64,000 bases of DNA from Campylobacterales bacterium. GTDB lineage: Bacteria > Campylobacterota > Campylobacteria > Campylobacterales > Sulfurimonadaceae. Where the stretch lies: NCBI GenBank assembly GCA_026390165.1, contig JAPLGM010000016.1, positions 1 to 64,000 of the forward strand, read 5' to 3'. The notes below the pieces were generated by a model, which was given only the letters and a program-made list of their open reading frames with translations, was not told the DNA's origin and searched no databases. Shown here piece after piece: positions 1-64,000 of the stretch. The stretch's first letter is position 1; every line of letters starts with the position of its first letter. The position numbers and the translations under genes were made by a program.

Positions 1-73
1 CTTGCGCTTTTGGCGCTTTGAAAATTCCTTGCCTCGTATGAGGCAGAAAATTGTCTATACCAAGGAAAACACA
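1..73 (+). promoter_or_regulatory. Leader upstream of nifK with hairpin and possible RBS pairing
   Basis: This short region precedes the chosen nifK start and probably is the end of a nifD-nifK gap. It holds a perfect 6-bp hairpin, TGCCTC/GAGGCA at 30-35 and 40-45 with a 4-base loop. A flanking pair, TTCCT (25-29) and AGGAA (63-67), could close around that hairpin and cover the nifK ribosome binding site (AAGGAAA). A very similar hairpin lies downstream of nifK at 1687-1702. A role in mRNA stability or translation is inference. Confidence 0.4.
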
Positions 74-1618
74 ATGCAAGAAGTAGAAAAAATCGTAAAC
101 GGGAAAGACCTGTTTAAACGACCTGAGTATCAAGAAGTACTCAAAAACAAAAAACAATTTGAGTCGTCCATGCTCGCTGTTAATCCTGCGAAAGTAGAAG
201 AGATTGCTGAGTGGACTAAATCATGGGATTACCGTGAGAAAAACCTTGCCAGGGAAGCCATTACTGTTAATCCTGCTAAAGCATGCCAACCTCTTGGTGC
301 GGTTATGGTGGCACTCGGATTTGAAGGTACTATGCCGTACGTACACGGTTCACACGGTTGTGTTGCCTATTTTCGTTCTTACTTTACTAAACACTTCAAA
401 GAGCCGACTCCCTGTGTATCGGATTCTATGACGGAAGATTCAGCAGTATTTGGTGGATTGGTAAATATGAAAGAGGGTCTTAAAAACTGTGCAGCAGTGT
501 ATAAGCCTAAAATGATCGCCGTTTCTACTACCTGTATGGCAGAAGTTATCGGTGATGACTTGATGGCGTTTATTATTGCAGCAAAAGAAGAAGATGGCGG
601 AGAATATCTACCGGCTGAATATCCAATCCCTTTTGCACATACACCTTCATTCGTCGGAAGCCATATTACGGGTTATGACAACATGATGTACGGTATTATG
701 TCTCAGCTTACTGAAGGACAAAAAGGGGAGACGAAACAACGTATCAACATCATCCCTGGTTTTGAAACGTATATCGGAAGCCTCCGCTCCGTAAAAAGCA
801 TCGTAGAAGCGTTCGGTACAGACTATATCATGCTCGGCGACCACTCTGACCAATGGGACATGCCTGCAGGTAATTACGAAATGTTCCAAGGCGGAACAAC
901 AATTGAAGACGCAAAAGATTGTATCAATTCAAGTGCAACGATCTCTTTGCAAAAATATGCAACGTCTAAAACCATGAAAATGGTCGAAAAACGTTGGAAA
1001 CACAAAGGTGGATTCTCTAACCCAATCGGTCTCAAAGGGACGGATGAGTTCGTAATGAAACTTGCAGAATTAACAGGAACCGAAGTTCCACAAAAACTCA
1101 AAGTAGAGCGCGGCCGTTTGGTTGATGCTATGCAAGATAGCTATCCGTACATGCACGGTAAGAAATTCGCAATTTGGGGAGATCCTGACTTCCTAATCGG
1201 TCTTGTATCCTTCTTGTTAGAGATGGGTGCTGAACCGACTCACGTTCTTTGCCACAATGCGCCAAAAGGGTGGGAAGATGAGATGAGAGCATTGCTTGAT
1301 ACCTCTCCTGCTAAAGACAGCTTGCATGTATGGGCTGAAAAAGATTTGTGGCACATGCGTTCACTTCTCTTCACTGAGCCCGTCGATTTCATGATCGGTA
1401 ACAGCTACGGTAAAGAGTTGATGCGTGACACGGGGACTCCGTTGATCTACATCGGATTTCCAATCTTTGACCGTCACCACCTACACCGTTACTCTATCAG
1501 CGGGTACGACGGAGCGTTGAACCTTCTTACTTGGATCACGAACCAAGTTCTTGACCAATTGGATGAAGATACCAAAGGTATCGCAACCACTGACTACTTC
1601 TTCGATCTCGTTCGCTAG
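74..1618 (+). CDS. nifK: Nitrogenase molybdenum-iron protein beta chain
   Basis: Beta subunit of the cytoplasmic MoFe nitrogenase; with NifD it holds the P-cluster that passes electrons to FeMo-cofactor for N2 reduction. The 514-residue product has the family's usual length. The three P-cluster cysteines are visible at C71 (KACQPLG), C96 (GSHGCVAYF) and C154 (STTCMAEV), one residue off the classic Azotobacter numbering. The frame is open back to base 2, but the ATG at 74 is preceded by AAGGAAA and gives the normal NifK N-terminus. nifH and nifD would lie to the left, outside the window. Confidence 0.97.
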   Translation: MQEVEKIVNGKDLFKRPEYQEVLKNKKQFESSMLAVNPAKVEEIAEWTKSWDYREKNLAREAITVNPAKACQPLGAVMVALGFEGTMPYVHGSHGCVAYFRSYFTKHFKEPTPCVSDSMTEDSAVFGGLVNMKEGLKNCAAVYKPKMIAVSTTCMAEVIGDDLMAFIIAAKEEDGGEYLPAEYPIPFAHTPSFVGSHITGYDNMMYGIMSQLTEGQKGETKQRINIIPGFETYIGSLRSVKSIVEAFGTDYIMLGDHSDQWDMPAGNYEMFQGGTTIEDAKDCINSSATISLQKYATSKTMKMVEKRWKHKGGFSNPIGLKGTDEFVMKLAELTGTEVPQKLKVERGRLVDAMQDSYPYMHGKKFAIWGDPDFLIGLVSFLLEMGAEPTHVLCHNAPKGWEDEMRALLDTSPAKDSLHVWAEKDLWHMRSLLFTEPVDFMIGNSYGKELMRDTGTPLIYIGFPIFDRHHLHRYSISGYDGALNLLTWITNQVLDQLDEDTKGIATTDYFFDLVR

Positions 1619-1633
1619 GGATTTGATTTAAAC

Positions 1634-1702
1634 GCCAACGGAGCAAAAGCCCCGTTGGCTACGCTTGCCGCTATGGCACTAAAGCTTGCCTCTTTCGAGG
1701 CA
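1634..1702 (+). other. Tandem stem-loops after nifK
   Basis: The 195-base gap after nifK contains an 8-bp stem, GCCAACGG (1634-1641) with CCGTTGGC (1652-1659), not followed by a T run. It is followed by TGCC/GGCA (1666-1678) and then TGCCTC/GAGGCA (1687-1702). The last hairpin repeats the one before nifK: CTTGCCTC-N4-GAGGCAGAA occurs at both 28-48 and 1685-1705. These could stop or stabilise the nif transcript; without a T run a simple intrinsic terminator is not clear. Confidence 0.5.
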
Positions 1703-1814
1703 GAATCTATCTTTTTCGGCAAAACTTCATTGTTTTTCGTCGATGTCTCCCCAATGGGAGATTTCTTTGGTTGAGTCTTTTAGAAAAGATTTATTCAAAG
1801 AAATAGGATAACGT

Positions 1815-2003
1815 ATGGCTTCTGTCCACAATAAAATCAAAACTGAACTGATGGTTGAAATCTATGCGAGTATCGACCGAATTTATGATTCGATCGAACA
1901 GCATTTTGATCTTGATGAAACCCGTCGTGACAATGTTATCAAACACCTAAATGTTCTCAAAGACGAACTTTATTTCGTTGTTCAGACGACACCGCTCTCT
2001 TAA
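1815..2003 (+). CDS. Small unknown protein downstream of nifK
   Basis: A 62-residue, helix-rich, charged protein with no signal peptide, membrane segment or cysteine. I do not recognise the family. It is the next gene on the nifK strand after a 195-base gap rich in hairpins, so it may share the nif transcript or be read from its own promoter. Its stop codon overlaps the stop of the convergent gene 2000-2239 by four bases, which supports both reading frames being real. A nitrogen-fixation accessory role is possible only by position. Confidence 0.6.
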   Translation: MASVHNKIKTELMVEIYASIDRIYDSIEQHFDLDETRRDNVIKHLNVLKDELYFVVQTTPLS

Positions 2004-2239
2004 AGCGCTTCGTCTTCATCAAATATTTTAAATGCTTCTGTAAGATCGGATGGATTGATAATTTCTTTGTCCATTTTCTTTATCTCTTCCGCTTCTTCGA
2101 CTTTTGCATGTTTTTCTTCGACATATTCTACAAAGGTTTCGATGTCCATTTGGGGTTGATAAAATTGTGCATAGCCTAAAGCGATATCGACAAATTCAAC
2201 GCCACATCCAAACTCTATTAATTGTTGTTTTAAATCCAT
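2000..2239 (-). CDS. Small acidic unknown protein
   Basis: A 79-residue acidic protein with one cysteine near the N-terminus (FGCGVEF) and a lysine/glutamate-rich helical middle. No family is recognised. The start ATG has the ribosome binding site AGGTGGAA. The gene is convergent with and overlaps 1815-2003 by four bases. A TATAAT-like -10 box lies 28-33 bases upstream (2267-2272, minus strand). The ribosome binding site itself forms one arm of a 5-bp hairpin (CCACC/GGTGG, 2246-2264). Confidence 0.6.
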   Translation of the reverse strand: MDLKQQLIEFGCGVEFVDIALGYAQFYQPQMDIETFVEYVEEKHAKVEEAEEIKKMDKEIINPSDLTEAFKIFDEDEAL

Positions 2240-2459
2240 TGTGTTCCACCTATTTTAATGGGTGGTATTATAGGGAAGAATAGTTTAGATATAAATTTAT
2301 CGGTATAGTATGGGGATATTATAAAGATGCTGGGGAATAGTAAAGGATTGATAGGGGTATAATATTATCAATATAAATTTAATTATAGAATGCAAAAACT
2401 TAGTGAATATGATAGAAGATAAGATAACAACACTACATATTACATTGTAGTCTTGACTC
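2240..2459. promoter_or_regulatory. Intergenic region with a minus-strand promoter for the 79-residue gene
   Basis: A minus-strand TATAAT (complement of 2267-2272) is well placed for the gene ending at 2000. A second TATAAT on the plus strand at 2358-2363 has no gene close downstream and may be chance in this AT-rich stretch. No open reading frame or RNA gene is seen in the rest of the gap. Confidence 0.4.
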
Positions 2460-2828
2460 TCATGCCGAAGCTTTAGGCACCAACACTTCCAACGGAATAT
2501 GAAGCTGTGCTGAGAGATTGGAAATCATACTGAGTGATAGCCCTATTTTACGGTTGAGCACTTCAGAAACCTTGCTTTTACTTCCGATGATCGGCACCAA
2601 ATCTTTTTGTTTTAATCCCATCTCTGCCATGCGGTATTTGATCGCTTCGATGGGATCGGGAGTGGCGATTTGCCAATGTTTTTCTTCGTATTTTTCGACC
2701 AAAAGGGCTAGGATTTCGAGTTCATTGCCCTCACTACTTCCGATTTCAGGTTCTTGTTCCATTAACGCATCGATTCGCTCAAGGGCTTGCTCGTAATCGG
2801 TTTCGGTTCGGATAGGGGACAGGTGCAT
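2460..2828 (-). CDS. higA: HigA-like antitoxin, XRE-family helix-turn-helix
   Basis: Cytoplasmic DNA-binding antitoxin of a type II toxin-antitoxin pair, which normally binds HigB and represses its own operon. The 122-residue product has a C-terminal helix-turn-helix around residues 70-118 (GLKQKDLVPIIG, then SKVSEVLNRK). I chose the ATG at 2828 because GAGGAG lies seven bases upstream; the frame extends six codons further. This start sits just after the remnant stop of the broken higB frame (2830-2832), matching the usual toxin-first layout. Since the toxin is truncated, this may now be a solitary antitoxin. Confidence 0.88.
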   Translation of the reverse strand: MHLSPIRTETDYEQALERIDALMEQEPEIGSSEGNELEILALLVEKYEEKHWQIATPDPIEAIKYRMAEMGLKQKDLVPIIGSKSKVSEVLNRKIGLSLSMISNLSAQLHIPLEVLVPKASA

Positions 2829-2829
2829 G

Positions 2830-3098
2830 TTAAATCTCCTCTGCATTTATTTTGTCGTATTCGCGACGATTTTTCGTTTGTAATCGATATGGACGATCAA
2901 ACGGTAATCATTCCCCTTGATATTGAAAACGACGCGGTTATCACGTAAAAAAGAGGCACTGGAATACTCACGTTTTATCTGATCAGGGCTTTCCCATTGT
3001 GCTTTGCGTACATCAGAGTGCCATACTTCCAAAGGTGTTTTAGCCTGAGGATGTTTTTCATAAAACAGTACCGATGTTTTTTTGCTGATAACATTCAT
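2830..3098 (-). pseudogene. higB: Broken HigB-like mRNA interferase toxin
   Basis: The first 77 or so codons match the HigB ribosome-dependent mRNA interferase family well (MNVISKKT start, SASFLRDNRVVFNIKGNDYR core). After KIV the frame runs out as ANTTK and stops at 2847. The expected family ending is still present in another frame just downstream: EYDKINAEEI followed by a stop at 2830-2832. The segment normally lying between (close to YIRFIGTHA) is missing. I infer a deletion of about 25 bases that removed the conserved C-terminal motif and shifted the frame, so the toxin is probably inactive. Confidence 0.8.
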
Positions 3099-3192
3099 AG
3101 GAAAAGTATATGCTTTGTTCCTTTAAAAGGAACTTAATGTCATCGAGAACACCTTATGCAGATGTTTGTTAAATCAATCTTGGAGTAACACC

Positions 3193-3414
3193 ATGGAACA
3201 CCACGTCGTCATCGAAAAACTATGCAGTTGTGCAAAAAAAGAGGGATTATCTCAAATCTCAACATACGATGCAAAAGATAAGGCATCCGAAGCGGCTGAA
3301 ATACAACTTGCCCATATGAATGGAAGCTTTTGCGGTAAACACGAGTTTCAACTCGTCGAAGTGAACGACAATTATGTCATTGGTATGGTCGGCGGCGGCT
3401 GTGGCTGTAAATAG
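3193..3414 (+). CDS. Small cysteine protein, first of a tandem pair
   Basis: A 73-residue soluble protein of unknown function, with a CxC near residue 11 (KLCSCAK), an FCGKH motif around residue 47, and a Cys-Gly-Cys tail. It starts at an ATG with GGAG eight bases upstream. The next gene, ten bases away, encodes a clear paralogue; nearly half of aligned positions match, including HHVV-EKLC-CAK, MN--FCG-H-F and EV-DNYVI. The shared cysteines and histidines suggest metal or cluster binding, but that is inference. It lies near the nitrogenase genes on the same strand. Confidence 0.75.
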   Translation: MEHHVVIEKLCSCAKKEGLSQISTYDAKDKASEAAEIQLAHMNGSFCGKHEFQLVEVNDNYVIGMVGGGCGCK

Positions 3415-3423
3415 GAGGAGAGT

Positions 3424-3633
3424 ATGGATCATCATGTTGTAGTAGAAAAATTATGTAGATGCGCGAAGCGTAAACAAATGCCTCAGATTAAGACGTTGGA
3501 TGATAAAGAAAACGCAATGCGAATTGCACGTGCTTGGGCACAAGAGATGAACGAGACCTTCTGTGGTGAACATTCATTCGGTGTTATTGAAGTGGATGAC
3601 AACTATGTTATCACAGTAGGCGATGGGAATTGA
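3424..3633 (+). CDS. Small cysteine protein, second of a tandem pair
   Basis: A 69-residue paralogue of the preceding gene, ending without the Gly-Cys-Gly-Cys tail. It keeps HHVVVEKLCRCAK at the start, MNETFCGEH in the middle and EVDDNYVI near the end. The ribosome binding site AGGAGGAG is near-consensus and close to the upstream stop, so the pair is surely one operon and translation should be strong. The function is unknown. Keeping the same cysteine and histidine positions in both copies points to a selected role rather than drift. Confidence 0.75.
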   Translation: MDHHVVVEKLCRCAKRKQMPQIKTLDDKENAMRIARAWAQEMNETFCGEHSFGVIEVDDNYVITVGDGN

Positions 3634-3686
3634 TATGGATAGCACTTACTCAACTTCGTTGAGCTGCACATAACACTCTAAAATAC

Positions 3687-3719
3687 TTTGTATTAGATAG
3701 ATTATCTATTTAATACAAA
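3687..3719. terminator. Bidirectional hairpin between convergent genes
   Basis: A 15-bp stem (3687-3701 with 3705-3719, one G-T pair) and a 3-base loop lie between the stop of the small cysteine protein and the stop of the convergent chemoreceptor. A smaller hairpin, CTCAAC/GTTGAG, sits at 3649-3663. Position and symmetry suit a terminator for both strands, though the flanking T runs are short. Confidence 0.5.
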
Positions 3720-3753
3720 TACCAAACTTTTTAAGTTTAATCCTCATTACCTG

Positions 3754-4848
3754 CTATTTTTTTTCTTGAAGTATACGATCCAATATTACAAACACAGTAT
3801 CACTTGCCTCTTCCATATCGTGGAATATTTGGACAAAAGAGTCGGAATTTATACTTTCTGTACGAATAAGATCAAAAATTTTATGGGTTGAGCTATGAAC
3901 AATGGCGTGGGGCGTTTCAAGCGATGAATAACTCGGGGTTTTTTTGAAAAAATCAGAACCTTCACCTTCACGATACCATTTACCTAAGCGGCAATTATGA
4001 TGATCTACAAAGGTAAACTCCTCTTTTTTCGTTACGGCTGAGAGGTAGGTGTTTATTTTCCAAATAACATGATCAAGTTTTGCCAAACTCATGAAAATTC
4101 TTTCTGCTGAGTGTGCAGTATTTGCAAATGTATGACGCATCATAGATGCATTTTGCTCCATATTTGTATTAAAACTGGCTACGGATTTGTTAGAGTCTAG
4201 AATACTTTTTTGAATATGTTCAAATTTGTCTCCGATAGTATTCACATCTTGTTTCATTGATTGCAATGAGATATTAATTTCACTGATCGCTTTATCGGTT
4301 CGATCAGCCAATTTACGTACTTCATCGGCAACAACAGCGAAGCCACGGCCATGTTCTCCAGCACGAGCTGCTTCAATCGCTGCATTTAGGGCTAAGAGGT
4401 TCGTTTGATCTGAGATGTCTTTGATCAATCCTAAAATACTCGCTACATCTTGCGCCCGTTGAGAGAGGGCTTGAACGGTATCCATTGAATCCAAAGCCAA
4501 ATGGCTCAAATCTTCTAATGTTTCTGAAATTGTTGATGCTTTAGTTCCAAGATCAATAATGTTCTCTAAAAGAGAAGTTGATTGTGAAATATTCTCTTTG
4601 GAAGCAACCACCGACATACTCATATTACCTTGAATATCGGTAAGGTTTTTTTTAAGTTGCTGATTCTCGTAGGTCATTATAGCTAAGGGATTTTCACATT
4701 TATACGCATTTATTTGATTTTGTATAACACTCTCCTTCTCTTGAAGCGACTCTTGTAAGTGTTGAATTTCTATTTTTAGAGCGTCATTCTCATTTTTTAC
4801 ACGTAAGTAATCACTCTTTAAAACGTCATTATTACTAAACCAACCCAT
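3754..4848 (-). CDS. Soluble methyl-accepting chemotaxis protein with CZB zinc-binding domain
   Basis: A 364-residue chemoreceptor with no membrane segment, so it should signal from the cytoplasm to CheA/CheW. It opens with a coiled coil (residues 10-60). It then carries the conserved signalling hairpin, with [20 protein letters not shown] and [18 protein letters not shown] near residues 140-185. The C-terminus is a chemoreceptor zinc-binding domain: the HxxC-LGKWY pattern near residue 285 and a later [10 protein letters not shown] region provide likely zinc ligands. Such domains sense zinc or oxidants such as hypochlorous acid in other bacteria. The ligand here is unknown. Confidence 0.9.
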
Positions 4849-4923
4849 TTTATCTCCTTTGTAACAGTGTGCGCATCATAATATTAACATAAAACACTAT
4901 GAATAGTTATTCCCATTTTAAAA

Positions 4924-5253
4924 TTAATGGTTCAATATTTTTTCTTTTTCTCTTTCGTATTCTTCAGGAGTGATAGCTCCACTATCCAAAAGGTCTTTAA
5001 GTTTTGTTAGATGATCATATTTTTGACCTGAGCTATATTCATCAGGAGGCATCTGCTTCATCATTCGTCCGATTAATAAATAAAGAAGTACCCCAATAAA
5101 AGGTAAAAAGAAAACAACCAACAACCAAATAATTTGCATCAAATCTTCTTTGAATTTGGAGGTAATAATATCGATCATTGCCCATATCCATATCAAAAAC
5201 AACCCAAGGATGATAAACAATAAAAACAGATGCAACCCCATGAACATTTCCAT
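4924..5253 (-). CDS. Small membrane protein with PLDc_N-type segments and a SHOCT tail
   Basis: A 109-residue inner-membrane protein. Two hydrophobic segments (about residues 5-28 and 40-62, the second ending FIGVLLYLLIGR) match the phospholipase-D nuclease N-terminal (PLDc_N) membrane family. The tail (KLKDLLDSGAITPEEYEREKEKIL) is a textbook SHOCT short helical motif. Its function is unknown; SHOCT tails often mediate oligomerisation. It is followed on the same strand by the chemoreceptor gene 75 bases away. Confidence 0.8.
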   Translation of the reverse strand: MEMFMGLHLFLLFIILGLFLIWIWAMIDIITSKFKEDLMQIIWLLVVFFLPFIGVLLYLLIGRMMKQMPPDEYSSGQKYDHLTKLKDLLDSGAITPEEYEREKEKILNH

Positions 5254-5360
5254 TTGAACTCCTTTAAGACTTCTTCAGTAGATTATAGCTCATATTCGTA
5301 AAGTTCGCATCACGAATATTATTATATGATATATAATAACAATAAAACAAAGGATAGGGC

Positions 5361-7127
5361 TTGAAGACATTTATTGACAAAAATTTAGTGCGCATTATTG
5401 CTTTTGGTCCTTTTATATTTATCCCTTTTGTTGTTATTCTTATCTCCTCTTTAGTTGTTTATCAAAATCAGCGCCAATATAAATATTCAATTAATGATTT
5501 GGAATCTTCTTACATTAAGACACAAAAAAGTCTAACGATTGCTAGGGTAGATAGTGCTATAAAACTAGTAGAGTATCAACACTCAATTACAGAAAAAATG
5601 TTGCAAGCGAAGGTGAAATCACGGGTTGATAGTGCCTATTTGATTGCAAAAAATATATATGAGCAAAATAAGAATTTTCATTCGCCCAAAGAGATTCAGA
5701 AAATGATTACGGACTCTCTTCGACCGCTTATATGGAATGGGGGTGAAAGTTTTATTTTTATTTTGGATTTTAACGGTGTTTTTTATTTGGCACCAAGCTA
5801 TTTAAAATATTTAGAAGGGGAGAGTATTCTCAATTTCCAAGATGCTACAGGGCGCTATGTGATCCGTGAAGAGATTGCACTTGCAAAAAGATCGGGTAGT
5901 GGGTACTTATGGGATACGTTTACACGCCCAAAGTATAATCCGAAAACACAGTTTAAACAATTGGCTTATATTAAAAATTTTGGTGCTTTTAACTGGTACA
6001 TTGGTTCGGCAGAGTATTTGGATACCACGACAAAAGAGATTGAAAAGAGTACGTTAGAGGTGATGAACAATAGTACAGTTAGTGATAGCGAGTATTTTTT
6101 TGTATTAGACCAAGGGGGTAATTTTATAGCGTCTGGAAAAAATCCCGATTTGGTAGGTAAAAATATTCTAACACTGAAAGATATTGACAGTAAAAAATTT
6201 ATTCAAGAGTTTTTGAACAGTGCCAATTCCAATCACCCGTATTGGATAACGTACAAATGGAAGAATCCTGCTAGTCAACGCATAGAGTTAAAGTATACAC
6301 ACGTAAAGAGAGTCCCTCACAGTACCTGGATTATTGGAAGCGGATTTTACATGGAGGCGTGCAATAAAATAATTGCGGTTAAGAAAAAGGAACTTTATCA
6401 AGCCAATCAACAACAACTGCGTAATATTATCTCGTTATCAGCCATAATACTACTGATTTCAGTGATTATCTCCTCCATGATATCAAAGATGATACAAAGA
6501 CGGTTTGCTAAATATTCCAAGATGATAAAAGGGAAAAATAATGAGTTAATTGCGTTGAATTTGGGACTAGAGGATACTATCAAAGAACGAACAACACAAC
6601 TCAATGAGGCCTATAAGAAGATGGAAAAGATAGCGGTGACGGATACTCTCACCAATATTTATAACCGATATTACTTTAATGATGCCCTTCAAAATGAGAT
6701 ACATAGAGCAGCTCGATACAACAGTTTTTTCTCTCTTTTAATGTTTGATATTGACCACTTTAAAATGGTTAATGATACCTACGGTCATGATGTTGGGGAT
6801 CAGGTTTTAGTGACGGTCGTTACTTTAGCAGCTTCATGTTTACGAGAAAGTGATATTTTTGCCCGTGTTGGTGGTGAAGAATTTATGATTATACTGCCAC
6901 AAACTTCTCTCAATTTTGCCATTGAAATAGGAGAACGGATACGGAGAACGATTGATGATTATACGTTTAATACCATTGGACATACGACCATAAGCTTAGG
7001 ATTGGTTGTCTATGAGGCAAATGAGACATTCGAACGAATTTTAAAAAGGGTGGATATGGCTTTGTACGAAGCAAAAAATAATGGACGTAATCAATTAGCT
7101 ATTGGTATGGATATGAATCATGATTGA
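5361..7127 (+). CDS. Membrane diguanylate cyclase with periplasmic Cache domains
   Basis: It probably makes cyclic di-GMP in response to a periplasmic ligand. A membrane segment at residues 10-32 is followed by two Cache-like repeats (GESFIFILDFNG near 130, SEYFFVLDQGG near 245). A second membrane segment lies near 355-375, then a short coiled linker and a GGDEF domain (about 425-585). The active site reads GGEEF and an inhibitory RxxD site (RESD) lies five residues before it, so product inhibition is likely. The start is TTG, with AGGATAGGG just upstream. Confidence 0.92.
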   Translation: MKTFIDKNLVRIIAFGPFIFIPFVVILISSLVVYQNQRQYKYSINDLESSYIKTQKSLTIARVDSAIKLVEYQHSITEKMLQAKVKSRVDSAYLIAKNIYEQNKNFHSPKEIQKMITDSLRPLIWNGGESFIFILDFNGVFYLAPSYLKYLEGESILNFQDATGRYVIREEIALAKRSGSGYLWDTFTRPKYNPKTQFKQLAYIKNFGAFNWYIGSAEYLDTTTKEIEKSTLEVMNNSTVSDSEYFFVLDQGGNFIASGKNPDLVGKNILTLKDIDSKKFIQEFLNSANSNHPYWITYKWKNPASQRIELKYTHVKRVPHSTWIIGSGFYMEACNKIIAVKKKELYQANQQQLRNIISLSAIILLISVIISSMISKMIQRRFAKYSKMIKGKNNELIALNLGLEDTIKERTTQLNEAYKKMEKIAVTDTLTNIYNRYYFNDALQNEIHRAARYNSFFSLLMFDIDHFKMVNDTYGHDVGDQVLVTVVTLAASCLRESDIFARVGGEEFMIILPQTSLNFAIEIGERIRRTIDDYTFNTIGHTTISLGLVVYEANETFERILKRVDMALYEAKNNGRNQLAIGMDMNHD

Positions 7128-7168
7128 TAATGACAAAAAGGTGTTAAAATAGCCAAAAAGGAGATACT

Positions 7169-7603
7169 ATGAAATCAGTTTTAGTCGCTTTTTCTACCAG
7201 TATTGTGTTGATACTAACAGGATGTGCAACGTCAGGGGCTCCGGAAGTTGAAGCAGATGCTTTGCATTATGAATTGAGCTATCAAGTGGGTGTCATTACT
7301 GATATAAAACCGGTTGTTGTGAAAGATACAGGTAATGGAGGGTTGTTAGGTACCGTGGTTGGCGGTATTCTTGGTTCAATGATCGGAAATGGGAGAGGTT
7401 CAACGCTCGGATTCTTGGGAGGAGGGCTCATTGGTATGTATGTCGGAAATGAAGCTGGTAAATCAAATGCTCAAGAGCTTTCAGTGGCGCTGGATAATAA
7501 TCAAGACGTGATTGTCCTCTCCAAAGGGAATGAATTTATGATTGGTCAGCGTATTAAAATTGTGAAACGTAACGGTCGTGTTTACAATGTTGAGCATTTC
7601 TGA
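7169..7603 (+). CDS. Glycine-zipper lipoprotein
   Basis: A 144-residue envelope protein. A signal peptide ends in a lipobox (LTGC, cysteine 19), so it should be lipidated. The middle (GGLLGTVVGGILGSMIGNG, then a second glycine-rich run) is a double glycine zipper of the SlyB / 17-kDa surface antigen type. The C-terminal part is a small beta domain. It probably sits in the outer membrane and affects envelope integrity. The 41-base gap after the cyclase gene allows co-transcription, but the ribosome binding site AAAGGAG is its own. Confidence 0.85.
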   Translation: MKSVLVAFSTSIVLILTGCATSGAPEVEADALHYELSYQVGVITDIKPVVVKDTGNGGLLGTVVGGILGSMIGNGRGSTLGFLGGGLIGMYVGNEAGKSNAQELSVALDNNQDVIVLSKGNEFMIGQRIKIVKRNGRVYNVEHF

Positions 7604-7676
7604 TGAAAGGAAGGGAATGACCGTTTTCATCTATCCCTATTCCACGATGATAAAACATGTTAATAGGGCAGAACTT

Positions 7677-8642
7677 TTAAAGTAAAATTTGGAGCTTCAA
7701 TAATGATGCAAACAGCAGTGCCTCTGTATCTGGGGAGCCTGTCGATTTCATTTTTAGCTCTGTATCGAGGAGAAGATTCAACCCCTTTTTATATCCTTCA
7801 AACGAAATTTTTGTTGAAAGAGATGCCTTTTCTTTTACGATAAATTCAGGTGGTTTGTATCCTAAAACGAGAAGTGGATCAGCAACACCATGAAGTTTTA
7901 TTGTGGTGTTAAACAAATACAGCTCCGTCAGAAATTTACTCAATGATGTGAGGATATACACTTCAGCAACCCCCGATTCCAGAAGCATCCGAATATCGTC
8001 TAAAAACGGTTTTTTTTCGATCACTTTGGACATAAAAGTATCCAGTTTAATTTCACTCAGTCCATAGACGTGTTCATCAATATCACGAATAGTGATTGGT
8101 TTGTTCAAAATAGCGAGTTTAGAGAGTTCATTGCACGCTAAGGAGAGATCATTGTGGTGAATATCAAGAAGATGCAACGTTGCTTGATTATCGAGTTGCA
8201 CCCCTATCTTTTGGGCCTCTTGAGCTAAAATTGTCCGTGCTTCGGATGCGTATGGATTGTAAAAACGGACAGAGCCTGTATGGGAACCTTTGAACGCGGT
8301 ATCCACACTTTTGACATCGTCCCCCACGTAGCAGTAAATAAACGTATTATCAGGATTCTTCCCCACCAAATCGACAAAAACATCGAGTTCTGCTTTGGGA
8401 AGTTTTTTCTCATGTTTGATAATAAGAAGATTCTGATCCCCAAAAAGCGACCCTTGAGAAAGATGCGCTTTCGCTGTCGCGAAATCATACTCATCGTGGT
8501 ACATACTCAGTGCCGAAGCCCCGTCAATGCGTGAGAGTGCCGTGGCATAACGGTCGATAAAAAAATGGCTCTCTCCGAACAGTGCCATCGCACGTGGGGC
8601 AGTTTTCTTTTGTAAATGGCGGTCTAGGTCTTGGCGGGTCAT
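7677..8642 (-). CDS. holA: DNA polymerase III delta subunit
   Basis: The delta subunit opens the sliding clamp as part of the clamp-loader complex. The 321-residue product has the divergent AAA+ fold of the family (ALFGESHFFIDRYA near the N-terminus in place of a real Walker A) and the family's C-terminal collar region. I took the ATG at 8642 because upstream codons would run into dnaJ; it starts four bases after the dnaJ stop, so the two genes are translationally linked. HolA diverges strongly between phyla; length and overall pattern fit. Confidence 0.85.
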   Translation of the reverse strand: MTRQDLDRHLQKKTAPRAMALFGESHFFIDRYATALSRIDGASALSMYHDEYDFATAKAHLSQGSLFGDQNLLIIKHEKKLPKAELDVFVDLVGKNPDNTFIYCYVGDDVKSVDTAFKGSHTGSVRFYNPYASEARTILAQEAQKIGVQLDNQATLHLLDIHHNDLSLACNELSKLAILNKPITIRDIDEHVYGLSEIKLDTFMSKVIEKKPFLDDIRMLLESGVAEVYILTSLSKFLTELYLFNTTIKLHGVADPLLVLGYKPPEFIVKEKASLSTKISFEGYKKGLNLLLDTELKMKSTGSPDTEALLFASLLKLQILL

Positions 8643-8646
8643 TGGT

Positions 8647-9765
8647 TTATTTAAACCACCCTTTAACGCGCTCAAACGCCGATTCAAATAAACTCTCGTG
8701 CGGTTTGGATTCAATACCGAAACTTGCTTGAAGTTTTTGCAATAATTCTTCTTGTTCTTTGGTCAGACGATTCGGGTAGGTAAGGGTGATTTGAGCAATC
8801 ATATCCCCTTTATTCCCCCGTCCATGTACATCGGTAATCCCTTCACCTCTGAAGCGGTATTGCTGTTTGTCTTTCGTTCCTCTTTCGAGTTCCAATGTCA
8901 GCTCTCCGTTGAGTGATGGGATTGTAATGGTTTCACCAAGAACGGCTTGCGTGAAAAAGATGGGGACCTCGAGATAAACATCGTTTCCACTTCGGATAAA
9001 GTGACTGTCTTCTTCAACTTCAAACGTCACATATAAATCACCTCGTACACCGCTTTTCCCCATATTGCCACGTCCTGAAACGCGTAAGCGGTTGCCGTTG
9101 TCGATACCTGCTGGGATTTTGACGGTAACTTTCTCTTTTGTCTCCGTGTAACTTTTACCTTTACAATCGGGGCATTTATCACTTGCCATCGTCCCCTCAC
9201 CTTGACACGCAGGACACGTTTGGGAGAAGGTCATAAACCCTTGACGTATATAAACTTGCCCTTTGCCGCCACATTGACTGCATGAGGTTACTTTTGCGTC
9301 TTTGGCACCCGTCCCTTTACAGGTTTTACACGATGTTTTTGCGCTAAAAGTTACTTCCTTTTCACATCCAAACACTGCTTCTTTGAAGTTAATGCGCATC
9401 TCAACGCCCATATCGAGAGGGAATTTATCGCTAGGGGCACGTGATTGACGGCTGCGACCCCCCCCTCCAAAACCGTTAAACATCTCTTCAAAAACACTTC
9501 CCAAATCATCAAAGCCACTACTTTGACGACGACCCCCCCCTTGAAGCCCTTCTTTACCGTAACGATCATAGACACTGCGTTGTTGATCGTCGCTGAGAAC
9601 TTGATACGCTTCGTTACAGAGCTTAAATTTATGTTCTGCCGTTGCATCGTTTGGGTTACGGTCAGGATGATAAAGTTTCGCCATCTTTCGATACGCTTTT
9701 TTGATCTCATCCCCGTTGGCACTTTTAGTGACCTCTAAAATTTCGTAATAACTTAAATTTTCCAA
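8647..9765 (-). CDS. dnaJ: Chaperone protein DnaJ
   Basis: A 372-residue Hsp40 co-chaperone that delivers unfolded proteins to DnaK and stimulates its ATPase. It has a J domain (residues 5-70, HPDRNP motif), a Gly/Phe/Arg linker and four zinc-finger CxxCxGxG-type repeats ([32 protein letters not shown]). The C-terminal substrate-binding domains follow. The likely start is TTG at 9765, with GGAG seven bases upstream, giving the usual [11 protein letters not shown] opening; the frame continues 17 codons further without a better site. It is co-transcribed with holA. Confidence 0.95.
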
Positions 9766-9790
9766 ACCAAATCTCCAAAATTTTTTGCGA

Positions 9791-9842
9791 ATTATACCAT
9801 AGCTTAGTTGAGCCACAAAGACTAAAGATTTTTTGCTACAAT
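9791..9842. promoter_or_regulatory. Divergent promoters for dnaJ and recR
   Basis: Two -10 boxes lie in the 83-base divergent gap. A TATAAT on the minus strand (complement of 9791-9796) is 26 bases before the dnaJ start. On the plus strand TACAAT (9837-9842) is only six bases before the recR ATG. If used, the recR transcript would begin at or next to the start codon, that is, be leaderless. No clear ribosome binding site precedes recR. Confidence 0.45.
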
Positions 9843-9848
9843 GGCGTT

Positions 9849-10418
9849 ATGAAACGTTCCCTAGAAAAATTTAATCGTCTTATCGAAGCTCTTCAGCAGC
9901 TTCCCACTATTGGGCAAAAGTCAGCGACGAGGTTGGCGTACCATTTGGTGATGCATGATACCTTTGGTGCTCTGAAACTCGCCCATGCGATTGAGAATGC
10001 TGTTGCCAGTTTAAAAAAATGTCATTCGTGCGGAGGGCTCTCTGAAAATGAGCTGTGTGGGATATGCAGTGATGAATATCGTAATCATGAACTGCTGTGT
10101 ATTGTTGAGAATGCCAAAGAAATTTTGATGTTCGAGGAAAATCGCCTTTTTGATGGACGCTATTTTGTTTTGGATACCCTTGATGACCTCACTATTTCTC
10201 ATTTGAGTTCAATTATTAAGAGTGGAATTAAAGAGGTGATTTTTGCCCTTACCCCCTCTATCGCCAACCAAGGTGTGATGCTTTATATTGAAGATAAACT
10301 GAGTGATTGTGATGTCCGTTTTAGCCGTATCGCGCAAGGAGTTCCCACGGGAGTGAGTTTGGAAAATGTCGATATTTTATCGCTGAGCAAAGCGTTAGAA
10401 GATAGGGTACGTATTTAA
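9849..10418 (+). CDS. recR: Recombination protein RecR
   Basis: RecR acts with RecO (and RecF) to load RecA at gaps in damaged DNA. The 189-residue product has the N-terminal helix-hairpin-helix region (LPTIGQKSATRLAYHL), a four-cysteine zinc finger (CHSCGGLSENELCGIC, residues 57-72) and a TOPRIM domain beginning near residue 83 (LCIVENAKEI). The length is normal for the epsilon group. The promoter spacing suggests a very short or absent leader. Confidence 0.95.
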   Translation: MKRSLEKFNRLIEALQQLPTIGQKSATRLAYHLVMHDTFGALKLAHAIENAVASLKKCHSCGGLSENELCGICSDEYRNHELLCIVENAKEILMFEENRLFDGRYFVLDTLDDLTISHLSSIIKSGIKEVIFALTPSIANQGVMLYIEDKLSDCDVRFSRIAQGVPTGVSLENVDILSLSKALEDRVRI

Positions 10419-10470
10419 ATTTGGTTTGGATATACTTGGCAAATCCTATAATCTTTAAATAAGTGTAATC

Positions 10471-12819
10471 ATGAAATTCAAAAATAAAATTTTAATAGTC
10501 GATGACAGCCCAGCGATTCTCAACGCGGTTAAAAGTTTGATTGATGAGTCGTATGTGTATGAGCCCTTTTATGCTTCAACCTTTGAGGAAACACGCCAGT
10601 TGATCGAGGAACACCATTTTTTTGTGGCACTACTCGCGTTGGAGCTCCCCGATACGGCTCCAGGAGAGGTCGTTGATTATGCGATTAGCCATAAGATACA
10701 CTCAATTGTCTTAATCGGAACATTCAACGAAGCCCGTAGGAAACAAATATTAGAAAAACAGATTGTTGATTATATTGTTAAAAATTCTCTTGAAGATATT
10801 AAAAATGCCCTCTCAATAGCGGAAAATCTTACCTTCTTTGATCAAAAAACTGTTTTAATTGTCGATGACAACCATTTAGCACGTATGCAGCTACGGATGA
10901 TGTTTGAGGCGTTGTCTTTTTTTGTAGTGGAAGCGGTAAGCGGTAACGAAGCATTGGAAAAAATTACGAATCTCCCTCATCTTGATATTATCATCATAGA
11001 TTATGAGATGCCAGAGATGAATGGAGTTGAACTTATCCAAAAAATTCGTAAAATGAGTAAAATATTTCAGCCGATTATATTCGCCGTCACCTCTAGTGCG
11101 TCGGAAATGGATAAGGCAAAATTTCTCAAAAACGGGGTGAATGATTATTTTATCAAACCTGTGCAGAAAGAGGAGTTTAATTATAAACTTGGCAATTATC
11201 TCCGTATTTTGAATCAGAATTCTGAACGTATTAAGTCTCAACGGGTTGTGGATGAATATAATCGTGCGTTACGTGTTGGAAGCTATGTAACGAAAGCGAA
11301 TTTGCACGGTATTATTATTTTTGTCAGTGAAAATTTTGCTGAATTGACGGGATATACAGTAGAGGAGTTAATCGGAAAACCCCATAGTATTTTTCGCCAT
11401 CCTAATACCTCAAAAACGACTTTTAAAGAGTTATGGAACGCTATTTCAAAAAAAGAGATATGGAGTGGTGTATTAAAAAATCAAAAAAAAGATGGAAAAA
11501 TCTTTTATGTACGGACGACTATTGTCCCTATTTTTGACAATAATTTGGATATTATAGAATATGTGGCACTTCGAGACGAGGTGAGTGAACTTATTGCCAG
11601 TCAAAAAAAGCTTCAGCCCCATTTTAAAACCGATTTTTTGACGAGTCTTGGAAACCGTGTCAAACTTATTGATGATTTAGAAATAATAGATAATCCGTCA
11701 CTTGCATTGGTTAATATTGTTAACTTCAAAGAGATAAAAAGGGAATATGGATACCGTATTGGGAATGATGTATTGATTTGGGTTGGGGAAATTTTGTATG
11801 ATTTTTCGATTGATACCACGATTGACTTGTATCGGTTAAATGGAGATGAATTTGCCATATTGACGTCAAAGATGTCGTTTAAAAACTTTCAAGAGCTATT
11901 ATTTCTTATTGCGGCAGAAGTAAAAAACTCCTCATTTAACATAGGATTGCATAGGATACCAATTAAAATTAAGATAGGTATTTCAACCGGGGAAAATGAT
12001 ATCTTGTTACACGCCGATATTGCACTTAAAGAAGTAAAAACTATTTCTGAAGATATACTTGTCTATCACGAAGGGATCAAAGTCTCTCAGGAGTATAAAA
12101 ATAATCTGTTTTGGAAATCCAAAATTATTGACGGAATTAAAAATAATCTTTTTGTCCCCTATTATCAATCTATTGTCGATAATCAAACGGGTGTTACTCA
12201 CAAGTTTGAAGCCTTAATCCGTCTCAAAGATGGAGATACTGTTATCTCTCCTGTCCATTTCTTGGAACTATCTAAAAAGTCACGTTATTATTTTGAGTTA
12301 ACGATGATTATGATTCGTAAAACGTTTGAAATGTTTCGTGATAATGAGTATGAGTTTGCGATTAACTTTTCGGTTCAAGATGTTCAAAGTGAAGAAGTTC
12401 TCTACTATTTTCGTAATATGATTTATAAACACAGCGGTATTCAAAAACGAATTACCATTGAAATTGTCGAATCGGAGGTGATTGAAAATTTTGAAGTGAT
12501 GAACCTATTTATCAATCAGATGAAAGTGATGGGATGTAAAATTGCTATTGATGATTTTGGAATAGGATACTTGAATTTTGAGTATTTGGCGGAGCTAAAG
12601 GTTGATTTTATCAAAATAGACGGTTCAATAATCGGTGGTCTTGGGATCAACTCTCACAGCAATGATATAGTCGAAAGTATTGTCAGCTACGCTAATAAAA
12701 ATAATATCAAGACAATTGGTGAGTTCGTGAGTAATGAAGAACTCTATACGCAGGCTAAAGCGTTGGGTATTGATTATTCACAAGGGTATTATTTTTCAGA
12801 GCCGATGGAGAAGTTTTAG
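10471..12819 (+). CDS. Tandem-receiver PAS-GGDEF-EAL protein, probable c-di-GMP phosphodiesterase
   Basis: A 782-residue cytoplasmic signalling protein. Domain order: receiver 1 (6-120), receiver 2 (128-245), PAS (265-375), GGDEF (385-525), EAL (535-780). Receiver 1 lacks the phosphorylatable aspartate (LLALELPD where LLD is expected), so it is a pseudo-receiver; receiver 2 keeps it (IIIDYEMPEMNG). The GGDEF site is degenerate (LNGDEF), so cyclase activity is doubtful. The EAL domain keeps its metal and catalytic residues (FEALIR, INFS, IVESE, DDFG, FIKIDGS, QGYYF), so it probably breaks down cyclic di-GMP. The partner histidine kinase is not in the window. Confidence 0.9.
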   Translation: MKFKNKILIVDDSPAILNAVKSLIDESYVYEPFYASTFEETRQLIEEHHFFVALLALELPDTAPGEVVDYAISHKIHSIVLIGTFNEARRKQILEKQIVDYIVKNSLEDIKNALSIAENLTFFDQKTVLIVDDNHLARMQLRMMFEALSFFVVEAVSGNEALEKITNLPHLDIIIIDYEMPEMNGVELIQKIRKMSKIFQPIIFAVTSSASEMDKAKFLKNGVNDYFIKPVQKEEFNYKLGNYLRILNQNSERIKSQRVVDEYNRALRVGSYVTKANLHGIIIFVSENFAELTGYTVEELIGKPHSIFRHPNTSKTTFKELWNAISKKEIWSGVLKNQKKDGKIFYVRTTIVPIFDNNLDIIEYVALRDEVSELIASQKKLQPHFKTDFLTSLGNRVKLIDDLEIIDNPSLALVNIVNFKEIKREYGYRIGNDVLIWVGEILYDFSIDTTIDLYRLNGDEFAILTSKMSFKNFQELLFLIAAEVKNSSFNIGLHRIPIKIKIGISTGENDILLHADIALKEVKTISEDILVYHEGIKVSQEYKNNLFWKSKIIDGIKNNLFVPYYQSIVDNQTGVTHKFEALIRLKDGDTVISPVHFLELSKKSRYYFELTMIMIRKTFEMFRDNEYEFAINFSVQDVQSEEVLYYFRNMIYKHSGIQKRITIEIVESEVIENFEVMNLFINQMKVMGCKIAIDDFGIGYLNFEYLAELKVDFIKIDGSIIGGLGINSHSNDIVESIVSYANKNNIKTIGEFVSNEELYTQAKALGIDYSQGYYFSEPMEKF

Positions 12820-12887
12820 ATTGGGAGTGTTTAGTTACTTTAAGCGTGTATGATTCTGGTTAAACTTTTAACATATAGGTGCCAAAA

Positions 12888-13349
12888 ATGAAGATGATAG
12901 TGTATTTTGTAGTTGGTGTCGCAATCGTGATACAGTTTATAAGACCTGATTTTAAAAATCCGGCAGTGGATGAGAAGGTTGCGTTAAATACCGATCCTCA
13001 CGTTATGAGTACATTGAAAACTTCATGTTATGACTGTCATTCCAGTGAAACACAATACCCTTGGTATCACAATGTCGCTCCTATGTCATGGATCATGTCG
13101 GATAATATTGCAAGAGGTCGTAAAGCATTCGATTTTTCAAATTGGGCAAATATAGACGCTAAAGTAAAATTAGAACGATTAAAGCGTGCGAAACAAATGG
13201 TCAATAATGAGATGATGCCAAAACATGAATATCTTTTGATGCATAAAAATGCCGTTTTGAATAATGAAGCGAAACAAACGCTGGAACAATTTTTTGATTC
13301 TCAAATCAAAGAGTTGGGCGGCAGACCAACAATAATCAAAGGAGTATAA
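12888..13349 (+). CDS. Haem-binding domain protein with one CxxCH site
   Basis: A 153-residue exported or membrane-anchored protein; an N-terminal hydrophobic helix (VYFVVGVAIVIQFI) is followed by a domain matching the Haem_bd family. It has a single c-type haem motif CYDCH near residue 47 and the typical PWYHNVAPMSW and SDNIARGRKAFDFSNW stretches. It probably binds one haem in the periplasm; a redox or sensing role is not known. I prefer the ATG at 12888 (AGGTG seven bases upstream) to the GTG at 12879. Confidence 0.85.
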   Translation: MKMIVYFVVGVAIVIQFIRPDFKNPAVDEKVALNTDPHVMSTLKTSCYDCHSSETQYPWYHNVAPMSWIMSDNIARGRKAFDFSNWANIDAKVKLERLKRAKQMVNNEMMPKHEYLLMHKNAVLNNEAKQTLEQFFDSQIKELGGRPTIIKGV

Positions 13350-13350
13350 C

Positions 13351-13431
13351 ATGAGATACCTTCTACAAGTAGATTTTCCCCATGGCATTCGGATACAGCA
13401 ATATACGGGGGAAGATTTTTGTGGTAAATGA
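13351..13431 (+). pseudogene. 26-codon reading frame with a strong ribosome binding site, possible gene remnant
   Basis: An ATG one base after the stop of the haem-binding gene, preceded by AAAGGAG, opens a 26-residue frame beginning MRYLLQVDFPHG. That opening resembles the first residues of YdhR-type monooxygenases of about 100 residues, but the rest does not follow and a stop comes at 13429. It could be a truncated second gene of the operon or a genuine short peptide. The YdhR link is from memory and weak. Confidence 0.35.
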
Positions 13432-13515
13432 AGCTTTGAGCGCGTTGTCTGTTCCGACTAAGTGAAGCAAATTTTTTGAAACATCAAGGGAGACGCTCTC
13501 TTTTTTCTTAAATAG

Positions 13516-14127
13516 TTAGGGTTTGGTTGCAACAATCAGACGGAGAATGTCAAACACTTTGTTCTGCGATTTTAGTACGGTAAATCCCGCTTTTTCAATC
13601 TCCTTTTGAGTTTCTCTGAGCATCGATGTCCCCAACATGGGGGTAGAAAATGTATCCATTATCCAAAGGATCGCATTGAGCCCTTTGGAACAGCTTTTCA
13701 TGTGTTCGAGAAAGATCGCTTTGCCGCCGGGTTTGAGGACACGGTAGAGTTCGCGCAGTCCTTTGTCGGGATGGGGAACGGTGCAGAAAACGAAGGTGCT
13801 GATAATCGTATCGAATGAATCGTCAGGGAAGTTCATCGCTTCGATGTCCATTTCGATCAAAGTTGTATTGTTCATACCTAGTTGAGCCGCTTTTCGTCGG
13901 GCGATATTGAGCATTCCGCTGCTGAAATCAATCCCGCTTAGGTCGGCAGAGAAGGGATAATAGGAGAGATTTTTTCCCGTACCGATCCCCACTTCGAGGA
14001 TTTTCCCTTCTCCTTTCGCAATTACTTCGCTGCGGAGACTGGAGAGATGCAACATCTCCAGAGGCCACTGGAATAGATCATAGAGTTTGGCGATACGGGT
14101 ATATTTTTGGGCGGTTTGATGTTCCAT
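13516..14127 (-). CDS. Class I SAM-dependent methyltransferase
   Basis: A 203-residue soluble methyltransferase of the UbiE/Methyltransf_11 kind. The SAM-binding motif I (ILEVGIGTGKNL) is near residue 46, motif post-I (DLSGIDFSSGML) near 68, and the DTIISTFVFCTV / LRELYRVLKPGGKAIFLEH motifs near 113-145. The substrate is not known. The ATG at 14127 is chosen because GAAGGAAAC precedes it closely; longer forms would extend toward the peptidase gene. It is transcribed after the M15 peptidase with a 37-base gap. Confidence 0.85.
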   Translation of the reverse strand: MEHQTAQKYTRIAKLYDLFQWPLEMLHLSSLRSEVIAKGEGKILEVGIGTGKNLSYYPFSADLSGIDFSSGMLNIARRKAAQLGMNNTTLIEMDIEAMNFPDDSFDTIISTFVFCTVPHPDKGLRELYRVLKPGGKAIFLEHMKSCSKGLNAILWIMDTFSTPMLGTSMLRETQKEIEKAGFTVLKSQNKVFDILRLIVATKP

Positions 14128-14164
14128 CTTGTTTCCTTCAAAATGTGACTTACTCATTGAGCGC

Positions 14165-14758
14165 TCAGACATAAATCGGCATACGACCTGCGCTTCGAGT
14201 TCGAAGTTCGGCAAGCATGGACTTTTCGCTCAACGTATTCGCCCAAGCCGGACGTAGTTGGAAGTGAGGCTGGTCAACAATGGTTTTCCAGTTTCCTCCC
14301 CATTCGAGACCTATATCCATACCAAGGACTCCTAATGCTTTGTATTTTGCAGAGTCAGCAAGATATTTGTTCCCCTCAAAAACACCAATGTCAAATGCAA
14401 TGCCAAAATTATGATTGGAGTGGCCGCTGCGTGCGTTGGTTACTTTATTTCCTGCTTTTGTGCGGCCTTGCGCGTACAGCTCGTCTTGTTCAGCGTAGGT
14501 TCTGAGACCACTAATAATTTTGATATGAATACCGTTGAGTGCCGCTTTGTGTACCAATGCTCGCGCCAGAGGCTGTACTTCAGGGAGAAGAGTTGCTATA
14601 TGCTTTTCGCTTTCTGAGTCGACGAGATCGATAGTGTTATCGACTGGCAACCCCACTAAATGGGTATAAATCGCTCCCCATGTTTCAGTCCCGGCACGAC
14701 CATCAACCTGTATTCCAAGCTTTGTTTGAATGGCTTTGATCATTTCTTCGGTTTTCAT
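14165..14758 (-). CDS. M15-family peptidase, endolysin-like
   Basis: A 197-residue peptidoglycan peptidase (D-Ala-D-Ala carboxypeptidase / L-Ala-D-Glu peptidase type). An N-terminal peptidoglycan-binding-like helical part (residues 5-60) is followed by the zinc peptidase core: the SNHNFGIAFDIG motif supplies His and Asp ligands near residues 118-129, and DQPHFQL near 168 supplies the last histidine. EWGGNW is also typical. No signal peptide is seen, so it resembles phage endolysins that need another release route. No other phage gene is nearby, which makes a domesticated lysin plausible. Confidence 0.85.
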   Translation of the reverse strand: MKTEEMIKAIQTKLGIQVDGRAGTETWGAIYTHLVGLPVDNTIDLVDSESEKHIATLLPEVQPLARALVHKAALNGIHIKIISGLRTYAEQDELYAQGRTKAGNKVTNARSGHSNHNFGIAFDIGVFEGNKYLADSAKYKALGVLGMDIGLEWGGNWKTIVDQPHFQLRPAWANTLSEKSMLAELRTRSAGRMPIYV

Positions 14759-14967
14759 GAATTTTCTCCTTTAAAAAATTAAGGGTGAATATGAAAATTG
14801 AGTACCCTATTTGAAATATTTATAGATCGATTATATCTTTTTCTCGCTTCTAATCGCCAGTTTGGGAATAAGTTCTTTTCGCATTTTTTCCTTGCATGTA
14901 AATCCTATATGAACGGATAATGCATATTCATAGATCACGAGATTAACTCAAATCCAGGGAGTGATTC
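14759..14967. other. Intergenic region before the ferredoxin
   Basis: About 209 AT-rich bases separate the divergent peptidase and ferredoxin genes. I see no RNA gene or long repeat. The strong ribosome binding site GGGAG (14959-14963) belongs to the ferredoxin. Loose -10-like boxes occur (TAATGC near 14919), but none is convincing. Confidence 0.3.
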
Positions 14968-15357
14968 ATGGCTGTTCTGATTACCGATTCTTGTATCAAT
15001 TGTGATGCATGTATAGAGGAGTGTCCCGCAACAGCGATCGTCAGTGCCGATGAGTCGCCTTTGAGTGACGGCGAATACACCTATGTCAAGCCCGATAGAT
15101 GTATCGAGTGCGTCGATGCCGCAGTACCAAAATGTGCCGATGTCTGCCCGACCGAGGATTGTATCGTCTGGGATATGCCCTACATTCCAGAGTATAATGA
15201 CTACTTCGTCCACAGTGATCGCTACGTGATCCGTGAGCATAAGAAAAAGGGGTTGATGTCTCCTGAAGCAAGTCCGATGCCGTGGCGTGAGACTATCACG
15301 ATGGAGCAACGAGAAGCTCATGTGAGTGTGGGGCAGACGCTGAAGCTTTATAATTAG
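14968..15357 (+). CDS. 2[4Fe-4S] ferredoxin, Chromatium/FdxN type
   Basis: A 129-residue electron carrier. The first cluster site is C-x2-C-x2-C-x3-C (CINCDACIEEC, residues 9-19); the second is C-x2-C-x7-C-x3-C (CIECVDAAVPKCADVC) with an inserted loop. A later CIVW cysteine completes the first cluster. The inserted loop and long C-terminal tail (residues 75-129) are features of low-potential Chromatium-type ferredoxins, which include nitrogenase donors such as FdxN. The presence of nifK in the same window fits that role, but 13 kb separates them, so the link is inference. Confidence 0.85.
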   Translation: MAVLITDSCINCDACIEECPATAIVSADESPLSDGEYTYVKPDRCIECVDAAVPKCADVCPTEDCIVWDMPYIPEYNDYFVHSDRYVIREHKKKGLMSPEASPMPWRETITMEQREAHVSVGQTLKLYN

Positions 15358-15478
15358 ATTTTTTTGAAGATTATAGAATCTGACCACTATTCACTAGTTT
15401 TTACTGTTCCAACCAGAGTATTGCCTCTTCCGCGGATTAAAGCACAGAGCGTTACATTTGTGTAGCCCTTATACTTAT

Positions 15479-16051
15479 TTAGAGATGGATGTGTAGAACT
15501 TCATCTAGGAGGACTTCAAGATCTTCTTTCGTCGCTCCTGCAAAAGAATTTTCCAAAAATTTATTAATCCCTTTGTTCTCGTGAGTGAGTAGGGGGACAA
15601 TTTTTATACCGGTGATTTCGGACATAAAATGGGATGCATCTCCCTCTTCGTAGGCGTGCAGGAGTATGGAACGGGAAAAGTTGTTGAGAATATGGTAGTA
15701 GATATGTAAAAATTCTATTTCGAGTACCTTTAATCCGTACAGATGGGTGACAATACGGTTTTCGTGAGAGGCTATGGGACGAACCTGAGAGGGTTTGATC
15801 GTGATGCCGATCTCTTCTTTAATCTCGCGCATCAGAGCTTCCATAAGGGCTTCTCCCTCATCTACCGTCCCCCCTGGAAATCCCATTCGTCCATCCCATC
15901 GATCGATCATGATGAGTGCAGGACATTTGAGATGCTGCATATCATCTTTGAAATATTTCCACGGTGCTATCGATTCGACGTATATGGCTAGAAAAACCGC
16001 ATTTTTTTTATCAGGATTGATTTGTCCAAACGGTACTCGTTGTGTTCTCAT
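15479..16051 (-). CDS. NUDIX hydrolase
   Basis: A 190-residue hydrolase of nucleoside-diphosphate-linked compounds. The full Nudix box is present at about residues 62-84 (GGTVDEGEALMEALMREI then KEEIGI), with every metal-binding glutamate. Upstream, the segment LIMIDRWDGRMGFPGG resembles the NUDT16-like subgroup; the substrate is otherwise unknown. The frame begins at a GTG (16060), but the ATG at 16051 is an equally good start. No operon partner overlaps it. Confidence 0.85.
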   Translation of the reverse strand: MRTQRVPFGQINPDKKNAVFLAIYVESIAPWKYFKDDMQHLKCPALIMIDRWDGRMGFPGGTVDEGEALMEALMREIKEEIGITIKPSQVRPIASHENRIVTHLYGLKVLEIEFLHIYYHILNNFSRSILLHAYEEGDASHFMSEITGIKIVPLLTHENKGINKFLENSFAGATKEDLEVLLDEVLHIHL

Positions 16052-16149
16052 AATACTCACATTTATTTGGGTATAAAAGAATTTTAATCATATCTCCTAA
16101 AAGGAAAGGTATTTTTGCTTTTTAGATATGAATTGTAATGAATATCAAT

Positions 16150-16180
16150 GGGAAAAAGTAGCTTGTCCTCTTTTTTCTTA
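16150..16180. repeat. Imperfect repeat copy 1 (AAAAGTAGCxTGTCC type)
   Basis: Just beyond the stop of the GNAT gene is GGGAAAAAGTAGCTTGTCCT followed by a T run. It closely matches the copy at 19809-19843, just beyond the stop of the sigma factor gene. Both are on the same strand relative to the neighbouring gene. This copy's stem (GGGA/TCCT) is weaker. It looks like a dispersed intergenic element that may act as a terminator. Confidence 0.4.
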
Positions 16181-16642
16181 ATTTATTGTAAATTTCTGTC
16201 GTGTGACACTTCCCCAATAGGGATCATCATAGGACTCTTCGGTAAATTCTGTCTCGTTAAAAGAGTTTATTGTTTTACGCCAAAACGCAGTGGCGTACTC
16301 AGCTCCCCTAATCTGTTTGATCTCCCAATCTCCGGGATAACTTTCCCAAATAGCGTGGGCAAACTCCATTCCGATACCATTTTTCCGAAAATAGGGTACA
16401 ACGTAAAATTCGCATACCTCATAGGCATGAGGCTCTTTAAAATGGATCGCAGCGATTCCGGCAGGGGCATTGTCGATTATGAGTAAAAAGCCTAGGGTAT
16501 CGTCTCCTAGATGGGTATCCAGTTCGAACAGACCCGAACCATTTGGTTTCTTTCCCGTTAGAGATGAGAACTCAGCTTCGTAGCATTGCACGAGGTTATG
16601 ATAGATAGGGGAGTTGGTTTCGGAAACAGGAGTGATTTTCAT
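16178..16642 (-). CDS. GNAT-family N-acetyltransferase
   Basis: A 154-residue acetyltransferase; the acetyl-CoA-binding strand-loop-helix reads EVCEFYVVPYFRKNGIGMEFAHAIW around residues 75-100 (the R-K-N-G-I-G loop replaces the usual Q/RxxGxG/A). The substrate is unknown. The start is the ATG at 16642; an upstream extension of this frame is an artefact of reading antisense through the glycine-rich tail of the next gene. The ribosome binding site is weak. The gene follows 16692-17327 on the same strand with a 49-base gap. Confidence 0.85.
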   Translation of the reverse strand: MKITPVSETNSPIYHNLVQCYEAEFSSLTGKKPNGSGLFELDTHLGDDTLGFLLIIDNAPAGIAAIHFKEPHAYEVCEFYVVPYFRKNGIGMEFAHAIWESYPGDWEIKQIRGAEYATAFWRKTINSFNETEFTEESYDDPYWGSVTRQKFTIN

Positions 16643-16691
16643 AGGATTGACTTGTACTTTTTTTGGTGAATTGTAGCAGAATTTATTGCTC

Positions 16692-17327
16692 TTAATCACC
16701 CCCACAACCGCCACCATCACCGCTATCACTGCCTGAATCGCCTCCGCAACCGCTACTGCATCCGATATCACTCGCACAATAACCATCACCGTATGCGGGA
16801 GAAGCAGGATCGTTACAATCGAGAACATAGTTATACCCATCAGGGATCAGTAGGAGAGCATCGATAGCAAATATCATCGGTAGTCGATCCGGTTTTTTAG
16901 GATCGATTTTTTCGTTGGTGCAGGCGAGCCTCCATGCCCTTTTTATCCCCTCTTGTGCCAATGTAGGTGTTTTCATCGCCTCTGTCGGTGTATGGTGCAA
17001 AAACCGTCCTAATCCACGATCACAAAACTCTTTGTATGCGCGGGTAAAGAGGATAAACTCGTGCCATGCTACATCGACGACTTGAGAGGGCATAGAGACC
17101 ATGGTTTTACCTGCACGATGGGTCATGAAAAAATACTCACGCAGAGTATCGAAAACCAAAGTGATATTGTCATCACTCAGATGGGGATAGCGTGCTTGAA
17201 CTTTTTTACGCAATGCGGGGTGAAATCGGTAGGTTTCGAGATATTTCAGACGAGAGGTTTTGGTAGAGTAGGTATAGATCAAAACAGCGATACTGAGTAT
17301 AACGAGAGCGATGATTATTTTTTCCAT
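16692..17327 (-). CDS. Membrane-anchored unknown protein with Gly/Ser/Cys-rich tail
   Basis: A 211-residue protein with an N-terminal membrane helix (residues 4-20). A helical domain (35-165) follows, containing VVDVAWHEFILFTRAY and FLHHTP, as in the glycine-rich-domain-containing family seen in several proteobacteria. The last 30 residues are almost only Gly, Ser, Asp and Cys (SSGCGGDSGSDSGDGGG), giving a low-complexity tail with several cysteines. The function is unknown; the WHEF/LHH histidines suggest a metal site, as speculation. It heads a short unit with the GNAT gene. Confidence 0.7.
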   Translation of the reverse strand: MEKIIIALVILSIAVLIYTYSTKTSRLKYLETYRFHPALRKKVQARYPHLSDDNITLVFDTLREYFFMTHRAGKTMVSMPSQVVDVAWHEFILFTRAYKEFCDRGLGRFLHHTPTEAMKTPTLAQEGIKRAWRLACTNEKIDPKKPDRLPMIFAIDALLLIPDGYNYVLDCNDPASPAYGDGYCASDIGCSSGCGGDSGSDSGDGGGCGGD

Positions 17328-17405
17328 CTATTAGCTCTTTTTGGATAGATTATAACATTTTCTTGTTATAGCGTATTTAATGGATATAGGGTTATCTTTT
17401 CACGT

Positions 17406-17411
17406 TATAAT
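17406..17411 (+). promoter_or_regulatory. -10 box for the gene at 17438
   Basis: A perfect TATAAT lies 26 bases before the ATG at 17438, with the ribosome binding site AGGAGAG between. No clear -35 box is seen, as is usual for this group. Confidence 0.5.
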
Positions 17412-17437
17412 CTTCAGAGACGATTTTAGGAGAGCAA

Positions 17438-17818
17438 ATGAGCACAATAATCATGCTGTTTGTATTACCGCTGGGCATTTTCGTCTATTTTTGGGATCGC
17501 CGAAATTACGCACAGAGTCTTGAAATGTTCAGAGATTATTGTGTGCAGATGAACCATGCCGATTTCTCCGAGAATGAAAAAATGGATCGTATCGATGAGA
17601 TGTTTTATCAAAACGGTTACACCCGTATCGAGCGTACTGACTCCAGACTTGTGATAGAGAAAAAACATTTTAATATCGGAGTGCTATTTATCTGTTTGGG
17701 AGCTTTGACCTATTTCGGCTTATTTATCTATCTGATTTACTACCGTTTTTTTCTCAAAGCGAGAAGGGTTATTGTGGATTTGGATGAAGTAGAAATAATG
17801 AGGGAAGGGGGAAAGTAA
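17438..17818 (+). CDS. Unknown membrane protein, two segments
   Basis: A 126-residue protein with an N-terminal hydrophobic helix (3-18) and a second at about residues 80-105 (IGVLFICLGALTYFGLFIYLIYY). A charged soluble loop lies between them. No family is recognised. It has its own TATAAT box and an AGGAGAG ribosome binding site, so it is probably a single-gene unit. Confidence 0.7.
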   Translation: MSTIIMLFVLPLGIFVYFWDRRNYAQSLEMFRDYCVQMNHADFSENEKMDRIDEMFYQNGYTRIERTDSRLVIEKKHFNIGVLFICLGALTYFGLFIYLIYYRFFLKARRVIVDLDEVEIMREGGK

Positions 17819-17855
17819 CCCGTCCACTTTTTGTTTTGGGAATGTGAGAGGTTTA

Positions 17856-18386
17856 TTATGTGCGAATATATTTATTTCCTAGAATAAAATCTCTTCCTTT
17901 TTTTGATAAAAATATTTGTGTTCCATCCATCCAGTTATTATGTGCTTCGATAAACTCTAATTTAGATAATGATTCTATCATTTGTTCAGCTTGTAATATT
18001 GGGATTCGTAATTCGTATTTAAAATCACTATGCTGAGCTGGCTTGCCATCTTTTTGTACCAATAATTTTAAAAGCCTATATTCGTCGTCGGTTAATGTTA
18101 TATTGTCTGGTTCACTTTTTTGTTCTAGTATTTCAGTTTTATAGTTTTTTTCAGTAATAAAAGATATTATTTTTTTTACTAACCACCAGACGTAAGGTAT
18201 GCAAATTATTAATAAAAGCCATAATGGAACTTCTATAATATTGGAGAAGAAAGCTATTAGTTTAAAAATTATTGATTTAATCCAAAGCCAAATAGTAGGT
18301 AATGTACCATTTAACCAGCTAAAAAAAGAAAGAATTAAACTTGCTACTACGCTAGAAATAATAGGATGTTCTAGTACTTTATTCAA
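17856..18386 (-). CDS. Unknown membrane protein with C-terminal winged-helix-like domain
   Basis: A 176-residue protein with hydrophobic segments at about residues 9-25, 30-50 and 53-75. A soluble region (95-176) resembles a winged helix (TDDEYRLLKLLVQKDG, then LRIPILQAEQMIESLSKLEFIEA). Similar winged tails occur on membrane-linked proteins of phage-defence and mobile loci, but no family is assigned. It is AT-rich compared with the genes to its left and lies at the edge of the REP/RAYT patch, which suggests acquired DNA. Confidence 0.6.
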   Translation of the reverse strand: MNKVLEHPIISSVVASLILSFFSWLNGTLPTIWLWIKSIIFKLIAFFSNIIEVPLWLLLIICIPYVWWLVKKIISFITEKNYKTEILEQKSEPDNITLTDDEYRLLKLLVQKDGKPAQHSDFKYELRIPILQAEQMIESLSKLEFIEAHNNWMDGTQIFLSKKGRDFILGNKYIRT

Positions 18387-18400
18387 AAATTCTCCTTACT

Positions 18401-18426
18401 CGTTCCCACTCTCCTGAGTGGGAACG
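18401..18426. repeat. REP palindrome 1 (downstream of the RAYT gene)
   Basis: A perfect 11-bp stem, CGTTCCCACTC / GAGTGGGAACG, with loop TCCT. It lies just past the 3' end of the RAYT transposase gene. Two relatives lie at 18983-19006 and 19030-19051, so the transposase is bracketed by its own class of palindrome. Confidence 0.85.
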
Positions 18427-18452
18427 CATATTATCACCACAATCTTTCGATT

Positions 18453-18950
18453 TCAATTAATCCCTTTTGCTCTGCTATAGCGCCAGTGTATTGGGTCATC
18501 TATATAACCTCGTTTCACTGGATTATTGTGGATATAGCTAATCCGCTCTATCATCATTTGTTCGTTTTGTATGAGCTTTTGGGCTATTCCTTCCTGCCAT
18601 AATTGATATGTTCTATCAGATTTATGAGCTTTTTTATAAAACATTAGTTGATCGAGAATGGTGGTAACATTTTTAGATCGGAGTAAATCAATGATACATC
18701 TTGCTGTGTATTTTTTGAAACTTTCCATCGTTTTACCTAGATCATCACTGCTAACAATGAGATGCAGATGATTTTCGAGGATGACATAAGCGTAAATTTT
18801 CAGATTGTCAGTTTTTTGGAGGTATTTTAAACTCTCATAGATAATGTTGGTTATTTCGGTACGTGTAAAGATCGGAATCCAGTGCAACACTGTGCACGTT
18901 ACGAAATGCGGATGTGTCGATTCGAATATTTTGTATCTGCTTCTGCCCAT
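18453..18950 (-). CDS. REP-associated tyrosine transposase (RAYT, Y1/IS200-like)
   Basis: A 165-residue single-strand DNA nuclease of the HUH Y1 family that acts on REP palindromes. The HUH motif appears as NHLHLIV (about residue 55), and the catalytic tyrosine is probably in KKYTARC about 20 residues later. The opening MGRSRYKIF and HFVTCTVLHWIPIF are typical of RAYT proteins, which is why I start at the ATG at 18950. The same frame stays open to 19106, but that part is translated REP sequence joined to an antitoxin fragment. REP palindromes flank both ends of the gene. Confidence 0.88.
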   Translation of the reverse strand: MGRSRYKIFESTHPHFVTCTVLHWIPIFTRTEITNIIYESLKYLQKTDNLKIYAYVILENHLHLIVSSDDLGKTMESFKKYTARCIIDLLRSKNVTTILDQLMFYKKAHKSDRTYQLWQEGIAQKLIQNEQMMIERISYIHNNPVKRGYIDDPIHWRYSRAKGIN

Positions 18951-18982
18951 GTGGGTATTATAGCGCACTCTGGTCGACTCTG

Positions 18983-19006
18983 GCTCCCACTCTCCTGAGT
19001 GGGAGC
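18983..19006. repeat. REP palindrome 2
   Basis: A 10-bp stem GCTCCCACTC / GAGTGGGAGC with the same TCCT loop as REP 1, 33 bases upstream of the RAYT start. It is paired with REP 3, in the opposite orientation, as in a BIME-like doublet. Confidence 0.85.
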
Positions 19007-19029
19007 ACTCATTCATCTTGTTATATGCA

Positions 19030-19051
19030 TTCCCATTCGGGAGAGTGGGAA
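19030..19051. repeat. REP palindrome 3, inverted orientation
   Basis: A 9-bp stem (TTCCCATTC / GAGTGGGAA, one G-T pair) with loop GGGA. Read on the minus strand it matches REP 1 (CGTTCCCACTCTCCC...). It ends just inside the antitoxin-like fragment at 19062-19106 and probably marks the insertion junction. Confidence 0.75.
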
Positions 19052-19061
19052 CGAGGGATAC

Positions 19062-19106
19062 ATATTTACCGCGAACACCTTTGCTGAAATCGTATTCTTC
19101 TTTCAT
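19062..19106 (-). pseudogene. 5' fragment of a BrnA/CopG-type antitoxin gene cut by the REP unit
   Basis: The first 15 codons (MKEEYDFSKGVRGKY) match the opening of the intact antitoxin ending at 19115 (MKEEYDFSNAEQGKF) and the general start of this antitoxin family. The first 20 bases of the two genes are identical. After the tyrosine the sequence turns into REP-type DNA. The body of this second antitoxin copy is therefore gone, apparently replaced by the REP-RAYT unit. Confidence 0.65.
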
Positions 19107-19114
19107 GTATATAT

Positions 19115-19318
19115 TTACGCTGATACGCGGTTGGCAATCTCGATATCTTTACGCAAAAGTTCATTAATCAGGTTTTGGAGGGTTTCATTTTTCCCTTTGA
19201 GTTTATCGGCAAAAAAGTGAGCTATATCTTTATCGAGATAAATCGGTATTTCGATCTCTTCGAGAGGGATATAAAATTTGCCTTGTTCAGCATTGGAAAA
19301 ATCGTATTCTTCTTTCAT
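19115..19318 (-). CDS. BrnA/CopG-like antitoxin
   Basis: A 67-residue antitoxin that should neutralise the BrnT-like toxin encoded just upstream and repress their promoter. It has the family's opening (MKEEYDFS..GKF), a short strand (IEIPIYLDKDIAHFF) and a ribbon-helix-helix-like C-terminus (NETLQNLINELLRKDIEIA). It overlaps the toxin stop by four bases (ATGA), the normal toxin-first layout. A truncated sister copy lies immediately downstream. Confidence 0.85.
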   Translation of the reverse strand: MKEEYDFSNAEQGKFYIPLEEIEIPIYLDKDIAHFFADKLKGKNETLQNLINELLRKDIEIANRVSA

Positions 19319-19599
19319 TTTTGTGACCTCATTTCATAGATACGTTGTTCATTTTTTGTCGATTTTCGAGCGGAAATAATTCTAATCGAATCACCCTCTC
19401 GATAAGTATGAACGATCAATAATACACTCATCTGTAAACTTTTTCCCAATAAAATCCAGCGTTCTTCAACGTCGGAGTGTTCATCATCAGGGATATTGAG
19501 AGCAAATGGATCGGAAAACACATAGACCGCTTCCGCAAAATTGATACCGTGCTTTTTGATATTGGTTTGATTCTTGTTTTCATCCCATTCAAATTTCAC
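19315..19599 (-). CDS. brnT: BrnT-family ribonuclease toxin
   Basis: A 94-residue RelE-fold ribonuclease toxin. The family hallmarks are complete: FEWDENKNQTNIKKHGINFAEA at the start, FSDPFAL and EERWILLG in the middle, and the catalytic-side RIISARKSTKNEQRIYE at the end. The toxin therefore looks active, unlike the HigB copy earlier in the window. It forms an operon with the antitoxin (four-base overlap). A structured intergenic element lies upstream. Confidence 0.9.
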   Translation of the reverse strand: MKFEWDENKNQTNIKKHGINFAEAVYVFSDPFALNIPDDEHSDVEERWILLGKSLQMSVLLIVHTYREGDSIRIISARKSTKNEQRIYEMRSQK

Positions 19600-19668
19600 A
19601 GATTACCTTTGTACCTTGTTGATAGGGATATTGTAGCATAAGAAAAGAATGAAAATAAAATATATTCC

Positions 19669-19738
19669 CCGTGATCCAACACCTAGAGCCGTTTCGAAGG
19701 CAGTAGTGCCGAGAGGAACGAGCGTTCTTGGATCGCGG
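19669..19738. repeat. 70-base highly structured intergenic element
   Basis: An 11-bp outer stem (19669-19679 with 19728-19738, one G-T pair; core GATCCAA / TTGGATC) encloses inner pairings. These include GGCA-GTAG-TGCC (19699-19710) and a CGTT/AACG pair. It has no coding frame and lies in the 269-base gap between the sigma factor and brnT genes. It looks like an RNA structure or a small mobile palindromic element. An integron attC site was considered and not supported. Confidence 0.5.
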
Positions 19739-19807
19739 TATGCTCTTTTGATACATTTTCTCGCTAAAGAGAAAAGTAGGGGTAAAGTTTGAAATGTGGG
19801 GTGAGGG

Positions 19808-19840
19808 AAGGGGACTAAAAAGTAGCCTGTCCCCTTTTTT
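19808..19840. terminator. Strong hairpin with T run; repeat copy 2
   Basis: An 8-bp stem (AAGGGGAC, 19808-19815, with GTCCCCTT, 19829-19836) has a 13-base loop and continues into a T-rich run on the plus strand. On the minus strand it follows the sigma factor stop by about 30 bases, so it may end that transcript; the T run is better placed for plus-strand transcription. Its loop and right arm match the element at 16150-16180. Confidence 0.6.
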
Positions 19841-19868
19841 CCTTTTTTGAGAAATGCTTTGTCTTTCA

Positions 19869-20429
19869 TCATTTACGTATACATTGATTGTGGCACATTG
19901 TATCATTTTTATGAAAATCGACTATTTCATTCCGGCTATTATTCTCAAATCGGCAGCACACTTCGAGCAGTGATTTCAATGCCGTTTTTGCCCGTTTGGA
20001 ATGCGATTTGACAGTCGATATATTGAGTCCATTTTTTTCGGCATATTCGTTTAAAGTCAACTCATCGAAATAGACTGCTTGTAATACATCGTGCTGCATC
20101 GGAGAGAGTGTTTCCATAAATGTAGACAAGCAACAATCGAGTTCACGCATGATCGATTCATACAGAGCTTCATCATCAGATACATCCGTCTCATCGGTCA
20201 CATCGATCTTATGTTTCCGAAAATAGTCATTGATCGTATTGGAAGCGATGGCATAGAGCCAACTTTGAAACTTCTGAGTCTCTTTGAGGGTATCGATCGA
20301 TTGAAACGCTTTGATAAAAACTTCCTGTACAATATCTTCGGCAACATGAGCATTGTTCGTTTTATAACGAACATAGCGTAAAAGCGGTTGTCGAAATGTT
20401 TCATAGAGTGTAGATAACGAACTATCCAT
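19869..20429 (-). CDS. ECF-type RNA polymerase sigma factor
   Basis: A 186-residue group 4 sigma factor. Region 2 lies at about residues 8-75 (AEDIVQEVFIKAFQSID, FQSWLYAIASNTINDYFRKH) and region 4 at about 105-155 (LSPMQHDVLQAVYFDELTLNEYAEKNGLNISTVKSHSKRAK). No anti-sigma gene is adjacent. The C-terminal tail has several cysteines and histidines (EVCCRF, TMCHNQC) that could serve as a built-in metal or redox sensor; this is inference. It is divergent from two cysteine-rich proteins, and matching promoters on both sides suggest autoregulation. Confidence 0.9.
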   Translation of the reverse strand: MDSSLSTLYETFRQPLLRYVRYKTNNAHVAEDIVQEVFIKAFQSIDTLKETQKFQSWLYAIASNTINDYFRKHKIDVTDETDVSDDEALYESIMRELDCCLSTFMETLSPMQHDVLQAVYFDELTLNEYAEKNGLNISTVKSHSKRAKTALKSLLEVCCRFENNSRNEIVDFHKNDTMCHNQCIRK

Positions 20430-20460
20430 TAATGTGTATTCCTTTGGTTTAAACTCTCAA

Positions 20461-20493
20461 TTATAAGACGTAATCGTAAAAAAAATAGTTGCA
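20461..20493 (-). promoter_or_regulatory. ECF-type promoter of the sigma factor gene
   Basis: On the minus strand, TGCAAC (complement of 20488-20493) is followed by exactly 17 bases and then CGTCTTAT (complement of 20463-20470). This fits the ECF pattern of a -35 ending in AAC and a -10 beginning CGTC. The mirror-image promoter at 20503-20533 has the same boxes and spacing. Confidence 0.7.
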
Positions 20494-20502
20494 CTTGTAT
20501 AT

Positions 20503-20533
20503 TGCAACTTTTTTGGCACTCCACCCGTCTTAT
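20503..20533 (+). promoter_or_regulatory. ECF-type promoter of the cysteine-rich protein operon
   Basis: TGCAAC (20503-20508), 17 bases, then CGTCTTAT (20526-20533), about 28 bases before the ATG at 20562. The boxes and spacing match those read on the other strand toward the sigma factor. Both genes are therefore probably read by the same ECF sigma factor. Confidence 0.7.
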
Positions 20534-20561
20534 CTTTTGAAATCATTTACAGGAGAATATC

Positions 20562-20834
20562 ATGATTCAAAAAGAAATTACACAAACAGCCGATGGAGTC
20601 GATATCCATTTCTCAGGCGATATAGCCAAAGCCAAACTCGAAGCAATGGCATCGAATTGTAACAGCGGCGGTGCATGCAGCTGCGAATGTAACAGTGATC
20701 TTAAAGATCATATCAAACATGTAGACGTTTCTGGGGTAGACGGTGATGTAACTCTCTCACTCAAAGGTGAGACGCTCGATGCCTCAAAGGTAGAAACGGT
20801 AATGGCGGAATGCGATATGGAGAAACATCTATGA
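20562..20834 (+). CDS. Small cysteine-rich protein, probable metal binder
   Basis: A 90-residue unknown protein. A cysteine cluster sits in the middle (SNCNSGGACSCECNS, residues 32-46), between two similar beta-rich halves (DGVDIHFSGDIAKAKLEAM and DGDVTLSLKGETLDASKVETVM). That symmetry suggests an internal duplication with a metal-binding hinge. It has the ribosome binding site AGGAGA and a predicted ECF promoter. It overlaps the CopZ-like gene by four bases (ATGA), so the two proteins are co-produced and may share a metal. Confidence 0.75.
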   Translation: MIQKEITQTADGVDIHFSGDIAKAKLEAMASNCNSGGACSCECNSDLKDHIKHVDVSGVDGDVTLSLKGETLDASKVETVMAECDMEKHL

Positions 20835-21355
20835 GCTGTGGATGCGGAACGACAAGCGAAACCGGAAGTGGATGCGGATGTTCGATCAGCTCATCTGCGA
20901 CGGTAAGCTGCCCCGATTGCGGTACTATAGGAAGAAAGGTTTCAGCCCTGACTGTACAATCTCAATTTAAAAAAGAGATGTTATTGCGGTATGCCTCGTA
21001 TACGGATAAGTTTAATTTCTGTACGAATCCTGCATGTCCATTCGTTTATTACGACGACTCTGGAAAGATCATTATCCATCAGGATGAAATAAAATTCAAA
21101 GTGACGATCAAAAACGACGATCACTCAACGCCGCTGTGCTACTGTAAAAAGTTACTTAAAAGCGATTTTTATAAAATGGTAGAGAATAATGAACCCGATA
21201 TCGCCAATAAAATCAAAACCATTATCAGCGAAGGGAAATCATTTTGCGAAAAATCAAATCCCAAAGGGGTGTGCTGTACCGAAGACGTTAAAACCTTTTT
21301 AGCTGGATACGGGATGCAATGGGAAGATGCAGGTTCGGCAGGATGCTGCGGATAG
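20831..21355 (+). CDS. CopZ-like iron-sulfur / zinc metallochaperone protein
   Basis: A 174-residue protein with a cysteine-rich head (SCGCGTTSETGSGCGC) and a domain like the N-terminal part of Archaeoglobus-type CopZ. The domain is marked by CPDCGTIG, FCTNPACPFVYYDDSG, TPLCYCKKL and a later GVCCTEDV. In that family these cysteines bind zinc and a [2Fe-2S] cluster and help deliver copper. No C-terminal heavy-metal-associated domain is present, so it is only the N-terminal module plus a GCCG tail. It starts inside the stop of the preceding gene. Control by the divergent ECF sigma factor is likely. Confidence 0.8.
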   Translation: MSCGCGTTSETGSGCGCSISSSATVSCPDCGTIGRKVSALTVQSQFKKEMLLRYASYTDKFNFCTNPACPFVYYDDSGKIIIHQDEIKFKVTIKNDDHSTPLCYCKKLLKSDFYKMVENNEPDIANKIKTIISEGKSFCEKSNPKGVCCTEDVKTFLAGYGMQWEDAGSAGCCG

Positions 21356-21404
21356 TATTTTTAGCTGCCTTAGAAAAAAAGGAACAAGATACTTTTTTAG
21401 CTGG

Positions 21405-21424
21405 ATTCCCGCCTTCGCGGGAAT
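21405..21424. repeat. Short palindromic repeat between convergent genes
   Basis: ATTCCCGC-CTTC-GCGGGAAT forms a perfect 8-bp stem with a 4-base loop, between the CopZ-like gene and the convergent htpG stop. The wording resembles a widespread REP family (GGATTCCCGC...GCGGGAATGAC). It may serve as a terminator for both genes, though no T run follows. Confidence 0.65.
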
Positions 21425-21434
21425 GACAGAGAAA

Positions 21435-23315
21435 TTACAGCGCCTTAGCCATAATACGGTTAAGACGTGCAATAAACCCTGCGGTATCCGCTAACGTCTC
21501 ACCCTCATAAAGTTTCGCCTGATCGAGCAACACATGTGCCGCATCGTCGATAAGGTTCATGTCGGCTGAATCACTGAGTTTTTTGATCAACTCATGGTTC
21601 GGGTTGATTTGGAGGATTTGTTTGGGTGCTGGGAGATCGCCGCCCATGTTTCCGAATTGTTTCATCATCTGTGCCATCATGTAGCCTTGATCTTCTTTAT
21701 CGACTTTCAGACATACGGCAGAATCGGTAAGGTCGAAGGTTGTTTCGACTTTTGATACGTTCTCACCCAATGCGCTTTGAAGCTGAGTGATAAATGATTC
21801 AAGCGTTTTTGCTGTCTCTTCGTGCTCTTTTTTCTCTTCTTCGGACTCTTCGAGAACGGCATCGGTAACGTTGATAAATTTGTACTCTTTGTACTCTTGT
21901 ACCATTGGGAATACGATCGTGTCGATCTCTTCGTTCAATACGAGAACATCAATCCCTTTGGCTTTGAAACGCTCTAGGCTTGGAGAGTTTTTGAGCATTT
22001 GGAGAGACATTTTTGCAGAGATGTAATAAATCTCTTTTTTCTCTGCGTCTACACCCTCTACGAATGTGCTGAACATTACCGGCTCGGCAGAATTCAATGT
22101 ATTGAGTTTGAGAAGTTCGAGGATTTTTTCACGGTTGCCCATGTCACTGTAAAGACCCTCTTTGAGGACATTACCAAACTCTTTGTAGAACGCGTCGTAT
22201 TTTTCGGTATCGTTTTCAGAGACTTTTGAAAGTTCTCCCAATACTTTTTTGACCGATGCGTTTTTGATTTTCGCCATAACGCGGTTACTTTGGAGAATTT
22301 CACGGCTGACATTCAATGGAAGATCAGCTGAGTCGATCACACCGCGAAGGAAACGCAAGTAGGTCGGCATAAGCTCTTTTTCATCGTCGGTGATAAAGAC
22401 ACGGTTGATGTAGAGTTTGATACCGCTTTGGTAATCGACGCGGTACAAGTCCATCGGTGCTTTAGATGGCACGTAAAAGAGAGTAGTGTATTCGAGAGCC
22501 CCCTCCGCTTTGTTGTGCATCCATAGCAATGGTTCGCTGGAATCGTGTGCGATGCTTGAGTAAAAATCTTTGTACTCCTCTTCGCTAATATCGCTTTTAC
22601 CGATTGTCCATAATGCGTTGGCTTTGTTGACTTGGACGTTTTTGGTTTCGTTATGCCCTTTTTCTTCACCTTCGGCTGCGGCTACCCACTCCTCTTTGTC
22701 CATGAAGATCGGGAACGGGATATGGTTGGAGTATTTTTTGATGATAGAGTCGATACGGTGGGTCTCTAGGAACTCTCCCTCATCCTCTTTTAGGTGCATG
22801 ATGATGCTTGTCCCGTGGCTAGAACGCTCTGCGGGTTCGAGATCGTATTCTGACCCTGCCATTGAGCTCCATTTGTACGCTTGTTCTTCTCCTGCTTTAC
22901 GAGAAATAACTTCGACTTTGTCCGCTACCATGAACGATGCGTAGAAACCGACACCGAATTGACCGATAAGGTTAGAATCTTTTTTCTGATCGCCGCTAAG
23001 TTTTTCTAGGAATGCTTTAGTCCCTGATTTTGCGATAGTTCCGAGGTTCTCGACCAAATCCGCTTCATTCATCCCGATACCGCTATCGGAAATCGTAAGA
23101 GTTTTTGCCTCTTTGTCGATGATGATGTCGATACGTGGGTCAAATGCTACCCCTTTGTAGGCGTCATCGGTAAGAACGAGCATATTGAGTTTGTCAAGTG
23201 CATCGGAGCTGTTGGAAACGAGTTCGCGGACGAAAATCTCTTTGTTGGAATAAAGAGAGTGGATCATAAGATGTAAAATTTGAGAAACTTCGGTTTGAAA
23301 TTGATGTTTTGCCAT
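21435..23315 (-). CDS. htpG: Chaperone protein HtpG (Hsp90)
   Basis: A 626-residue ATP-dependent chaperone dimer. The GHKL ATPase motifs are present: NSSDALDKL (ATP-magnesium asparagine), DSGIGM and GQFGVGFYASFMVA in the first 130 residues. The middle domain (RGVIDSADLPLNVSREILQ, with the catalytic-loop arginine) and the C-terminal dimerisation domain follow. The length is standard. It has its own ribosome binding site (AAAGGAAT) and looks like a single-gene unit. No clear heat-shock promoter can be named. Confidence 0.97.
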   Translation of the reverse strand: MAKHQFQTEVSQILHLMIHSLYSNKEIFVRELVSNSSDALDKLNMLVLTDDAYKGVAFDPRIDIIIDKEAKTLTISDSGIGMNEADLVENLGTIAKSGTKAFLEKLSGDQKKDSNLIGQFGVGFYASFMVADKVEVISRKAGEEQAYKWSSMAGSEYDLEPAERSSHGTSIIMHLKEDEGEFLETHRIDSIIKKYSNHIPFPIFMDKEEWVAAAEGEEKGHNETKNVQVNKANALWTIGKSDISEEEYKDFYSSIAHDSSEPLLWMHNKAEGALEYTTLFYVPSKAPMDLYRVDYQSGIKLYINRVFITDDEKELMPTYLRFLRGVIDSADLPLNVSREILQSNRVMAKIKNASVKKVLGELSKVSENDTEKYDAFYKEFGNVLKEGLYSDMGNREKILELLKLNTLNSAEPVMFSTFVEGVDAEKKEIYYISAKMSLQMLKNSPSLERFKAKGIDVLVLNEEIDTIVFPMVQEYKEYKFINVTDAVLEESEEEKKEHEETAKTLESFITQLQSALGENVSKVETTFDLTDSAVCLKVDKEDQGYMMAQMMKQFGNMGGDLPAPKQILQINPNHELIKKLSDSADMNLIDDAAHVLLDQAKLYEGETLADTAGFIARLNRIMAKAL

Positions 23316-23406
23316 GTTGAATTCCTTTGGTTATTTTTATGTGGTGCGATTTTAACGAAATTGGATTAATAATGCAAGGTGTATCAATAAAGTTTAGTCT
23401 AATCGA

Positions 23407-24135
23407 CTAATACTTTATGCGTGTAAGGTAAAGACCATTATGAGGGGCGATGGCTGTAGTGTGCCGTTTTAGCCCATTGAGTTGTTCGATCAGTTGCTCT
23501 TTTGTTGATTTATTTGAAGAGATACGCAGTAGAAATCCGACCATAAGGCGAATTTGGGAACGTAAAAAACCGTTCCCCTCGAAAACGAGGATGAGATACC
23601 CTTTATACTCGTAGGCGTAAGCACGGTAAATGATACGGGTGAAATGATCCATATCGTTGCCACTTTTTTTGAAGAGTTCAAAATCATGGGTTCCCTCAAA
23701 AAGTCCTATCGCTTCAATGATAGCTTGAGGATTTAGAGAGGGGACGAAGCTGATAAAGTTGTCTTCGAAGGGGTTGGGGCTCCCCTCTTTGAGAATATAA
23801 CGGTAGGTCCGTTTTTTGGCACTGTAGCGGGCATGAAACTCTTTATCGACAAATTCGATTCGCTGTATCCGAATAGAGGAGGGGAGCTGCATATTGAGCA
23901 TATCGGTGAGCCGTCGCAGGTCGCTCCAGTAGTGGGGGAGATCGAGGTGCATCACTTGATGGGTGGCGTGAACCCCCCGATCGGTGCGACCTGACCCTTT
24001 TGGGGCGGTATGGATACGTAGCCGTTTGAGGGCGATGAGGAGTGTTCCGATAACCGTTTCGTGGGTTGTCGGCTGTTGTTGCGATCCCATAAAGGCAGAG
24101 CCATTGTAACTCATGGTGATTTTAACGCGGTTCAA
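23407..24135 (-). CDS. truA: tRNA pseudouridine(38-40) synthase TruA
   Basis: Converts uridines 38-40 of many tRNAs to pseudouridine. The catalytic aspartate lies in GSGRTDRGVHATHQV. The most likely start is TTG at 24135 (AGGAAA eight bases upstream), which restores the usual opening strand NRVKITMSYNGSAF; no in-frame ATG precedes that strand. The start overlaps the lptF stop by four bases. The product has 242 residues and is the last gene of the six-gene operon from glmU. Confidence 0.93.
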   Translation of the reverse strand: MNRVKITMSYNGSAFMGSQQQPTTHETVIGTLLIALKRLRIHTAPKGSGRTDRGVHATHQVMHLDLPHYWSDLRRLTDMLNMQLPSSIRIQRIEFVDKEFHARYSAKKRTYRYILKEGSPNPFEDNFISFVPSLNPQAIIEAIGLFEGTHDFELFKKSGNDMDHFTRIIYRAYAYEYKGYLILVFEGNGFLRSQIRLMVGFLLRISSNKSTKEQLIEQLNGLKRHTTAIAPHNGLYLTRIKY

Positions 24136-25154
24136 AAGCGATTTCCTACTAAACGGCGGTAGAATCCGTACGTCACGACAAGCCAAAAAATTGAAAATAC
24201 GGGGATAGCCCAAAAGTGCAACGGTTTATGGAGAAGGATACTTCCGGTATAAAAAATGGTAATGCTTAAAAAAAGCCACAGATAGATCCACCGTTTTTGA
24301 TGGCGGGCATGAACAACTCCCATAGCTACAATAAGAAAAAGGGATAGGGCGGGAAAGAGACTTAGAAGGGCATTGGTCGTCAGTAAACGTTGTCGGTACT
24401 CTTGATCGAAGGAGGATGTCCAGTACCCAATGGTGTCGCTGTAGGGGGTTTCATCGCTTTTCATCACATCATTAATCATCATACTTTGGTATTGCATCCG
24501 TTTGAACGTATCCGTGTTATAGGTATATCCCTCACCCTTGCTTAATTTGAGTTGTAAATTACCATGTTGATTCAGAAGTTCGGCTTTGTCGGCGACTAAA
24601 AGCACCTCTTCATTCAAATCTTTATTGAAGAGGACTACATCCCCATAGGCACGAGCGTTATCATTGCTTTTGTTAATAAAAAGCATCCAGTCGCCGAAAT
24701 TGTGTCCAAACTCAGAGGCAGTAAGGTTAAATTTTGCCTCTGCTTGTTTTTGTTGTATGAAATTTTTAGAAATTGATTTGATGTAGGGGGTAACCACTAA
24801 ATAATCGACAAATAAAACAAAGGTGAGGAGAACTGCAGGCTTCGCCAATACCCGCAATAAAAATGTCGGTGAGATACCCAATGAAAATACGACTACCATC
24901 TCGTTATCATTGGAGAGGCGATAGAGCGTTAGGGTTCCTGCAACGATAAAAGCAAGGGGGAGGGTATAAAAGAGCAGCTCAGGTAAAACAAACAGATAAA
25001 GTTTCCCCATTTCGGAGGGGCTGAGTTGAATAACCGCCGTGAACGTTGCCAATTTGATCATAAAAATGACCGAGGCAATCGTAAAGAGGGGGATAAAAAT
25101 AGAGAAAAACAGGACATTTAAATGGCTATAAAGATAGCGTCGAAGTTTATCCAT
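24132..25154 (-). CDS. LptF/LptG-family lipopolysaccharide export permease
   Basis: A 340-residue inner-membrane component of the Lpt machine that moves lipopolysaccharide to the outer membrane. Three hydrophobic helices at the N-terminus (residues 15-110) and three at the C-terminus (265-330) enclose a periplasmic beta-jellyroll-like domain, as in the family. Epsilonproteobacteria often keep the two permeases in separate places; the other is not in this window, so F versus G is left open (LptF is the more likely). It overlaps both neighbours by a few bases. Confidence 0.88.
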   Translation of the reverse strand: MDKLRRYLYSHLNVLFFSIFIPLFTIASVIFMIKLATFTAVIQLSPSEMGKLYLFVLPELLFYTLPLAFIVAGTLTLYRLSNDNEMVVVFSLGISPTFLLRVLAKPAVLLTFVLFVDYLVVTPYIKSISKNFIQQKQAEAKFNLTASEFGHNFGDWMLFINKSNDNARAYGDVVLFNKDLNEEVLLVADKAELLNQHGNLQLKLSKGEGYTYNTDTFKRMQYQSMMINDVMKSDETPYSDTIGYWTSSFDQEYRQRLLTTNALLSLFPALSLFLIVAMGVVHARHQKRWIYLWLFLSITIFYTGSILLHKPLHFWAIPVFSIFWLVVTYGFYRRLVGNRF

Positions 25155-25896
25155 ATAGGGTTTCCAAATAGAGAGTTATTTGGGTGTTAAACATGAGGAC
25201 AATCCACGTGGCGAGTGCTAAGAATGGAATAAATGGCAATTGTTGAGACTCTTCAGTTTCCCCTTTTGTGAGGAGCAATGCCGGTAATGCCAAAAGGGCG
25301 GAGATAAAGACAGCAACAAGGGCAAGTTTGATTCCAAGAACCGCCCCCATTGTTGCGGCAATCATAATATCGGCTTCCCCCATAGCCTCTTTTTTGATGA
25401 TATAGGAGAGGTAAAAACGCAATAACGTGAATCCACCTGCCAATAAAAGGGCATTGGTAAAATGGATGACAAATTCACTGTAAGAGGTGACGCTGAAGAT
25501 GGCAAAGGTGAGTGCGCTTAGATTGATACTATCAGGAACCATTTTGTAGCGAAAATCGATTACAGAGAGGGCGACAAGGAGGGTAAAGACCATCGCCATC
25601 CCTAACGCTTGAATATTCATCCCCAATTTTAACGCGGTGAAGAGAAATATTAGACCCGTAAGGGTTTCAATAATAGGGTATTGTACCGATATTTTTGCAC
25701 TGCAAAAGGAACATTTACCTCGCAAAAAAAGCCATGAGAGTATAGGGATATTATGCCACGCCCTAAGGGGGGTGTTACAGCTCATACAGTGGGATGCGGG
25801 AAAGGAGATGCTCTCATCGTGTGGGGTGCGTAAAATTAGAACATTCATAAACGAACCAACCGCTGCACCTAAAATAAAGATTAAAATCCATTCCAT
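25147..25896 (-). CDS. Prepilin peptidase (A24 family)
   Basis: A 249-residue inner-membrane aspartic protease that cleaves type IV prepilin-like leaders, and in PilD proteins also N-methylates. The N-terminal methylase domain has the cytoplasmic zinc loop CMSCNTPL ... CSFC. The two catalytic aspartates are in VIDFRYKMVPD and GEADIMIAAT. Eight hydrophobic stretches fit the fold. No pilin genes are nearby; the placement among cell-wall genes matches other Campylobacterota. Confidence 0.93.
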   Translation of the reverse strand: MEWILIFILGAAVGSFMNVLILRTPHDESISFPASHCMSCNTPLRAWHNIPILSWLFLRGKCSFCSAKISVQYPIIETLTGLIFLFTALKLGMNIQALGMAMVFTLLVALSVIDFRYKMVPDSINLSALTFAIFSVTSYSEFVIHFTNALLLAGGFTLLRFYLSYIIKKEAMGEADIMIAATMGAVLGIKLALVAVFISALLALPALLLTKGETEESQQLPFIPFLALATWIVLMFNTQITLYLETLYG

Positions 25897-26576
25897 CAGT
25901 TAAGACCTCCAAACCGTCGTTCAATTTTTTTAAATTTAGTAAGTATGGTTTCGAGTTCATCACTTTTAAATTCCGGCCATAGAGTATCGGTAAAAAAGAG
26001 TTCGGCGTAGGCACTTTGCCACAGCAAAAAGTTGGAAATCCGATGCTCCCCCCCTGTTCGGATGAGAATATCCACTTCTTGGGTACAATCAAGGGTTTCG
26101 GAAAGGGAGCTTTCTGTGATGGGGATATTGTCGTTTTGAAGCTTTTGAACCGCTCGGATTATCTCATCTTTCCCACCGTAGTTAAGTGCTAAACTTTGAA
26201 CTAATCCCGTGCAATGCTCTGTTGCTTCAGAGACATTGAGAATGGTTTTTTGCAACGATGTTGAAAAGGCAGAGAGATCACCAATAGGGTTAAAGCGAAT
26301 ATTTTCTTCAAGATAGGTATTGAGCTCTTTTTTAAAATAGCGCTCTAGTAATTTCATTAAAAACTCAACTTCTAATTTGGGACGTTTCCAATTTTCAGTA
26401 CTAAAGGCATAGAGAGTTAATTGTTTGATTTCAGGATGTTGGGAACAATAGGTGGTAATAGCGCGCACCGTTTCCGCCCCTTTTTCATGACCAAAGGTTC
26501 GGCTTTTACCTTGTCCTTTAGCCCATCTGCCGTTACCATCCATAATGATGGCGATGTGAGAGGGGAGATTATTCAT
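25896..26576 (-). CDS. uppS: Undecaprenyl diphosphate synthase
   Basis: Makes the C55 lipid carrier for peptidoglycan and surface polysaccharides from farnesyl and isopentenyl diphosphate. The 226-residue cytosolic enzyme has the catalytic aspartate in IAIIMDGNGRWAKGQG, the FGHEKGAETV motif and the IPP-binding RTGGEHRISNFLLWQSAYAE. It overlaps coaBC by four bases and the prepilin peptidase by one base. Confidence 0.96.
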   Translation of the reverse strand: MNNLPSHIAIIMDGNGRWAKGQGKSRTFGHEKGAETVRAITTYCSQHPEIKQLTLYAFSTENWKRPKLEVEFLMKLLERYFKKELNTYLEENIRFNPIGDLSAFSTSLQKTILNVSEATEHCTGLVQSLALNYGGKDEIIRAVQKLQNDNIPITESSLSETLDCTQEVDILIRTGGEHRISNFLLWQSAYAELFFTDTLWPEFKSDELETILTKFKKIERRFGGLN

Positions 26577-27856
26577 AAGCTACACTCTTTAGCGTAATGT
26601 AATATTTTTTCTGAAAGGTCAAATTTATTATGGCGACCCAAATCTATAATAGTGTCTTTGGTAATAAAGGTAATGCTATTCTCTTCTCCGCCAAAACTTT
26701 TGGCATCTTCGAGAAGATTGTAACAGACCGCATCGACCTCTTTTTGCGTTAAAAGTTTTTTGGCATTATCGAGTCCCTCTTCGTTATCCATTTCTGCTTT
26801 AAAAGCGATAGTGGTAACACCCTCTCGATCTTTAGTGAGGGTACTTAAAATATCCGATGTTTGTTTGAGTTCAATCTGCCAATTCTCTCCTAATATCGAT
26901 TTTTTGAGCTTCCCTTGTTGTGGAAATTTAGGGGTGAAGTCCGCCACAGCTGCGACCATAAACAAAAAGGGACGTTTTTGTATGAGTTGAATAGCTTCGG
27001 TAGTATTAAGTGAAGGTTTAGACATTTTCCCTTTTTTGGCAATACGAATGGCATCTTTGGTATATTCTAGCATCTCTTTTGCATCATCTACGTCTATCGT
27101 GTAGATACTTTTGGGAAGCCCTTCGTTGCCCTTTGTGGTGATGTAGCACACATCTGAGCCTTTAAGATAGAGAGAAAGGGCGATGGCTTTTGCCATTTTT
27201 CCTGACGAAAAGTTAGAGATATAACGTACTTCATCTATTTTTTCTCTCGTCCCTCCACCGGTAATCACCACACGTCTATCTTCCCAAAAAGAATCTTTGA
27301 GTAACACTCTCGCCGTTTCAAAAAAGATTTCCAACGGCTCTGCCATCGCCCCATCCCCAACAGTTTCACATGCCAGCTCTTTGGTCTGGGTGGAGAGGAT
27401 CTCATAATTGGCAATGGCCAGCATTTTCATGGAGGCTTGAATCATCGGATTTTGAATCATTGCGGTATTGGCGGAGGGGGCGAGGAGTTTTACACCGCTA
27501 AAGGCGAGGGCGCACTGGGTGAGGATAGTATCGGCGATTCCATTGGCAAGCTTGGCAATGGTGTTGGCCGTAGCGGGGGCGATTACCATAATGTCGCAAG
27601 CTTGAGAGAGCTTGATATGGTTAAAATCATCCCCAGCCCACGATTCGTTGGTATCATCGAGGACTTTGTTCCGGCTCAATGCTTCAAAGCTCAGTGTGCC
27701 GATAAATTTCTTTGCTGAGGGGGTCATGACGACGTGGACGGTTGCCCCTGCTTTGATATAGAGGCGCAAGAGTTCGAGTGATTTATACGCCGCAATGGAA
27801 CCCGTTATCCCGAGGAGAATCTTTTTACCCGCTAAAAGATTGGCAGGGATTAGCAT
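26573..27856 (-). CDS. coaBC: Bifunctional phosphopantothenoylcysteine decarboxylase / synthase
   Basis: Two consecutive steps of coenzyme A synthesis in one 427-residue flavoprotein. The N-terminal CoaC half (residues 1-190) has LGITGSIAAYKSLEL, the active-site histidine in FNHIKLSQ, and the LACETVGDGAMAEP loop. The C-terminal CoaB half (195-427) has VVITGGGTREKIDEVRYISN and a later IAFKAEMD. It overlaps glmU by seven bases, within the cell-envelope operon. Confidence 0.95.
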   Translation of the reverse strand: MLIPANLLAGKKILLGITGSIAAYKSLELLRLYIKAGATVHVVMTPSAKKFIGTLSFEALSRNKVLDDTNESWAGDDFNHIKLSQACDIMVIAPATANTIAKLANGIADTILTQCALAFSGVKLLAPSANTAMIQNPMIQASMKMLAIANYEILSTQTKELACETVGDGAMAEPLEIFFETARVLLKDSFWEDRRVVITGGGTREKIDEVRYISNFSSGKMAKAIALSLYLKGSDVCYITTKGNEGLPKSIYTIDVDDAKEMLEYTKDAIRIAKKGKMSKPSLNTTEAIQLIQKRPFLFMVAAVADFTPKFPQQGKLKKSILGENWQIELKQTSDILSTLTKDREGVTTIAFKAEMDNEEGLDNAKKLLTQKEVDAVCYNLLEDAKSFGGEENSITFITKDTIIDLGRHNKFDLSEKILHYAKECSL

Positions 27857-29160
27857 GACGAATCTTTACCGAAAAATTTGGTAAAGAAACCGGCAACTTT
27901 TCGAATAGGGGTGCGGCTGAGGATGAGAATATCGCTCTCGTATTTCCCTGCCGTTACCGTTGTCCCTGCCGCGATCATCACATTATCGGCAATTTCAACA
28001 GGGGCGACAAGCTGGGTATCGCTTCCGACGAAGACATTTTTGCCGATAATGGTTTGGTATTTTTTCACCCCGTCGTAGTTACAGGTGATCGTTCCTGCTC
28101 CGATATTGCTCCCCTCACCGATCGTTGCATCTCCAAGATAGCTTAAATGACCTGCTTTTACCCCTGTAAGGGTTGATTTTTTTACCTCGACGAAATTACC
28201 GATATGGGTTTTTTCTAGTACGCTAAGGGGACGCAAATGGGCAAGCGGTCCTACATCAGAGTCTTTAACACTACTATCTTCGATAACACTATGGGCTTTG
28301 ATATGGGAATTGACGATAAGAGTATTGCCACAAAGGCGTACCCCATTTTCAATGATACACTCCCCTTCAAACTTTACCCCCTCTTCGAGGTAAATGGTTT
28401 CGGGAAGCTGCATAATAACCCCTGCGTCCATCCACGTACGGCGCAGGCGATCCATCAGTATCATCTCTGCATTGGCAAGATCGTTTTTGGAATTAACCCC
28501 TTTGAACTCCACCTCTTCCACCGTGAGGGGAGCAATACTTAATCCATCAGCACGGGCAAGGGCGATAATATCGGTCAAATAATACTCCGATTGGGCGTTG
28601 TCATTGCTCAGTTGGGGAAGATACGTTTGCAATACATGATGTTTGAACGCATAAACCCCTGCATTTACCGTTTGAATTGCTCTCTCTTGGGCGGTTGCGT
28701 CTTTTTCTTCAACGATACGAACGACATGATCGTTTTCGATAATTACACGGCCGTAGCCACTTGGATTTTCGAGTTCTATGACGGACATGACAACATCACT
28801 CTCACGATTCATAAAGGCATCAATGGAATTTTTGGTCATAAGGGGCATATCGCCATTAAGGACGAGAACATCATCGTATTTCGGAGACACCCCCATCATG
28901 GCTCCCCCCGTACCGGGGAAAGTGTCAGCCTCTTGCGTGACAAAAGTAATGTTATTAAAATGTTTCTCCATCGCCGCAATCACTGCCTCTTTTTGGTGGG
29001 CAACGACGACGATAACATCATCGGTAATTTCACGCGCCGCTTTGATGCTGTAGTAAAGCATTTCACGTCCGCAAATTTCATGAAGCACTTTAGTCTTCGT
29101 GGATTTCATGCGAGACCCTTTACCGGCGGCGAGAATAACGATAGAGAGAGGTTGAGACAT
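27850..29160 (-). CDS. glmU: Bifunctional GlmU (GlcNAc-1-P uridyltransferase / GlcN-1-P acetyltransferase)
   Basis: Makes UDP-N-acetylglucosamine for peptidoglycan and lipid A. The pyrophosphorylase domain (residues 1-225) has LAAGKGSRMKS and LVLNGDMPL; the left-handed beta helix domain follows, with HLRPLSVLEKTHIGNFVEVKKS and GAGTITCNYDG. The ATG at 29160 has AGGAG just upstream; the open frame runs 16 codons further. It is the first gene of the operon ending with truA. Confidence 0.96.
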   Translation of the reverse strand: MSQPLSIVILAAGKGSRMKSTKTKVLHEICGREMLYYSIKAAREITDDVIVVVAHQKEAVIAAMEKHFNNITFVTQEADTFPGTGGAMMGVSPKYDDVLVLNGDMPLMTKNSIDAFMNRESDVVMSVIELENPSGYGRVIIENDHVVRIVEEKDATAQERAIQTVNAGVYAFKHHVLQTYLPQLSNDNAQSEYYLTDIIALARADGLSIAPLTVEEVEFKGVNSKNDLANAEMILMDRLRRTWMDAGVIMQLPETIYLEEGVKFEGECIIENGVRLCGNTLIVNSHIKAHSVIEDSSVKDSDVGPLAHLRPLSVLEKTHIGNFVEVKKSTLTGVKAGHLSYLGDATIGEGSNIGAGTITCNYDGVKKYQTIIGKNVFVGSDTQLVAPVEIADNVMIAAGTTVTAGKYESDILILSRTPIRKVAGFFTKFFGKDSSC

Positions 29161-29236
29161 AGAGGCTCCTGCAAGTAATAAGTATGCGATTTTACCAGAA
29201 TTAATCAAATAAGTACAAAAATGGGGTACTTTGCCC

Positions 29237-30136
29237 TCAAATCAATGAAGCCTTCTCTTTATAGGTATCAAATGTCTCATCTTGAGCGTGTCCCAGTTGA
29301 AAGAAGCTGTCAAGTTCTTGGTGCTTTGATCGTAGCAATGTCTCAAATTCATTTTGAGTAACAGGGATATTGTCTTGAAATTTATCCAAAAGAATGGTAT
29401 TGTTCCCCAAAAGGACCAAATAACTTTGGGTTCCAAAATCAAGCATTGCTACAGAGTGGACAGGGTCAAGGGTTTTTTGAAACCGAATATTGACTCCGCC
29501 GTTTCCAAGGGGGTTAACAGATTTTGAAGTTTCTGGGGGCGTTGTAACGGAAGTGTTTTTAGTGAATCCATTGAAACTCCACGGTTTTTTAGGTTCACTG
29601 TGAAGTTCGGTAGCTTTTTTGGCAATACTTTGTTTTAGCCAAATCAAAATGATAATACCGAGGATTAAAATTCCAATAACAACGTAGTAGCTTTGTTCAA
29701 ACTCATTCCCTTTTTTGGTAGGGAGAGCCGATGTGTTCTCTTGCTCTGTTGGTGTTGCTATGCCTAAGGGGGTAACGGGAGTTCGGGGAATAAAGCGCAA
29801 ACGCAATCCATAGGAATCGGATGTTTTTGAGGCTTGCAAAATGACATTACTGCCCACTTTTGCACTGATTTGAATTTGATCACCTACGGGGTCAATCGTA
29901 AGCTGCTTCAAATATTCCGAAATGATACTCTTATTCAAGGGGGTATCTATGGATGCCTCTTCAAGTTTAATCGTAATCATATCCCCTTGCATATTTTGAC
30001 GTAAAACTCCATCGTAAGGGGTGTCAAAGGTGAGCATGACGTCTACTCGCTCATGGCGGTCATAAATATTGTAACTAAGGATTTTAGATCCCCACACGAT
30101 GCTACTTAACAGTAAAAGCAGAATTAAGTTTTTCAT
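29237..30136 (-). CDS. fliO: FliO-like flagellar export component with periplasmic domain
   Basis: A 299-residue membrane protein. A signal-like N-terminus (1-17) is followed by a periplasmic AMIN-like beta domain (20-115), a linker, one membrane helix (about 147-168) and a cytoplasmic domain that ends in a FliO-like strand set (HSVAMLDFGTQSYLVLLG). This two-part layout matches the large FliO of Helicobacter, which also sits next to fliN. FliO helps assemble the FliP ring of the flagellar export gate. The assignment rests on layout and neighbours, as FliO sequences diverge. Confidence 0.7.
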   Translation of the reverse strand: MKNLILLLLLSSIVWGSKILSYNIYDRHERVDVMLTFDTPYDGVLRQNMQGDMITIKLEEASIDTPLNKSIISEYLKQLTIDPVGDQIQISAKVGSNVILQASKTSDSYGLRLRFIPRTPVTPLGIATPTEQENTSALPTKKGNEFEQSYYVVIGILILGIIILIWLKQSIAKKATELHSEPKKPWSFNGFTKNTSVTTPPETSKSVNPLGNGGVNIRFQKTLDPVHSVAMLDFGTQSYLVLLGNNTILLDKFQDNIPVTQNEFETLLRSKHQELDSFFQLGHAQDETFDTYKEKASLI

Positions 30137-30138
30137 AT

Positions 30139-30492
30139 TTAGAGTCTCTCTTTCGATAGATAATACAAAACGGCACTTGAATCGAGCACCTCATTGATAC
30201 GGATAGCAAGATTTTTTTCATATACCATCACCTCACCTTTGCCTATAATACGATGGTTAACATACGATTCAACACTCTCTCCGGCAGGTTTGCCTAGATC
30301 GATAACGGATCCCTTTTCGAGTTTTAGAATTTCCCCTAATGTCAACGTCGTTTGTCCTAAATCGGCGACAAATTCAACCTCCATATCGAGCAAACCATCA
30401 TAATCCATCCATCCAAGCTCTTTTTTGGGATCAAAATGGTGCTCTTGTTCAAGGGCTAAAGAGTTCGATTGAGAATTTTGAGTTTCATCCAT
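30139..30492 (-). CDS. fliN: Flagellar motor switch protein FliN
   Basis: A 117-residue C-ring protein. The SpoA domain occupies the second half (DMEVEFVADLGQTTLTLGEI, then LEKGSVIDLGKPAGESVESYVN and GEVMVYEKNLAIRINEV), typical of FliN. The first 30 residues are a variable acidic lead. It is two bases from both neighbours, which makes a tight cheX-fliN-fliO unit and ties the CheX-like protein to the motor. Confidence 0.93.
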   Translation of the reverse strand: MDETQNSQSNSLALEQEHHFDPKKELGWMDYDGLLDMEVEFVADLGQTTLTLGEILKLEKGSVIDLGKPAGESVESYVNHRIIGKGEVMVYEKNLAIRINEVLDSSAVLYYLSKERL

Positions 30493-30494
30493 GC

Positions 30495-30917
30495 TTATAG
30501 GGCCTTTATCGCTATCATCATTTCACCATCAGCAACACGAAATGTATAGTGCTTATCCGCTGTTAATGGAGTATCTTCTTGTAAATGGGGGGTTAAAATC
30601 GTAAAAGAGGATGCTAGCTGCTCTTCTGCGAGAACTTTTGCACTTCCAATAATCATATTGGTGGCTTCTAATAACATATCGATTAGTGTCTCTCTATTGG
30701 ATAGCGCTTCGCCCAAAAAAATGTCAGCGATGGTCTGAATGAGAACATCGTCACACCCCACATAAACACGATGTTCCTTACCGATAGTATCTTTTATGTC
30801 GAGATAAGCAATAAGTGTTCTCATTTTTGAAGGAAGTTGCTGAATAGTATACGCTGCTCTAATTTGATGAATACAAAAATTCTCAGCTGCTTGAACAATA
30901 AAAGATATCATACTCAC
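30495..30917 (-). CDS. CheX-like chemotaxis phosphatase
   Basis: A 140-residue protein of the CheC/CheX/FliY-type phosphatase fold. The signature E-x2-N is visible in LLEATNMIIGSAKVL (about residues 83-97). Upstream, HRVYVGCDDVLIQTIADIFLG matches the family's beta-alpha core. It would dephosphorylate CheY-P at or near the motor; position directly before fliN supports this. The third codon is also ATG. A minus-strand TATAAT lies about 40 bases upstream. Confidence 0.8.
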   Translation of the reverse strand: MSMISFIVQAAENFCIHQIRAAYTIQQLPSKMRTLIAYLDIKDTIGKEHRVYVGCDDVLIQTIADIFLGEALSNRETLIDMLLEATNMIIGSAKVLAEEQLASSFTILTPHLQEDTPLTADKHYTFRVADGEMMIAIKAL

Positions 30918-30954
30918 CCCATTACTTTGTCATTATAAAGTTTAATAATTGTCT

Positions 30955-31004
30955 ATTATAGCGTAATTTCAAGAGGAAAGAATAGAGGTAAATCGGAGTA
31001 TAAT
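30955..31004. promoter_or_regulatory. Divergent promoters for cheX-fliN-fliO and the TauE gene
   Basis: In the 118-base divergent gap, TATAAT is found on the minus strand (complement of 30955-30960), about 40 bases before the cheX-like gene. It is also found on the plus strand (30999-31004), 31 bases before the exporter gene. Both look like ordinary housekeeping-type -10 boxes; no sigma-54 or sigma-28 motif is seen for the flagellar side. Confidence 0.5.
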
Positions 31005-31035
31005 CGCGAGAACTAAAGCACTAAAGCGGAGAGAC

Positions 31036-31773
31036 ATGACGATTGAACTGGGTATTTTAGGAATTATTGTAGGGGCGATGTCGGGATTTTTTGGTATCGG
31101 CGGCGGGACAGTGACTGTCCCTTTGCTTCTTTATTTGGGATTTGGAATCAAAGAGGCGATTGGGATCTCCGTGATGCAAATGGTAGCAGGGTCACTCATG
31201 GCGGCCTTCATCCATCAAAAGAGCAAAACGTATGTAATGGGGGATATAAAATATTTTGGTTTCGGCGGATTGGTGGGGGCAGTGGTCGGTGGGCTGCTGG
31301 CAAAAATCCTTGATGCCTCTATTTTAGAGTGGATATTTTTGGGTATCGTCGCCTTTACTCTTGGGAGATTGGTAATGTCATCTCCCGCACCTACACGCGC
31401 TGAAGTGGTCAACCATCCTCTCTATGTTGCTATTGGAAGCGGTATAGGGATTTTTTCAGGGATGTTAGGGGTGGGGGGATCGATTCTGATGACTCCGATT
31501 TTGGTTGGTTTCCTAGGATTTGAACTGAAAAAAGCCTCTGCTGTCGGACTCTTTTTCGTAATGTTCACCTCCTTCTCAGCGCTTATTACCTTTGCTGTAT
31601 TAGGGATGCTCAACTGGAGTGCTGGTGCAATAATGGCACTTTCATCTCTAGTAGGGATACGGCTTGGGATATGGTTGGTGCATAAAACACATTTGACGCA
31701 CTATAAGAAAATTCTAGTTTTTTTCTACATTCTTATTTTTGCCTTAACGGCGTACAAACTTATAGTGAGGTAA
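31036..31773 (+). CDS. TauE/SafE-family anion exporter
   Basis: A 245-residue inner-membrane permease with about eight hydrophobic helices and the two-fold repeat of the family. Each half begins with a glycine-rich motif (GAMSGFFGIGGGTVTVPLLL and GSGIGIFSGMLGVGGSILMTPIL). Members export sulfite, sulfoacetate or related organosulfur anions. A role in sulfur metabolism would suit a sulfur-oxidising host, but the substrate cannot be read from sequence. uvrA follows after four bases. Confidence 0.9.
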   Translation: MTIELGILGIIVGAMSGFFGIGGGTVTVPLLLYLGFGIKEAIGISVMQMVAGSLMAAFIHQKSKTYVMGDIKYFGFGGLVGAVVGGLLAKILDASILEWIFLGIVAFTLGRLVMSSPAPTRAEVVNHPLYVAIGSGIGIFSGMLGVGGSILMTPILVGFLGFELKKASAVGLFFVMFTSFSALITFAVLGMLNWSAGAIMALSSLVGIRLGIWLVHKTHLTHYKKILVFFYILIFALTAYKLIVR

Positions 31774-31777
31774 ATCC

Positions 31778-34600
31778 ATGGATATGATCAAAATAATCGG
31801 TGCACGTGAGCATAATCTCAAAAATATTTCGTTAGAAATTCCTAAAAATTCTTTAATTGTTTTCACGGGAATCAGCGGTAGCGGTAAATCGACTTTGGCG
31901 TTTGATACCCTTTATGCCGAGGGGCAGCGTCGTTATATTGAGTCGCTCTCCTCTTACGCGCGGCAGTTTTTGGATCGTGTGGGGAAACCTGATGTCGATA
32001 AAATCGAAGGGCTTACCCCTGCTATTGCGATTGACCAAAAAACAACCTCGAAAAATCCTCGTTCGACGGTGGGGACGATTACCGAGATTTACGATTATCT
32101 TCGTCTCTTATTTGCTCGTATCGGAGTGCAACACTGTCATTTATGCGGTAAAAAAATCTCCAAGATGTCGGCGCAAGATATTATTGACCAAGTGCTCAAA
32201 CTTCCTGATGGGGCTAAAATTATTGTGTTAGCCCCCTTGATACGAGAAAAGAAAGGGGCATTCGCCGATATTTTCGAATCGTTGCGTCACAAAGGGTATG
32301 TCCGTGCGATGATTGATGGGGTGATGGTACGACTGGATGAAGAGATAGAGCTTTCTAAAACGAAAAAGCATACGGTAAAAGTGGTGATTGACCGTCTCAT
32401 TATCAAAGCAGACAACCACGACCGTATCGCTGAAGATGTCGAAAAAGCACTTAAAGAGTCATACGGTGAAGTGGAGATAGAGATTCAAAATCACGAACAG
32501 GTGGGGCTGAGTGAAAAGCTGATTCACTACAGTGAGCACAGTGCCTGTTTCGATTGTAAAGTGAGTTTTGATCCCCTCGAACCGTTATCTTTTTCGTTTA
32601 ATTCCCCTAAAGGGGCGTGTCCTGAGTGTGACGGCTTAGGGATTCGCTATGCTCTTGATTATGACAAGATCATTGACTCCGATCTCTCTATCGAAAAAGG
32701 GGCGATTAAAATCGTCTATGGATTTAATAAAGGGTACTATTTTACGTTTCTAAAAGCATTTTGTACCACAACGGGGATCAGTATCACTGAACCATTTTAT
32801 ACCCTCGAAGAGCATCAGAAAAAAGCGATTTTACACGGTAGTATTGATGATATAGAGTTCAAATGGCAGGAACATCCTATCAAACGTGTATGGCCTGGGA
32901 TTGTCCGTATCGCCTATGATATTTTCAAAGATGAAAAAGATCTTGCCGATTATATGTCGGAAAAACCGTGTAATATTTGTAACTCTCATCGGCTGAAAAA
33001 AGAGTCACTGGCGGTACGGGTTGTTGATAAAGGAATAGGAGAACTTATCTCAATGCCCCTCAAAGATACCTACGAATGGTTTATGAATCCCACGACTTTT
33101 GATACATTGAGTGATCAAAATGCCCTTATTGCCTCTTCTATCCTCAATGAAATTCGCGAACGGCTATTTTTCCTTTACGATGTGGGGCTGGGGTACCTCT
33201 CACTCAGTCGTGATGCCCGTACTATCAGCGGTGGTGAAGCACAACGGATCCGTATCGCTTCCCAAATCGGTAGCGGGTTAACGGGGGTAATGTACGTTCT
33301 GGATGAACCAAGTATCGGATTGCATGAGCGTGATACCCTTAAGCTTATCCGAACGTTGCGCTCCCTCCAAGAGAAAGGAAATACCGTTATCGTTGTCGAA
33401 CACGATAAGGAGACGATCGAACACGCTGATTATATCGTCGATATTGGCCCTGGAGCTGGGAAATTCGGTGGAAATGTTGTTTTTGCGGGGACACTGGAGG
33501 AGATGAGAGCGAGCAACACTCTCACTGCCGATTACCTCTCAGGGCGCAAACAAATCAAATATTTTTACCGACGACCCCAAGTAGAGTGGATGGCGATCAA
33601 TAATGTGACGCTGAATAATATCAAGGATCTTAGTGTCCGTATCCCTCTGAAGAATTTTGTCTGTGTGACGGGGGTGAGTGGGAGTGGTAAAAGCTCCTTG
33701 ATTTTGCAAACGCTTCTCCCCGTGAGTCGTGAAATTCTTAATCGTGCCCGAAAAGTAAATCGTGTGGCAGGGGTAGAAGTTGAAGGGTTAGAGAAGCTTG
33801 ACAAAGTGATCTATCTCGATCAAAGTCCGATAGGGAGAACACCGCGCTCAAACCCTGCTACTTATACGGGGGTGATGGATGAAATCCGTACCCTTTTCAC
33901 AAAAACTAAAGAGGCGCAGATTCGGGGATATACCGCATCACGTTTTAGTTTTAACGTCAAAGGGGGCAGATGTGAGAAGTGTCAAGGGGAGGGAGAAATC
34001 AAAATTGAGATGCACTTCTTGCCGGACATTATGGTGAAATGTGATGCGTGTCACGGCAGTCGTTATAATCTCCAAACCCTTCAAGTAGAGTACAAAGGGA
34101 AAACGATTTCGGATGTTCTCAATATGTCGGTTGGAGAAGCATTGGAATTTTTTGCTCCCATTCCGAAGATGAAAGCAATTTTGCAAACGTTGAGCGATGT
34201 AGGGCTTGATTATATTACGCTGGGTCAAAATGCGACGACCGTATCGGGGGGAGAGGCTCAGCGGATCAAACTTGCCAAAGAGTTGAGTCGTCGTGATACG
34301 GGAAGCACCCTCTATATTCTCGATGAGCCGACGACGGGTCTGCATTTCGATGATGTTAACCGTCTCACGAGAGTTCTCCATAATTTCGTCGAACTTGGGA
34401 ATTCTGTTCTGGTCATTGAACATAACCTCGATATGATTAAAAATGCTGACTATATTATCGATATGGGCCCTGAGGGGGGAAGCGGCGGTGGATTGATTGT
34501 CTCTGAAGGAATTCCAGAGACAGTTGCAGCAACGTGGGAAGAGAGAGGTAGTTTTACGGGAAAATATTTGGCACTTGAGTTGGAGAGAGTGGGGGTGTAG
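31778..34600 (+). CDS. uvrA: Excinuclease ABC subunit A
   Basis: DNA damage recognition subunit of nucleotide excision repair. The 940-residue product has two ABC ATPase modules: Walker A GISGSGKSTLAF and GVSGSGKSSLIL, and signatures TISGGEAQRIRIASQIGSG and TVSGGEAQRIKLAKEL. Zinc fingers are present (CHLCGK; CFDCK/CPECDG; CEKCQGEGE...CDACHGSR). The length is normal. It follows the exporter with a four-base gap and GAGG before the ATG; the third codon is also ATG. Confidence 0.97.
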   Translation: MDMIKIIGAREHNLKNISLEIPKNSLIVFTGISGSGKSTLAFDTLYAEGQRRYIESLSSYARQFLDRVGKPDVDKIEGLTPAIAIDQKTTSKNPRSTVGTITEIYDYLRLLFARIGVQHCHLCGKKISKMSAQDIIDQVLKLPDGAKIIVLAPLIREKKGAFADIFESLRHKGYVRAMIDGVMVRLDEEIELSKTKKHTVKVVIDRLIIKADNHDRIAEDVEKALKESYGEVEIEIQNHEQVGLSEKLIHYSEHSACFDCKVSFDPLEPLSFSFNSPKGACPECDGLGIRYALDYDKIIDSDLSIEKGAIKIVYGFNKGYYFTFLKAFCTTTGISITEPFYTLEEHQKKAILHGSIDDIEFKWQEHPIKRVWPGIVRIAYDIFKDEKDLADYMSEKPCNICNSHRLKKESLAVRVVDKGIGELISMPLKDTYEWFMNPTTFDTLSDQNALIASSILNEIRERLFFLYDVGLGYLSLSRDARTISGGEAQRIRIASQIGSGLTGVMYVLDEPSIGLHERDTLKLIRTLRSLQEKGNTVIVVEHDKETIEHADYIVDIGPGAGKFGGNVVFAGTLEEMRASNTLTADYLSGRKQIKYFYRRPQVEWMAINNVTLNNIKDLSVRIPLKNFVCVTGVSGSGKSSLILQTLLPVSREILNRARKVNRVAGVEVEGLEKLDKVIYLDQSPIGRTPRSNPATYTGVMDEIRTLFTKTKEAQIRGYTASRFSFNVKGGRCEKCQGEGEIKIEMHFLPDIMVKCDACHGSRYNLQTLQVEYKGKTISDVLNMSVGEALEFFAPIPKMKAILQTLSDVGLDYITLGQNATTVSGGEAQRIKLAKELSRRDTGSTLYILDEPTTGLHFDDVNRLTRVLHNFVELGNSVLVIEHNLDMIKNADYIIDMGPEGGSGGGLIVSEGIPETVAATWEERGSFTGKYLALELERVGV

Positions 34601-34687
34601 TATTGTAGGAAGCTAAAGGCTCTTTAAAACATATAAATGTACACTACTTCTTTAAATCGAAACATTTAGTAACCTAAGGGTGGTAGT

Positions 34688-35095
34688 ATGAAAAGGATCA
34701 AGATACTTGCAGTCGATGATCAGGAGTTTAATCTTGATCTCATAGAACTTGCTTTTATGGAAGATATAAATGTTCAGATAATGAGAGCGATAAATGGTCA
34801 AGAGGCTTTAGAGATTCTTGATAAAGATGATGATATTCATGTAATATTGCTTGATTTAGCGATGCCTGTAATGAACGGTTTTGAAACGCTTCTACGGTTG
34901 AAAGCTAATCGTGTTTGGTCCCAAATACCCACTATAGTAATCATTGCAAATACGGAAGAAAAGCATCGTGCCCTACACGATGGTGCGAGTGATTTTTTGT
35001 GTAAGCCAATTGATGTTGAAGAAGTCAGACTCCGTACTTTTATTCATGCTAAAATTAAAGATCTTCAAGATCAGCTCAAAGCTTTCAACCAATGA
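34688..35095 (+). CDS. Single-domain response regulator
   Basis: A 135-residue CheY-like receiver without an output domain. The acidic pocket (VDDQEF), phosphorylatable aspartate (ILLDLAMPVMNGF, about residue 57) and lysine (FLCKPIDVEE, about residue 105) are all in place. The C-terminal helix is extended (RTFIHAKIKDLQDQLKAF), perhaps for partner binding. No kinase is next to it. The HDOD gene 135 bases downstream has its own promoter. Confidence 0.9.
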   Translation: MKRIKILAVDDQEFNLDLIELAFMEDINVQIMRAINGQEALEILDKDDDIHVILLDLAMPVMNGFETLLRLKANRVWSQIPTIVIIANTEEKHRALHDGASDFLCKPIDVEEVRLRTFIHAKIKDLQDQLKAFNQ

Positions 35096-35162
35096 GAGCG
35101 TTATTGGAGGGGAGAGCTATTTTTATTTTAGCTTGCCAAAGCCAACTTCATAGAGAAAAATA

Positions 35163-35191
35163 TTGGGCAATTGAGTTGGATAGGGTATAAT
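35163..35191 (+). promoter_or_regulatory. Promoter of the HDOD gene
   Basis: TATAAT (35186-35191) with TTGGGC (35163-35168) seventeen bases before it, 39 bases upstream of the HDOD start codon. It is one of the better housekeeping-type promoters in the window. Confidence 0.5.
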
Positions 35192-35230
35192 AATGGTACT
35201 ATTTAAAAAGAATTCTGAAAGAAGACCATT

Positions 35231-36043
35231 ATGAAAAGTTCTATGATTAACAGTATTAAGTCGTTACCACCGCTTCCAAAAACGGTTATTGATATGCAAC
35301 GGATCTGTAATGATCCCAATTCATCTATTAGTGATTTGGTAAAGACCGTTGAGAAAGATCCGATGATTGTTGCTAATTTGATCAAAGCGGCTAATTCACC
35401 GTTGTATGGTTTAAGACGGGAGATTGTGAGCGTTTCCCAAGCCGTCTCTTTATTCGGAATGAGTATGACCCGTTCTATCGGTTTAGGAAATTCGGTACGA
35501 AAACTTCTCAACGTTGATATGGAGCCCTACGGAATCAGCTCGGATCGTTTTGCTGAAATCTCCTCAATGCAGGGTAGTTTGGCGTATCGATGGTATCTTC
35601 AAATTGATCGTGCAAAGGCTGATAAACTCTTTCTTGCTGCCTTTTTACAAGAGACAGGAAAAATTGTTATTGCGAGTGAAATTATTCAAGAAGATTTAAC
35701 AACAAATTTCAAATCAGAGATTGATATGGCGATTGATATTGCGAGAGTGGAACGCAGTTATGCGGAATCAACGACGGCAGAAGTGACAGCGGCTATTTTT
35801 ACCCATTGGAATTTTGACCGTGAATTTGTTCAGATGATTGAATACTCCGATACCCCAGAACAAGCACCTGAAGAGTTAAGAGAATTTTCAACGGTTCTTC
35901 ATGTTATCAAAAATCTTATCCCGATCAATGCGCCACTATCGGAACGTTCTGTTACTCAGGGGCTAAAAATAGCAGAAGTAGCAGGTCTTAATGTGGTCGC
36001 TTTACAAAATACAGTCAACGAATTTCTTGATAAGTTAATGTAG
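35231..36043 (+). CDS. HDOD-domain signalling protein
   Basis: A 270-residue cytoplasmic protein with the HDOD fold, a non-catalytic relative of HD phosphohydrolases. Typical segments are LPPLPKTVIDMQRICNDPN at the start, VEKDPMIVANLIKAANSPLYG, and ISVSQAVSLFG-like wording (IVSVSQAVSLFGMS). It lacks an output domain. Family members regulate motility, biofilm or stress responses through protein contacts. The chemotaxis and c-di-GMP genes nearby suit such a role. Confidence 0.88.
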   Translation: MKSSMINSIKSLPPLPKTVIDMQRICNDPNSSISDLVKTVEKDPMIVANLIKAANSPLYGLRREIVSVSQAVSLFGMSMTRSIGLGNSVRKLLNVDMEPYGISSDRFAEISSMQGSLAYRWYLQIDRAKADKLFLAAFLQETGKIVIASEIIQEDLTTNFKSEIDMAIDIARVERSYAESTTAEVTAAIFTHWNFDREFVQMIEYSDTPEQAPEELREFSTVLHVIKNLIPINAPLSERSVTQGLKIAEVAGLNVVALQNTVNEFLDKLM

Positions 36044-36132
36044 CATACTCTATTTTTTTCGTAGAATCGTTCGTGGGAAATTTCATCATGAACGTCCCCT
36101 TTCACTATTTAATTTACTAAGATTGGTTTTTA

Positions 36133-38856
36133 ATGTCACAACAAACAGTTACTATCATTGATACATTTGGATTCTTCTTTCGCAGTTTTTATGCGCTCCC
36201 GCCTCTTAAAAACAAGCACGGCTTTCCGACAGGTTTATTGACAGGTTTTATTAATTTTATCGCCTCATTGCACAAAGATCACAGCAGTGATTATCTCATC
36301 TTTGCCCTTGATGCTAAGGGTCCTAGTTTTCGCTCAGAGATTGATCCCAACTATAAAGCCAATCGCGCCCCCGCACCCGAAGAACTGATAAAACAACTCC
36401 CTATCGCGATTAGCTGGATTGAGAAGATGGGGTACAAATCGCTTTTAATGAGCGGGTATGAAGCGGATGATATGATTGCCTCCGTGGTAAAGCATGCCAA
36501 AGAGAAAGGTTTTCTCGTTCGGATTGTGTCCCATGACAAAGATCTTTATCAACTCATCGAAGATGATGTTGTCGTCCTCGTTGATGCTATTTCCAAGAAA
36601 GTGCTCAATGAAACCCACTGTTTTGAGAAATACGGAGTACACCCCTATCAGTTTATCGATTATCAATCCCTTATCGGTGATACAGCGGATAATGTCCCTG
36701 GGGTAAAAGGGATCGGCAAAGTAACGGCAGAAAAACTTTTAAAGCAGTTCGAGACACTGGACGCACTGTATGAGCGTTTGGATGAAGTGACACCGCCACG
36801 GATACGGGGACTTCTGGAGACCTACCGCGACGATGCGTTTCGTTCGCGTGAATTGGTAACACTTCATCGGGATGTTCTTGAAAGAATAGATTTTAATGAG
36901 TATGCGATGCACTTTGATGATCCGTTTCATCCTATTTATGACGAACTGCTTCATTACGAGATGAATGCGGTATTACGGTCGATCAAGGCAAGAGCCCTTT
37001 TTGAAGAGTCACACCCCTCTACAGCAGCGGTTATTAATAAAACTGTTGAAATGCCAAAATGTGAAAGTTCGCAAGGGGGTACTGTTCTCATTGATACCGA
37101 TGAAGCACTCTTAAATTTTATTACTACTATTCCTGAAAACTCACTGATCGCTTTTGATACCGAAACAACGGGACTTAATCTTCATACCGACACTTTGGTC
37201 GGGTTTAGTTTCAGTATGGATGGAAAAACGGGGTATTACGTCCCCATGGGACACAACTATCTCGGAGTAGGGGAACAAGTATCTCGTGACGGCGCACGCA
37301 AGGCAATCATTGCGATTTTTAACCACCGTGTCATCGGGCATAATCTCAAATTTGATCTCCATTTTGTTACCCGATTTTTGGAGGTTGAATCGCTCCCCAT
37401 CTTCGCTGACACCATCATCATGGCGTGGCTTGGCGATTCGAACCGCTCCTTGGCCATGGACAGTCTTAGCCAAACGCTCCTCAATCACGAGATGATCCAC
37501 TTCAAAGACACCGTTAAAAAAGGGGAGAATTTCAGTTCCGTTGCCATCGAAGATGCGTGCAATTATGCAGGAGAAGATGCCTATATTACCTACCGTTTGT
37601 ATGAAGTGCTACGCGAACAATTACTTCTTAAGGGGGGGCAGGAGGCATTGGATGAAGCGCACACCGTCGAGTTCCCTTTTCTCCTCACACTGCTTGGGAT
37701 GGAGAAAGCAGGGATTGCCGTAGATGTTGCGGTGCTAGAGAGCTTCAAAACGGAAGTGGCACACGAGCTTACAAGCCTCACCGAAAATATCCATACCGCA
37801 TCTGGAACCGTCTTTAATCTCAACTCCCCCAAACAGCTAGGGGTAATATTGTTTGAAACATTGGGATTGCCCCACGGTAAAAAGACAAAAACAGGATACA
37901 GTACTGATGAGTCGGTGCTAGAGGGGTTAAAAAACGACCATCCCATTATTCCCATGCTCCTTCAATACCGTGAGTATCATAAGCTATACTCTACCTATAT
38001 CGAACCGCTAATTTTCTTGGCAAACGCCGATAAAGGTTCCCGCATTTATACCTCCTTTGTCCAAACGGGAACGGCAACAGGACGCCTGAGTTCTAAAAAT
38101 CCCAATCTCCAAAATATCCCCGTAAAAACAGCGTTAGGGATGCGCATACGTGAAGCGTTTATCGCCCCCAAGGGGAAAAAGCTGATCGGGATCGACTACT
38201 CCCAAATCGAGCTTCGACTTCTCGCCCACTTCAGCCAAGATACCCTCTTGGTCAACGCCTTTAACGAAGGACGTGATATTCACTTACAAACGGCAATAGC
38301 CCTTTTCGGAGAGACAGAAGCCCCCTCCAAACGGGGCATTGCCAAAACGGTCAATTTCGGACTTCTCTACGGCATGGGACAGAAAAAACTTTCCGATACC
38401 TTGGGAATCACGACCAAAGAGGCGAAAGCAATTATGGAACGTTATTTCGAGACTTTCCCGAGTGTCAAGGGATATTTCAGTGGTATCGTTGAGCAAGCCA
38501 AAGAATCAGGTTATGTGGAGACATTGTTACACCGACGACGCTATTTTGATTTTGCCACCGCTACCCCCATGCTCAAAGCTGCTTACGAAAGGGAATCGGT
38601 CAATGCCGTTTTCCAAGGCTCTGCCGCTGATCTTATTAAACTTTCGATGAATAAGATTGATGCAGTCATTCGCAACGATGGGTTGCGGGCGCGGATGCTT
38701 CTTCAAATTCATGATGAACTTATTTTTGAGGTGGATGAGGATGTGGCAGAAGAGTATGCGGTGCGTTTTGTAGAGCTAATGGAGGGGATTATGATGTTAC
38801 GTATCCCTTTGAAAACGTCGATGAATATTGGGGATCATTGGGGTGAATTGAAATGA
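36133..38856 (+). CDS. polA: DNA polymerase I
   Basis: A 907-residue repair and replication polymerase with all three activities. The 5'-nuclease domain spans residues 1-285 (YEADDMIASV, LIGDTADNVPGVKGIGKVTA). The 3'-5' exonuclease (about 325-510) keeps its acidic residues (IAFDTETTGLN, IGHNLKFDLHF, YAGEDAYITYRLY), so proofreading is likely. The polymerase domain has motif A DYSQIELRLL, motif B RGIAKTVNFGLLYG and motif C QIHDELIFEV. No clear ribosome binding site precedes the ATG. The stop overlaps gdhA by four bases. Confidence 0.96.
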   Translation: MSQQTVTIIDTFGFFFRSFYALPPLKNKHGFPTGLLTGFINFIASLHKDHSSDYLIFALDAKGPSFRSEIDPNYKANRAPAPEELIKQLPIAISWIEKMGYKSLLMSGYEADDMIASVVKHAKEKGFLVRIVSHDKDLYQLIEDDVVVLVDAISKKVLNETHCFEKYGVHPYQFIDYQSLIGDTADNVPGVKGIGKVTAEKLLKQFETLDALYERLDEVTPPRIRGLLETYRDDAFRSRELVTLHRDVLERIDFNEYAMHFDDPFHPIYDELLHYEMNAVLRSIKARALFEESHPSTAAVINKTVEMPKCESSQGGTVLIDTDEALLNFITTIPENSLIAFDTETTGLNLHTDTLVGFSFSMDGKTGYYVPMGHNYLGVGEQVSRDGARKAIIAIFNHRVIGHNLKFDLHFVTRFLEVESLPIFADTIIMAWLGDSNRSLAMDSLSQTLLNHEMIHFKDTVKKGENFSSVAIEDACNYAGEDAYITYRLYEVLREQLLLKGGQEALDEAHTVEFPFLLTLLGMEKAGIAVDVAVLESFKTEVAHELTSLTENIHTASGTVFNLNSPKQLGVILFETLGLPHGKKTKTGYSTDESVLEGLKNDHPIIPMLLQYREYHKLYSTYIEPLIFLANADKGSRIYTSFVQTGTATGRLSSKNPNLQNIPVKTALGMRIREAFIAPKGKKLIGIDYSQIELRLLAHFSQDTLLVNAFNEGRDIHLQTAIALFGETEAPSKRGIAKTVNFGLLYGMGQKKLSDTLGITTKEAKAIMERYFETFPSVKGYFSGIVEQAKESGYVETLLHRRRYFDFATATPMLKAAYERESVNAVFQGSAADLIKLSMNKIDAVIRNDGLRARMLLQIHDELIFEVDEDVAEEYAVRFVELMEGIMMLRIPLKTSMNIGDHWGELK

Positions 38857-40232
38857 AATTATTTTCGGAGGCAATGACGATGGTTGAAAAAATATTAGCC
38901 TCATTAGAGCAATCGAACTGTGCGACCGATACAACGTTTATTCAAGCAGTTAGTGAGGTATTGCATTCATTGGAGCCGATTGTCAGCAGTGACAAACGAT
39001 ACAATGATTACGCAATTTTAGAACGTTTGGTAACACCAGATCGGATTATACAGTTTAAAGTACAGTGGGTGGATGATGCCAATCGAGTCCACATTAACAA
39101 TGGATATCGTATCCAATTCAATAACTCTTTAGGACCTTACAAGGGGGGGCTACGTTTTCACCCCAGTGTTTCGATAGGGGTATTGAAATTTTTGGCATTT
39201 GAACAGATTTTCAAAAACTCTCTGACAGGTTTGCCGATCGGCGGTGCCAAGGGGGGATCGGATTTTGACCCGAAAGGGAAAAGTGAATATGAGATCATGC
39301 GATTTTGTCGTTCTTTTATGCGTGAGCTTCACCCCTACATTGGAGCACGAATCGACGTTCCTGCGGGAGATATAGGGGTAGGGGCGCGTGAAATAGGGTA
39401 TCTATTCGGGGAATACAAGCATATTACCCGTAATTATGACGGAGTGCTCAGTGGTAAGCCGTATGCGTTTGGTGGTTCGTTAATGCGTCCTCAGGCGACG
39501 GGGTATGGTGTTGTTTATTTCGCACGGGAGATGCTCAAAGAGGAGTTACAAGAGTCGTTTGAAGGGAAAATCTGTTGTGTTAGCGGTGCAGGGAATGTAG
39601 CTCTCCATACGATTGAAAAGTTACAGTACTTGGGAGCTATTGTTATCACCTGCAGCGATAGTGACGGGACAATTTATGATCCAAATGGTATCGATTTAGA
39701 GCTTGTTCGAATGCTCAAAGAGGGGGGAAGACGCATCTCATTGGAGCAGTATCGTGAGAAAATTCCTACAGCAATTTATACGCACAAACATGATTATGAA
39801 GAGGGGACGCATGCGGTTTGGAGTTATCCGTGTTTTGGAGCTTTTCCGTGCGCTACACAAAATGAGTTAAATGAACGTGATGCTAGGAATTTGGTTGCTC
39901 ACGGATGTATACTTGTTGTCGAGGGTGCAAATATGCCGACAGAAACAAATGCAATTGAATTATTTCAAAACAAGGGGGTTCTATTTGCTCCAGGAAAAGC
40001 CTCCAATGCCGGAGGGGTTGCCGTGAGTGAGTTCGAGATGTCCCAAAACGCTTCGATGGAAAAATGGGATTATGACAAAGTAGATCGTAAGCTCGATGAA
40101 CTGATGCGTCAAATTTACAAGCGGATTGCCTTGACTGCCAAAGAGTACGGTTGCGCCCGTAATTTTGTTGATGGTGCCAATATCGCCGCCTTTAAACGCG
40201 TTGCTGAAGCAATGATTTTAGAGGGGGTGTAA
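38853..40232 (+). CDS. gdhA: Glutamate dehydrogenase (probably NADP-specific)
   Basis: A 459-residue enzyme joining ammonia to 2-oxoglutarate to give glutamate. Hallmarks are the substrate-binding KGGLRFHP, the active-site lysine in GLPIGGAKGGSDFDPKGKS, DVPAGDIGVGAREIGYLFG, and the nucleotide-binding CCVSGAGNVALH. The length matches the hexameric bacterial NADP type. In a diazotroph it offers a direct route for fixed ammonia. The first ATG overlaps the polA stop; an ATG at codon 8 or 10 would give the usual short N-terminus. It is convergent with the HD-GYP gene (15-base overlap). Confidence 0.95.
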   Translation: MKLFSEAMTMVEKILASLEQSNCATDTTFIQAVSEVLHSLEPIVSSDKRYNDYAILERLVTPDRIIQFKVQWVDDANRVHINNGYRIQFNNSLGPYKGGLRFHPSVSIGVLKFLAFEQIFKNSLTGLPIGGAKGGSDFDPKGKSEYEIMRFCRSFMRELHPYIGARIDVPAGDIGVGAREIGYLFGEYKHITRNYDGVLSGKPYAFGGSLMRPQATGYGVVYFAREMLKEELQESFEGKICCVSGAGNVALHTIEKLQYLGAIVITCSDSDGTIYDPNGIDLELVRMLKEGGRRISLEQYREKIPTAIYTHKHDYEEGTHAVWSYPCFGAFPCATQNELNERDARNLVAHGCILVVEGANMPTETNAIELFQNKGVLFAPGKASNAGGVAVSEFEMSQNASMEKWDYDKVDRKLDELMRQIYKRIALTAKEYGCARNFVDGANIAAFKRVAEAMILEGV

Positions 40233-41741
40233 ACCCTCTTGATCTTTTAGTCGGTCACGGATGGTTAAAAATTCTTCAAGGTGGCCGAAAAAAATATCAA
40301 TAAGAGTTGGGTCGAAATGTTTCCCTCTTTCTTCTTTGAAGAGGGTGAATATACGCTCATCCTCCCACGCTTTTTTATATACCCGATCGCTTCCCAATGC
40401 ATCAAAAACATCGGCTAGTGCCGTAATACGTCCATAAATATGAATATTTTCACCCTTTAACCCTCTCGGATAGCCACTTCCGTCCCATTTTTCATGGTGT
40501 TCATTGGCAACGGTCGCCGCCATTAACAACAGTGGACGGGCAGAGTGTTTGAGCATCTCATATCCCAATGTGGCATGGGTATCCATAATCCGTCGCTCTT
40601 GCTCATCAAATCGTCCTGGTTTATTGAGGACGGCATCGGGGATTGCCACTTTTCCAATATCGTGCATTGGGGAAGCTTGCCGTAACATCTCTGCTTCACT
40701 CTCATCTAAACCATAATAGAGGGCGAGAAGTTTCGAATACTCAGCAACCCGCTTGACATGATTTCCCGTCTCTTTGGAACGGCTTTCACCAATTGACCCC
40801 ATCGTAAAGACAACCTCACGCTGGGTATCTTCGATCTCCTTATTTAAGGTAGTAATCTCTTTAAGGGCATGATTCATTCCGTTAATCATAGAATTGAACG
40901 CATCGGAGAGCTGCCCAATCTCGTCATTACGATGCAGTGTTACATGCTGTGTATAATCTTGGGTACGGGTGATTTTTCTTGCCGTATTGGAGAGGGTAAT
41001 GATGGGGCGTATGAGCCCAGTTGCTACATAATAAGCAGCAGCTGAAATAAAAACGGCTCCTCCAAGAAGAAAGAGGATAAACCACTGCTCATATTTGTAC
41101 AATAGCCGATAAGCAAATTCTTTTTCCTCTTCCAAAACAATGGTAATCGTCGGTTTAGATGCAAGCGGGCGCGCTACTTTCAACGATTCATTAAAAAGGG
41201 TAGGACGTAAACTAATACTTCCATCCCGATGGACAATATAATAGTGACGATGTACGGAATTTGAAAAAAAAGGTTTAAAATTTTCCAAAGGATAGGTCAC
41301 AATGAGTTTCCCCATCTCTTTTTGAGTGAAGTTGGAGCGAATAGGGACGGTAAAAAAAGGCTCAACTCTTTTTGTTTTAGAAATGGAGGAAAAATCACTG
41401 GAAGCTATAATCTTTTGGTTGGAATCTAACAGATAGAAGTCACCTTTCATTTTCAGATCATTTTTCTTTGCTAATAACGTACTACTAATACGGTGATCCA
41501 AATCTTGTGTATACATGTCATTCATTATTTCAGATTTGGCAATAAATAGCATGTCTTTTTGCAACGTAGTAAAAGACTGATCAATCCTTTCAACACTCAT
41601 CTGAAGTTCCGATTTCATCTCTTTTGTAATCGCTTCATGCTGCTCTTCTCGAAACGAATTTCCCAATAGAAACATACTTAATGCATAGGGGATAAGACTT
41701 ATCCCTAAAAACAATAAGATAGTTTTTAATTTAAAACTCAT
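40218..41741 (-). CDS. Membrane HD-GYP protein with periplasmic sensor and HAMP
   Basis: A 507-residue likely cyclic di-GMP phosphodiesterase. Order: membrane helix (5-27), periplasmic sensor (about 30-230), second helix (about 233-253), HAMP (255-305), short coiled coil, then HD-GYP (325-500). The HD-GYP part has a complete metal and signature set (HVKRVAEY, HDIGKVAIPDAVLNKPGR, HHEKWDGSGYPRGLKG, LADVFDAL). The ATG at 41741 has AAGG six bases before it and lies within the end of the upstream periplasmic protein gene. It likely senses through that protein. Confidence 0.92.
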   Translation of the reverse strand: MSFKLKTILLFLGISLIPYALSMFLLGNSFREEQHEAITKEMKSELQMSVERIDQSFTTLQKDMLFIAKSEIMNDMYTQDLDHRISSTLLAKKNDLKMKGDFYLLDSNQKIIASSDFSSISKTKRVEPFFTVPIRSNFTQKEMGKLIVTYPLENFKPFFSNSVHRHYYIVHRDGSISLRPTLFNESLKVARPLASKPTITIVLEEEKEFAYRLLYKYEQWFILFLLGGAVFISAAAYYVATGLIRPIITLSNTARKITRTQDYTQHVTLHRNDEIGQLSDAFNSMINGMNHALKEITTLNKEIEDTQREVVFTMGSIGESRSKETGNHVKRVAEYSKLLALYYGLDESEAEMLRQASPMHDIGKVAIPDAVLNKPGRFDEQERRIMDTHATLGYEMLKHSARPLLLMAATVANEHHEKWDGSGYPRGLKGENIHIYGRITALADVFDALGSDRVYKKAWEDERIFTLFKEERGKHFDPTLIDIFFGHLEEFLTIRDRLKDQEGLHPL

Positions 41742-42132
41742 AGACAACCTTTACAGTGGAATCTACCATCCCTGAGGGAAGATACCCCATAGAACCCTCA
41801 ACATTCTGGACAAATGCTTTGATGGATTCAAATGAGGGTTGCGTGAGGGGCGGGGTGACCCCTTGAAAATGCTGCTTTACCCAATAATCATTGAGACGAT
41901 TGCGATCCATTCCCAATACAGCGGACTCAAATACACTTCGAGACTCATCCTGTCCTACCAGATTGATAGGGATGATTTTTACGTCACCGACAAAATGGCG
42001 TTTTAGGAGATATATCTCTCGTACTTGTTGGGTACTTAATGTCGAAAAAGGGGCTTTTTTGGAGACAATAACACTAAATTGTGATCCAAAAAGGACGATT
42101 GGCAATCCCATTAAAAAAAGTAGCGGTTTCAT
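41731..42132 (-). CDS. Small PstS-like periplasmic binding protein
   Basis: A 133-residue exported protein with a signal peptide (about residues 1-17). It carries a short periplasmic-binding-protein domain like those annotated as phosphate ABC transporter substrate-binding (QVREIYLLKRHFVGDVKIIPIN, then VFESAVLG, LNDYWVKQHFQG, GSMGYLP). No transporter genes are present, so it is more likely a sensor subunit for the HD-GYP protein than a transport protein. The start ATG shares a base with the porin stop (TGATG) and the 3' end overlaps the HD-GYP gene by 11 bases. Confidence 0.8.
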   Translation of the reverse strand: MKPLLFLMGLPIVLFGSQFSVIVSKKAPFSTLSTQQVREIYLLKRHFVGDVKIIPINLVGQDESRSVFESAVLGMDRNRLNDYWVKQHFQGVTPPLTQPSFESIKAFVQNVEGSMGYLPSGMVDSTVKVVYEF

Positions 42133-43121
42133 CAAAACAGTACCGAAAATGAGAAAAGTGCTCGATTCTCATCATTACGTGAGTGCCATTGATACTCACC
42201 CTTAAAAGAGACGGGATAGATGGGACGATAGCTAAACCCTACAATACCGATATTGTCTTCCGATCCTCTATGATGGTCATTAAAGTGTTCATACCGTCCC
42301 AAAAATGCGTATTGAGGGGTATATCGAACCATCCCTTGCACATAACCAGAGAGGGTGTAATCACTATCTCCGGCATCGTATTCGCTCTTCGCCAAGAGAA
42401 CTTCACTCAGCATTTGCCATTTGGAATCATCATATTTGGCATTGGCTTGGAGAAAACGGGTTCGTTGCGATGCGAGAGGAATGTAATCCCCGATACTTCC
42501 TCCACAGCTATAGTCATTCGAAATTTCCTTTTCCAAGGATAAACCAAAGAAATGGGTATTGCGAATATTGATATACTCATCATCCAAATCGGGGTTTTTT
42601 TGACCAAACAGATGATATTTCATCCCCTCAATTGCGGGAATATACCCATTGATATCAATACCGGTCAAAAATTTTGGAAAAAGGAGAGAGCTGTAGAGAG
42701 GATTGGACGTCATATCTCGTAAAACATTGATGGGTTCTTTATTCCAATACCCAATAGGGGTGATTTGTTTCCCGAAACGAATATTATAAGCATCACTCAG
42801 CCATACATCACCGTACACCCGCTCAGCGTGAAATTGCCGTTTACTGCTTTCGACCCCATCGTTGAAATTTTTTTGATAAAAACCAATCGCTTCAAACTCC
42901 GCCATATAGGAGAACATCGGATTGATATCTCCGTATGCCATAACGGCCACATCATCAAGTGTAAAGATTTTATCTTTGTCTTTGAATTCAAATTCTGTTG
43001 CAAAATAACCACCGACGTTCAACATATTGTCAACTTGAAGACCATGCCCAAGGGTATAGGAATCAGCCTGCACAAGAGCTATCAAACAAAGCAGCAATCC
43101 CATTTTTTGAATTGTCATCAT
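42132..43121 (-). CDS. Outer-membrane porin-like beta-barrel protein
   Basis: A 329-residue exported protein with a signal peptide (about residues 1-19, ending VQADS) and alternating beta strands throughout. It ends in a typical outer-membrane C-terminal strand with a terminal phenylalanine (ALFSFSVLF). Strand wording such as YGDVWLSDAYNIRFGKQITPIGYWN resembles phosphate/anion-selective (OprO/P-like) porins. It is the first gene of a three-gene unit with the binding protein and HD-GYP protein. That layout suggests a pathway running from outer membrane to cytoplasm. Substrate unknown. Confidence 0.8.
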   Translation of the reverse strand: MMTIQKMGLLLCLIALVQADSYTLGHGLQVDNMLNVGGYFATEFEFKDKDKIFTLDDVAVMAYGDINPMFSYMAEFEAIGFYQKNFNDGVESSKRQFHAERVYGDVWLSDAYNIRFGKQITPIGYWNKEPINVLRDMTSNPLYSSLLFPKFLTGIDINGYIPAIEGMKYHLFGQKNPDLDDEYINIRNTHFFGLSLEKEISNDYSCGGSIGDYIPLASQRTRFLQANAKYDDSKWQMLSEVLLAKSEYDAGDSDYTLSGYVQGMVRYTPQYAFLGRYEHFNDHHRGSEDNIGIVGFSYRPIYPVSFKGEYQWHSRNDENRALFSFSVLF

Positions 43122-43286
43122 ATTAACCTTGTGAAAATATACTTTTTTGATACTACCATAGTCTATATGTTACATTGCTAAAAGATTATAAGAAAGCATG
43201 TATATATTGATTGTTGTAGCGTTATTAACATACATTTACCTATAAGAGATTACAATGGCGCCCAATATTCTAATCTTAGGCTACCG

Positions 43287-46200
43287 ATGAATAAAATTTT
43301 CTCCTTTTTGAGCTCCATGAAAACCATGGCAGCGTTAATGCTCGTATTTGCCGTGTCCATCGGCTATGCTACTTTTGTTGAAAACGACTATGGGACGATG
43401 TCTGCCAAAGCCGATATCTATAATGCCCGATGGTTTGAAATATTGTTGAGTCTATTGGCTTTTAATCTGATTCTTAATATTATAAAATTCAAAATGGCAC
43501 GCCGTGAAAAGTTCCTCGTTTTAACATTTCACGTCGCTTTTTTGATTATTCTTATCGGTGCGGGTGTGACGCGCTATTTTGGTTATGAGGGGACAATGCA
43601 CATCCGTGAGGGGGAGAGCAATGATGCGATTCTCAGTGCAGAACCCTATATTAGCTTCGATGTCAAAAAAGGGGAGAAAGTTTACACCTTTAAAGAGCCC
43701 CTTTACCTTTCCAAACGCTCAGAGAATCATTTTGATCGAAAACTTGATATTCAGGGTGAAATGATTAATGTTAAGCTCGACAACTATATGGGGGATGCCC
43801 GTTATGAAGCGGTCGCTGATCCCAAAGGTGCGCCCATTCTTAATATGATGATTACCGCAGGCGGTGGCGGTGAGCAGGTGAGTTTGAAAGAGGGGGACTT
43901 TTTTGAGGCGAACGATATGGTGATTGATTTTGGTTCTAAGCAACACTTCAGTAAGCCCGTTGTAGCCTTGAGTGTGGAGGGGGATAAAGTCGTTATGACG
44001 ACCCCGCTTGCGATGAATGCGTTGAGTATGGATACCCAAAAAACCTATACGGTACCTGCCGGTAAAAATCCTCTCACCAATCGTACCCTTTTCCAAAGTG
44101 CCCAAAGCGGTTTCGTGTTACGTGCATTTTTGCCTCATGGCTCGATGCAATTGGTTTCCAAACCCTCTAAAGGACCTATGGTTCAAGGGCAAGATGCTCT
44201 GACGCTTACAGTAGCACGAGGGGTGAAAAGCGAAAAAATTGTCGTTCTTGGTTCTCAAGGGGTGATCGGTGAAGAATCTAATGCAACATTAGAGGATGTC
44301 ACTGTAAGCGCCAGTTATGGTTCTATTGAGAAACAACTTCCGTTTTCGATTCTCCTTAACGATTTCCAGTTAGAGCGCTATCCAGGCTCTATGTCCCCTG
44401 CATCCTATGCCAGTGAAGTGACACTATTGGATCAAAGATCAGGAGTCAAAATGCCATTTCGTATCTATATGAACCACATTCTCGATTATCAAGGATTCCG
44501 CTTCTTCCAATCGTCGTACGATCAAGATGAGCTAGGAACCGTTCTTTCGGTCAATAAAGATCCAGGGACGTTGATTACCTATATCGGTTATTTCCTCCTT
44601 GCCTTGGGACTGTTTGGCGTTTTATTGGTCAAAAACGGTCGTTTCAACAGTCTAAGCGAAAAGCTCAAAAAATTAGATGCTCAAAAAATAGCTGCCTCAG
44701 TATTGATGGTCGCTTTGATGGTGGGGGGAGCGGATCTTAGAGCCTCGGATGAGGAGAACCCTGTTATCAAAATGGCGAAAAGTTTTAACGCCGCCCATGC
44801 GGAAAAATTTGGTCATCTGGTCGTTCAAGACAGCGGCGGACGGATGAAACCTCTCGATACCCTCTCTCGGGAGATTGTAGCCAAGCTTAGCCGTAGCGAT
44901 AGTGTTATGGGATTGACCTCCAACCAAGTGATTCTGGGAATGATGCTTCGTCCTGATGCGTGGCGCGAAATTTCGATGATTAAAACAAGCGACAAAGAGA
45001 TCAATAAAATCATAGGGCTGAAAGAGGATGCAAAAACAGCAGCATTCTCACAATTTTTTGAGGTTCCCGATGAAATTACGGGGTATAAACTTGCCAAATT
45101 AGTCGATGAAGCGACTCGAAAGTCCCCAGCAAAGCGTGATAAACTTGATAAAGCATTGCTACAAGTCGATGAGCGGGTCAATGTCGCCTATATGGTTTAT
45201 ACCGGTTCATTGATCCAAATGTGGCCAAAAGCAAATGATAAAAATAACAAATGGCACGCAACAATCGAAGCATTGCAAACACTTCCTCCCAAAGACGCCG
45301 AAATGGTACGGATGATGGCAATGAGCTATTTCGGTGCTGTTGACAGTGCGCTTAAAAGTGGTGATTGGAGCAATGCGGATAAAGCATTGGCGTTGATCGA
45401 CAAATATCAACATTTCGCAGGGGCAAGTGTCTATCCGAATGCTAATAAACTTGCAGTAGAAATTTTTTACAACAAAACGAATATTTTCGAACAGTTGTGG
45501 CCTTTGTATTTTATCATCGGGTTTACGTTGCTGATCTTATCGTTTGTTAAAATTTTAAAACCGAATTTCAAACTTGATTTCTTTAGCCGCGTCTCATTGG
45601 GACTATTGATCCTCTTTTTTATGGCGCATACGGCAGGATTGGCAATGCGTTGGTATATTTCAGGACATGCACCATGGTCAAACGGGTATGAGTCAATGGT
45701 TTATATCGGATGGGCAACCGTATTGGCGGGCTTTATCTTCTCACGCAAATCGGCGATTACCCTCGCCGCAACAGGGATTATGACGGGGCTTATTTTGTTC
45801 GTTGCCCATCTTAACTGGATGGATCCCCAAGTAACCAACCTTGTCCCCGTATTGCAATCGTATTGGTTGAGTATCCATGTATCGATGATTACAGCAAGCT
45901 ACGGTTTCTTGGGATTGGGTGCACTTCTAGGAATGATTACCCTGATCCTCTTTATCCTCAAAAATGAGACGAATTCAGCACGTCTAAACCTCGCGATCAA
46001 AGAGCTCAATGCCATCAATGAGATGAGTCTAATGATTGGACTGGTTTTACTGACAGTCGGAAACTTCCTCGGTGGTGTCTGGGCAAATGAGAGCTGGGGA
46101 CGCTACTGGGGATGGGATCCAAAAGAGACATGGGCATTGGTAACTATTCTTGTCTATGCCGTCGTGATTCACTTGCGGATGATTAAGGGGGCGTATAACG

Positions 46201-46397
46201 ACTACTCTTTTAGTGTTATTTCACTCCTTGCCTTTACCTCCGTATTGATGACCTATTTCGGGGTGAACTACTATCTTGCAGGGATGCACTCGTATGCGAA
46301 GGGGGATTCTGTCCCTGTTCCTGATTTTGTCCCCATTACCTATGCGATTGTCGCCATCGTTATTGCTATGGCGTATCCGAAACGTTCTACCACGTAA
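43287..46397 (+). CDS. ccsBA: Fused cytochrome c synthase CcsB-CcsA
   Basis: A 1036-residue System II cytochrome c maturation protein that exports haem and attaches it to CxxCH motifs in the periplasm. The N-terminal CcsB/ResB part has membrane helices near residues 10-28, 50-66 and 80-95, then a large periplasmic domain up to about residue 430. The C-terminal CcsA part (from about residue 745) has the tryptophan-rich haem motif WGRYWGWDPKETWALV and conserved histidines. The fusion is characteristic of Wolinella and other epsilonproteobacteria. It could serve the CxxCH protein at 12888 among others. Confidence 0.96.
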   Translation: MNKIFSFLSSMKTMAALMLVFAVSIGYATFVENDYGTMSAKADIYNARWFEILLSLLAFNLILNIIKFKMARREKFLVLTFHVAFLIILIGAGVTRYFGYEGTMHIREGESNDAILSAEPYISFDVKKGEKVYTFKEPLYLSKRSENHFDRKLDIQGEMINVKLDNYMGDARYEAVADPKGAPILNMMITAGGGGEQVSLKEGDFFEANDMVIDFGSKQHFSKPVVALSVEGDKVVMTTPLAMNALSMDTQKTYTVPAGKNPLTNRTLFQSAQSGFVLRAFLPHGSMQLVSKPSKGPMVQGQDALTLTVARGVKSEKIVVLGSQGVIGEESNATLEDVTVSASYGSIEKQLPFSILLNDFQLERYPGSMSPASYASEVTLLDQRSGVKMPFRIYMNHILDYQGFRFFQSSYDQDELGTVLSVNKDPGTLITYIGYFLLALGLFGVLLVKNGRFNSLSEKLKKLDAQKIAASVLMVALMVGGADLRASDEENPVIKMAKSFNAAHAEKFGHLVVQDSGGRMKPLDTLSREIVAKLSRSDSVMGLTSNQVILGMMLRPDAWREISMIKTSDKEINKIIGLKEDAKTAAFSQFFEVPDEITGYKLAKLVDEATRKSPAKRDKLDKALLQVDERVNVAYMVYTGSLIQMWPKANDKNNKWHATIEALQTLPPKDAEMVRMMAMSYFGAVDSALKSGDWSNADKALALIDKYQHFAGASVYPNANKLAVEIFYNKTNIFEQLWPLYFIIGFTLLILSFVKILKPNFKLDFFSRVSLGLLILFFMAHTAGLAMRWYISGHAPWSNGYESMVYIGWATVLAGFIFSRKSAITLAATGIMTGLILFVAHLNWMDPQVTNLVPVLQSYWLSIHVSMITASYGFLGLGALLGMITLILFILKNETNSARLNLAIKELNAINEMSLMIGLVLLTVGNFLGGVWANESWGRYWGWDPKETWALVTILVYAVVIHLRMIKGAYNDYSFSVISLLAFTSVLMTYFGVNYYLAGMHSYAKGDSVPVPDFVPITYAIVAIVIAMAYPKRSTT

Positions 46398-46421
46398 TAT
46401 CTGCTCTAATTATATTTAGGA

Positions 46422-46456
46422 TAGAATAATCTCATTCGCAAGGATAGATTATTCTA
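46422..46456. repeat. Perfect 11-bp inverted repeat downstream of ccsBA
   Basis: TAGAATAATCT (46422-46432) and AGATTATTCTA (46446-46456) form a perfect inverted repeat with a 13-base spacer, 25 bases after the ccsBA stop. It may be an AT-rich transcription stop or an operator for the reductase gene that begins 229 bases later. Confidence 0.5.
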
Positions 46457-46684
46457 CATGATATTAAAAATGAAACCTTTCCTCTTTTCATCGCGTATCC
46501 ACTTCAACGCTCAAATTTTACCATTAGTTGTGTTCATGATGCTCCTTGTGTACAGATGGGTGACAATATCAGAGAGATTAGCGGTTGTGGCTGTTCGCAG
46601 TCATTCTATAACTACTAAATATTATTTATTATTGTTTAAAATATATTGTGAAATAATGGTCGTATATTTTAAAAAGGCTCTATT
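46457..46684. other. Intergenic stretch before the reductase gene
   Basis: An AT-rich gap. A frame from 46458 runs through it and into the reductase gene but has no codon character or family match, so I do not call a gene. AAAGG just before 46685 is the reductase ribosome binding site. Nothing else is recognised. Confidence 0.3.
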
Positions 46685-47755
46685 ATGGATTTATTCTCAT
46701 CTATACAAATTGGAAAGTATAATTTAAAGAATAGAATATTTATGGCTCCGATGACGCGATGCAGAAGTCTGCACAATAATATTCCGAATGAAATGATGGC
46801 GGATTATTATTCCCAAAGAGCTTCTGCCGGTCTTATCATTACTGAAGCGACCCAAATTTCGACGAAGGGTATCGGCTATCCCTATACTCCGGGTATTCAT
46901 ACACCGGAACAAGTTCAGGGATGGAGAAAAGTGACCAACGCAGTGCATGATAAAGGGGGAAAGATCTTTTTACAGCTTTGGCATGTCGGGAGAATTTCCC
47001 ATCCGGTGTATCATAACGGAGAACTGCCGGTTGCCCCTTCCGCGATCAAGCCCGCTGGGAGTATCTATACGTATGAGGGGATGAAAGAGTTCGTAGTACC
47101 CCATGCGCTTAGCACGGATGAGATCAAAAATGTTGTGCAGGATTATGTGGCGGGTGCAAAAAATGCGATAGAAGCTGGATTTGACGGGGTGGAAATTCAC
47201 GGAGCTAACGGCTATCTGATCGATCAGTTTTTGCGTGACGGAACAAACCATAGAGAGGACAGTTACGGAGGTTCGATTGAACGTAGAGCTCGATTCCTTT
47301 TTGAGATTGTAGAAGGGATTACGTCTGCTATCGGTTCAGACAAAACGGGGCTACGACTCTCTCCCAGTGGTACGTTTAATGATATGAAAGACTCCGATCC
47401 TCAAAAACATTTTACCTATATCTGTGAAAAGCTTAATGGCTTTGATCTTGCCTATCTTCATATTATTGATGCTCTGGATGGGGATATTAGACACGGTGCC
47501 AATGTCGTCGAACTGAGTCTCCTTAGGGAAGCGTATAAAGGTGTTTTAGTTGCTAATGGAGGGTATGATAAAGAACGGGGGGATTTGGTTATTAAAAATG
47601 GAGAAGCTGATGCTATCTCTTTTGCGTCACTTTTTTTAGCCAATCCGGATCTTCCGGAGCGTTTTAAAGCAAATGCGCAGCTGAACGTACCGAATTCCGA
47701 TACCTTTTACACTCAGGATGAAAAAGGGTATCTGGATTATCCGATATTGCACTAA
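46685..47755 (+). CDS. Old yellow enzyme family alkene reductase (NemA-like)
   Basis: A 356-residue FMN-dependent reductase of activated alkenes, nitro compounds or N-ethylmaleimide-like electrophiles. The flavin barrel motifs are typical ([27 protein letters not shown], the substrate-binding [17 protein letters not shown] and [11 protein letters not shown]). It is cytosolic, with a normal length. The copper ATPase follows 38 bases later on the same strand, so the two may form a stress-response unit. Confidence 0.94.
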
Positions 47756-47793
47756 GTGGGAAGGGACGGTCAATAAAATGTAAAGGGGGGAAA

Positions 47794-50103
47794 ATGGCAA
47801 AAGATGTCGTATGTGCAATGGAGGTATCCCCCTCCACACCGTATCAAAGTGATTACAAAGGGCGACACTATCTGTTTTGCTCCAAGCATTGTCAGCACAA
47901 ATTTTTAGAGCACCCTGAAAACTTTCTCCCCTCTGAACCCTCACTCTCATCGTGTCACAATCATAGCTGTTCTCTCGATGCAGCTGAGAATGTTCTCTAC
48001 ACTTGTCCCATGCATCCTGAAGTGGAGCAAAAAGAGCCGGGAAGCTGTCCCAAATGCGGTATGGCGCTCGAACCCAAAACACTGCAACTCGAATACGATA
48101 CCACCGAATACGATACGATGAAGCGTCGTTTTTGGGTCAGCATGGTGTTATCAATCGTGGTATTAATCAGTGCGATGGGTGCAGAGTTTTTTCCCGGACA
48201 ATTTGATACGATGATCGATCTAAAATCGCGTCAGTGGATGGAGATGATTCTCTCGATTCCGGTCGTGTGGTGGGGCGGATTTATTTTTTACGTGCGTGCA
48301 TGGGAGTCGGTTCGCAACCGCAGTCTCAATATGTTTACCCTCATCGCACTGGGTACCGCGACGGCATGGATCTACAGTGCGACTGCCGTCCTTTTCCCCC
48401 ATATTTTTCCGGAAAATCTATCGATGCAGATGGGGGTTATTCCGGTCTATTTTGAAGCGGCATCGGTTATCACCGCACTCGTCTTGCTGGGGCAGGTGCT
48501 GGAACTTCGTGCCCGTAGCCGTACCAATGATGCGATTCGGCTGTTGCTGGGGATGACGCCGAAGAGCGCGCGTATCATCCGCGAAGATGGGAGCGAAGAG
48601 GAGATATCTCTCAAAATGGTTCAGCCGGGTGACAGGCTTCGAATCCGTCCGGGTGAGAAGATTCCTGTGGACGGTGAAGTGATCGAAGGGGAGAGTCATG
48701 TGGATGAATCGATGGTGACCGGAGAACCGATTCCCGTCTCTAAAAAAGTGGGAGACCGCCTCATCGGCGCGACGATCAACACAACCGGTGGGCTTGTTAT
48801 GCAGGCACAACAAGTGGGGGGTGACACGCTGCTTGCGCAAATCGTGGCAATGGTGTCGCAAGCGCAGAGAACCAGAGCTCCCATTCAGAAAACAGCCGAT
48901 ACGGTAGCGGGTTATTTTGTCCCTGTGGTCATTGCTATCGCCGTAGTGACGTTTATCGTTTGGCGCCTTTTCGGTCCCGAACCTTCGCTGGGCTATGCCC
49001 TCGTCAATGCAGTAGCCGTGCTGATTATCGCCTGCCCATGCGCGTTAGGATTGGCTACTCCGATATCGATTATGGTGGGAACGGGTAAGGGGGCGACAGC
49101 GGGCATTTTGATCAAAAATGCCGAGGCGCTGGAGATGATGGAAAAAATCGATACCCTTGTCATCGATAAGACGGGGACACTCACCGAGGGAAAACCGAAA
49201 CTGGTCTCCGTTATTTCCCAGAATAGTTGGGATGAAGGCTCGATTATTTCTCTGGCGGCCTCACTGGAACGAGGAAGTGAGCATCCTCTAGCGTCAGCGG
49301 TAGTGAATGCTGCACAGGGGAGGGGCTTGTCGCTGAGTGAAGTAGATCAGTTCAAATCAATAACGGGAAAAGGGGTCGTAGGTATCATCGAAGGGGAGAA
49401 TATTGCCCTGGGAAATATCAAGCTTATGGAGGATCTGGGAATCGAAACCGCCACGTTTATGGCTACGGCAGATGATATGCGCCGCGCTGGAGAGAGTGTA
49501 ATGTTTCTTTCGTGTGATGAAAAGATAGCGGCTATACTCGGGGTCGCTGACCCGATCAAAGAGACAACCTTGCAAGCGATTCGTGATTTGCATGAAGAGG
49601 GGATAACCATCGTGATGTTGAGCGGGGATAGCCGTATCACTGCCGAAGCGGTCGGAACCCAGCTGGGGATAGATCGTATCGAGGCTGAAGTGCTTCCGCA
49701 TCAGAAAGCCGAAACGATCAAACGGCTTCAAAGCGAGGGGCACTTTGTCGCGATGGCAGGAGATGGCATCAACGATGCACCCGCACTGGCACAGGCTCAT
49801 GTAGGGATCGCTATGGGGACAGGGGCGGATGTCGCGATGGAGAGTGCTGGAATTACCCTTATCAAAGGGGATCTGCGCGGTATTGTCCGCTCCCGCCATC
49901 TCAGCCGTGCCACGATGCGCAATATTCGACAGAATCTATTTTTTGCATTTGTCTATAACTCGGTGGGGATACCGATCGCGGCGGGGGTGCTTTATCCCTA
50001 TTTCGGGATACTCCTATCGCCGATGATTGCAGCGGCGGCGATGAGTTTTAGCTCGGTGTCGGTCATTACGAATGCGTTGAGATTAAGAAGTCAAAAGTTG
50101 TAA
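47794..50103 (+). CDS. Copper-translocating P1B-type ATPase with YHS and HMBD domains
   Basis: A 769-residue inner-membrane metal exporter. In place of the usual HMA domains it has an N-terminal YHS domain (VCAMEVSP ... [16 protein letters not shown]) and a heavy-metal-binding segment ([26 protein letters not shown]). Six to eight membrane helices, the ion-binding [11 protein letters not shown], the phosphorylated aspartate [11 protein letters not shown] and the [13 protein letters not shown] hinge follow. This layout is that of CopA-like Cu(I)/Ag(I) pumps. It has a GGGGGG run just before the start codon. It is noticeably more GC-rich than the DNA to its right. Confidence 0.95.
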
Positions 50104-50137
50104 TCAGTATAGTTGGGATGGATTACTTTCAAACTTT

Positions 50138-50257
50138 ATGCAGAATTTTTATCTCGAATACCCGCAATGCCGATCCCACGGTGTACCCTATTTTCAAATG
50201 CCAGACGGTGAAATCACCTCAAAAGTTCCGAAAGAGTACGAAGGGATTTATAAATAA
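50138..50257 (+). CDS. Possible 39-residue protein or gene remnant
   Basis: The frame from the ATG at 50138 reads MQNFYLEYPQCRSHGVPYF and on to a plausible hydrophilic end (PKEYEGIYK), with codon use that looks protein-coding. There is no ribosome binding site, and the frame is open upstream past 50104, so it may be the tail of a gene cut by insertion next to the copper ATPase. I recognise no family. The rest of the 50104-50379 gap holds nothing else clear. Confidence 0.3.
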   Translation: MQNFYLEYPQCRSHGVPYFQMPDGEITSKVPKEYEGIYK

Positions 50258-50379
50258 AAATCTTGTATTTTACATCCCGTTTGCCATGAGCCTATCGATA
50301 TGATCTGGTGGATAATTAGGCGTTGAAAAATACAATTTTATTGTATACTAAGTCATTAAATTAAAAATAAGGTATGGTC

Positions 50380-51417
50380 ATGAAAATTGTTTTTTTTAAT
50401 CACAAAGGTGGCGTTAGTAAAACAACTACAGCCTACAATCTTGGGTGGATGCTTGGAATATTAGAAAAAAAGGTTTTATTGGTGGATGCAGACCCTCAGT
50501 GTAATTTATCAGGATTAGTGCTAGGTGATGAATTTGACAAATATTATACCGAAGATACAACTAAAGAACACAATATTAAAGATGGGGTAAAGATGGCTTT
50601 TGGGGGTAAACCAATACCTATTCAAGCAGTCGATTGCTATTCACCAGATCGAAATAAAAATCTCTATCTCTTAGCTGGTCATGCCAACTTGAGTGAATAT
50701 GATGCCTCACTTAGTCTCGCACAAAACTCTAATAATGCTATTAGTGCTTTACAAAATTTACCAGGTGCTTTCAATGAACTCATTAATAAAACATCGGAAA
50801 AATATGAGATTGATTTTGTTTTGATCGATTTGAATCCTGGATTAAGTGCTATCAATCAAAATCTCTTTATTTTAAGTGATGGATTTTTGATCCCAACCAA
50901 TCCAGACCCTTTTTCTATTATGGCATTGGATACATTATCCAAAGTTTTACCGAAATGGGTCGATTGGGCAGACCGTATGAAAGATTTATTTGCCGATGCA
51001 GCCTATCCATTGTCGAATAGTCGTCCTAAATTTATCGGTGGTTTAATCCAACGATTTAATATTAGAAATGGAAAAGCAGCTAAACCGTATAGAGAAAACA
51101 TAGCAGATATTCAAAATATTATGCAAACCAAGCTTTTTCCATCATTTGAAAAAGCAAGGATGTTATTTGACAATGAAACATATCAAATTGCATCTATCCC
51201 CGAAAATTTTTGTCTAGCAGAAATTCCTGATTTTCAAGGCCTTTTGCCAAAAGCCAATGAAGCTGGTGTTCCCGTATTTGCTATTACTGATGAGGAAATT
51301 CATGAAGCTGGGGAAGTTAAAACTGGTCTAATGCAAAACCGTGAAAAGTTTTATGCACATTTTGAAAAAATTGCAAATCAATTAATTTTGGTAAAAGATA
51401 ATGCTAAAATTAAGTAA
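50380..51417 (+). CDS. ParA/Soj-like ATPase of a two-gene module
   Basis: A 345-residue deviant-Walker ATPase. The P-loop is FNHKGGVSKTTTAYNLG with both signature lysines, and the DADPQCNLSG switch and VLIDLNPGLSAIN motif follow. No ParB, centromere-like repeat or replication gene is nearby, so it is unlikely to segregate a replicon. Instead it overlaps by 17 bases a gene for a HEPN-type protein. I start at the ATG at 50380, which has AAGG seven bases upstream; an ATG two codons earlier is too close to it. The AT-rich composition suggests acquired DNA. A defence role is inference. Confidence 0.88.
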   Translation: MKIVFFNHKGGVSKTTTAYNLGWMLGILEKKVLLVDADPQCNLSGLVLGDEFDKYYTEDTTKEHNIKDGVKMAFGGKPIPIQAVDCYSPDRNKNLYLLAGHANLSEYDASLSLAQNSNNAISALQNLPGAFNELINKTSEKYEIDFVLIDLNPGLSAINQNLFILSDGFLIPTNPDPFSIMALDTLSKVLPKWVDWADRMKDLFADAAYPLSNSRPKFIGGLIQRFNIRNGKAAKPYRENIADIQNIMQTKLFPSFEKARMLFDNETYQIASIPENFCLAEIPDFQGLLPKANEAGVPVFAITDEEIHEAGEVKTGLMQNREKFYAHFEKIANQLILVKDNAKIK

Positions 51418-52060
51418 AGAGTTTGATGTACAGATACAGTCATGTAAAGAGTTATATGCTGTTTATGGTCACTTAAAAAATAATTTATCATACCCTCTTG
51501 ATTTATCTGATTTGCTAAGAGCACAAGTGGTTTATGCTGTTAGTGCTTTGGATAAATTGGTGCATGAATTGGTTAAAAAAGGGATGGTTGAAATTTTTGA
51601 AGGCAAACGACTAAAAACAACTACATTTTCTAATTTTGGAATTTCGCTCAATACATTGATAAAAATACAAGAAGTTGGTTCTATTGCGGTGCCTCAATCT
51701 ATTGAAGAGACAGCTATATATTGGTTTGAACGAGAAATTAGTTTAAAGCATAAAAGCTTGAGCTTTCAAGCCCCTGATAAAATATCTGAAGCATTAAGCT
51801 TAATTTGGTTGGAAGAACATAAATGGCAAAAGATTCATTTTAATATCATCATTCAGCCCATAGGTTCTTTAGTAACGATGACTGAAAGGGATATGAAAAC
51901 GTATTTAAAAAATATTGTTGCGCGTCGTAATCAAATTGTGCATGAAGCGGATATCAATATTATATGTAACTCAAAAGATACCATGGATGAGGATGAAGCG
52001 AATAATATCGTCCAATTTATTGATGCTTTGGGGAAAAGTATTTATAAATGTGTCATATAA
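51401..52060 (+). CDS. HEPN-domain protein, likely ribonuclease
   Basis: A 219-residue all-helical protein resembling the RiboL-PSP-type HEPN group. The catalytic R-N-x3-H motif of HEPN ribonucleases is clear (RRNQIVHEAD, about residues 177-186), and a conserved helix precedes it (QVVYAVSALDKLVHELVK). Such domains cut RNA in toxin-antitoxin and phage-defence systems. The start overlaps the ParA-like gene by 17 bases, showing tight coupling. The ATPase partner could gate the nuclease; no MNT-type antitoxin is present. Confidence 0.78.
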   Translation: MLKLSKEFDVQIQSCKELYAVYGHLKNNLSYPLDLSDLLRAQVVYAVSALDKLVHELVKKGMVEIFEGKRLKTTTFSNFGISLNTLIKIQEVGSIAVPQSIEETAIYWFEREISLKHKSLSFQAPDKISEALSLIWLEEHKWQKIHFNIIIQPIGSLVTMTERDMKTYLKNIVARRNQIVHEADINIICNSKDTMDEDEANNIVQFIDALGKSIYKCVI

Positions 52061-52077
52061 AATAGATAAGTGTTTGC

Positions 52078-52677
52078 ATGACCCCCATCACCAACAACAT
52101 GGACGTATTCGCCGAAAAATTCGAGGGCGTTGATCTGCACGGCAAAAAGATCACCAAAGCCGAATTTGATGACTGCACCTTCGTCTCCTGCGATTTCAGC
52201 GAAACCTTTTTTTCGTCTTGCAAATTTACCGAATGCCGTTTTGAAAACTGCAACCTGAGCCTGATGAAACTCACCAGTAGCAAAATGAGCGATGTCGAGT
52301 TTGTTTCGTGCAAGATGATCGGGATCGATTGGACGATGGGGGATTGGAAGAGTCTTCTCAGTGCCGACCCCTTGCATTTTCGTGAGTGCATCCTCAATGA
52401 TAGCAATTTTTTCGGTCTGAATTTGGAAGGGTTGGTGATGCGGGAGTGTCGAGCCAAAGAGGTTGATTTTCGCAACGGAAGTTTTAAAAAAGCGGATTTT
52501 AGTTTGAGTGATTTTAAAGGGGCGCTGTTTGGCAATACCCATCTTGAAGGGGCGAATTTCACCGACTCCTCGAACACCTCTATCGATATGCGCACCAATC
52601 ACCTGAAGGGGGCTATTTTCAACCGCTATGAGGCACTGTTTCTCCTCGAATCGATGGGGATTGTGTTGGTGGATTAA
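52078..52677 (+). CDS. Pentapeptide-repeat protein, Qnr-like
   Basis: A 199-residue right-handed beta-helix protein. Runs of A/C-D/N-L/F-x-x units cover most of its length (CTFVSCDFSETFFSSCKFTE, ECRAKEVDFRNGSFKKADFS). Such proteins can imitate DNA and protect gyrase, but many have no known role. It starts 17 bases after the HEPN gene on the same strand and could be a third member of that unit. Against this, its GC content is clearly higher, so the join may mark the edge of the acquired DNA. Confidence 0.88.
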   Translation: MTPITNNMDVFAEKFEGVDLHGKKITKAEFDDCTFVSCDFSETFFSSCKFTECRFENCNLSLMKLTSSKMSDVEFVSCKMIGIDWTMGDWKSLLSADPLHFRECILNDSNFFGLNLEGLVMRECRAKEVDFRNGSFKKADFSLSDFKGALFGNTHLEGANFTDSSNTSIDMRTNHLKGAIFNRYEALFLLESMGIVLVD

Positions 52678-52698
52678 AGAGAAAAAATTTACCGATCT

Positions 52699-53907
52699 CT
52701 ATACAATCTGCCCAAATGGAACTGCCCAAATATTCTCCCCCAACGGTAAAATATGCGAACCCATATAAATCACAATCCCGATATGAAAATCAATGCTACA
52801 GCGTTGTAAATCGAGGATATGACGACAATCCTCTTTGGTAACTTTTTTGGCAAATTTTACCTCTATCGCCGCAACTTTACCATGTCGTTCAATAATAAAA
52901 TCGATCTCTTTTTTATCCAATGTCCGATAATAATAGATCTGCGTTCCGTCCAATAGATAGGTCACCTGTTTATAAAGCTCATTGTAGACGAACGTCTCAA
53001 AGATAGATCCTATATAGGACGATGAGAGCATAGTATCGACACTTTGAATACCAAGGAGAAAATTAAGAATTCCTGTATCGGTAAAAAAGAGTTTTTCGCT
53101 TTTAACGAACCGTTTGCCGATGTTTGCGTAATAAGGGCGTACCCGCTTGATCTGATAGACCATTTCGAGTAGAGTGAGATGATTATCCAGCGTTTTAGTA
53201 TCGAGGTTACTGGCATTGGAAAGATCAGCTTTATTGAGTATTGCACCGCTTCGTGAGGCGATTATGTGGATGAGACGGGCAAATTTATCGGTATTACGGA
53301 TGTTTTCGATGTCACGAATATCTCTTTCGATATAGGTGGAGATATACGAGCTGAGCCAGATGTATTTAACCCTCGCTTCTGCGGATTTGAGCATATCAGG
53401 ATACATACCGCTGAGCATACGGTTATAGAGCGTCTCATCATCGATTATATGGGGTGTATCCATATTAAAATCATCATTAAAAAGCTCTTCAACAAACAAT
53501 CGTGACATTCCCTCGACTTCGACGTTAGAGAGAGGAGAGAGCTCAAATAGGGCAATCCTACCTGCTAAAGTATCTCCTACGTTTTTAAAATCCAGAACAT
53601 TCGCCGAACCCGTGAGGATAAAGGCTCCTGCCCTGCGATCACTATCAATCGCCATTTTGATCGCGCTGAGCAGTTCGGGAGCTTTTTGGATTTCATCGAT
53701 TACGATAGGAGTTTTGAGCCGTGATACGAACATTACTGGATCATTTTTAGCAAGTGATAACATCATAATGTCATCGAGGGTGATGTAGTTTTCGCACAAA
53801 CCCATAGAGAGGGTACTTTTACCGCTTTGACGTGCTCCCGTGATCAGAATTGCAGGAAAATACCCCATCGCTTCTTGGATAGAATCGTGTAAATAACGTG
53901 TATACAA
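52699..53907 (-). CDS. AAA-family ATPase with DUF4143 domain
   Basis: A 402-residue ATPase of the AAA_14-DUF4143 group. The Walker A (AILITGARQSGKSTL, residues 20-34) and Walker B-like PIVIDEIQKAPELL are followed by LTGSANVLDFK and a C-terminal nuclease-like region (GTQIYYYRTLDKKEIDFIIE then AAIEVKFAKK). The D-E-x-K spacing resembles restriction-type nucleases. These proteins are frequent in variable genome regions; their role is unknown. The likely start is TTG at 53907, with AAGGAG seven bases before it. Confidence 0.88.
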   Translation of the reverse strand: MYTRYLHDSIQEAMGYFPAILITGARQSGKSTLSMGLCENYITLDDIMMLSLAKNDPVMFVSRLKTPIVIDEIQKAPELLSAIKMAIDSDRRAGAFILTGSANVLDFKNVGDTLAGRIALFELSPLSNVEVEGMSRLFVEELFNDDFNMDTPHIIDDETLYNRMLSGMYPDMLKSAEARVKYIWLSSYISTYIERDIRDIENIRNTDKFARLIHIIASRSGAILNKADLSNASNLDTKTLDNHLTLLEMVYQIKRVRPYYANIGKRFVKSEKLFFTDTGILNFLLGIQSVDTMLSSSYIGSIFETFVYNELYKQVTYLLDGTQIYYYRTLDKKEIDFIIERHGKVAAIEVKFAKKVTKEDCRHILDLQRCSIDFHIGIVIYMGSHILPLGENIWAVPFGQIV

Positions 53908-53987
53908 CTTCACACTCCTTGAATATATTGGAGTATAATACCATAATTTATGAAATAAATCATTAGGGTGATAGCTATTCAAAAGGA

Positions 53988-55577
53988 TTAACTATCGGTG
54001 GAGGAGACCTGTAATAATTCTTTAAACGAATCAATCTTCATCGGTTTATGATAATAATATCCTTGGATAGAATCGATTCCATTATTTCGTAAAAACAGCA
54101 GTTCATCTTCGGTTTCCACTCCCTCCGCGAGTACGCTCATCCCCAAACCTTTGGCTAGTGCAATGATCGTTTTTACAATCGTTTGATTTTTATGTTCATG
54201 CGTTATATTGCGAATAAAAGACTGATCGATTTTGAGTTTATCGATGGGAAGATTTTTTAGATAGGAGAGGGATGAATATCCTGTACCGAAATCATCGATG
54301 GAAATATTAAACCCTTTCGATTTAATCACACTCAATAATGCAATCATTTTTTCTGGATTTTCAAGGATGGAGCTTTCGGTAATTTCGAGCTCAATATACT
54401 GTGGATTGCATTGTGTTAGAGTAATGACATCATCAAGCGTCGCAAGAAAATCGAGATGGGCAAATTGACGTGCCGAAACGTTAATGGCAATTCGACCGTA
54501 CAAAATTTTTTCTTTTGATAAAGATACGGCAATACTGCACCCTTGCATCAGCGCAAATCTTCCGATTTCGAGAATCAATCCGCTCTCTTCAGCAATGGGA
54601 ATAAATAGAGAGGGTGGAATCATCCCATTAGGTGTTGACCATCGCATAAGTGCTTCAGCACCAATAATATGCCCCGTATGAACATTGATTTGAGGCTGAA
54701 AATAGAGTTCCAGTTTATTGTTTTGGATTGCTTTTTTCAATTGTGTGGAGAGTGTAGTATGTTGAAGAGCTTTTTCAGTCAATAGTGTATTGTAAAAACT
54801 GTAAGTATTTTTACCATTTTTTTTAGCATTGTACATAGCGGCATCTGCTTTTTGCATAAGTTCTTCGTAGTTAGAGGCATCTTTGGGATACATCGCGATG
54901 CCAATACTTGCCGTGATATAAATATCAATCATATCAATACTAAAAGGGTTATTTAGCTTTTGAATAAGGTTCTGCATCAGTTGTTGAATTTGGTCTTTAT
55001 TTTCATTACACGTTAATAAAATAACAAATTCATCTCCCCCTGTACGGACGATAAAAGTATCAGCGGGAAGAAGATCTCGGAGAAGTTGTGCAAACAAGAT
55101 GAGAACCTGATCTCCAAATCGGTGACCAAAGGAGTCGTTAATCTCTTTAAACCTATCCAAATCAAGAAACATAAGGGCAAAGGGATGGTTATCATAGGGG
55201 GAAATATTCTTTTCTAGCATCTCGATCAAACTCAAACGATTGGGTAGATCGGTGAGTGGATCATAGTGTGCTAAACGATCAAATCGCTCTTTGGATTCAA
55301 TAATTTTAATTTCATGCTCTTTTTGTTCGCTCATATAGTGTGAGTATTCAATAAACCGCTTATGAAAGGAACGGTAGTTTAAAATAAAAAGTAATAGAGA
55401 GGTGATTACAATGAAAAACCAACCTTTATAGTTTTGTAAAAGGTTGATTTCTGTACTATTTTTAGAGATTATTTCTACACAACTATCTGAAAAATAAATC
55501 CAAAGTACTCCAAAAACAAGGTAAATAAGAGAGATTTTAGAAGCATTCTTAAAACTTTCTAAATTCTTAAATCTCAT
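53988..55577 (-). CDS. Membrane GGDEF-EAL protein
   Basis: A 529-residue cyclic di-GMP enzyme. Two membrane helices (about residues 13-33 and 47-67) frame a very short periplasmic loop. A GGDEF domain (about 100-260) follows with an intact RTGGDEF site but no RxxD inhibitory site. The EAL domain (275-525) is complete (GAEALMRW, NVSARQF, LEITESS, DDFGTGYSSLSYL, KIDQSFI, QGYYYHKP). Both activities are possible on sequence; in many such proteins one dominates. The ATG at 55577 has AAAGGG six bases upstream. It lies ten bases after the pseudouridine synthase gene. Confidence 0.92.
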   Translation of the reverse strand: MRFKNLESFKNASKISLIYLVFGVLWIYFSDSCVEIISKNSTEINLLQNYKGWFFIVITSLLLFILNYRSFHKRFIEYSHYMSEQKEHEIKIIESKERFDRLAHYDPLTDLPNRLSLIEMLEKNISPYDNHPFALMFLDLDRFKEINDSFGHRFGDQVLILFAQLLRDLLPADTFIVRTGGDEFVILLTCNENKDQIQQLMQNLIQKLNNPFSIDMIDIYITASIGIAMYPKDASNYEELMQKADAAMYNAKKNGKNTYSFYNTLLTEKALQHTTLSTQLKKAIQNNKLELYFQPQINVHTGHIIGAEALMRWSTPNGMIPPSLFIPIAEESGLILEIGRFALMQGCSIAVSLSKEKILYGRIAINVSARQFAHLDFLATLDDVITLTQCNPQYIELEITESSILENPEKMIALLSVIKSKGFNISIDDFGTGYSSLSYLKNLPIDKLKIDQSFIRNITHEHKNQTIVKTIIALAKGLGMSVLAEGVETEDELLFLRNNGIDSIQGYYYHKPMKIDSFKELLQVSSTDS

Positions 55578-55625
55578 ACTCATCCCTTTGTAGTGTAAAT
55601 AAGAGTATTCTATCACACTTGTAGG

Positions 55626-56342
55626 CTAAGATGAAATTTCCTCAGCGCAGAGGAGTCGATAGGCACCTGCTTCTAAATCCCCCAGCGTGAGATTTCCGAA
55701 AGTACAGCGGTGCAAAGAAACAACATGGTTCCCCACCGCCGCAAACATCCGCCGTACTTGATGGTATCGCCCCTCGGTGATTTCCAATGTGACATGGGTA
55801 TCGTCGACAATGGTGAGTTTCGCAGGCAAACACGCCGTTTTTTCACCGTTGAGCATCAATGTTCCCGACGCAAATATTGCACCCTCATCCCCTTTTAAGG
55901 GGCGTTCTAATGTCGCTTCGTAGATTTTGGCAACATGGTGGCGTGGGGAAGTGAGGCGGTGGAGGAGTTGCCCATCGTCGGTGAGAAGGAGCAGTCCGCC
56001 TGTCTCTTTGTCAAGCCGTCCGATGGTGGAGATTTTGGGATCACGCCGTTGCCATCTTTGTGGAAGGAGTGAATAAACGAGTTTTCCCTCCCCCTCATCG
56101 TGAGAACAGATCAGCCCAAGCGGTTTATTCATCAGTATCACCATCCCAAGAGGAGGATCAAGGGGTTCGTTATCGAATTTTACCTCTTCATGAAATACTT
56201 TTGTATCATTTTTAGTAGCAACAACACCATTAATAATGATTCGTTTTTCCCTAAGGAGTGTTTTTATCTCACTGCGACTGCAATAGCCTAGAGAACTGAG
56301 GAGCTTATCGAGACGGGTTTTATTAGAATTTGATTTTTTCAC
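55626..56342 (-). CDS. rRNA pseudouridine synthase, RsuA/RluB family
   Basis: A 238-residue enzyme that isomerises a uridine in ribosomal RNA. The S4 RNA-binding domain (RLDKLLSSLGYCSRSEIKTLL, residues 7-60) is followed by the catalytic domain, with the active aspartate in TIGRLDKETGGLLLLTDDG and the later EGRYHQVRRMFAAVGN. Whether it acts on 16S (RsuA) or 23S (RluB/E/F) rRNA cannot be told. The start is GTG, six bases after the DUF3226 gene. Confidence 0.92.
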   Translation of the reverse strand: MKKSNSNKTRLDKLLSSLGYCSRSEIKTLLREKRIIINGVVATKNDTKVFHEEVKFDNEPLDPPLGMVILMNKPLGLICSHDEGEGKLVYSLLPQRWQRRDPKISTIGRLDKETGGLLLLTDDGQLLHRLTSPRHHVAKIYEATLERPLKGDEGAIFASGTLMLNGEKTACLPAKLTIVDDTHVTLEITEGRYHQVRRMFAAVGNHVVSLHRCTFGNLTLGDLEAGAYRLLCAEEISS

Positions 56343-56348
56343 AATTTT

Positions 56349-57074
56349 TCAAGAAAGAAGTAAGAGAAAGTTTTTTAGATCAGTAAGTGCTTCATGTTCA
56401 AAATTCCAAATATCTTTTTTAGTAATAGTTTCACTATTAGTATTTAAAGTATTTTTTATCTCATCACAATCATTACTGTGATTGATCAACTCATTAGCAC
56501 AATATTTACTTTTTTTACCTCTATGTTTACTACTAATACAAGTGTCAAATTTTAAATAATTACTAACCCAAAATTTATCAAACTCTTTATCACTTATGTC
56601 TTCCTTTCCAGAAGCGATAAGACACTTTCTCCATGCGTCTAAACAATCCGCATAAGGAGAATCTTCTGATTTTATAATTTTAAGGAGTGTTTCGAGTTCA
56701 CCATATCCAGCAACATGGGTTATACAGCAGACAAAATCGACATCTTGTTCGTGACTATGCTCAATTTTATTCATTTGAGTAACATTAACATCAGAGCATA
56801 TCTCTTTTAAATGTGTATTGATAAATTGGATACGTTCATCAATCCCTTTATCATCGGCATCGATAATAATTCCAACTTTCTTAATATTATCTTTTTTTAT
56901 TCGTCCTGTCAACTGGTTTAATTTAGATTTTAAAGCATCAATGCCACCTAGACATTCATAATCATTTATAGCACAGATAGGAGCATCAATATTTACGGAT
57001 AACTTTAAATATTCTAAAAATGCTTCAATAAAATATTTATCATTTTCACTTTCAACAATTAAAATATTATTCAC
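56349..57074 (-). CDS. DUF3226-type TOPRIM-like protein of an ATPase pair
   Basis: A 241-residue protein with TOPRIM-like features. It has the acidic first motif (NNILIVESENDKYFIEAFL), a second acidic motif (VGIIIDADDKGID, about residues 65-77) and the family's GYGELETLLKII. TOPRIM nucleases use these carboxylates to hold metal. The GTG at 57074 is a good start (GAGG six bases upstream); an ATG at 57092 lies in the same frame. The start lies inside the end of the AAA ATPase gene, as in OLD-, PARIS- and AbiL-like two-gene defence modules. An effector role is inference. Confidence 0.75.
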   Translation of the reverse strand: MNNILIVESENDKYFIEAFLEYLKLSVNIDAPICAINDYECLGGIDALKSKLNQLTGRIKKDNIKKVGIIIDADDKGIDERIQFINTHLKEICSDVNVTQMNKIEHSHEQDVDFVCCITHVAGYGELETLLKIIKSEDSPYADCLDAWRKCLIASGKEDISDKEFDKFWVSNYLKFDTCISSKHRGKKSKYCANELINHSNDCDEIKNTLNTNSETITKKDIWNFEHEALTDLKNFLLLLS

Positions 57075-58146
57075 CTCTAACCTCACCGCCATGAGTTAAT
57101 GAATAAACTAATTGTTCATGCCCTAATTTTTGAGCTTCAATTAAGTTCTTTTTCATATTTCTAAAAAATTCAAAATAAGCACCTTCATCTTTACTATTGA
57201 CTTCATTAAATGCTTCGATACACTCTTTGGAATGGGTTGTAATGAAAATTTGACAATTTGCCATTTTGGAAGCTTCAAAGATGATTTTCCATAATTTTGG
57301 ATAGTTTGTATAGTGTATACCATTTTCGATTTCATCGATAAATAAATAACCGTCTTGACTCGCCCATATAGCACAAAGAATTGCGATGTATCGATTAATA
57401 CCTTCTCCCAATGAAGAGAGTAAGACGGGTGCTTTTCTATCAGCTAATAATAGTTTTAAGACAACATCTTTTTCTGTAACAATTTGCTTTAATGCAGTAA
57501 TTTTTTTATCAAAAATATTTAGAGAGTCATTGAGATACTGTTCTTTATTCAGTTCTATTAGATTTCCATAATTAACCGCTATTTTTCTTTCATCTTCCGT
57601 TGAAGATGATACAAAATTAATGTTTTGTTTATTACTACCTTCTCTTCTAATCAACATTGGTCTATTTATGACTCTGTCTATAGGAATAATGCGACTCTCA
57701 TTTTCTACGGTTAATTTTAAAGATGGTTCATAAACAATAGAAACTTCTTCTTCTGCTTCTTCACCTGTATATAGCTGATGAATTGGCATTGTATTTGTAT
57801 ATCCAAGGATGTTATTACTTTGATCCACTTGTTTATAAAATTCTTTAAAATATTCAATCTCTAATTTTGTGTCATTTATAGTAATATTCATTTTTGACTC
57901 GTCGGAATAAATAAAATCAAGTTCAAAATATCCTGCTATTCTCGTACCTTGTCTTCTTTTAATCATTTTATAAAGGTTTAATGAAAGGCTAATTGATTCT
58001 TTAGATGATAAATGAAGCTCTATTGCTTCCATAAAGGAAGTTTTACCAATATTATTTTTACCACTAATGAGGTTTACTCTTTGCAATCCCTCAACACAGA
58101 GATGCTCAAAACATTTAAAATTAGTAAGATTAACGGTATTAATCAT
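57067..58146 (-). CDS. ABC/SMC-type AAA ATPase (AAA_15/21) of a defence-like pair
   Basis: A 359-residue ATPase. The opening INTVNLTNFKCFEHL and Walker A (LISGKNNIGKTSFMEAI) are typical of OLD/RecF-like ATPases. The signature region LLSSLGEGINRYIAIL, Walker B YLFIDEIENGIHYT and switch histidine FITTHSKECIEAF follow. There is no nuclease domain in the same chain; the TOPRIM-like protein is encoded by the overlapping next gene. The pair is strongly AT-rich and sits between the ABC-F and pseudouridine synthase genes as an apparent insertion. A phage-defence role is likely but untested. Confidence 0.85.
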   Translation of the reverse strand: MINTVNLTNFKCFEHLCVEGLQRVNLISGKNNIGKTSFMEAIELHLSSKESISLSLNLYKMIKRRQGTRIAGYFELDFIYSDESKMNITINDTKLEIEYFKEFYKQVDQSNNILGYTNTMPIHQLYTGEEAEEEVSIVYEPSLKLTVENESRIIPIDRVINRPMLIRREGSNKQNINFVSSSTEDERKIAVNYGNLIELNKEQYLNDSLNIFDKKITALKQIVTEKDVVLKLLLADRKAPVLLSSLGEGINRYIAILCAIWASQDGYLFIDEIENGIHYTNYPKLWKIIFEASKMANCQIFITTHSKECIEAFNEVNSKDEGAYFEFFRNMKKNLIEAQKLGHEQLVYSLTHGGEVRGE

Positions 58147-58212
58147 AATTTTTACTCATCCTTCTCTTTAAATTAGTTTAATAATATCGTAAATTATCTA
58201 AATTTTTTGATC

Positions 58213-60042
58213 TTAGAGCCCTTCAAGCTTATCCTCATACTCTTTAGTCACCCGTTCAAACTCCTCACTTGCCACTTCCAACCGTTCAAACAGCTCTTCG
58301 ATCATCTTCTCATCGGCACCGATTTGTTTTGAAACTTCTTGAAGTTTGCCGTTTTCCCCTTGCTCTGAGTAGGCGATAAGGAGGGCGTGAGAATTTTTGA
58401 GTTTCTCTTCGAGGGTCATAATCGTGTTCTCACAAAAATCAATCTCTTTTTTCAGTGGATTGAGGAGACGTGAGCGTTCTTGGATGAGAGCCGTGCGTTG
58501 TTGTTTTTGCTCTTTTTTGCTCCCTTGCTGCACGACCTTGGCTTTTGGAGCATCGCTAATCTCTTCATCCCAGCCGATTTTTTCCAAGAATTCATCGTAG
58601 GTTCCATTGAAAAATTCTGCCCCCCCCTCACGGAAGATAATGAGTTGATCGGCTAACTCACGTAGCATCATCTCGGAGTGGGTAACGATGACGACGGAAC
58701 CATCGAACCGTTTGAGTGCATCACAAAGAGAGTCTATCGACTGCATATCAAGGTGATTGGTCGGCTCATCGAGGAAGAGGAGATTGGCAGGTGTGGCGAT
58801 GATTTTCCCCAACATGACACGGCTGCGCTCCCCCCCTGAGAGGATAGAGATTTTTTTATCGGCATCGTCACCACTGAACATCATGGTACCGCAAATAGAG
58901 CGGACACGGACATTGGGCATTGTATTATCGGCACTTTGAATCTCATCGGCAATGGTGCTGTTTTTGTTCAAACGCTCAATATTGGTTTGACCGAAATGGG
59001 CGATGGCGGTGGAGGGGTGGGAAATTATCTCTCCATTGGGGGTGAGAACCCCTGCCATCGTGTTAAGGAGGGTTGATTTCCCCTTACCGTTTTTTCCGAT
59101 GATGGCGAGACATTTGTTTTTTTCGAGACTAAAGGAGAGGTTTTGAAAGAGAAGTTCATCGGCACTGTATCCGAAGGAGAGGTTTTTGACCTCCATAATT
59201 ATTTTGGCAGGGGTAGGGCGGTAGGAGAACGAGAAGGCTAAATCTTTTTCATCGATAAGATTTTCCATAATCCCCATTTTTTCCAACTCTTTGGCTTTGG
59301 ATTGTGCCATAACGGCGGTGGAAGCACGGGCTTTGTTTCGAGCGACAAAATCGATTAGTTCGGCACGTTTTTTGTCGTGATTGATCTTGGTTTTGACATA
59401 AAGTTCATCCTCTTGCGCCATCATTTCATAATATTTATGGCTATTTCCTTTGATGATAGAGACATTCTTACGGCGTAACCCCATCGTATGGGTACTCACG
59501 GAATCCATAAAATCACGATCGTGGGTGATAAGGATCACTTCCCCCTCAAAGGCACGGATAAAGGAGGCAAGCCAACGAAGTGAGACAATATCAAGATAGT
59601 TGGTCGGCTCATCGAGTAGTAGCAAATTGGGTTCGGTGACGAGAAGCTTGACGAGATTCATCCGTATTTGATATCCTCCCGAAAAACTCAAGGGGTCTTT
59701 ATCCAAATCATCTTGGGTAAATCCCAATCCGAAGAGGATCTTTTCGACTTTGTAGACATCATGCTGCGCATCCCCCTCTAAGACGCAGGCGCACTCATCA
59801 CGTACCGTTTTATGGGTGAAATGGAGGTGTTGACGTAAGGTTCCGATGCGGTAGTTACGAGGGATCAGTATCTCCCCCTCATCGTAAGGCTCTTCTCCTA
59901 AAATAATTTTAAAAAGGGTTGATTTTCCCGAGCCGTTACGCCCGACAAAACCGATCTTTTGCCCTGATGAGAGTTTGAGACTGAGGTTCTCAAAGAGGAT
60001 CCGTGTGCCGTAGCTTTTGGTAAGATTGTTGATTTGAATCAT
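58213..60042 (-). CDS. ABC-F family ATPase
   Basis: A 609-residue soluble protein with two ABC ATPase domains and no membrane part: Walker A GRNGSGKSTLFK and GKNGKGKSTLLN, and signatures FSGGYQIRMNLVK and LSGGERSRVMLGK. The interdomain P-site linker is rich in charged residues (about 230-275), and a C-terminal coiled coil covers the last 90 residues. ABC-F proteins act on the ribosome to restart stalled or slowed translation. The exact subtype (Uup/YbiT-like) is unclear. It is nine bases after the DHH gene. Confidence 0.93.
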   Translation of the reverse strand: MIQINNLTKSYGTRILFENLSLKLSSGQKIGFVGRNGSGKSTLFKIILGEEPYDEGEILIPRNYRIGTLRQHLHFTHKTVRDECACVLEGDAQHDVYKVEKILFGLGFTQDDLDKDPLSFSGGYQIRMNLVKLLVTEPNLLLLDEPTNYLDIVSLRWLASFIRAFEGEVILITHDRDFMDSVSTHTMGLRRKNVSIIKGNSHKYYEMMAQEDELYVKTKINHDKKRAELIDFVARNKARASTAVMAQSKAKELEKMGIMENLIDEKDLAFSFSYRPTPAKIIMEVKNLSFGYSADELLFQNLSFSLEKNKCLAIIGKNGKGKSTLLNTMAGVLTPNGEIISHPSTAIAHFGQTNIERLNKNSTIADEIQSADNTMPNVRVRSICGTMMFSGDDADKKISILSGGERSRVMLGKIIATPANLLFLDEPTNHLDMQSIDSLCDALKRFDGSVVIVTHSEMMLRELADQLIIFREGGAEFFNGTYDEFLEKIGWDEEISDAPKAKVVQQGSKKEQKQQRTALIQERSRLLNPLKKEIDFCENTIMTLEEKLKNSHALLIAYSEQGENGKLQEVSKQIGADEKMIEELFERLEVASEEFERVTKEYEDKLEGL

Positions 60043-60051
60043 AGACTAAAT

Positions 60052-61128
60052 TTACCCCTCAATCTTATGCGGCAATTTCCCCGGCATTGCCTCTTTATTA
60101 GCGAGGAGATCGTCTATTTGCCGTTTTACTTTGTCGTAGCGAAACTGCTCTTTGAATCCTTGGATACGTCCACCTGCCGCATTCGGGTGTCCGCCGCCGT
60201 TTGCCCACTCCCCTGCCATCATTGCAACATCGACTTGGTCGTGACCGCGTATGCTGATGGTTCCGCGTGTACTGACATCAACGATAAAATCAAAATCAGG
60301 GAATGCCGTAACGAAACCGTTTCCAATAATCGACGTATTCCCCAAGCCATAACACAAAAATCCACGCCACCCTTTGTAGTAAACGGTCATTGTGGAGCGT
60401 TTCGTCCCCAGAAGTGCGACGATATGCTTGGTGGAGAGGTTATCGAGGGTATCATCCACACCGTTTTTGAAAAAATCTTTTTTCATTTTATGGAGGGACT
60501 CATCGAGGAGGATATTGGCATCGGGAAGAAGGCGCATCATTGCCGCACGCTCTAAAAGTGCAAGCTTATAGGCGCGATCTTCGCTGCTAAACATCACACG
60601 GCTTAGTTCTCGTGCATCGCTAATGAGGCGCATACACACTTTGCCATATTCAAAATCCTCTTCCTCCTCTTGTTTCCACAAATCGACGGCATTGACCACT
60701 TTGACAAACGGTTCAATCCATCCCCCTTTTTCGAGCCCATAGTGTTCACATGCATATTCGTAGACGATTTTGGTGGCACAACGCTCTGTGTCTAAAGTAT
60801 ACCATTCATATTGCACTGCTGAATCTTTGCCGCTTCCGTGATGGTCGAGGAGGGTGAGGGTGATCGTCCATCCTGCTTCATTGAGTTTTCGCACTTCGTG
60901 GTGGAGCCATTTTGCTTCATCAGGACTAAGGTTCAAATCACTGACAAGGATCGTTGATTCTTGTTTGGTTTTCTTGAGGGTGTCGATAATCTCTTCGAGA
61001 CGTTCCATCACTTCTGCGCCGTAGTTGGCATTGTAACTATTCATTGTGTGGGCTGTTTGTGCCATAACGAGTTGGCAACTGTAACCGTCTAAATCGGTGT
61101 GTGAGAGGTGGTAAAATATTTTTTTCAT
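60052..61128 (-). CDS. DHH-family phosphoesterase
   Basis: A 358-residue metal-dependent phosphoesterase. The N-terminal HLSHTDLDGYSCQ and VSDLNLSPDE aspartates, the DHH motif in LLDHHGSGKDS and the C-terminal DHHA1 GGGHPNAAGGRI are all present. This suits an oligonucleotide or cyclic-dinucleotide phosphodiesterase (NrnA/NrnB-like), but the substrate is open. Degrading pGpG would link it to the four c-di-GMP enzymes in the window; that is inference. It is seven bases from flhA. Confidence 0.9.
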   Translation of the reverse strand: MKKIFYHLSHTDLDGYSCQLVMAQTAHTMNSYNANYGAEVMERLEEIIDTLKKTKQESTILVSDLNLSPDEAKWLHHEVRKLNEAGWTITLTLLDHHGSGKDSAVQYEWYTLDTERCATKIVYEYACEHYGLEKGGWIEPFVKVVNAVDLWKQEEEEDFEYGKVCMRLISDARELSRVMFSSEDRAYKLALLERAAMMRLLPDANILLDESLHKMKKDFFKNGVDDTLDNLSTKHIVALLGTKRSTMTVYYKGWRGFLCYGLGNTSIIGNGFVTAFPDFDFIVDVSTRGTISIRGHDQVDVAMMAGEWANGGGHPNAAGGRIQGFKEQFRYDKVKRQIDDLLANKEAMPGKLPHKIEG

Positions 61129-61135
61129 AACTATC

Positions 61136-63325
61136 CTATTTGTCTAAAGTGATGGAACCGAGAACTTCAAATTTCGCATTGGAGTCGATCTCTGCGTGAG
61201 AGAGTACAACGATATCAAGATTGAAACGTTCGAAAATTTCGGCAAGCGGGCGGCGAAGTTTGGGATCGACGATGATAATAATAGGTGAAATCCCTTTTTG
61301 CAAGAGTTCACTGGCTTTTGTACTGCTGGCTTGGATGAGACCGTTAATTTCCCCCACGTTGAGCATCAATTGACGATTACCGTCACGCTCTTGTGATTTT
61401 TCGAGGAGTCGTTGTTCGCTCATTGTCTCAAAAGTGAGGAGTTTGATAACCCCATCCGGACCTGAATAGAGTTGGGTGATAATACGGGCAAGTTTGGCGC
61501 GAACGTGTTCGGTAATCGTATCGACACTTTTGGTATATTCTGCCACATCTGCCATTGTCTCCAAAATCGTAATCATATCTTTGAGAGGGATACGCTCATG
61601 CAGTAGGGCTTTAAAGACCCGCTGGATGAGACCGATATTGGCGACTTTGAGCAAGTCATCGATGACAACAGGGTAATCTCCTTTAATCTTATCAATTAAT
61701 AGTTGTGTCTCTTGGCGTGTGAGAAGCTCTTCGGCGTATTTTTTGACCAATTCACTCATATGTGTCGAGATAACGGTGGAAGGATCAACGACCGTATAGC
61801 CGTTGATAATGGCATCCTCTTTGTGGTCAGGGAGAATCCAAAATGCATCGAGTCCAAATGCAGGTTCTTTGGTTGGTTCCCCCTCTATTTCGGCAATAGC
61901 CATACCGCTGTCCATAGCGAGAAAGCGGTCAGGCTGGATGAGCCCATCCCCAATCATTACCCCTTTGAGGAGAATCGAGTATTGGGTCGGTTTGAGATGA
62001 AGATTATCACGAATACGCACTTGAGGCATTAAAAATCCAAAATCAGAGGCAATTTTACGGCGCATTGATCGGATCCGTTCTAATAGATCCCCCCCCTGAT
62101 TACTATCGGCAAGGCGGATAAGCTGATACCCCAAGGTGAGTTCAAGCATCTCAATTTTGAGAATATCTTCAAGGGCAGCTTCTTCTTCTTTGGCAATCTC
62201 TTCATTCGATTTTTTACGCGGTGCTGTGGAAGGTGTTGCTCCCCCTTGCGCATCGACAGCTCCCGAGGCAGCTTTTTTAGCACCGGTTTCTGTTGGTGCC
62301 GTTAGCACAAAATCCCCCTTCTCGTATCGGTAGAGGGCATACCCAAGTCCTAAAAAAATCAAGCCGACAAATCCCATCGAAAGGGTTGGTAAACCGGGGG
62401 TGATAGCAAATAGCATCATAATTACCCCGACGATAATCATCACCTTGGCATTACCCATAAGTTGTTTGATACTTCCCTCGGCAAAGTTGCTTTGGTCATC
62501 ATTAGAACCACGGGTGATCATAATACCCGTTGCGGTGGAGATGATAAGGGCAGGTACTTGAGAGACTAAACCATCCCCGATGGTTAGAATAGTATAGGTT
62601 TGAGCACTTTGGGCGGCATCGAGATCAAACTGAAAAACTCCGATGAGAAATCCGCCAATAATATTAATAAAGGTGATGATGATCCCAGCAATCGCATCCC
62701 CTTTGATAAACTTGCTCGAACCGTCCATCGCCCCGTAGAAGCTGGCATCTTGTAAAATTGCTGCACGACGTTGTTTCGCTTCTGATTCTTCAATAAGACC
62801 GCTGTTGAGATCCGCATCAATTGCCATCTGTTTTCCGGGCATCGCATCAAGGGTAAAACGGGCTGCAACTTCGGCAACGCGCCCTGAACCTTTGGTAATA
62901 ACCATGAAGTTAATCAAAACCAATATAGTAAAGACGATAACTCCGATGACCATATTCCCCCCGACGACAAAATTCCCGAAGCTCGTAATGATGTCACTGA
63001 CCGCCTCAGGTCCTTCATGCCCTTTACTCAAAATCATACGGGTAGTGGCAATATTGAGAGAAAGCCTAAAAAGGGTGATAATCAACAATAAAGTAGGAAA
63101 TGTTGTCAGATCGGTGGGTTTTGGAATATAGAGTGAAATAAGCAAAATCAAAACAGATATGGAGATGACAATAGCGAGAAAAAAATCGAGCATTCCACTG
63201 GGAAGAGGGATGATGATGATCGCCAAAATCGTCATAACAAAGAAAACGACACTAAGATCCCGTGACGCAAAAATTGCCGATATAATCGATTGACTCGTAA
63301 AGGAGTTGTTTTTTGCTTTAGCCAA
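61136..63325 (-). CDS. flhA: Flagellar biosynthesis protein FlhA
   Basis: The 729-residue export-gate protein of the flagellar type III system. Eight hydrophobic helices occupy the first 340 residues, with the conserved family signature GRVAEVAARFTLDAMPGKQM near residue 150. A linker with alanine and proline (345-385) leads to the large cytoplasmic ring domain that docks chaperone-substrate complexes. It is read from the Rrf2 gene three bases upstream; the combination next to rpsO is shared with Campylobacter. Confidence 0.97.
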   Translation of the reverse strand: MAKAKNNSFTSQSIISAIFASRDLSVVFFVMTILAIIIIPLPSGMLDFFLAIVISISVLILLISLYIPKPTDLTTFPTLLLIITLFRLSLNIATTRMILSKGHEGPEAVSDIITSFGNFVVGGNMVIGVIVFTILVLINFMVITKGSGRVAEVAARFTLDAMPGKQMAIDADLNSGLIEESEAKQRRAAILQDASFYGAMDGSSKFIKGDAIAGIIITFINIIGGFLIGVFQFDLDAAQSAQTYTILTIGDGLVSQVPALIISTATGIMITRGSNDDQSNFAEGSIKQLMGNAKVMIIVGVIMMLFAITPGLPTLSMGFVGLIFLGLGYALYRYEKGDFVLTAPTETGAKKAASGAVDAQGGATPSTAPRKKSNEEIAKEEEAALEDILKIEMLELTLGYQLIRLADSNQGGDLLERIRSMRRKIASDFGFLMPQVRIRDNLHLKPTQYSILLKGVMIGDGLIQPDRFLAMDSGMAIAEIEGEPTKEPAFGLDAFWILPDHKEDAIINGYTVVDPSTVISTHMSELVKKYAEELLTRQETQLLIDKIKGDYPVVIDDLLKVANIGLIQRVFKALLHERIPLKDMITILETMADVAEYTKSVDTITEHVRAKLARIITQLYSGPDGVIKLLTFETMSEQRLLEKSQERDGNRQLMLNVGEINGLIQASSTKASELLQKGISPIIIIVDPKLRRPLAEIFERFNLDIVVLSHAEIDSNAKFEVLGSITLDK

Positions 63326-63328
63326 GTT

Positions 63329-63727
63329 TTACTCTTCTAAAATAGCTTCAAGAGTGAGTATCCCCAAAAATGCGTCTACTTTTCCTTGCAATCGATTGAG
63401 AAATGGCCACAATGAACACGTGCTTGCTTGTTTGGAGGGGCAATCTTCCTTGGTAGGAGAACAGTTAAAAACGGCAGGACTTTTCCCTTCAGCCGCCTCC
63501 ATTACGTCAAGGACGGTAATCTCACTACTTTTACGGGCAAGTTCAAACCCCCCGTTTACCCCTTTGAACGATTTTAAAATCCCTTTACGCGCAAGTGCTT
63601 GGAGAATTTTGGCTAAAAAACTTTTGGAAATATCGAGTTCACGCGAGAGAGTCTCCACATCAAGAGGATGTGATGCTTTGGATAAAATGATAAGCGACAA
63701 TAAAGCGTATTCACTCGCACGGGTCAT
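63329..63727 (-). CDS. Rrf2-family transcription regulator with cysteine cluster
   Basis: A 132-residue winged-helix regulator. The helix-turn-helix is LDVETLSRELDISKSFLAKILQALARKGILKSF (residues 22-55), followed by the GGFELA wing. Three cysteines (C-x6-C-x7-C in FNCSPTKEDCPSKQASTCSLW) form the likely iron-sulfur site, as in IscR/NsrR, so it may sense iron-sulfur status or nitric oxide. The ATG at 63727 gives the usual TRASEYALLSL opening. It is transcribed into flhA and faces rpsO. Confidence 0.9.
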   Translation of the reverse strand: MTRASEYALLSLIILSKASHPLDVETLSRELDISKSFLAKILQALARKGILKSFKGVNGGFELARKSSEITVLDVMEAAEGKSPAVFNCSPTKEDCPSKQASTCSLWPFLNRLQGKVDAFLGILTLEAILEE

Positions 63728-63820
63728 TAGCATTGTTGGGAATCCTTCTGTAAATAAGGAGAATATTATAGCTTTAAAAATATTAGAGAGAGTTTGAGAG
63801 GAAAAAAAGAGTTTTTTCGC

Positions 63821-63857
63821 TATACTTCCGATCCTGCTTTACAAGAGTTATCTTGTA
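63821..63857 (+). promoter_or_regulatory. rpsO promoter and leader hairpin
   Basis: TATACT (63821-63826) is a fair -10 box 64 bases before the rpsO ATG. The leader then holds a perfect 7-bp hairpin TACAAGA-GTTA-TCTTGTA (63840-63857). S15 represses its own translation through leader structures in several bacteria, so this hairpin could be part of such a site; that is inference. Confidence 0.45.
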
Positions 63858-63890
63858 TTAGTAAATTTAACTACCCATCAGGAGGCTATT

Positions 63891-64000
63891 ATGGCTTTAG
63901 ATACGGCTAAAAAAATCGAAATTATCAAAGAATTTCAACGAACAGAGGGTGATACCGGTTCAAGTGAAGTACAAATTGCGTTGCTTTCAAAGCGTATCAG
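63891..64000 (+). CDS. rpsO: 30S ribosomal protein S15 (partial, cut by window end)
   Basis: Only the first 36 codons are inside the window. They read [20 protein letters not shown] and continue [15 protein letters not shown], the typical S15 start that binds 16S rRNA early in 30S assembly. The ribosome binding site AGGAGG lies eight bases upstream. It is divergent from the Rrf2-flhA unit. Confidence 0.95.

What the first reader, a model, noticed from the sequence alone, without database searches (positions are those of the whole stretch)
50380..52060. Overlapping ParA-like ATPase and HEPN ribonuclease pair without partition partners
A deviant-Walker ATPase with the full KGGVSKTTT P-loop overlaps by 17 bases a gene for a helical protein with a canonical RNxxxH HEPN catalytic motif. 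No ParB, centromere repeats or replication genes are present, and the DNA is AT-rich compared with the copper ATPase to the left and the pentapeptide gene to the right. HEPN domains are known RNA-cutting effectors in defence and toxin systems. A MinD/ParA-type switch controlling one would be unusual; I cannot name a described system of this make-up.
Basis: partly seen in the sequence, partly recalled or inferred. Interest (0 to 1): 0.72.

Follow-up and report, generated by a model that had tools for sequence, protein, structure and literature searches.

The report
ATPase–ribonuclease pair, likely toxin switch
Two overlapping genes, a ParA-type ATPase and a HEPN RNA-cutting enzyme, travel together as a fixed pair across at least nine bacterial phyla and in Pf filamentous phages, and relatives of the ATPase are paired instead with other likely poisons, so this looks like one branch of a modular, largely untested toxin or anti-phage switch.

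Summary
A 347-aa ParA/Soj-type ATPase (50374-51417) overlaps by 17 nt a 219-aa HEPN protein (51401-52060) with an RNxxxH motif, in a low-GC insert. The HEPN-linked ATPases form one clade. All 63 members with sequence downstream, from at least nine phyla, have the HEPN gene directly after them, usually overlapping; the only member without it stops at a contig end. The R and H are kept in every intact HEPN copy. ATPase and HEPN divergence correlate strongly (r = 0.85). ParB lies on other contigs. The pair is rare (0.3-1% of genomes sampled), horizontally spread, and is cargo of Pf-type filamentous phages. What appears new: sister ATPases sit in the same arrangement before SIR2 NADase-like or RelA/SpoT-like genes (one in this same genome), and Pf phages carry either the HEPN or the SIR2 version. 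Best reading: an ATPase-gated toxin module (toxin-antitoxin or abortive infection) in which the ATPase is the control part and the effector is exchangeable. Toxicity, trigger and direction of control are untested.

The parts
50374..51417 (+). ParA/Soj-like (SIMIBI, deviant Walker A) ATPase, 347 aa; likely true start ATG at 50380; proposed control subunit
   Evidence: AlphaFold2 pLDDT 93, nearest solved folds Soj/ParA and DIP2308 3pg5; Walker residues K11, K16, D38, D40, D152 in 61/61 homologues
50404..50430 (+). Deviant Walker A motif KGGVSKTTT
   Evidence: Sequence; conservation
51401..52060 (+). HEPN protein, 219 aa, predicted RNase effector
   Evidence: PF18735; AlphaFold2 pLDDT 95; closest solved structures are HEPN proteins (MNT-HEPN toxins, AbiV, Csm6)
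51926..51943 (+). HEPN catalytic motif R176-N-Q-I-V-H181
   Evidence: R in 60/61, H in 59/61 homologues; the two copies without both residues are frameshifted
51401..51417 (+). 17-nt gene overlap (coupled expression inferred)
   Evidence: same 17-nt overlap in the Sulfurovum and Sulfurimonas homologues
50330..50346 (+). Inverted repeat ATACAAT-TTT-ATTGTAT just upstream of the ATPase gene; possible operator, not significant
   Evidence: shuffle fraction 0.10; no conserved repeat across homologues

Best explanation
A mobile two-gene toxin-control module of toxin-antitoxin / abortive-infection type. The second gene encodes a HEPN endoribonuclease that, when free, cuts cellular or phage RNA and stops growth. 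The first gene encodes a ParA-type ATPase that no longer serves DNA partition; through its nucleotide-bound, dimerising state it holds the HEPN enzyme inactive and releases it on a cue such as phage or mobile-DNA entry. Shown here: fixed pairing, gene order, conserved active sites of both proteins, parallel divergence, horizontal spread, carriage by Pf phages, and the same ATPase superfamily coupled to other likely poisonous enzymes (SIR2, RelA/SpoT). Inferred: RNase activity, toxicity, that the ATPase inhibits rather than activates, the trigger, and a defence role.
For: 63 of 64 ATPases of the family have the HEPN gene directly downstream, mostly overlapping; the other ends at the contig edge. 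Searching from the HEPN side, 5/5 strong hits have the ATPase upstream (two of the five are the centre genomes chosen because they carry the pair). R/H kept in all intact copies. ATPase and HEPN distances correlate, r = 0.85, permutation maximum 0.15. HEPN-linked ATPases are one clade, 96/96 support, with phyla intermixed. Sister ATPases are coupled to SIR2_2 (hits to ThsA, Dsr and LmuA models) or RelA_SpoT genes. Cargo of Pf filamentous phages in HEPN and SIR2 versions. In a sister genome the same slot beside the pentapeptide gene holds a RelE/HigA-like pair (judged by eye). Closest HEPN folds include the toxins of MNT-HEPN systems. Prior prediction in PMC3710099.
Against: No experiment. No conserved operator upstream, unlike many type II toxin-antitoxin systems. 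Defence-island association is weak: about five restriction/CRISPR-type proteins among 150 neighbours, none among 129 controls, not a rigorous test. Antitoxin versus activator cannot be told from sequence. Structural Z of about 9 is modest for a helical bundle. In two homologues the HEPN gene is frameshifted with the ATPase intact, and in one the ATPase reading frame is interrupted with HEPN intact.
Confidence: 0.65

Rival explanations
1. Pure addiction (stabilisation) toxin-antitoxin system of plasmids and phages, with no phage-defence role: loss of the element frees the HEPN toxin.
For: Found on Burkholderia plasmids and in Pf phages, antitoxin-first gene order, overlapping genes.
Against: Many copies lie on long genome contigs with no evident plasmid context, and the sister branches use SIR2 and RelA/SpoT effectors of types known from abortive infection.
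Confidence: 0.2
2. The ATPase is a sensor that must bind and ACTIVATE the effector (both genes needed for activity), as in many ATPase-nuclease defence systems, rather than an antitoxin.
For: Related ATPases also occur alone; two HEPN frames are broken while the ATPase stays intact; ATP-bound ParA dimers are partner-recruiting platforms in known systems (family knowledge).
Against: No orphan close HEPN was found, as expected if HEPN without its ATPase is lethal (only 5 strong cases).
Confidence: 0.25
3. A ParA/MinD-type positioning or partition ATPase whose HEPN partner is a non-catalytic RNA- or protein-binding adaptor.
For: Full deviant Walker motifs and a Soj-like fold; PHROGs calls the family 'ParA-like partition protein'.
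Against: No ParB or repeat array nearby; the HEPN catalytic R and H are among the most conserved residues.
Confidence: 0.1

Closest known systems
Predicted ParA/Soj ATPase + MAE_18760 HEPN dyad (Anantharaman et al. 2013, PMC3710099)
   Same: ParA/Soj-type ATPase gene next to a HEPN gene with an Rx4-6H motif; proposed antitoxin + RNase toxin
   Different: Membership of our HEPN in MAE_18760 could not be checked by accession; Pfam puts it in PF18735 at modest score. The passages of the 2013 text that I read do not report phage carriage or effector exchange
MNT-HEPN (MntA-HepT) toxin-antitoxin systems
   Same: HEPN RNase with a nucleotide-binding partner encoded beside it; closest solved HEPN folds
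   Different: The partner is a ParA-type ATPase, not a nucleotidyltransferase; no Tyr at the H+2 position (H-E-A), which MntA modifies in HepT (family knowledge)
ParABS partition ATPases (Soj/ParA, and the ParA-like protein DIP2308, 3pg5)
   Same: Deviant Walker A ATPase fold, Z about 27 to Soj/ParA
   Different: No ParB or repeat array; constant HEPN partner; longer protein with inserted C-terminal part
SIR2 anti-phage systems (ThsA/Thoeris, DSR1/2, LmuA)
   Same: The sister ParA-like ATPases are coupled to a SIR2 domain that hits these models
   Different: Small single-domain SIR2 beside a ParA-type ATPase; no such system found in PADLOC 2023
NetFlax AAA-ATPase antitoxin hub D29 (PMC10440598)
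   Same: An ATPase paired with diverse toxins including a HEPN node
   Different: D29 is the AriA/GajA/PtuA-type AAA ATPase, not ParA/SIMIBI

Membership tests
Predicted ParA/Soj-HEPN toxin-antitoxin dyad (2013) | ParA/Soj-type ATPase gene directly beside a HEPN gene | tested here: met
Predicted ParA/Soj-HEPN toxin-antitoxin dyad (2013) | Catalytic Rx4-6H motif in the HEPN protein, conserved | tested here: met
Predicted ParA/Soj-HEPN toxin-antitoxin dyad (2013) | HEPN belongs to the MAE_18760 family | tested here: inconclusive
   All 18 sampled members match PF18735; none of the 30 best PF18735 loci of cyanobacteria has this ATPase beside it; the 2013 accessions were not available
Predicted ParA/Soj-HEPN toxin-antitoxin dyad (2013) | HEPN toxic, ATPase neutralises | not testable with these tools
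   Needs expression assays
ParABS partition system | ParB/centromere-binding partner gene adjacent | tested here: not met
   ParB_N matches only on contigs C7 and C27; the downstream gene is HEPN
ParABS partition system | parS or iteron-like centromere repeats | tested here: not met
   No repeat array at 49900-52300; single parS-type sites were not searched for
MNT-HEPN toxin-antitoxin | Partner is a MNT-type nucleotidyltransferase | tested here: not met
   Partner is AAA_31/ParA
MNT-HEPN toxin-antitoxin | HEPN fold of the toxin | tested here: met
   Top structural matches are MntA-HepT toxins, Z 8.6-9.0; modest Z, supported by the Pfam HEPN match
Known anti-phage defence system (PADLOC) | Match of both genes to a system model | tested here: not met
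   No meaningful match for the window's ATPase or HEPN, nor for the Pf copies

The most novel reading that the evidence does not exclude
ParA-type (SIMIBI) ATPases of this superfamily are a general-purpose switch for toxins: lineages have each adopted a different poison (HEPN RNase, SIR2 NADase, RelA/SpoT-type enzyme, perhaps a cyclase), forming an unrecognised class of modular anti-phage / inter-element systems that Pf phages carry as interchangeable cargo.
Probability: 0.45. Interest if true: 0.8.

Novelty: new variant of a known kind. Interest (0 to 1): 0.6.

Why it matters
A DNA-positioning ATPase fold re-used as a gate for toxic enzymes would be a new control principle for toxin-antitoxin and defence systems, and would explain some of the many 'orphan ParA' genes on phages and plasmids. 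It is directly testable: compact phage- and plasmid-borne copies exist, and effector-swapped sister modules allow the shared role of the ATPase to be separated from the effector.

Tried and rejected
Partition system: rejected. Chance adjacency: rejected. Viral scan with the HEPN alone found nothing; the ATPase scan did. A recurrent third gene: none found in flanks apart from closely related loci. A conserved operator palindrome: not significant. Defence-island enrichment: suggestive only; hit counts are inflated by many overlapping methyltransferase models. Foldseek alone gave no significant match for the HEPN model; VIA-align ranked HEPN proteins first. Strict partner fidelity outside the HEPN clade: rejected for the RelA/SpoT branch, where a 52% relative lacks the partner. 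The cyclase-like partner in L016 has no Pfam match, so that identification is by eye only. No paper describing SIR2 or RelA/SpoT partners of ParA-type ATPases was found in the held library; most subscription papers and bioRxiv preprints are missing from it.

Full report
Observation. The ATPase ORF runs 50374-51417 (the second ATG, 50380, is the start used by the closest relatives), the HEPN ORF 51401-52060, overlapping by 17 nt. Pfam gives AAA_31 for the first and HEPN_RiboL-PSP (PF18735) for the second. The insert is 33% GC with GC3 about 0.24, against 0.55-0.61 in the neighbours. The genome (a Campylobacterota relative; its nearest homologues are in Sulfurovum and Sulfurimonas assemblies) has ParB_N matches only on other contigs, one of them beside a Soj-type ParA. 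No repeat array lies near the pair.

Is it a unit? A scan of one genome per species with ATPase-only motifs, plus viral contigs, plasmids and phages, gave 64 ATPases above 380 bits; 63 have the HEPN gene immediately downstream (commonest offsets -8, -17, -14 and -4 nt) and the last ends at a contig edge. The next ATPases score 250 bits or less and lack HEPN; two further HEPN-linked copies found from the HEPN side (L114, L115) score 362-399 bits with a broader model and fall at the base of the clade. Starting from HEPN in 764 genomes of two classes, all five strong hits (two of them the centre genomes, chosen because they carry the pair) have the ATPase upstream (one ATPase frame interrupted), while the two weak hits do not. 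Of 61 aligned HEPN proteins, R176 is kept in 60 and H181 in 59; the copies lacking the motif are frameshifted. The Walker residues K11, K16, D38, D40 and D152 are invariant. ATPase and HEPN distance matrices correlate at r = 0.85 (2000 permutations, maximum 0.15). The correlation includes shared ancestry, so it shows co-inheritance, not contact.

Spread. Copies lie in Campylobacterota, Pseudomonadota, Bacteroidota, Cyanobacteriota, Bacillota, Spirochaetota, Chloroflexota, Acidobacteriota and Thermodesulfobacteriota, intermixed in the tree, and in only 3 of 397 Campylobacteria genomes: patchy and horizontal. In two same-genus genomes the copper-ATPase / pentapeptide slot, or the stretch left of the pentapeptide gene, holds other cargo: one unknown gene (no Pfam match) and one gene pair that looks like RelE/HigA (the pair was named by eye from sequence, not by a search).

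Phages. Prophage record AY324828 ('Pf1') has the ATPase at 928-1959 and, unannotated, a HEPN ORF of 175 aa that ends early, after the catalytic motif; phage WX-TY has a full 202-aa HEPN. A Mol Microbiol paper (PMC7379572) notes an uncharacterised ParA-domain gene in Pf5 of strain PA14; that AY324828 corresponds to it is my inference. Two viral contigs with the SIR2-type ATPase carry Pf-type genes at their ends (L172: gene 5 fragment; L173: integrase), and L172 has the SIR2 gene complete.

Effector exchange. ATPases of the same superfamily precede SIR2_2 genes in Salmonella, Vibrio, Photobacterium, Spirosoma, Burkholderia and viral contigs, and RelA_SpoT genes in two proteobacterial assemblies, Caballeronia and this very genome (contig C22, 44428-46248). 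The SIR2 proteins hit ThsA, Dsr and LmuA models. In the tree the HEPN-linked ATPases form one group (96/96), the SIR2-linked one group (100/100), the RelA/SpoT-linked two. Deep branches and outgroups are long, so the order among groups is unsure. Pairing outside the HEPN clade is not absolute: some ATPases are solo, including a 52% relative of the RelA/SpoT-linked one.

Structure. AlphaFold2 models are confident (HEPN pLDDT 95, ATPase 93). The HEPN model ranks MNT-HEPN toxins, AbiV and Csm6 among its first rows (Z 7-9, modest for helical proteins); the ATPase ranks Soj/ParA and DIP2308 first (Z about 27).

Mechanism. Antitoxin-first order, overlapping genes, a catalytically conserved RNase, and exchange of the effector for other growth-stopping enzyme types fit an ATPase-controlled toxin. 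Which way the control runs is not decided by these data. I favour inhibition in the resting cell with release on infection or element loss; activation on sensing is the main rival.

Known or new. The ATPase-HEPN dyad was predicted as a toxin-antitoxin system in 2013 (PMC3710099). I found no experimental follow-up in the held library, no PADLOC model, and no report of effector exchange around a ParA-type ATPase. Hence 'new variant of a known kind'.

Weak points. Defence-neighbourhood evidence is thin; the control set was small and its loci were chosen by position only. HEPN-first evidence rests on few strong hits.

Noticed in passing
G000:C22:44428-46248 (L002): The same genome carries a related ParA-like ATPase (374 aa) followed after 3 nt by a RelA_SpoT-domain protein (230 aa): a sister module with another effector.
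   Followed up: partly
L016:3782-5693: A ParA-like ATPase overlaps a 236-aa protein with a class III cyclase-like FLDILGYK start; no Pfam match.
   Followed up: no
L013, L014, L021, L091, L092: Solo ParA-like relatives (about 32-37% identity) in Pantoea plasmids, in an E. coli record and a Helicobacter prophage, and in P22-like Salmonella phages near the CI repressor; no effector beside them.
   Followed up: partly
window 50180-50298: Left of the pair lies a stretch 87% identical to the end of a small intact ORF that precedes the pentapeptide gene in a same-genus genome (L096, 75 aa), apparently a relic.
   Followed up: partly
window 52078-52677: The pentapeptide-repeat gene is present in 28 of 41 same-genus genomes, beside different genes in those examined, and has a second copy (89%) on contig C18; it may mark a site of variable cargo.
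   Followed up: partly
L089:408-935 (-): The HEPN ORF in the Pf prophage record AY324828 is unannotated and ends early after the catalytic motif, unlike the full-length copy in phage WX-TY.
   Followed up: yes
L098:2199-3266: Between copper ATPase and pentapeptide gene a relative has a 355-aa gene of unknown family (no Pfam match).
   Followed up: partly
L136, L137, L155: Strong PF18735 HEPN hits in cyanobacteria sit beside, or (L155) near, DUF262-like (ParB-type nuclease) sequence rather than ParA; DUF262 named by eye.
   Followed up: no
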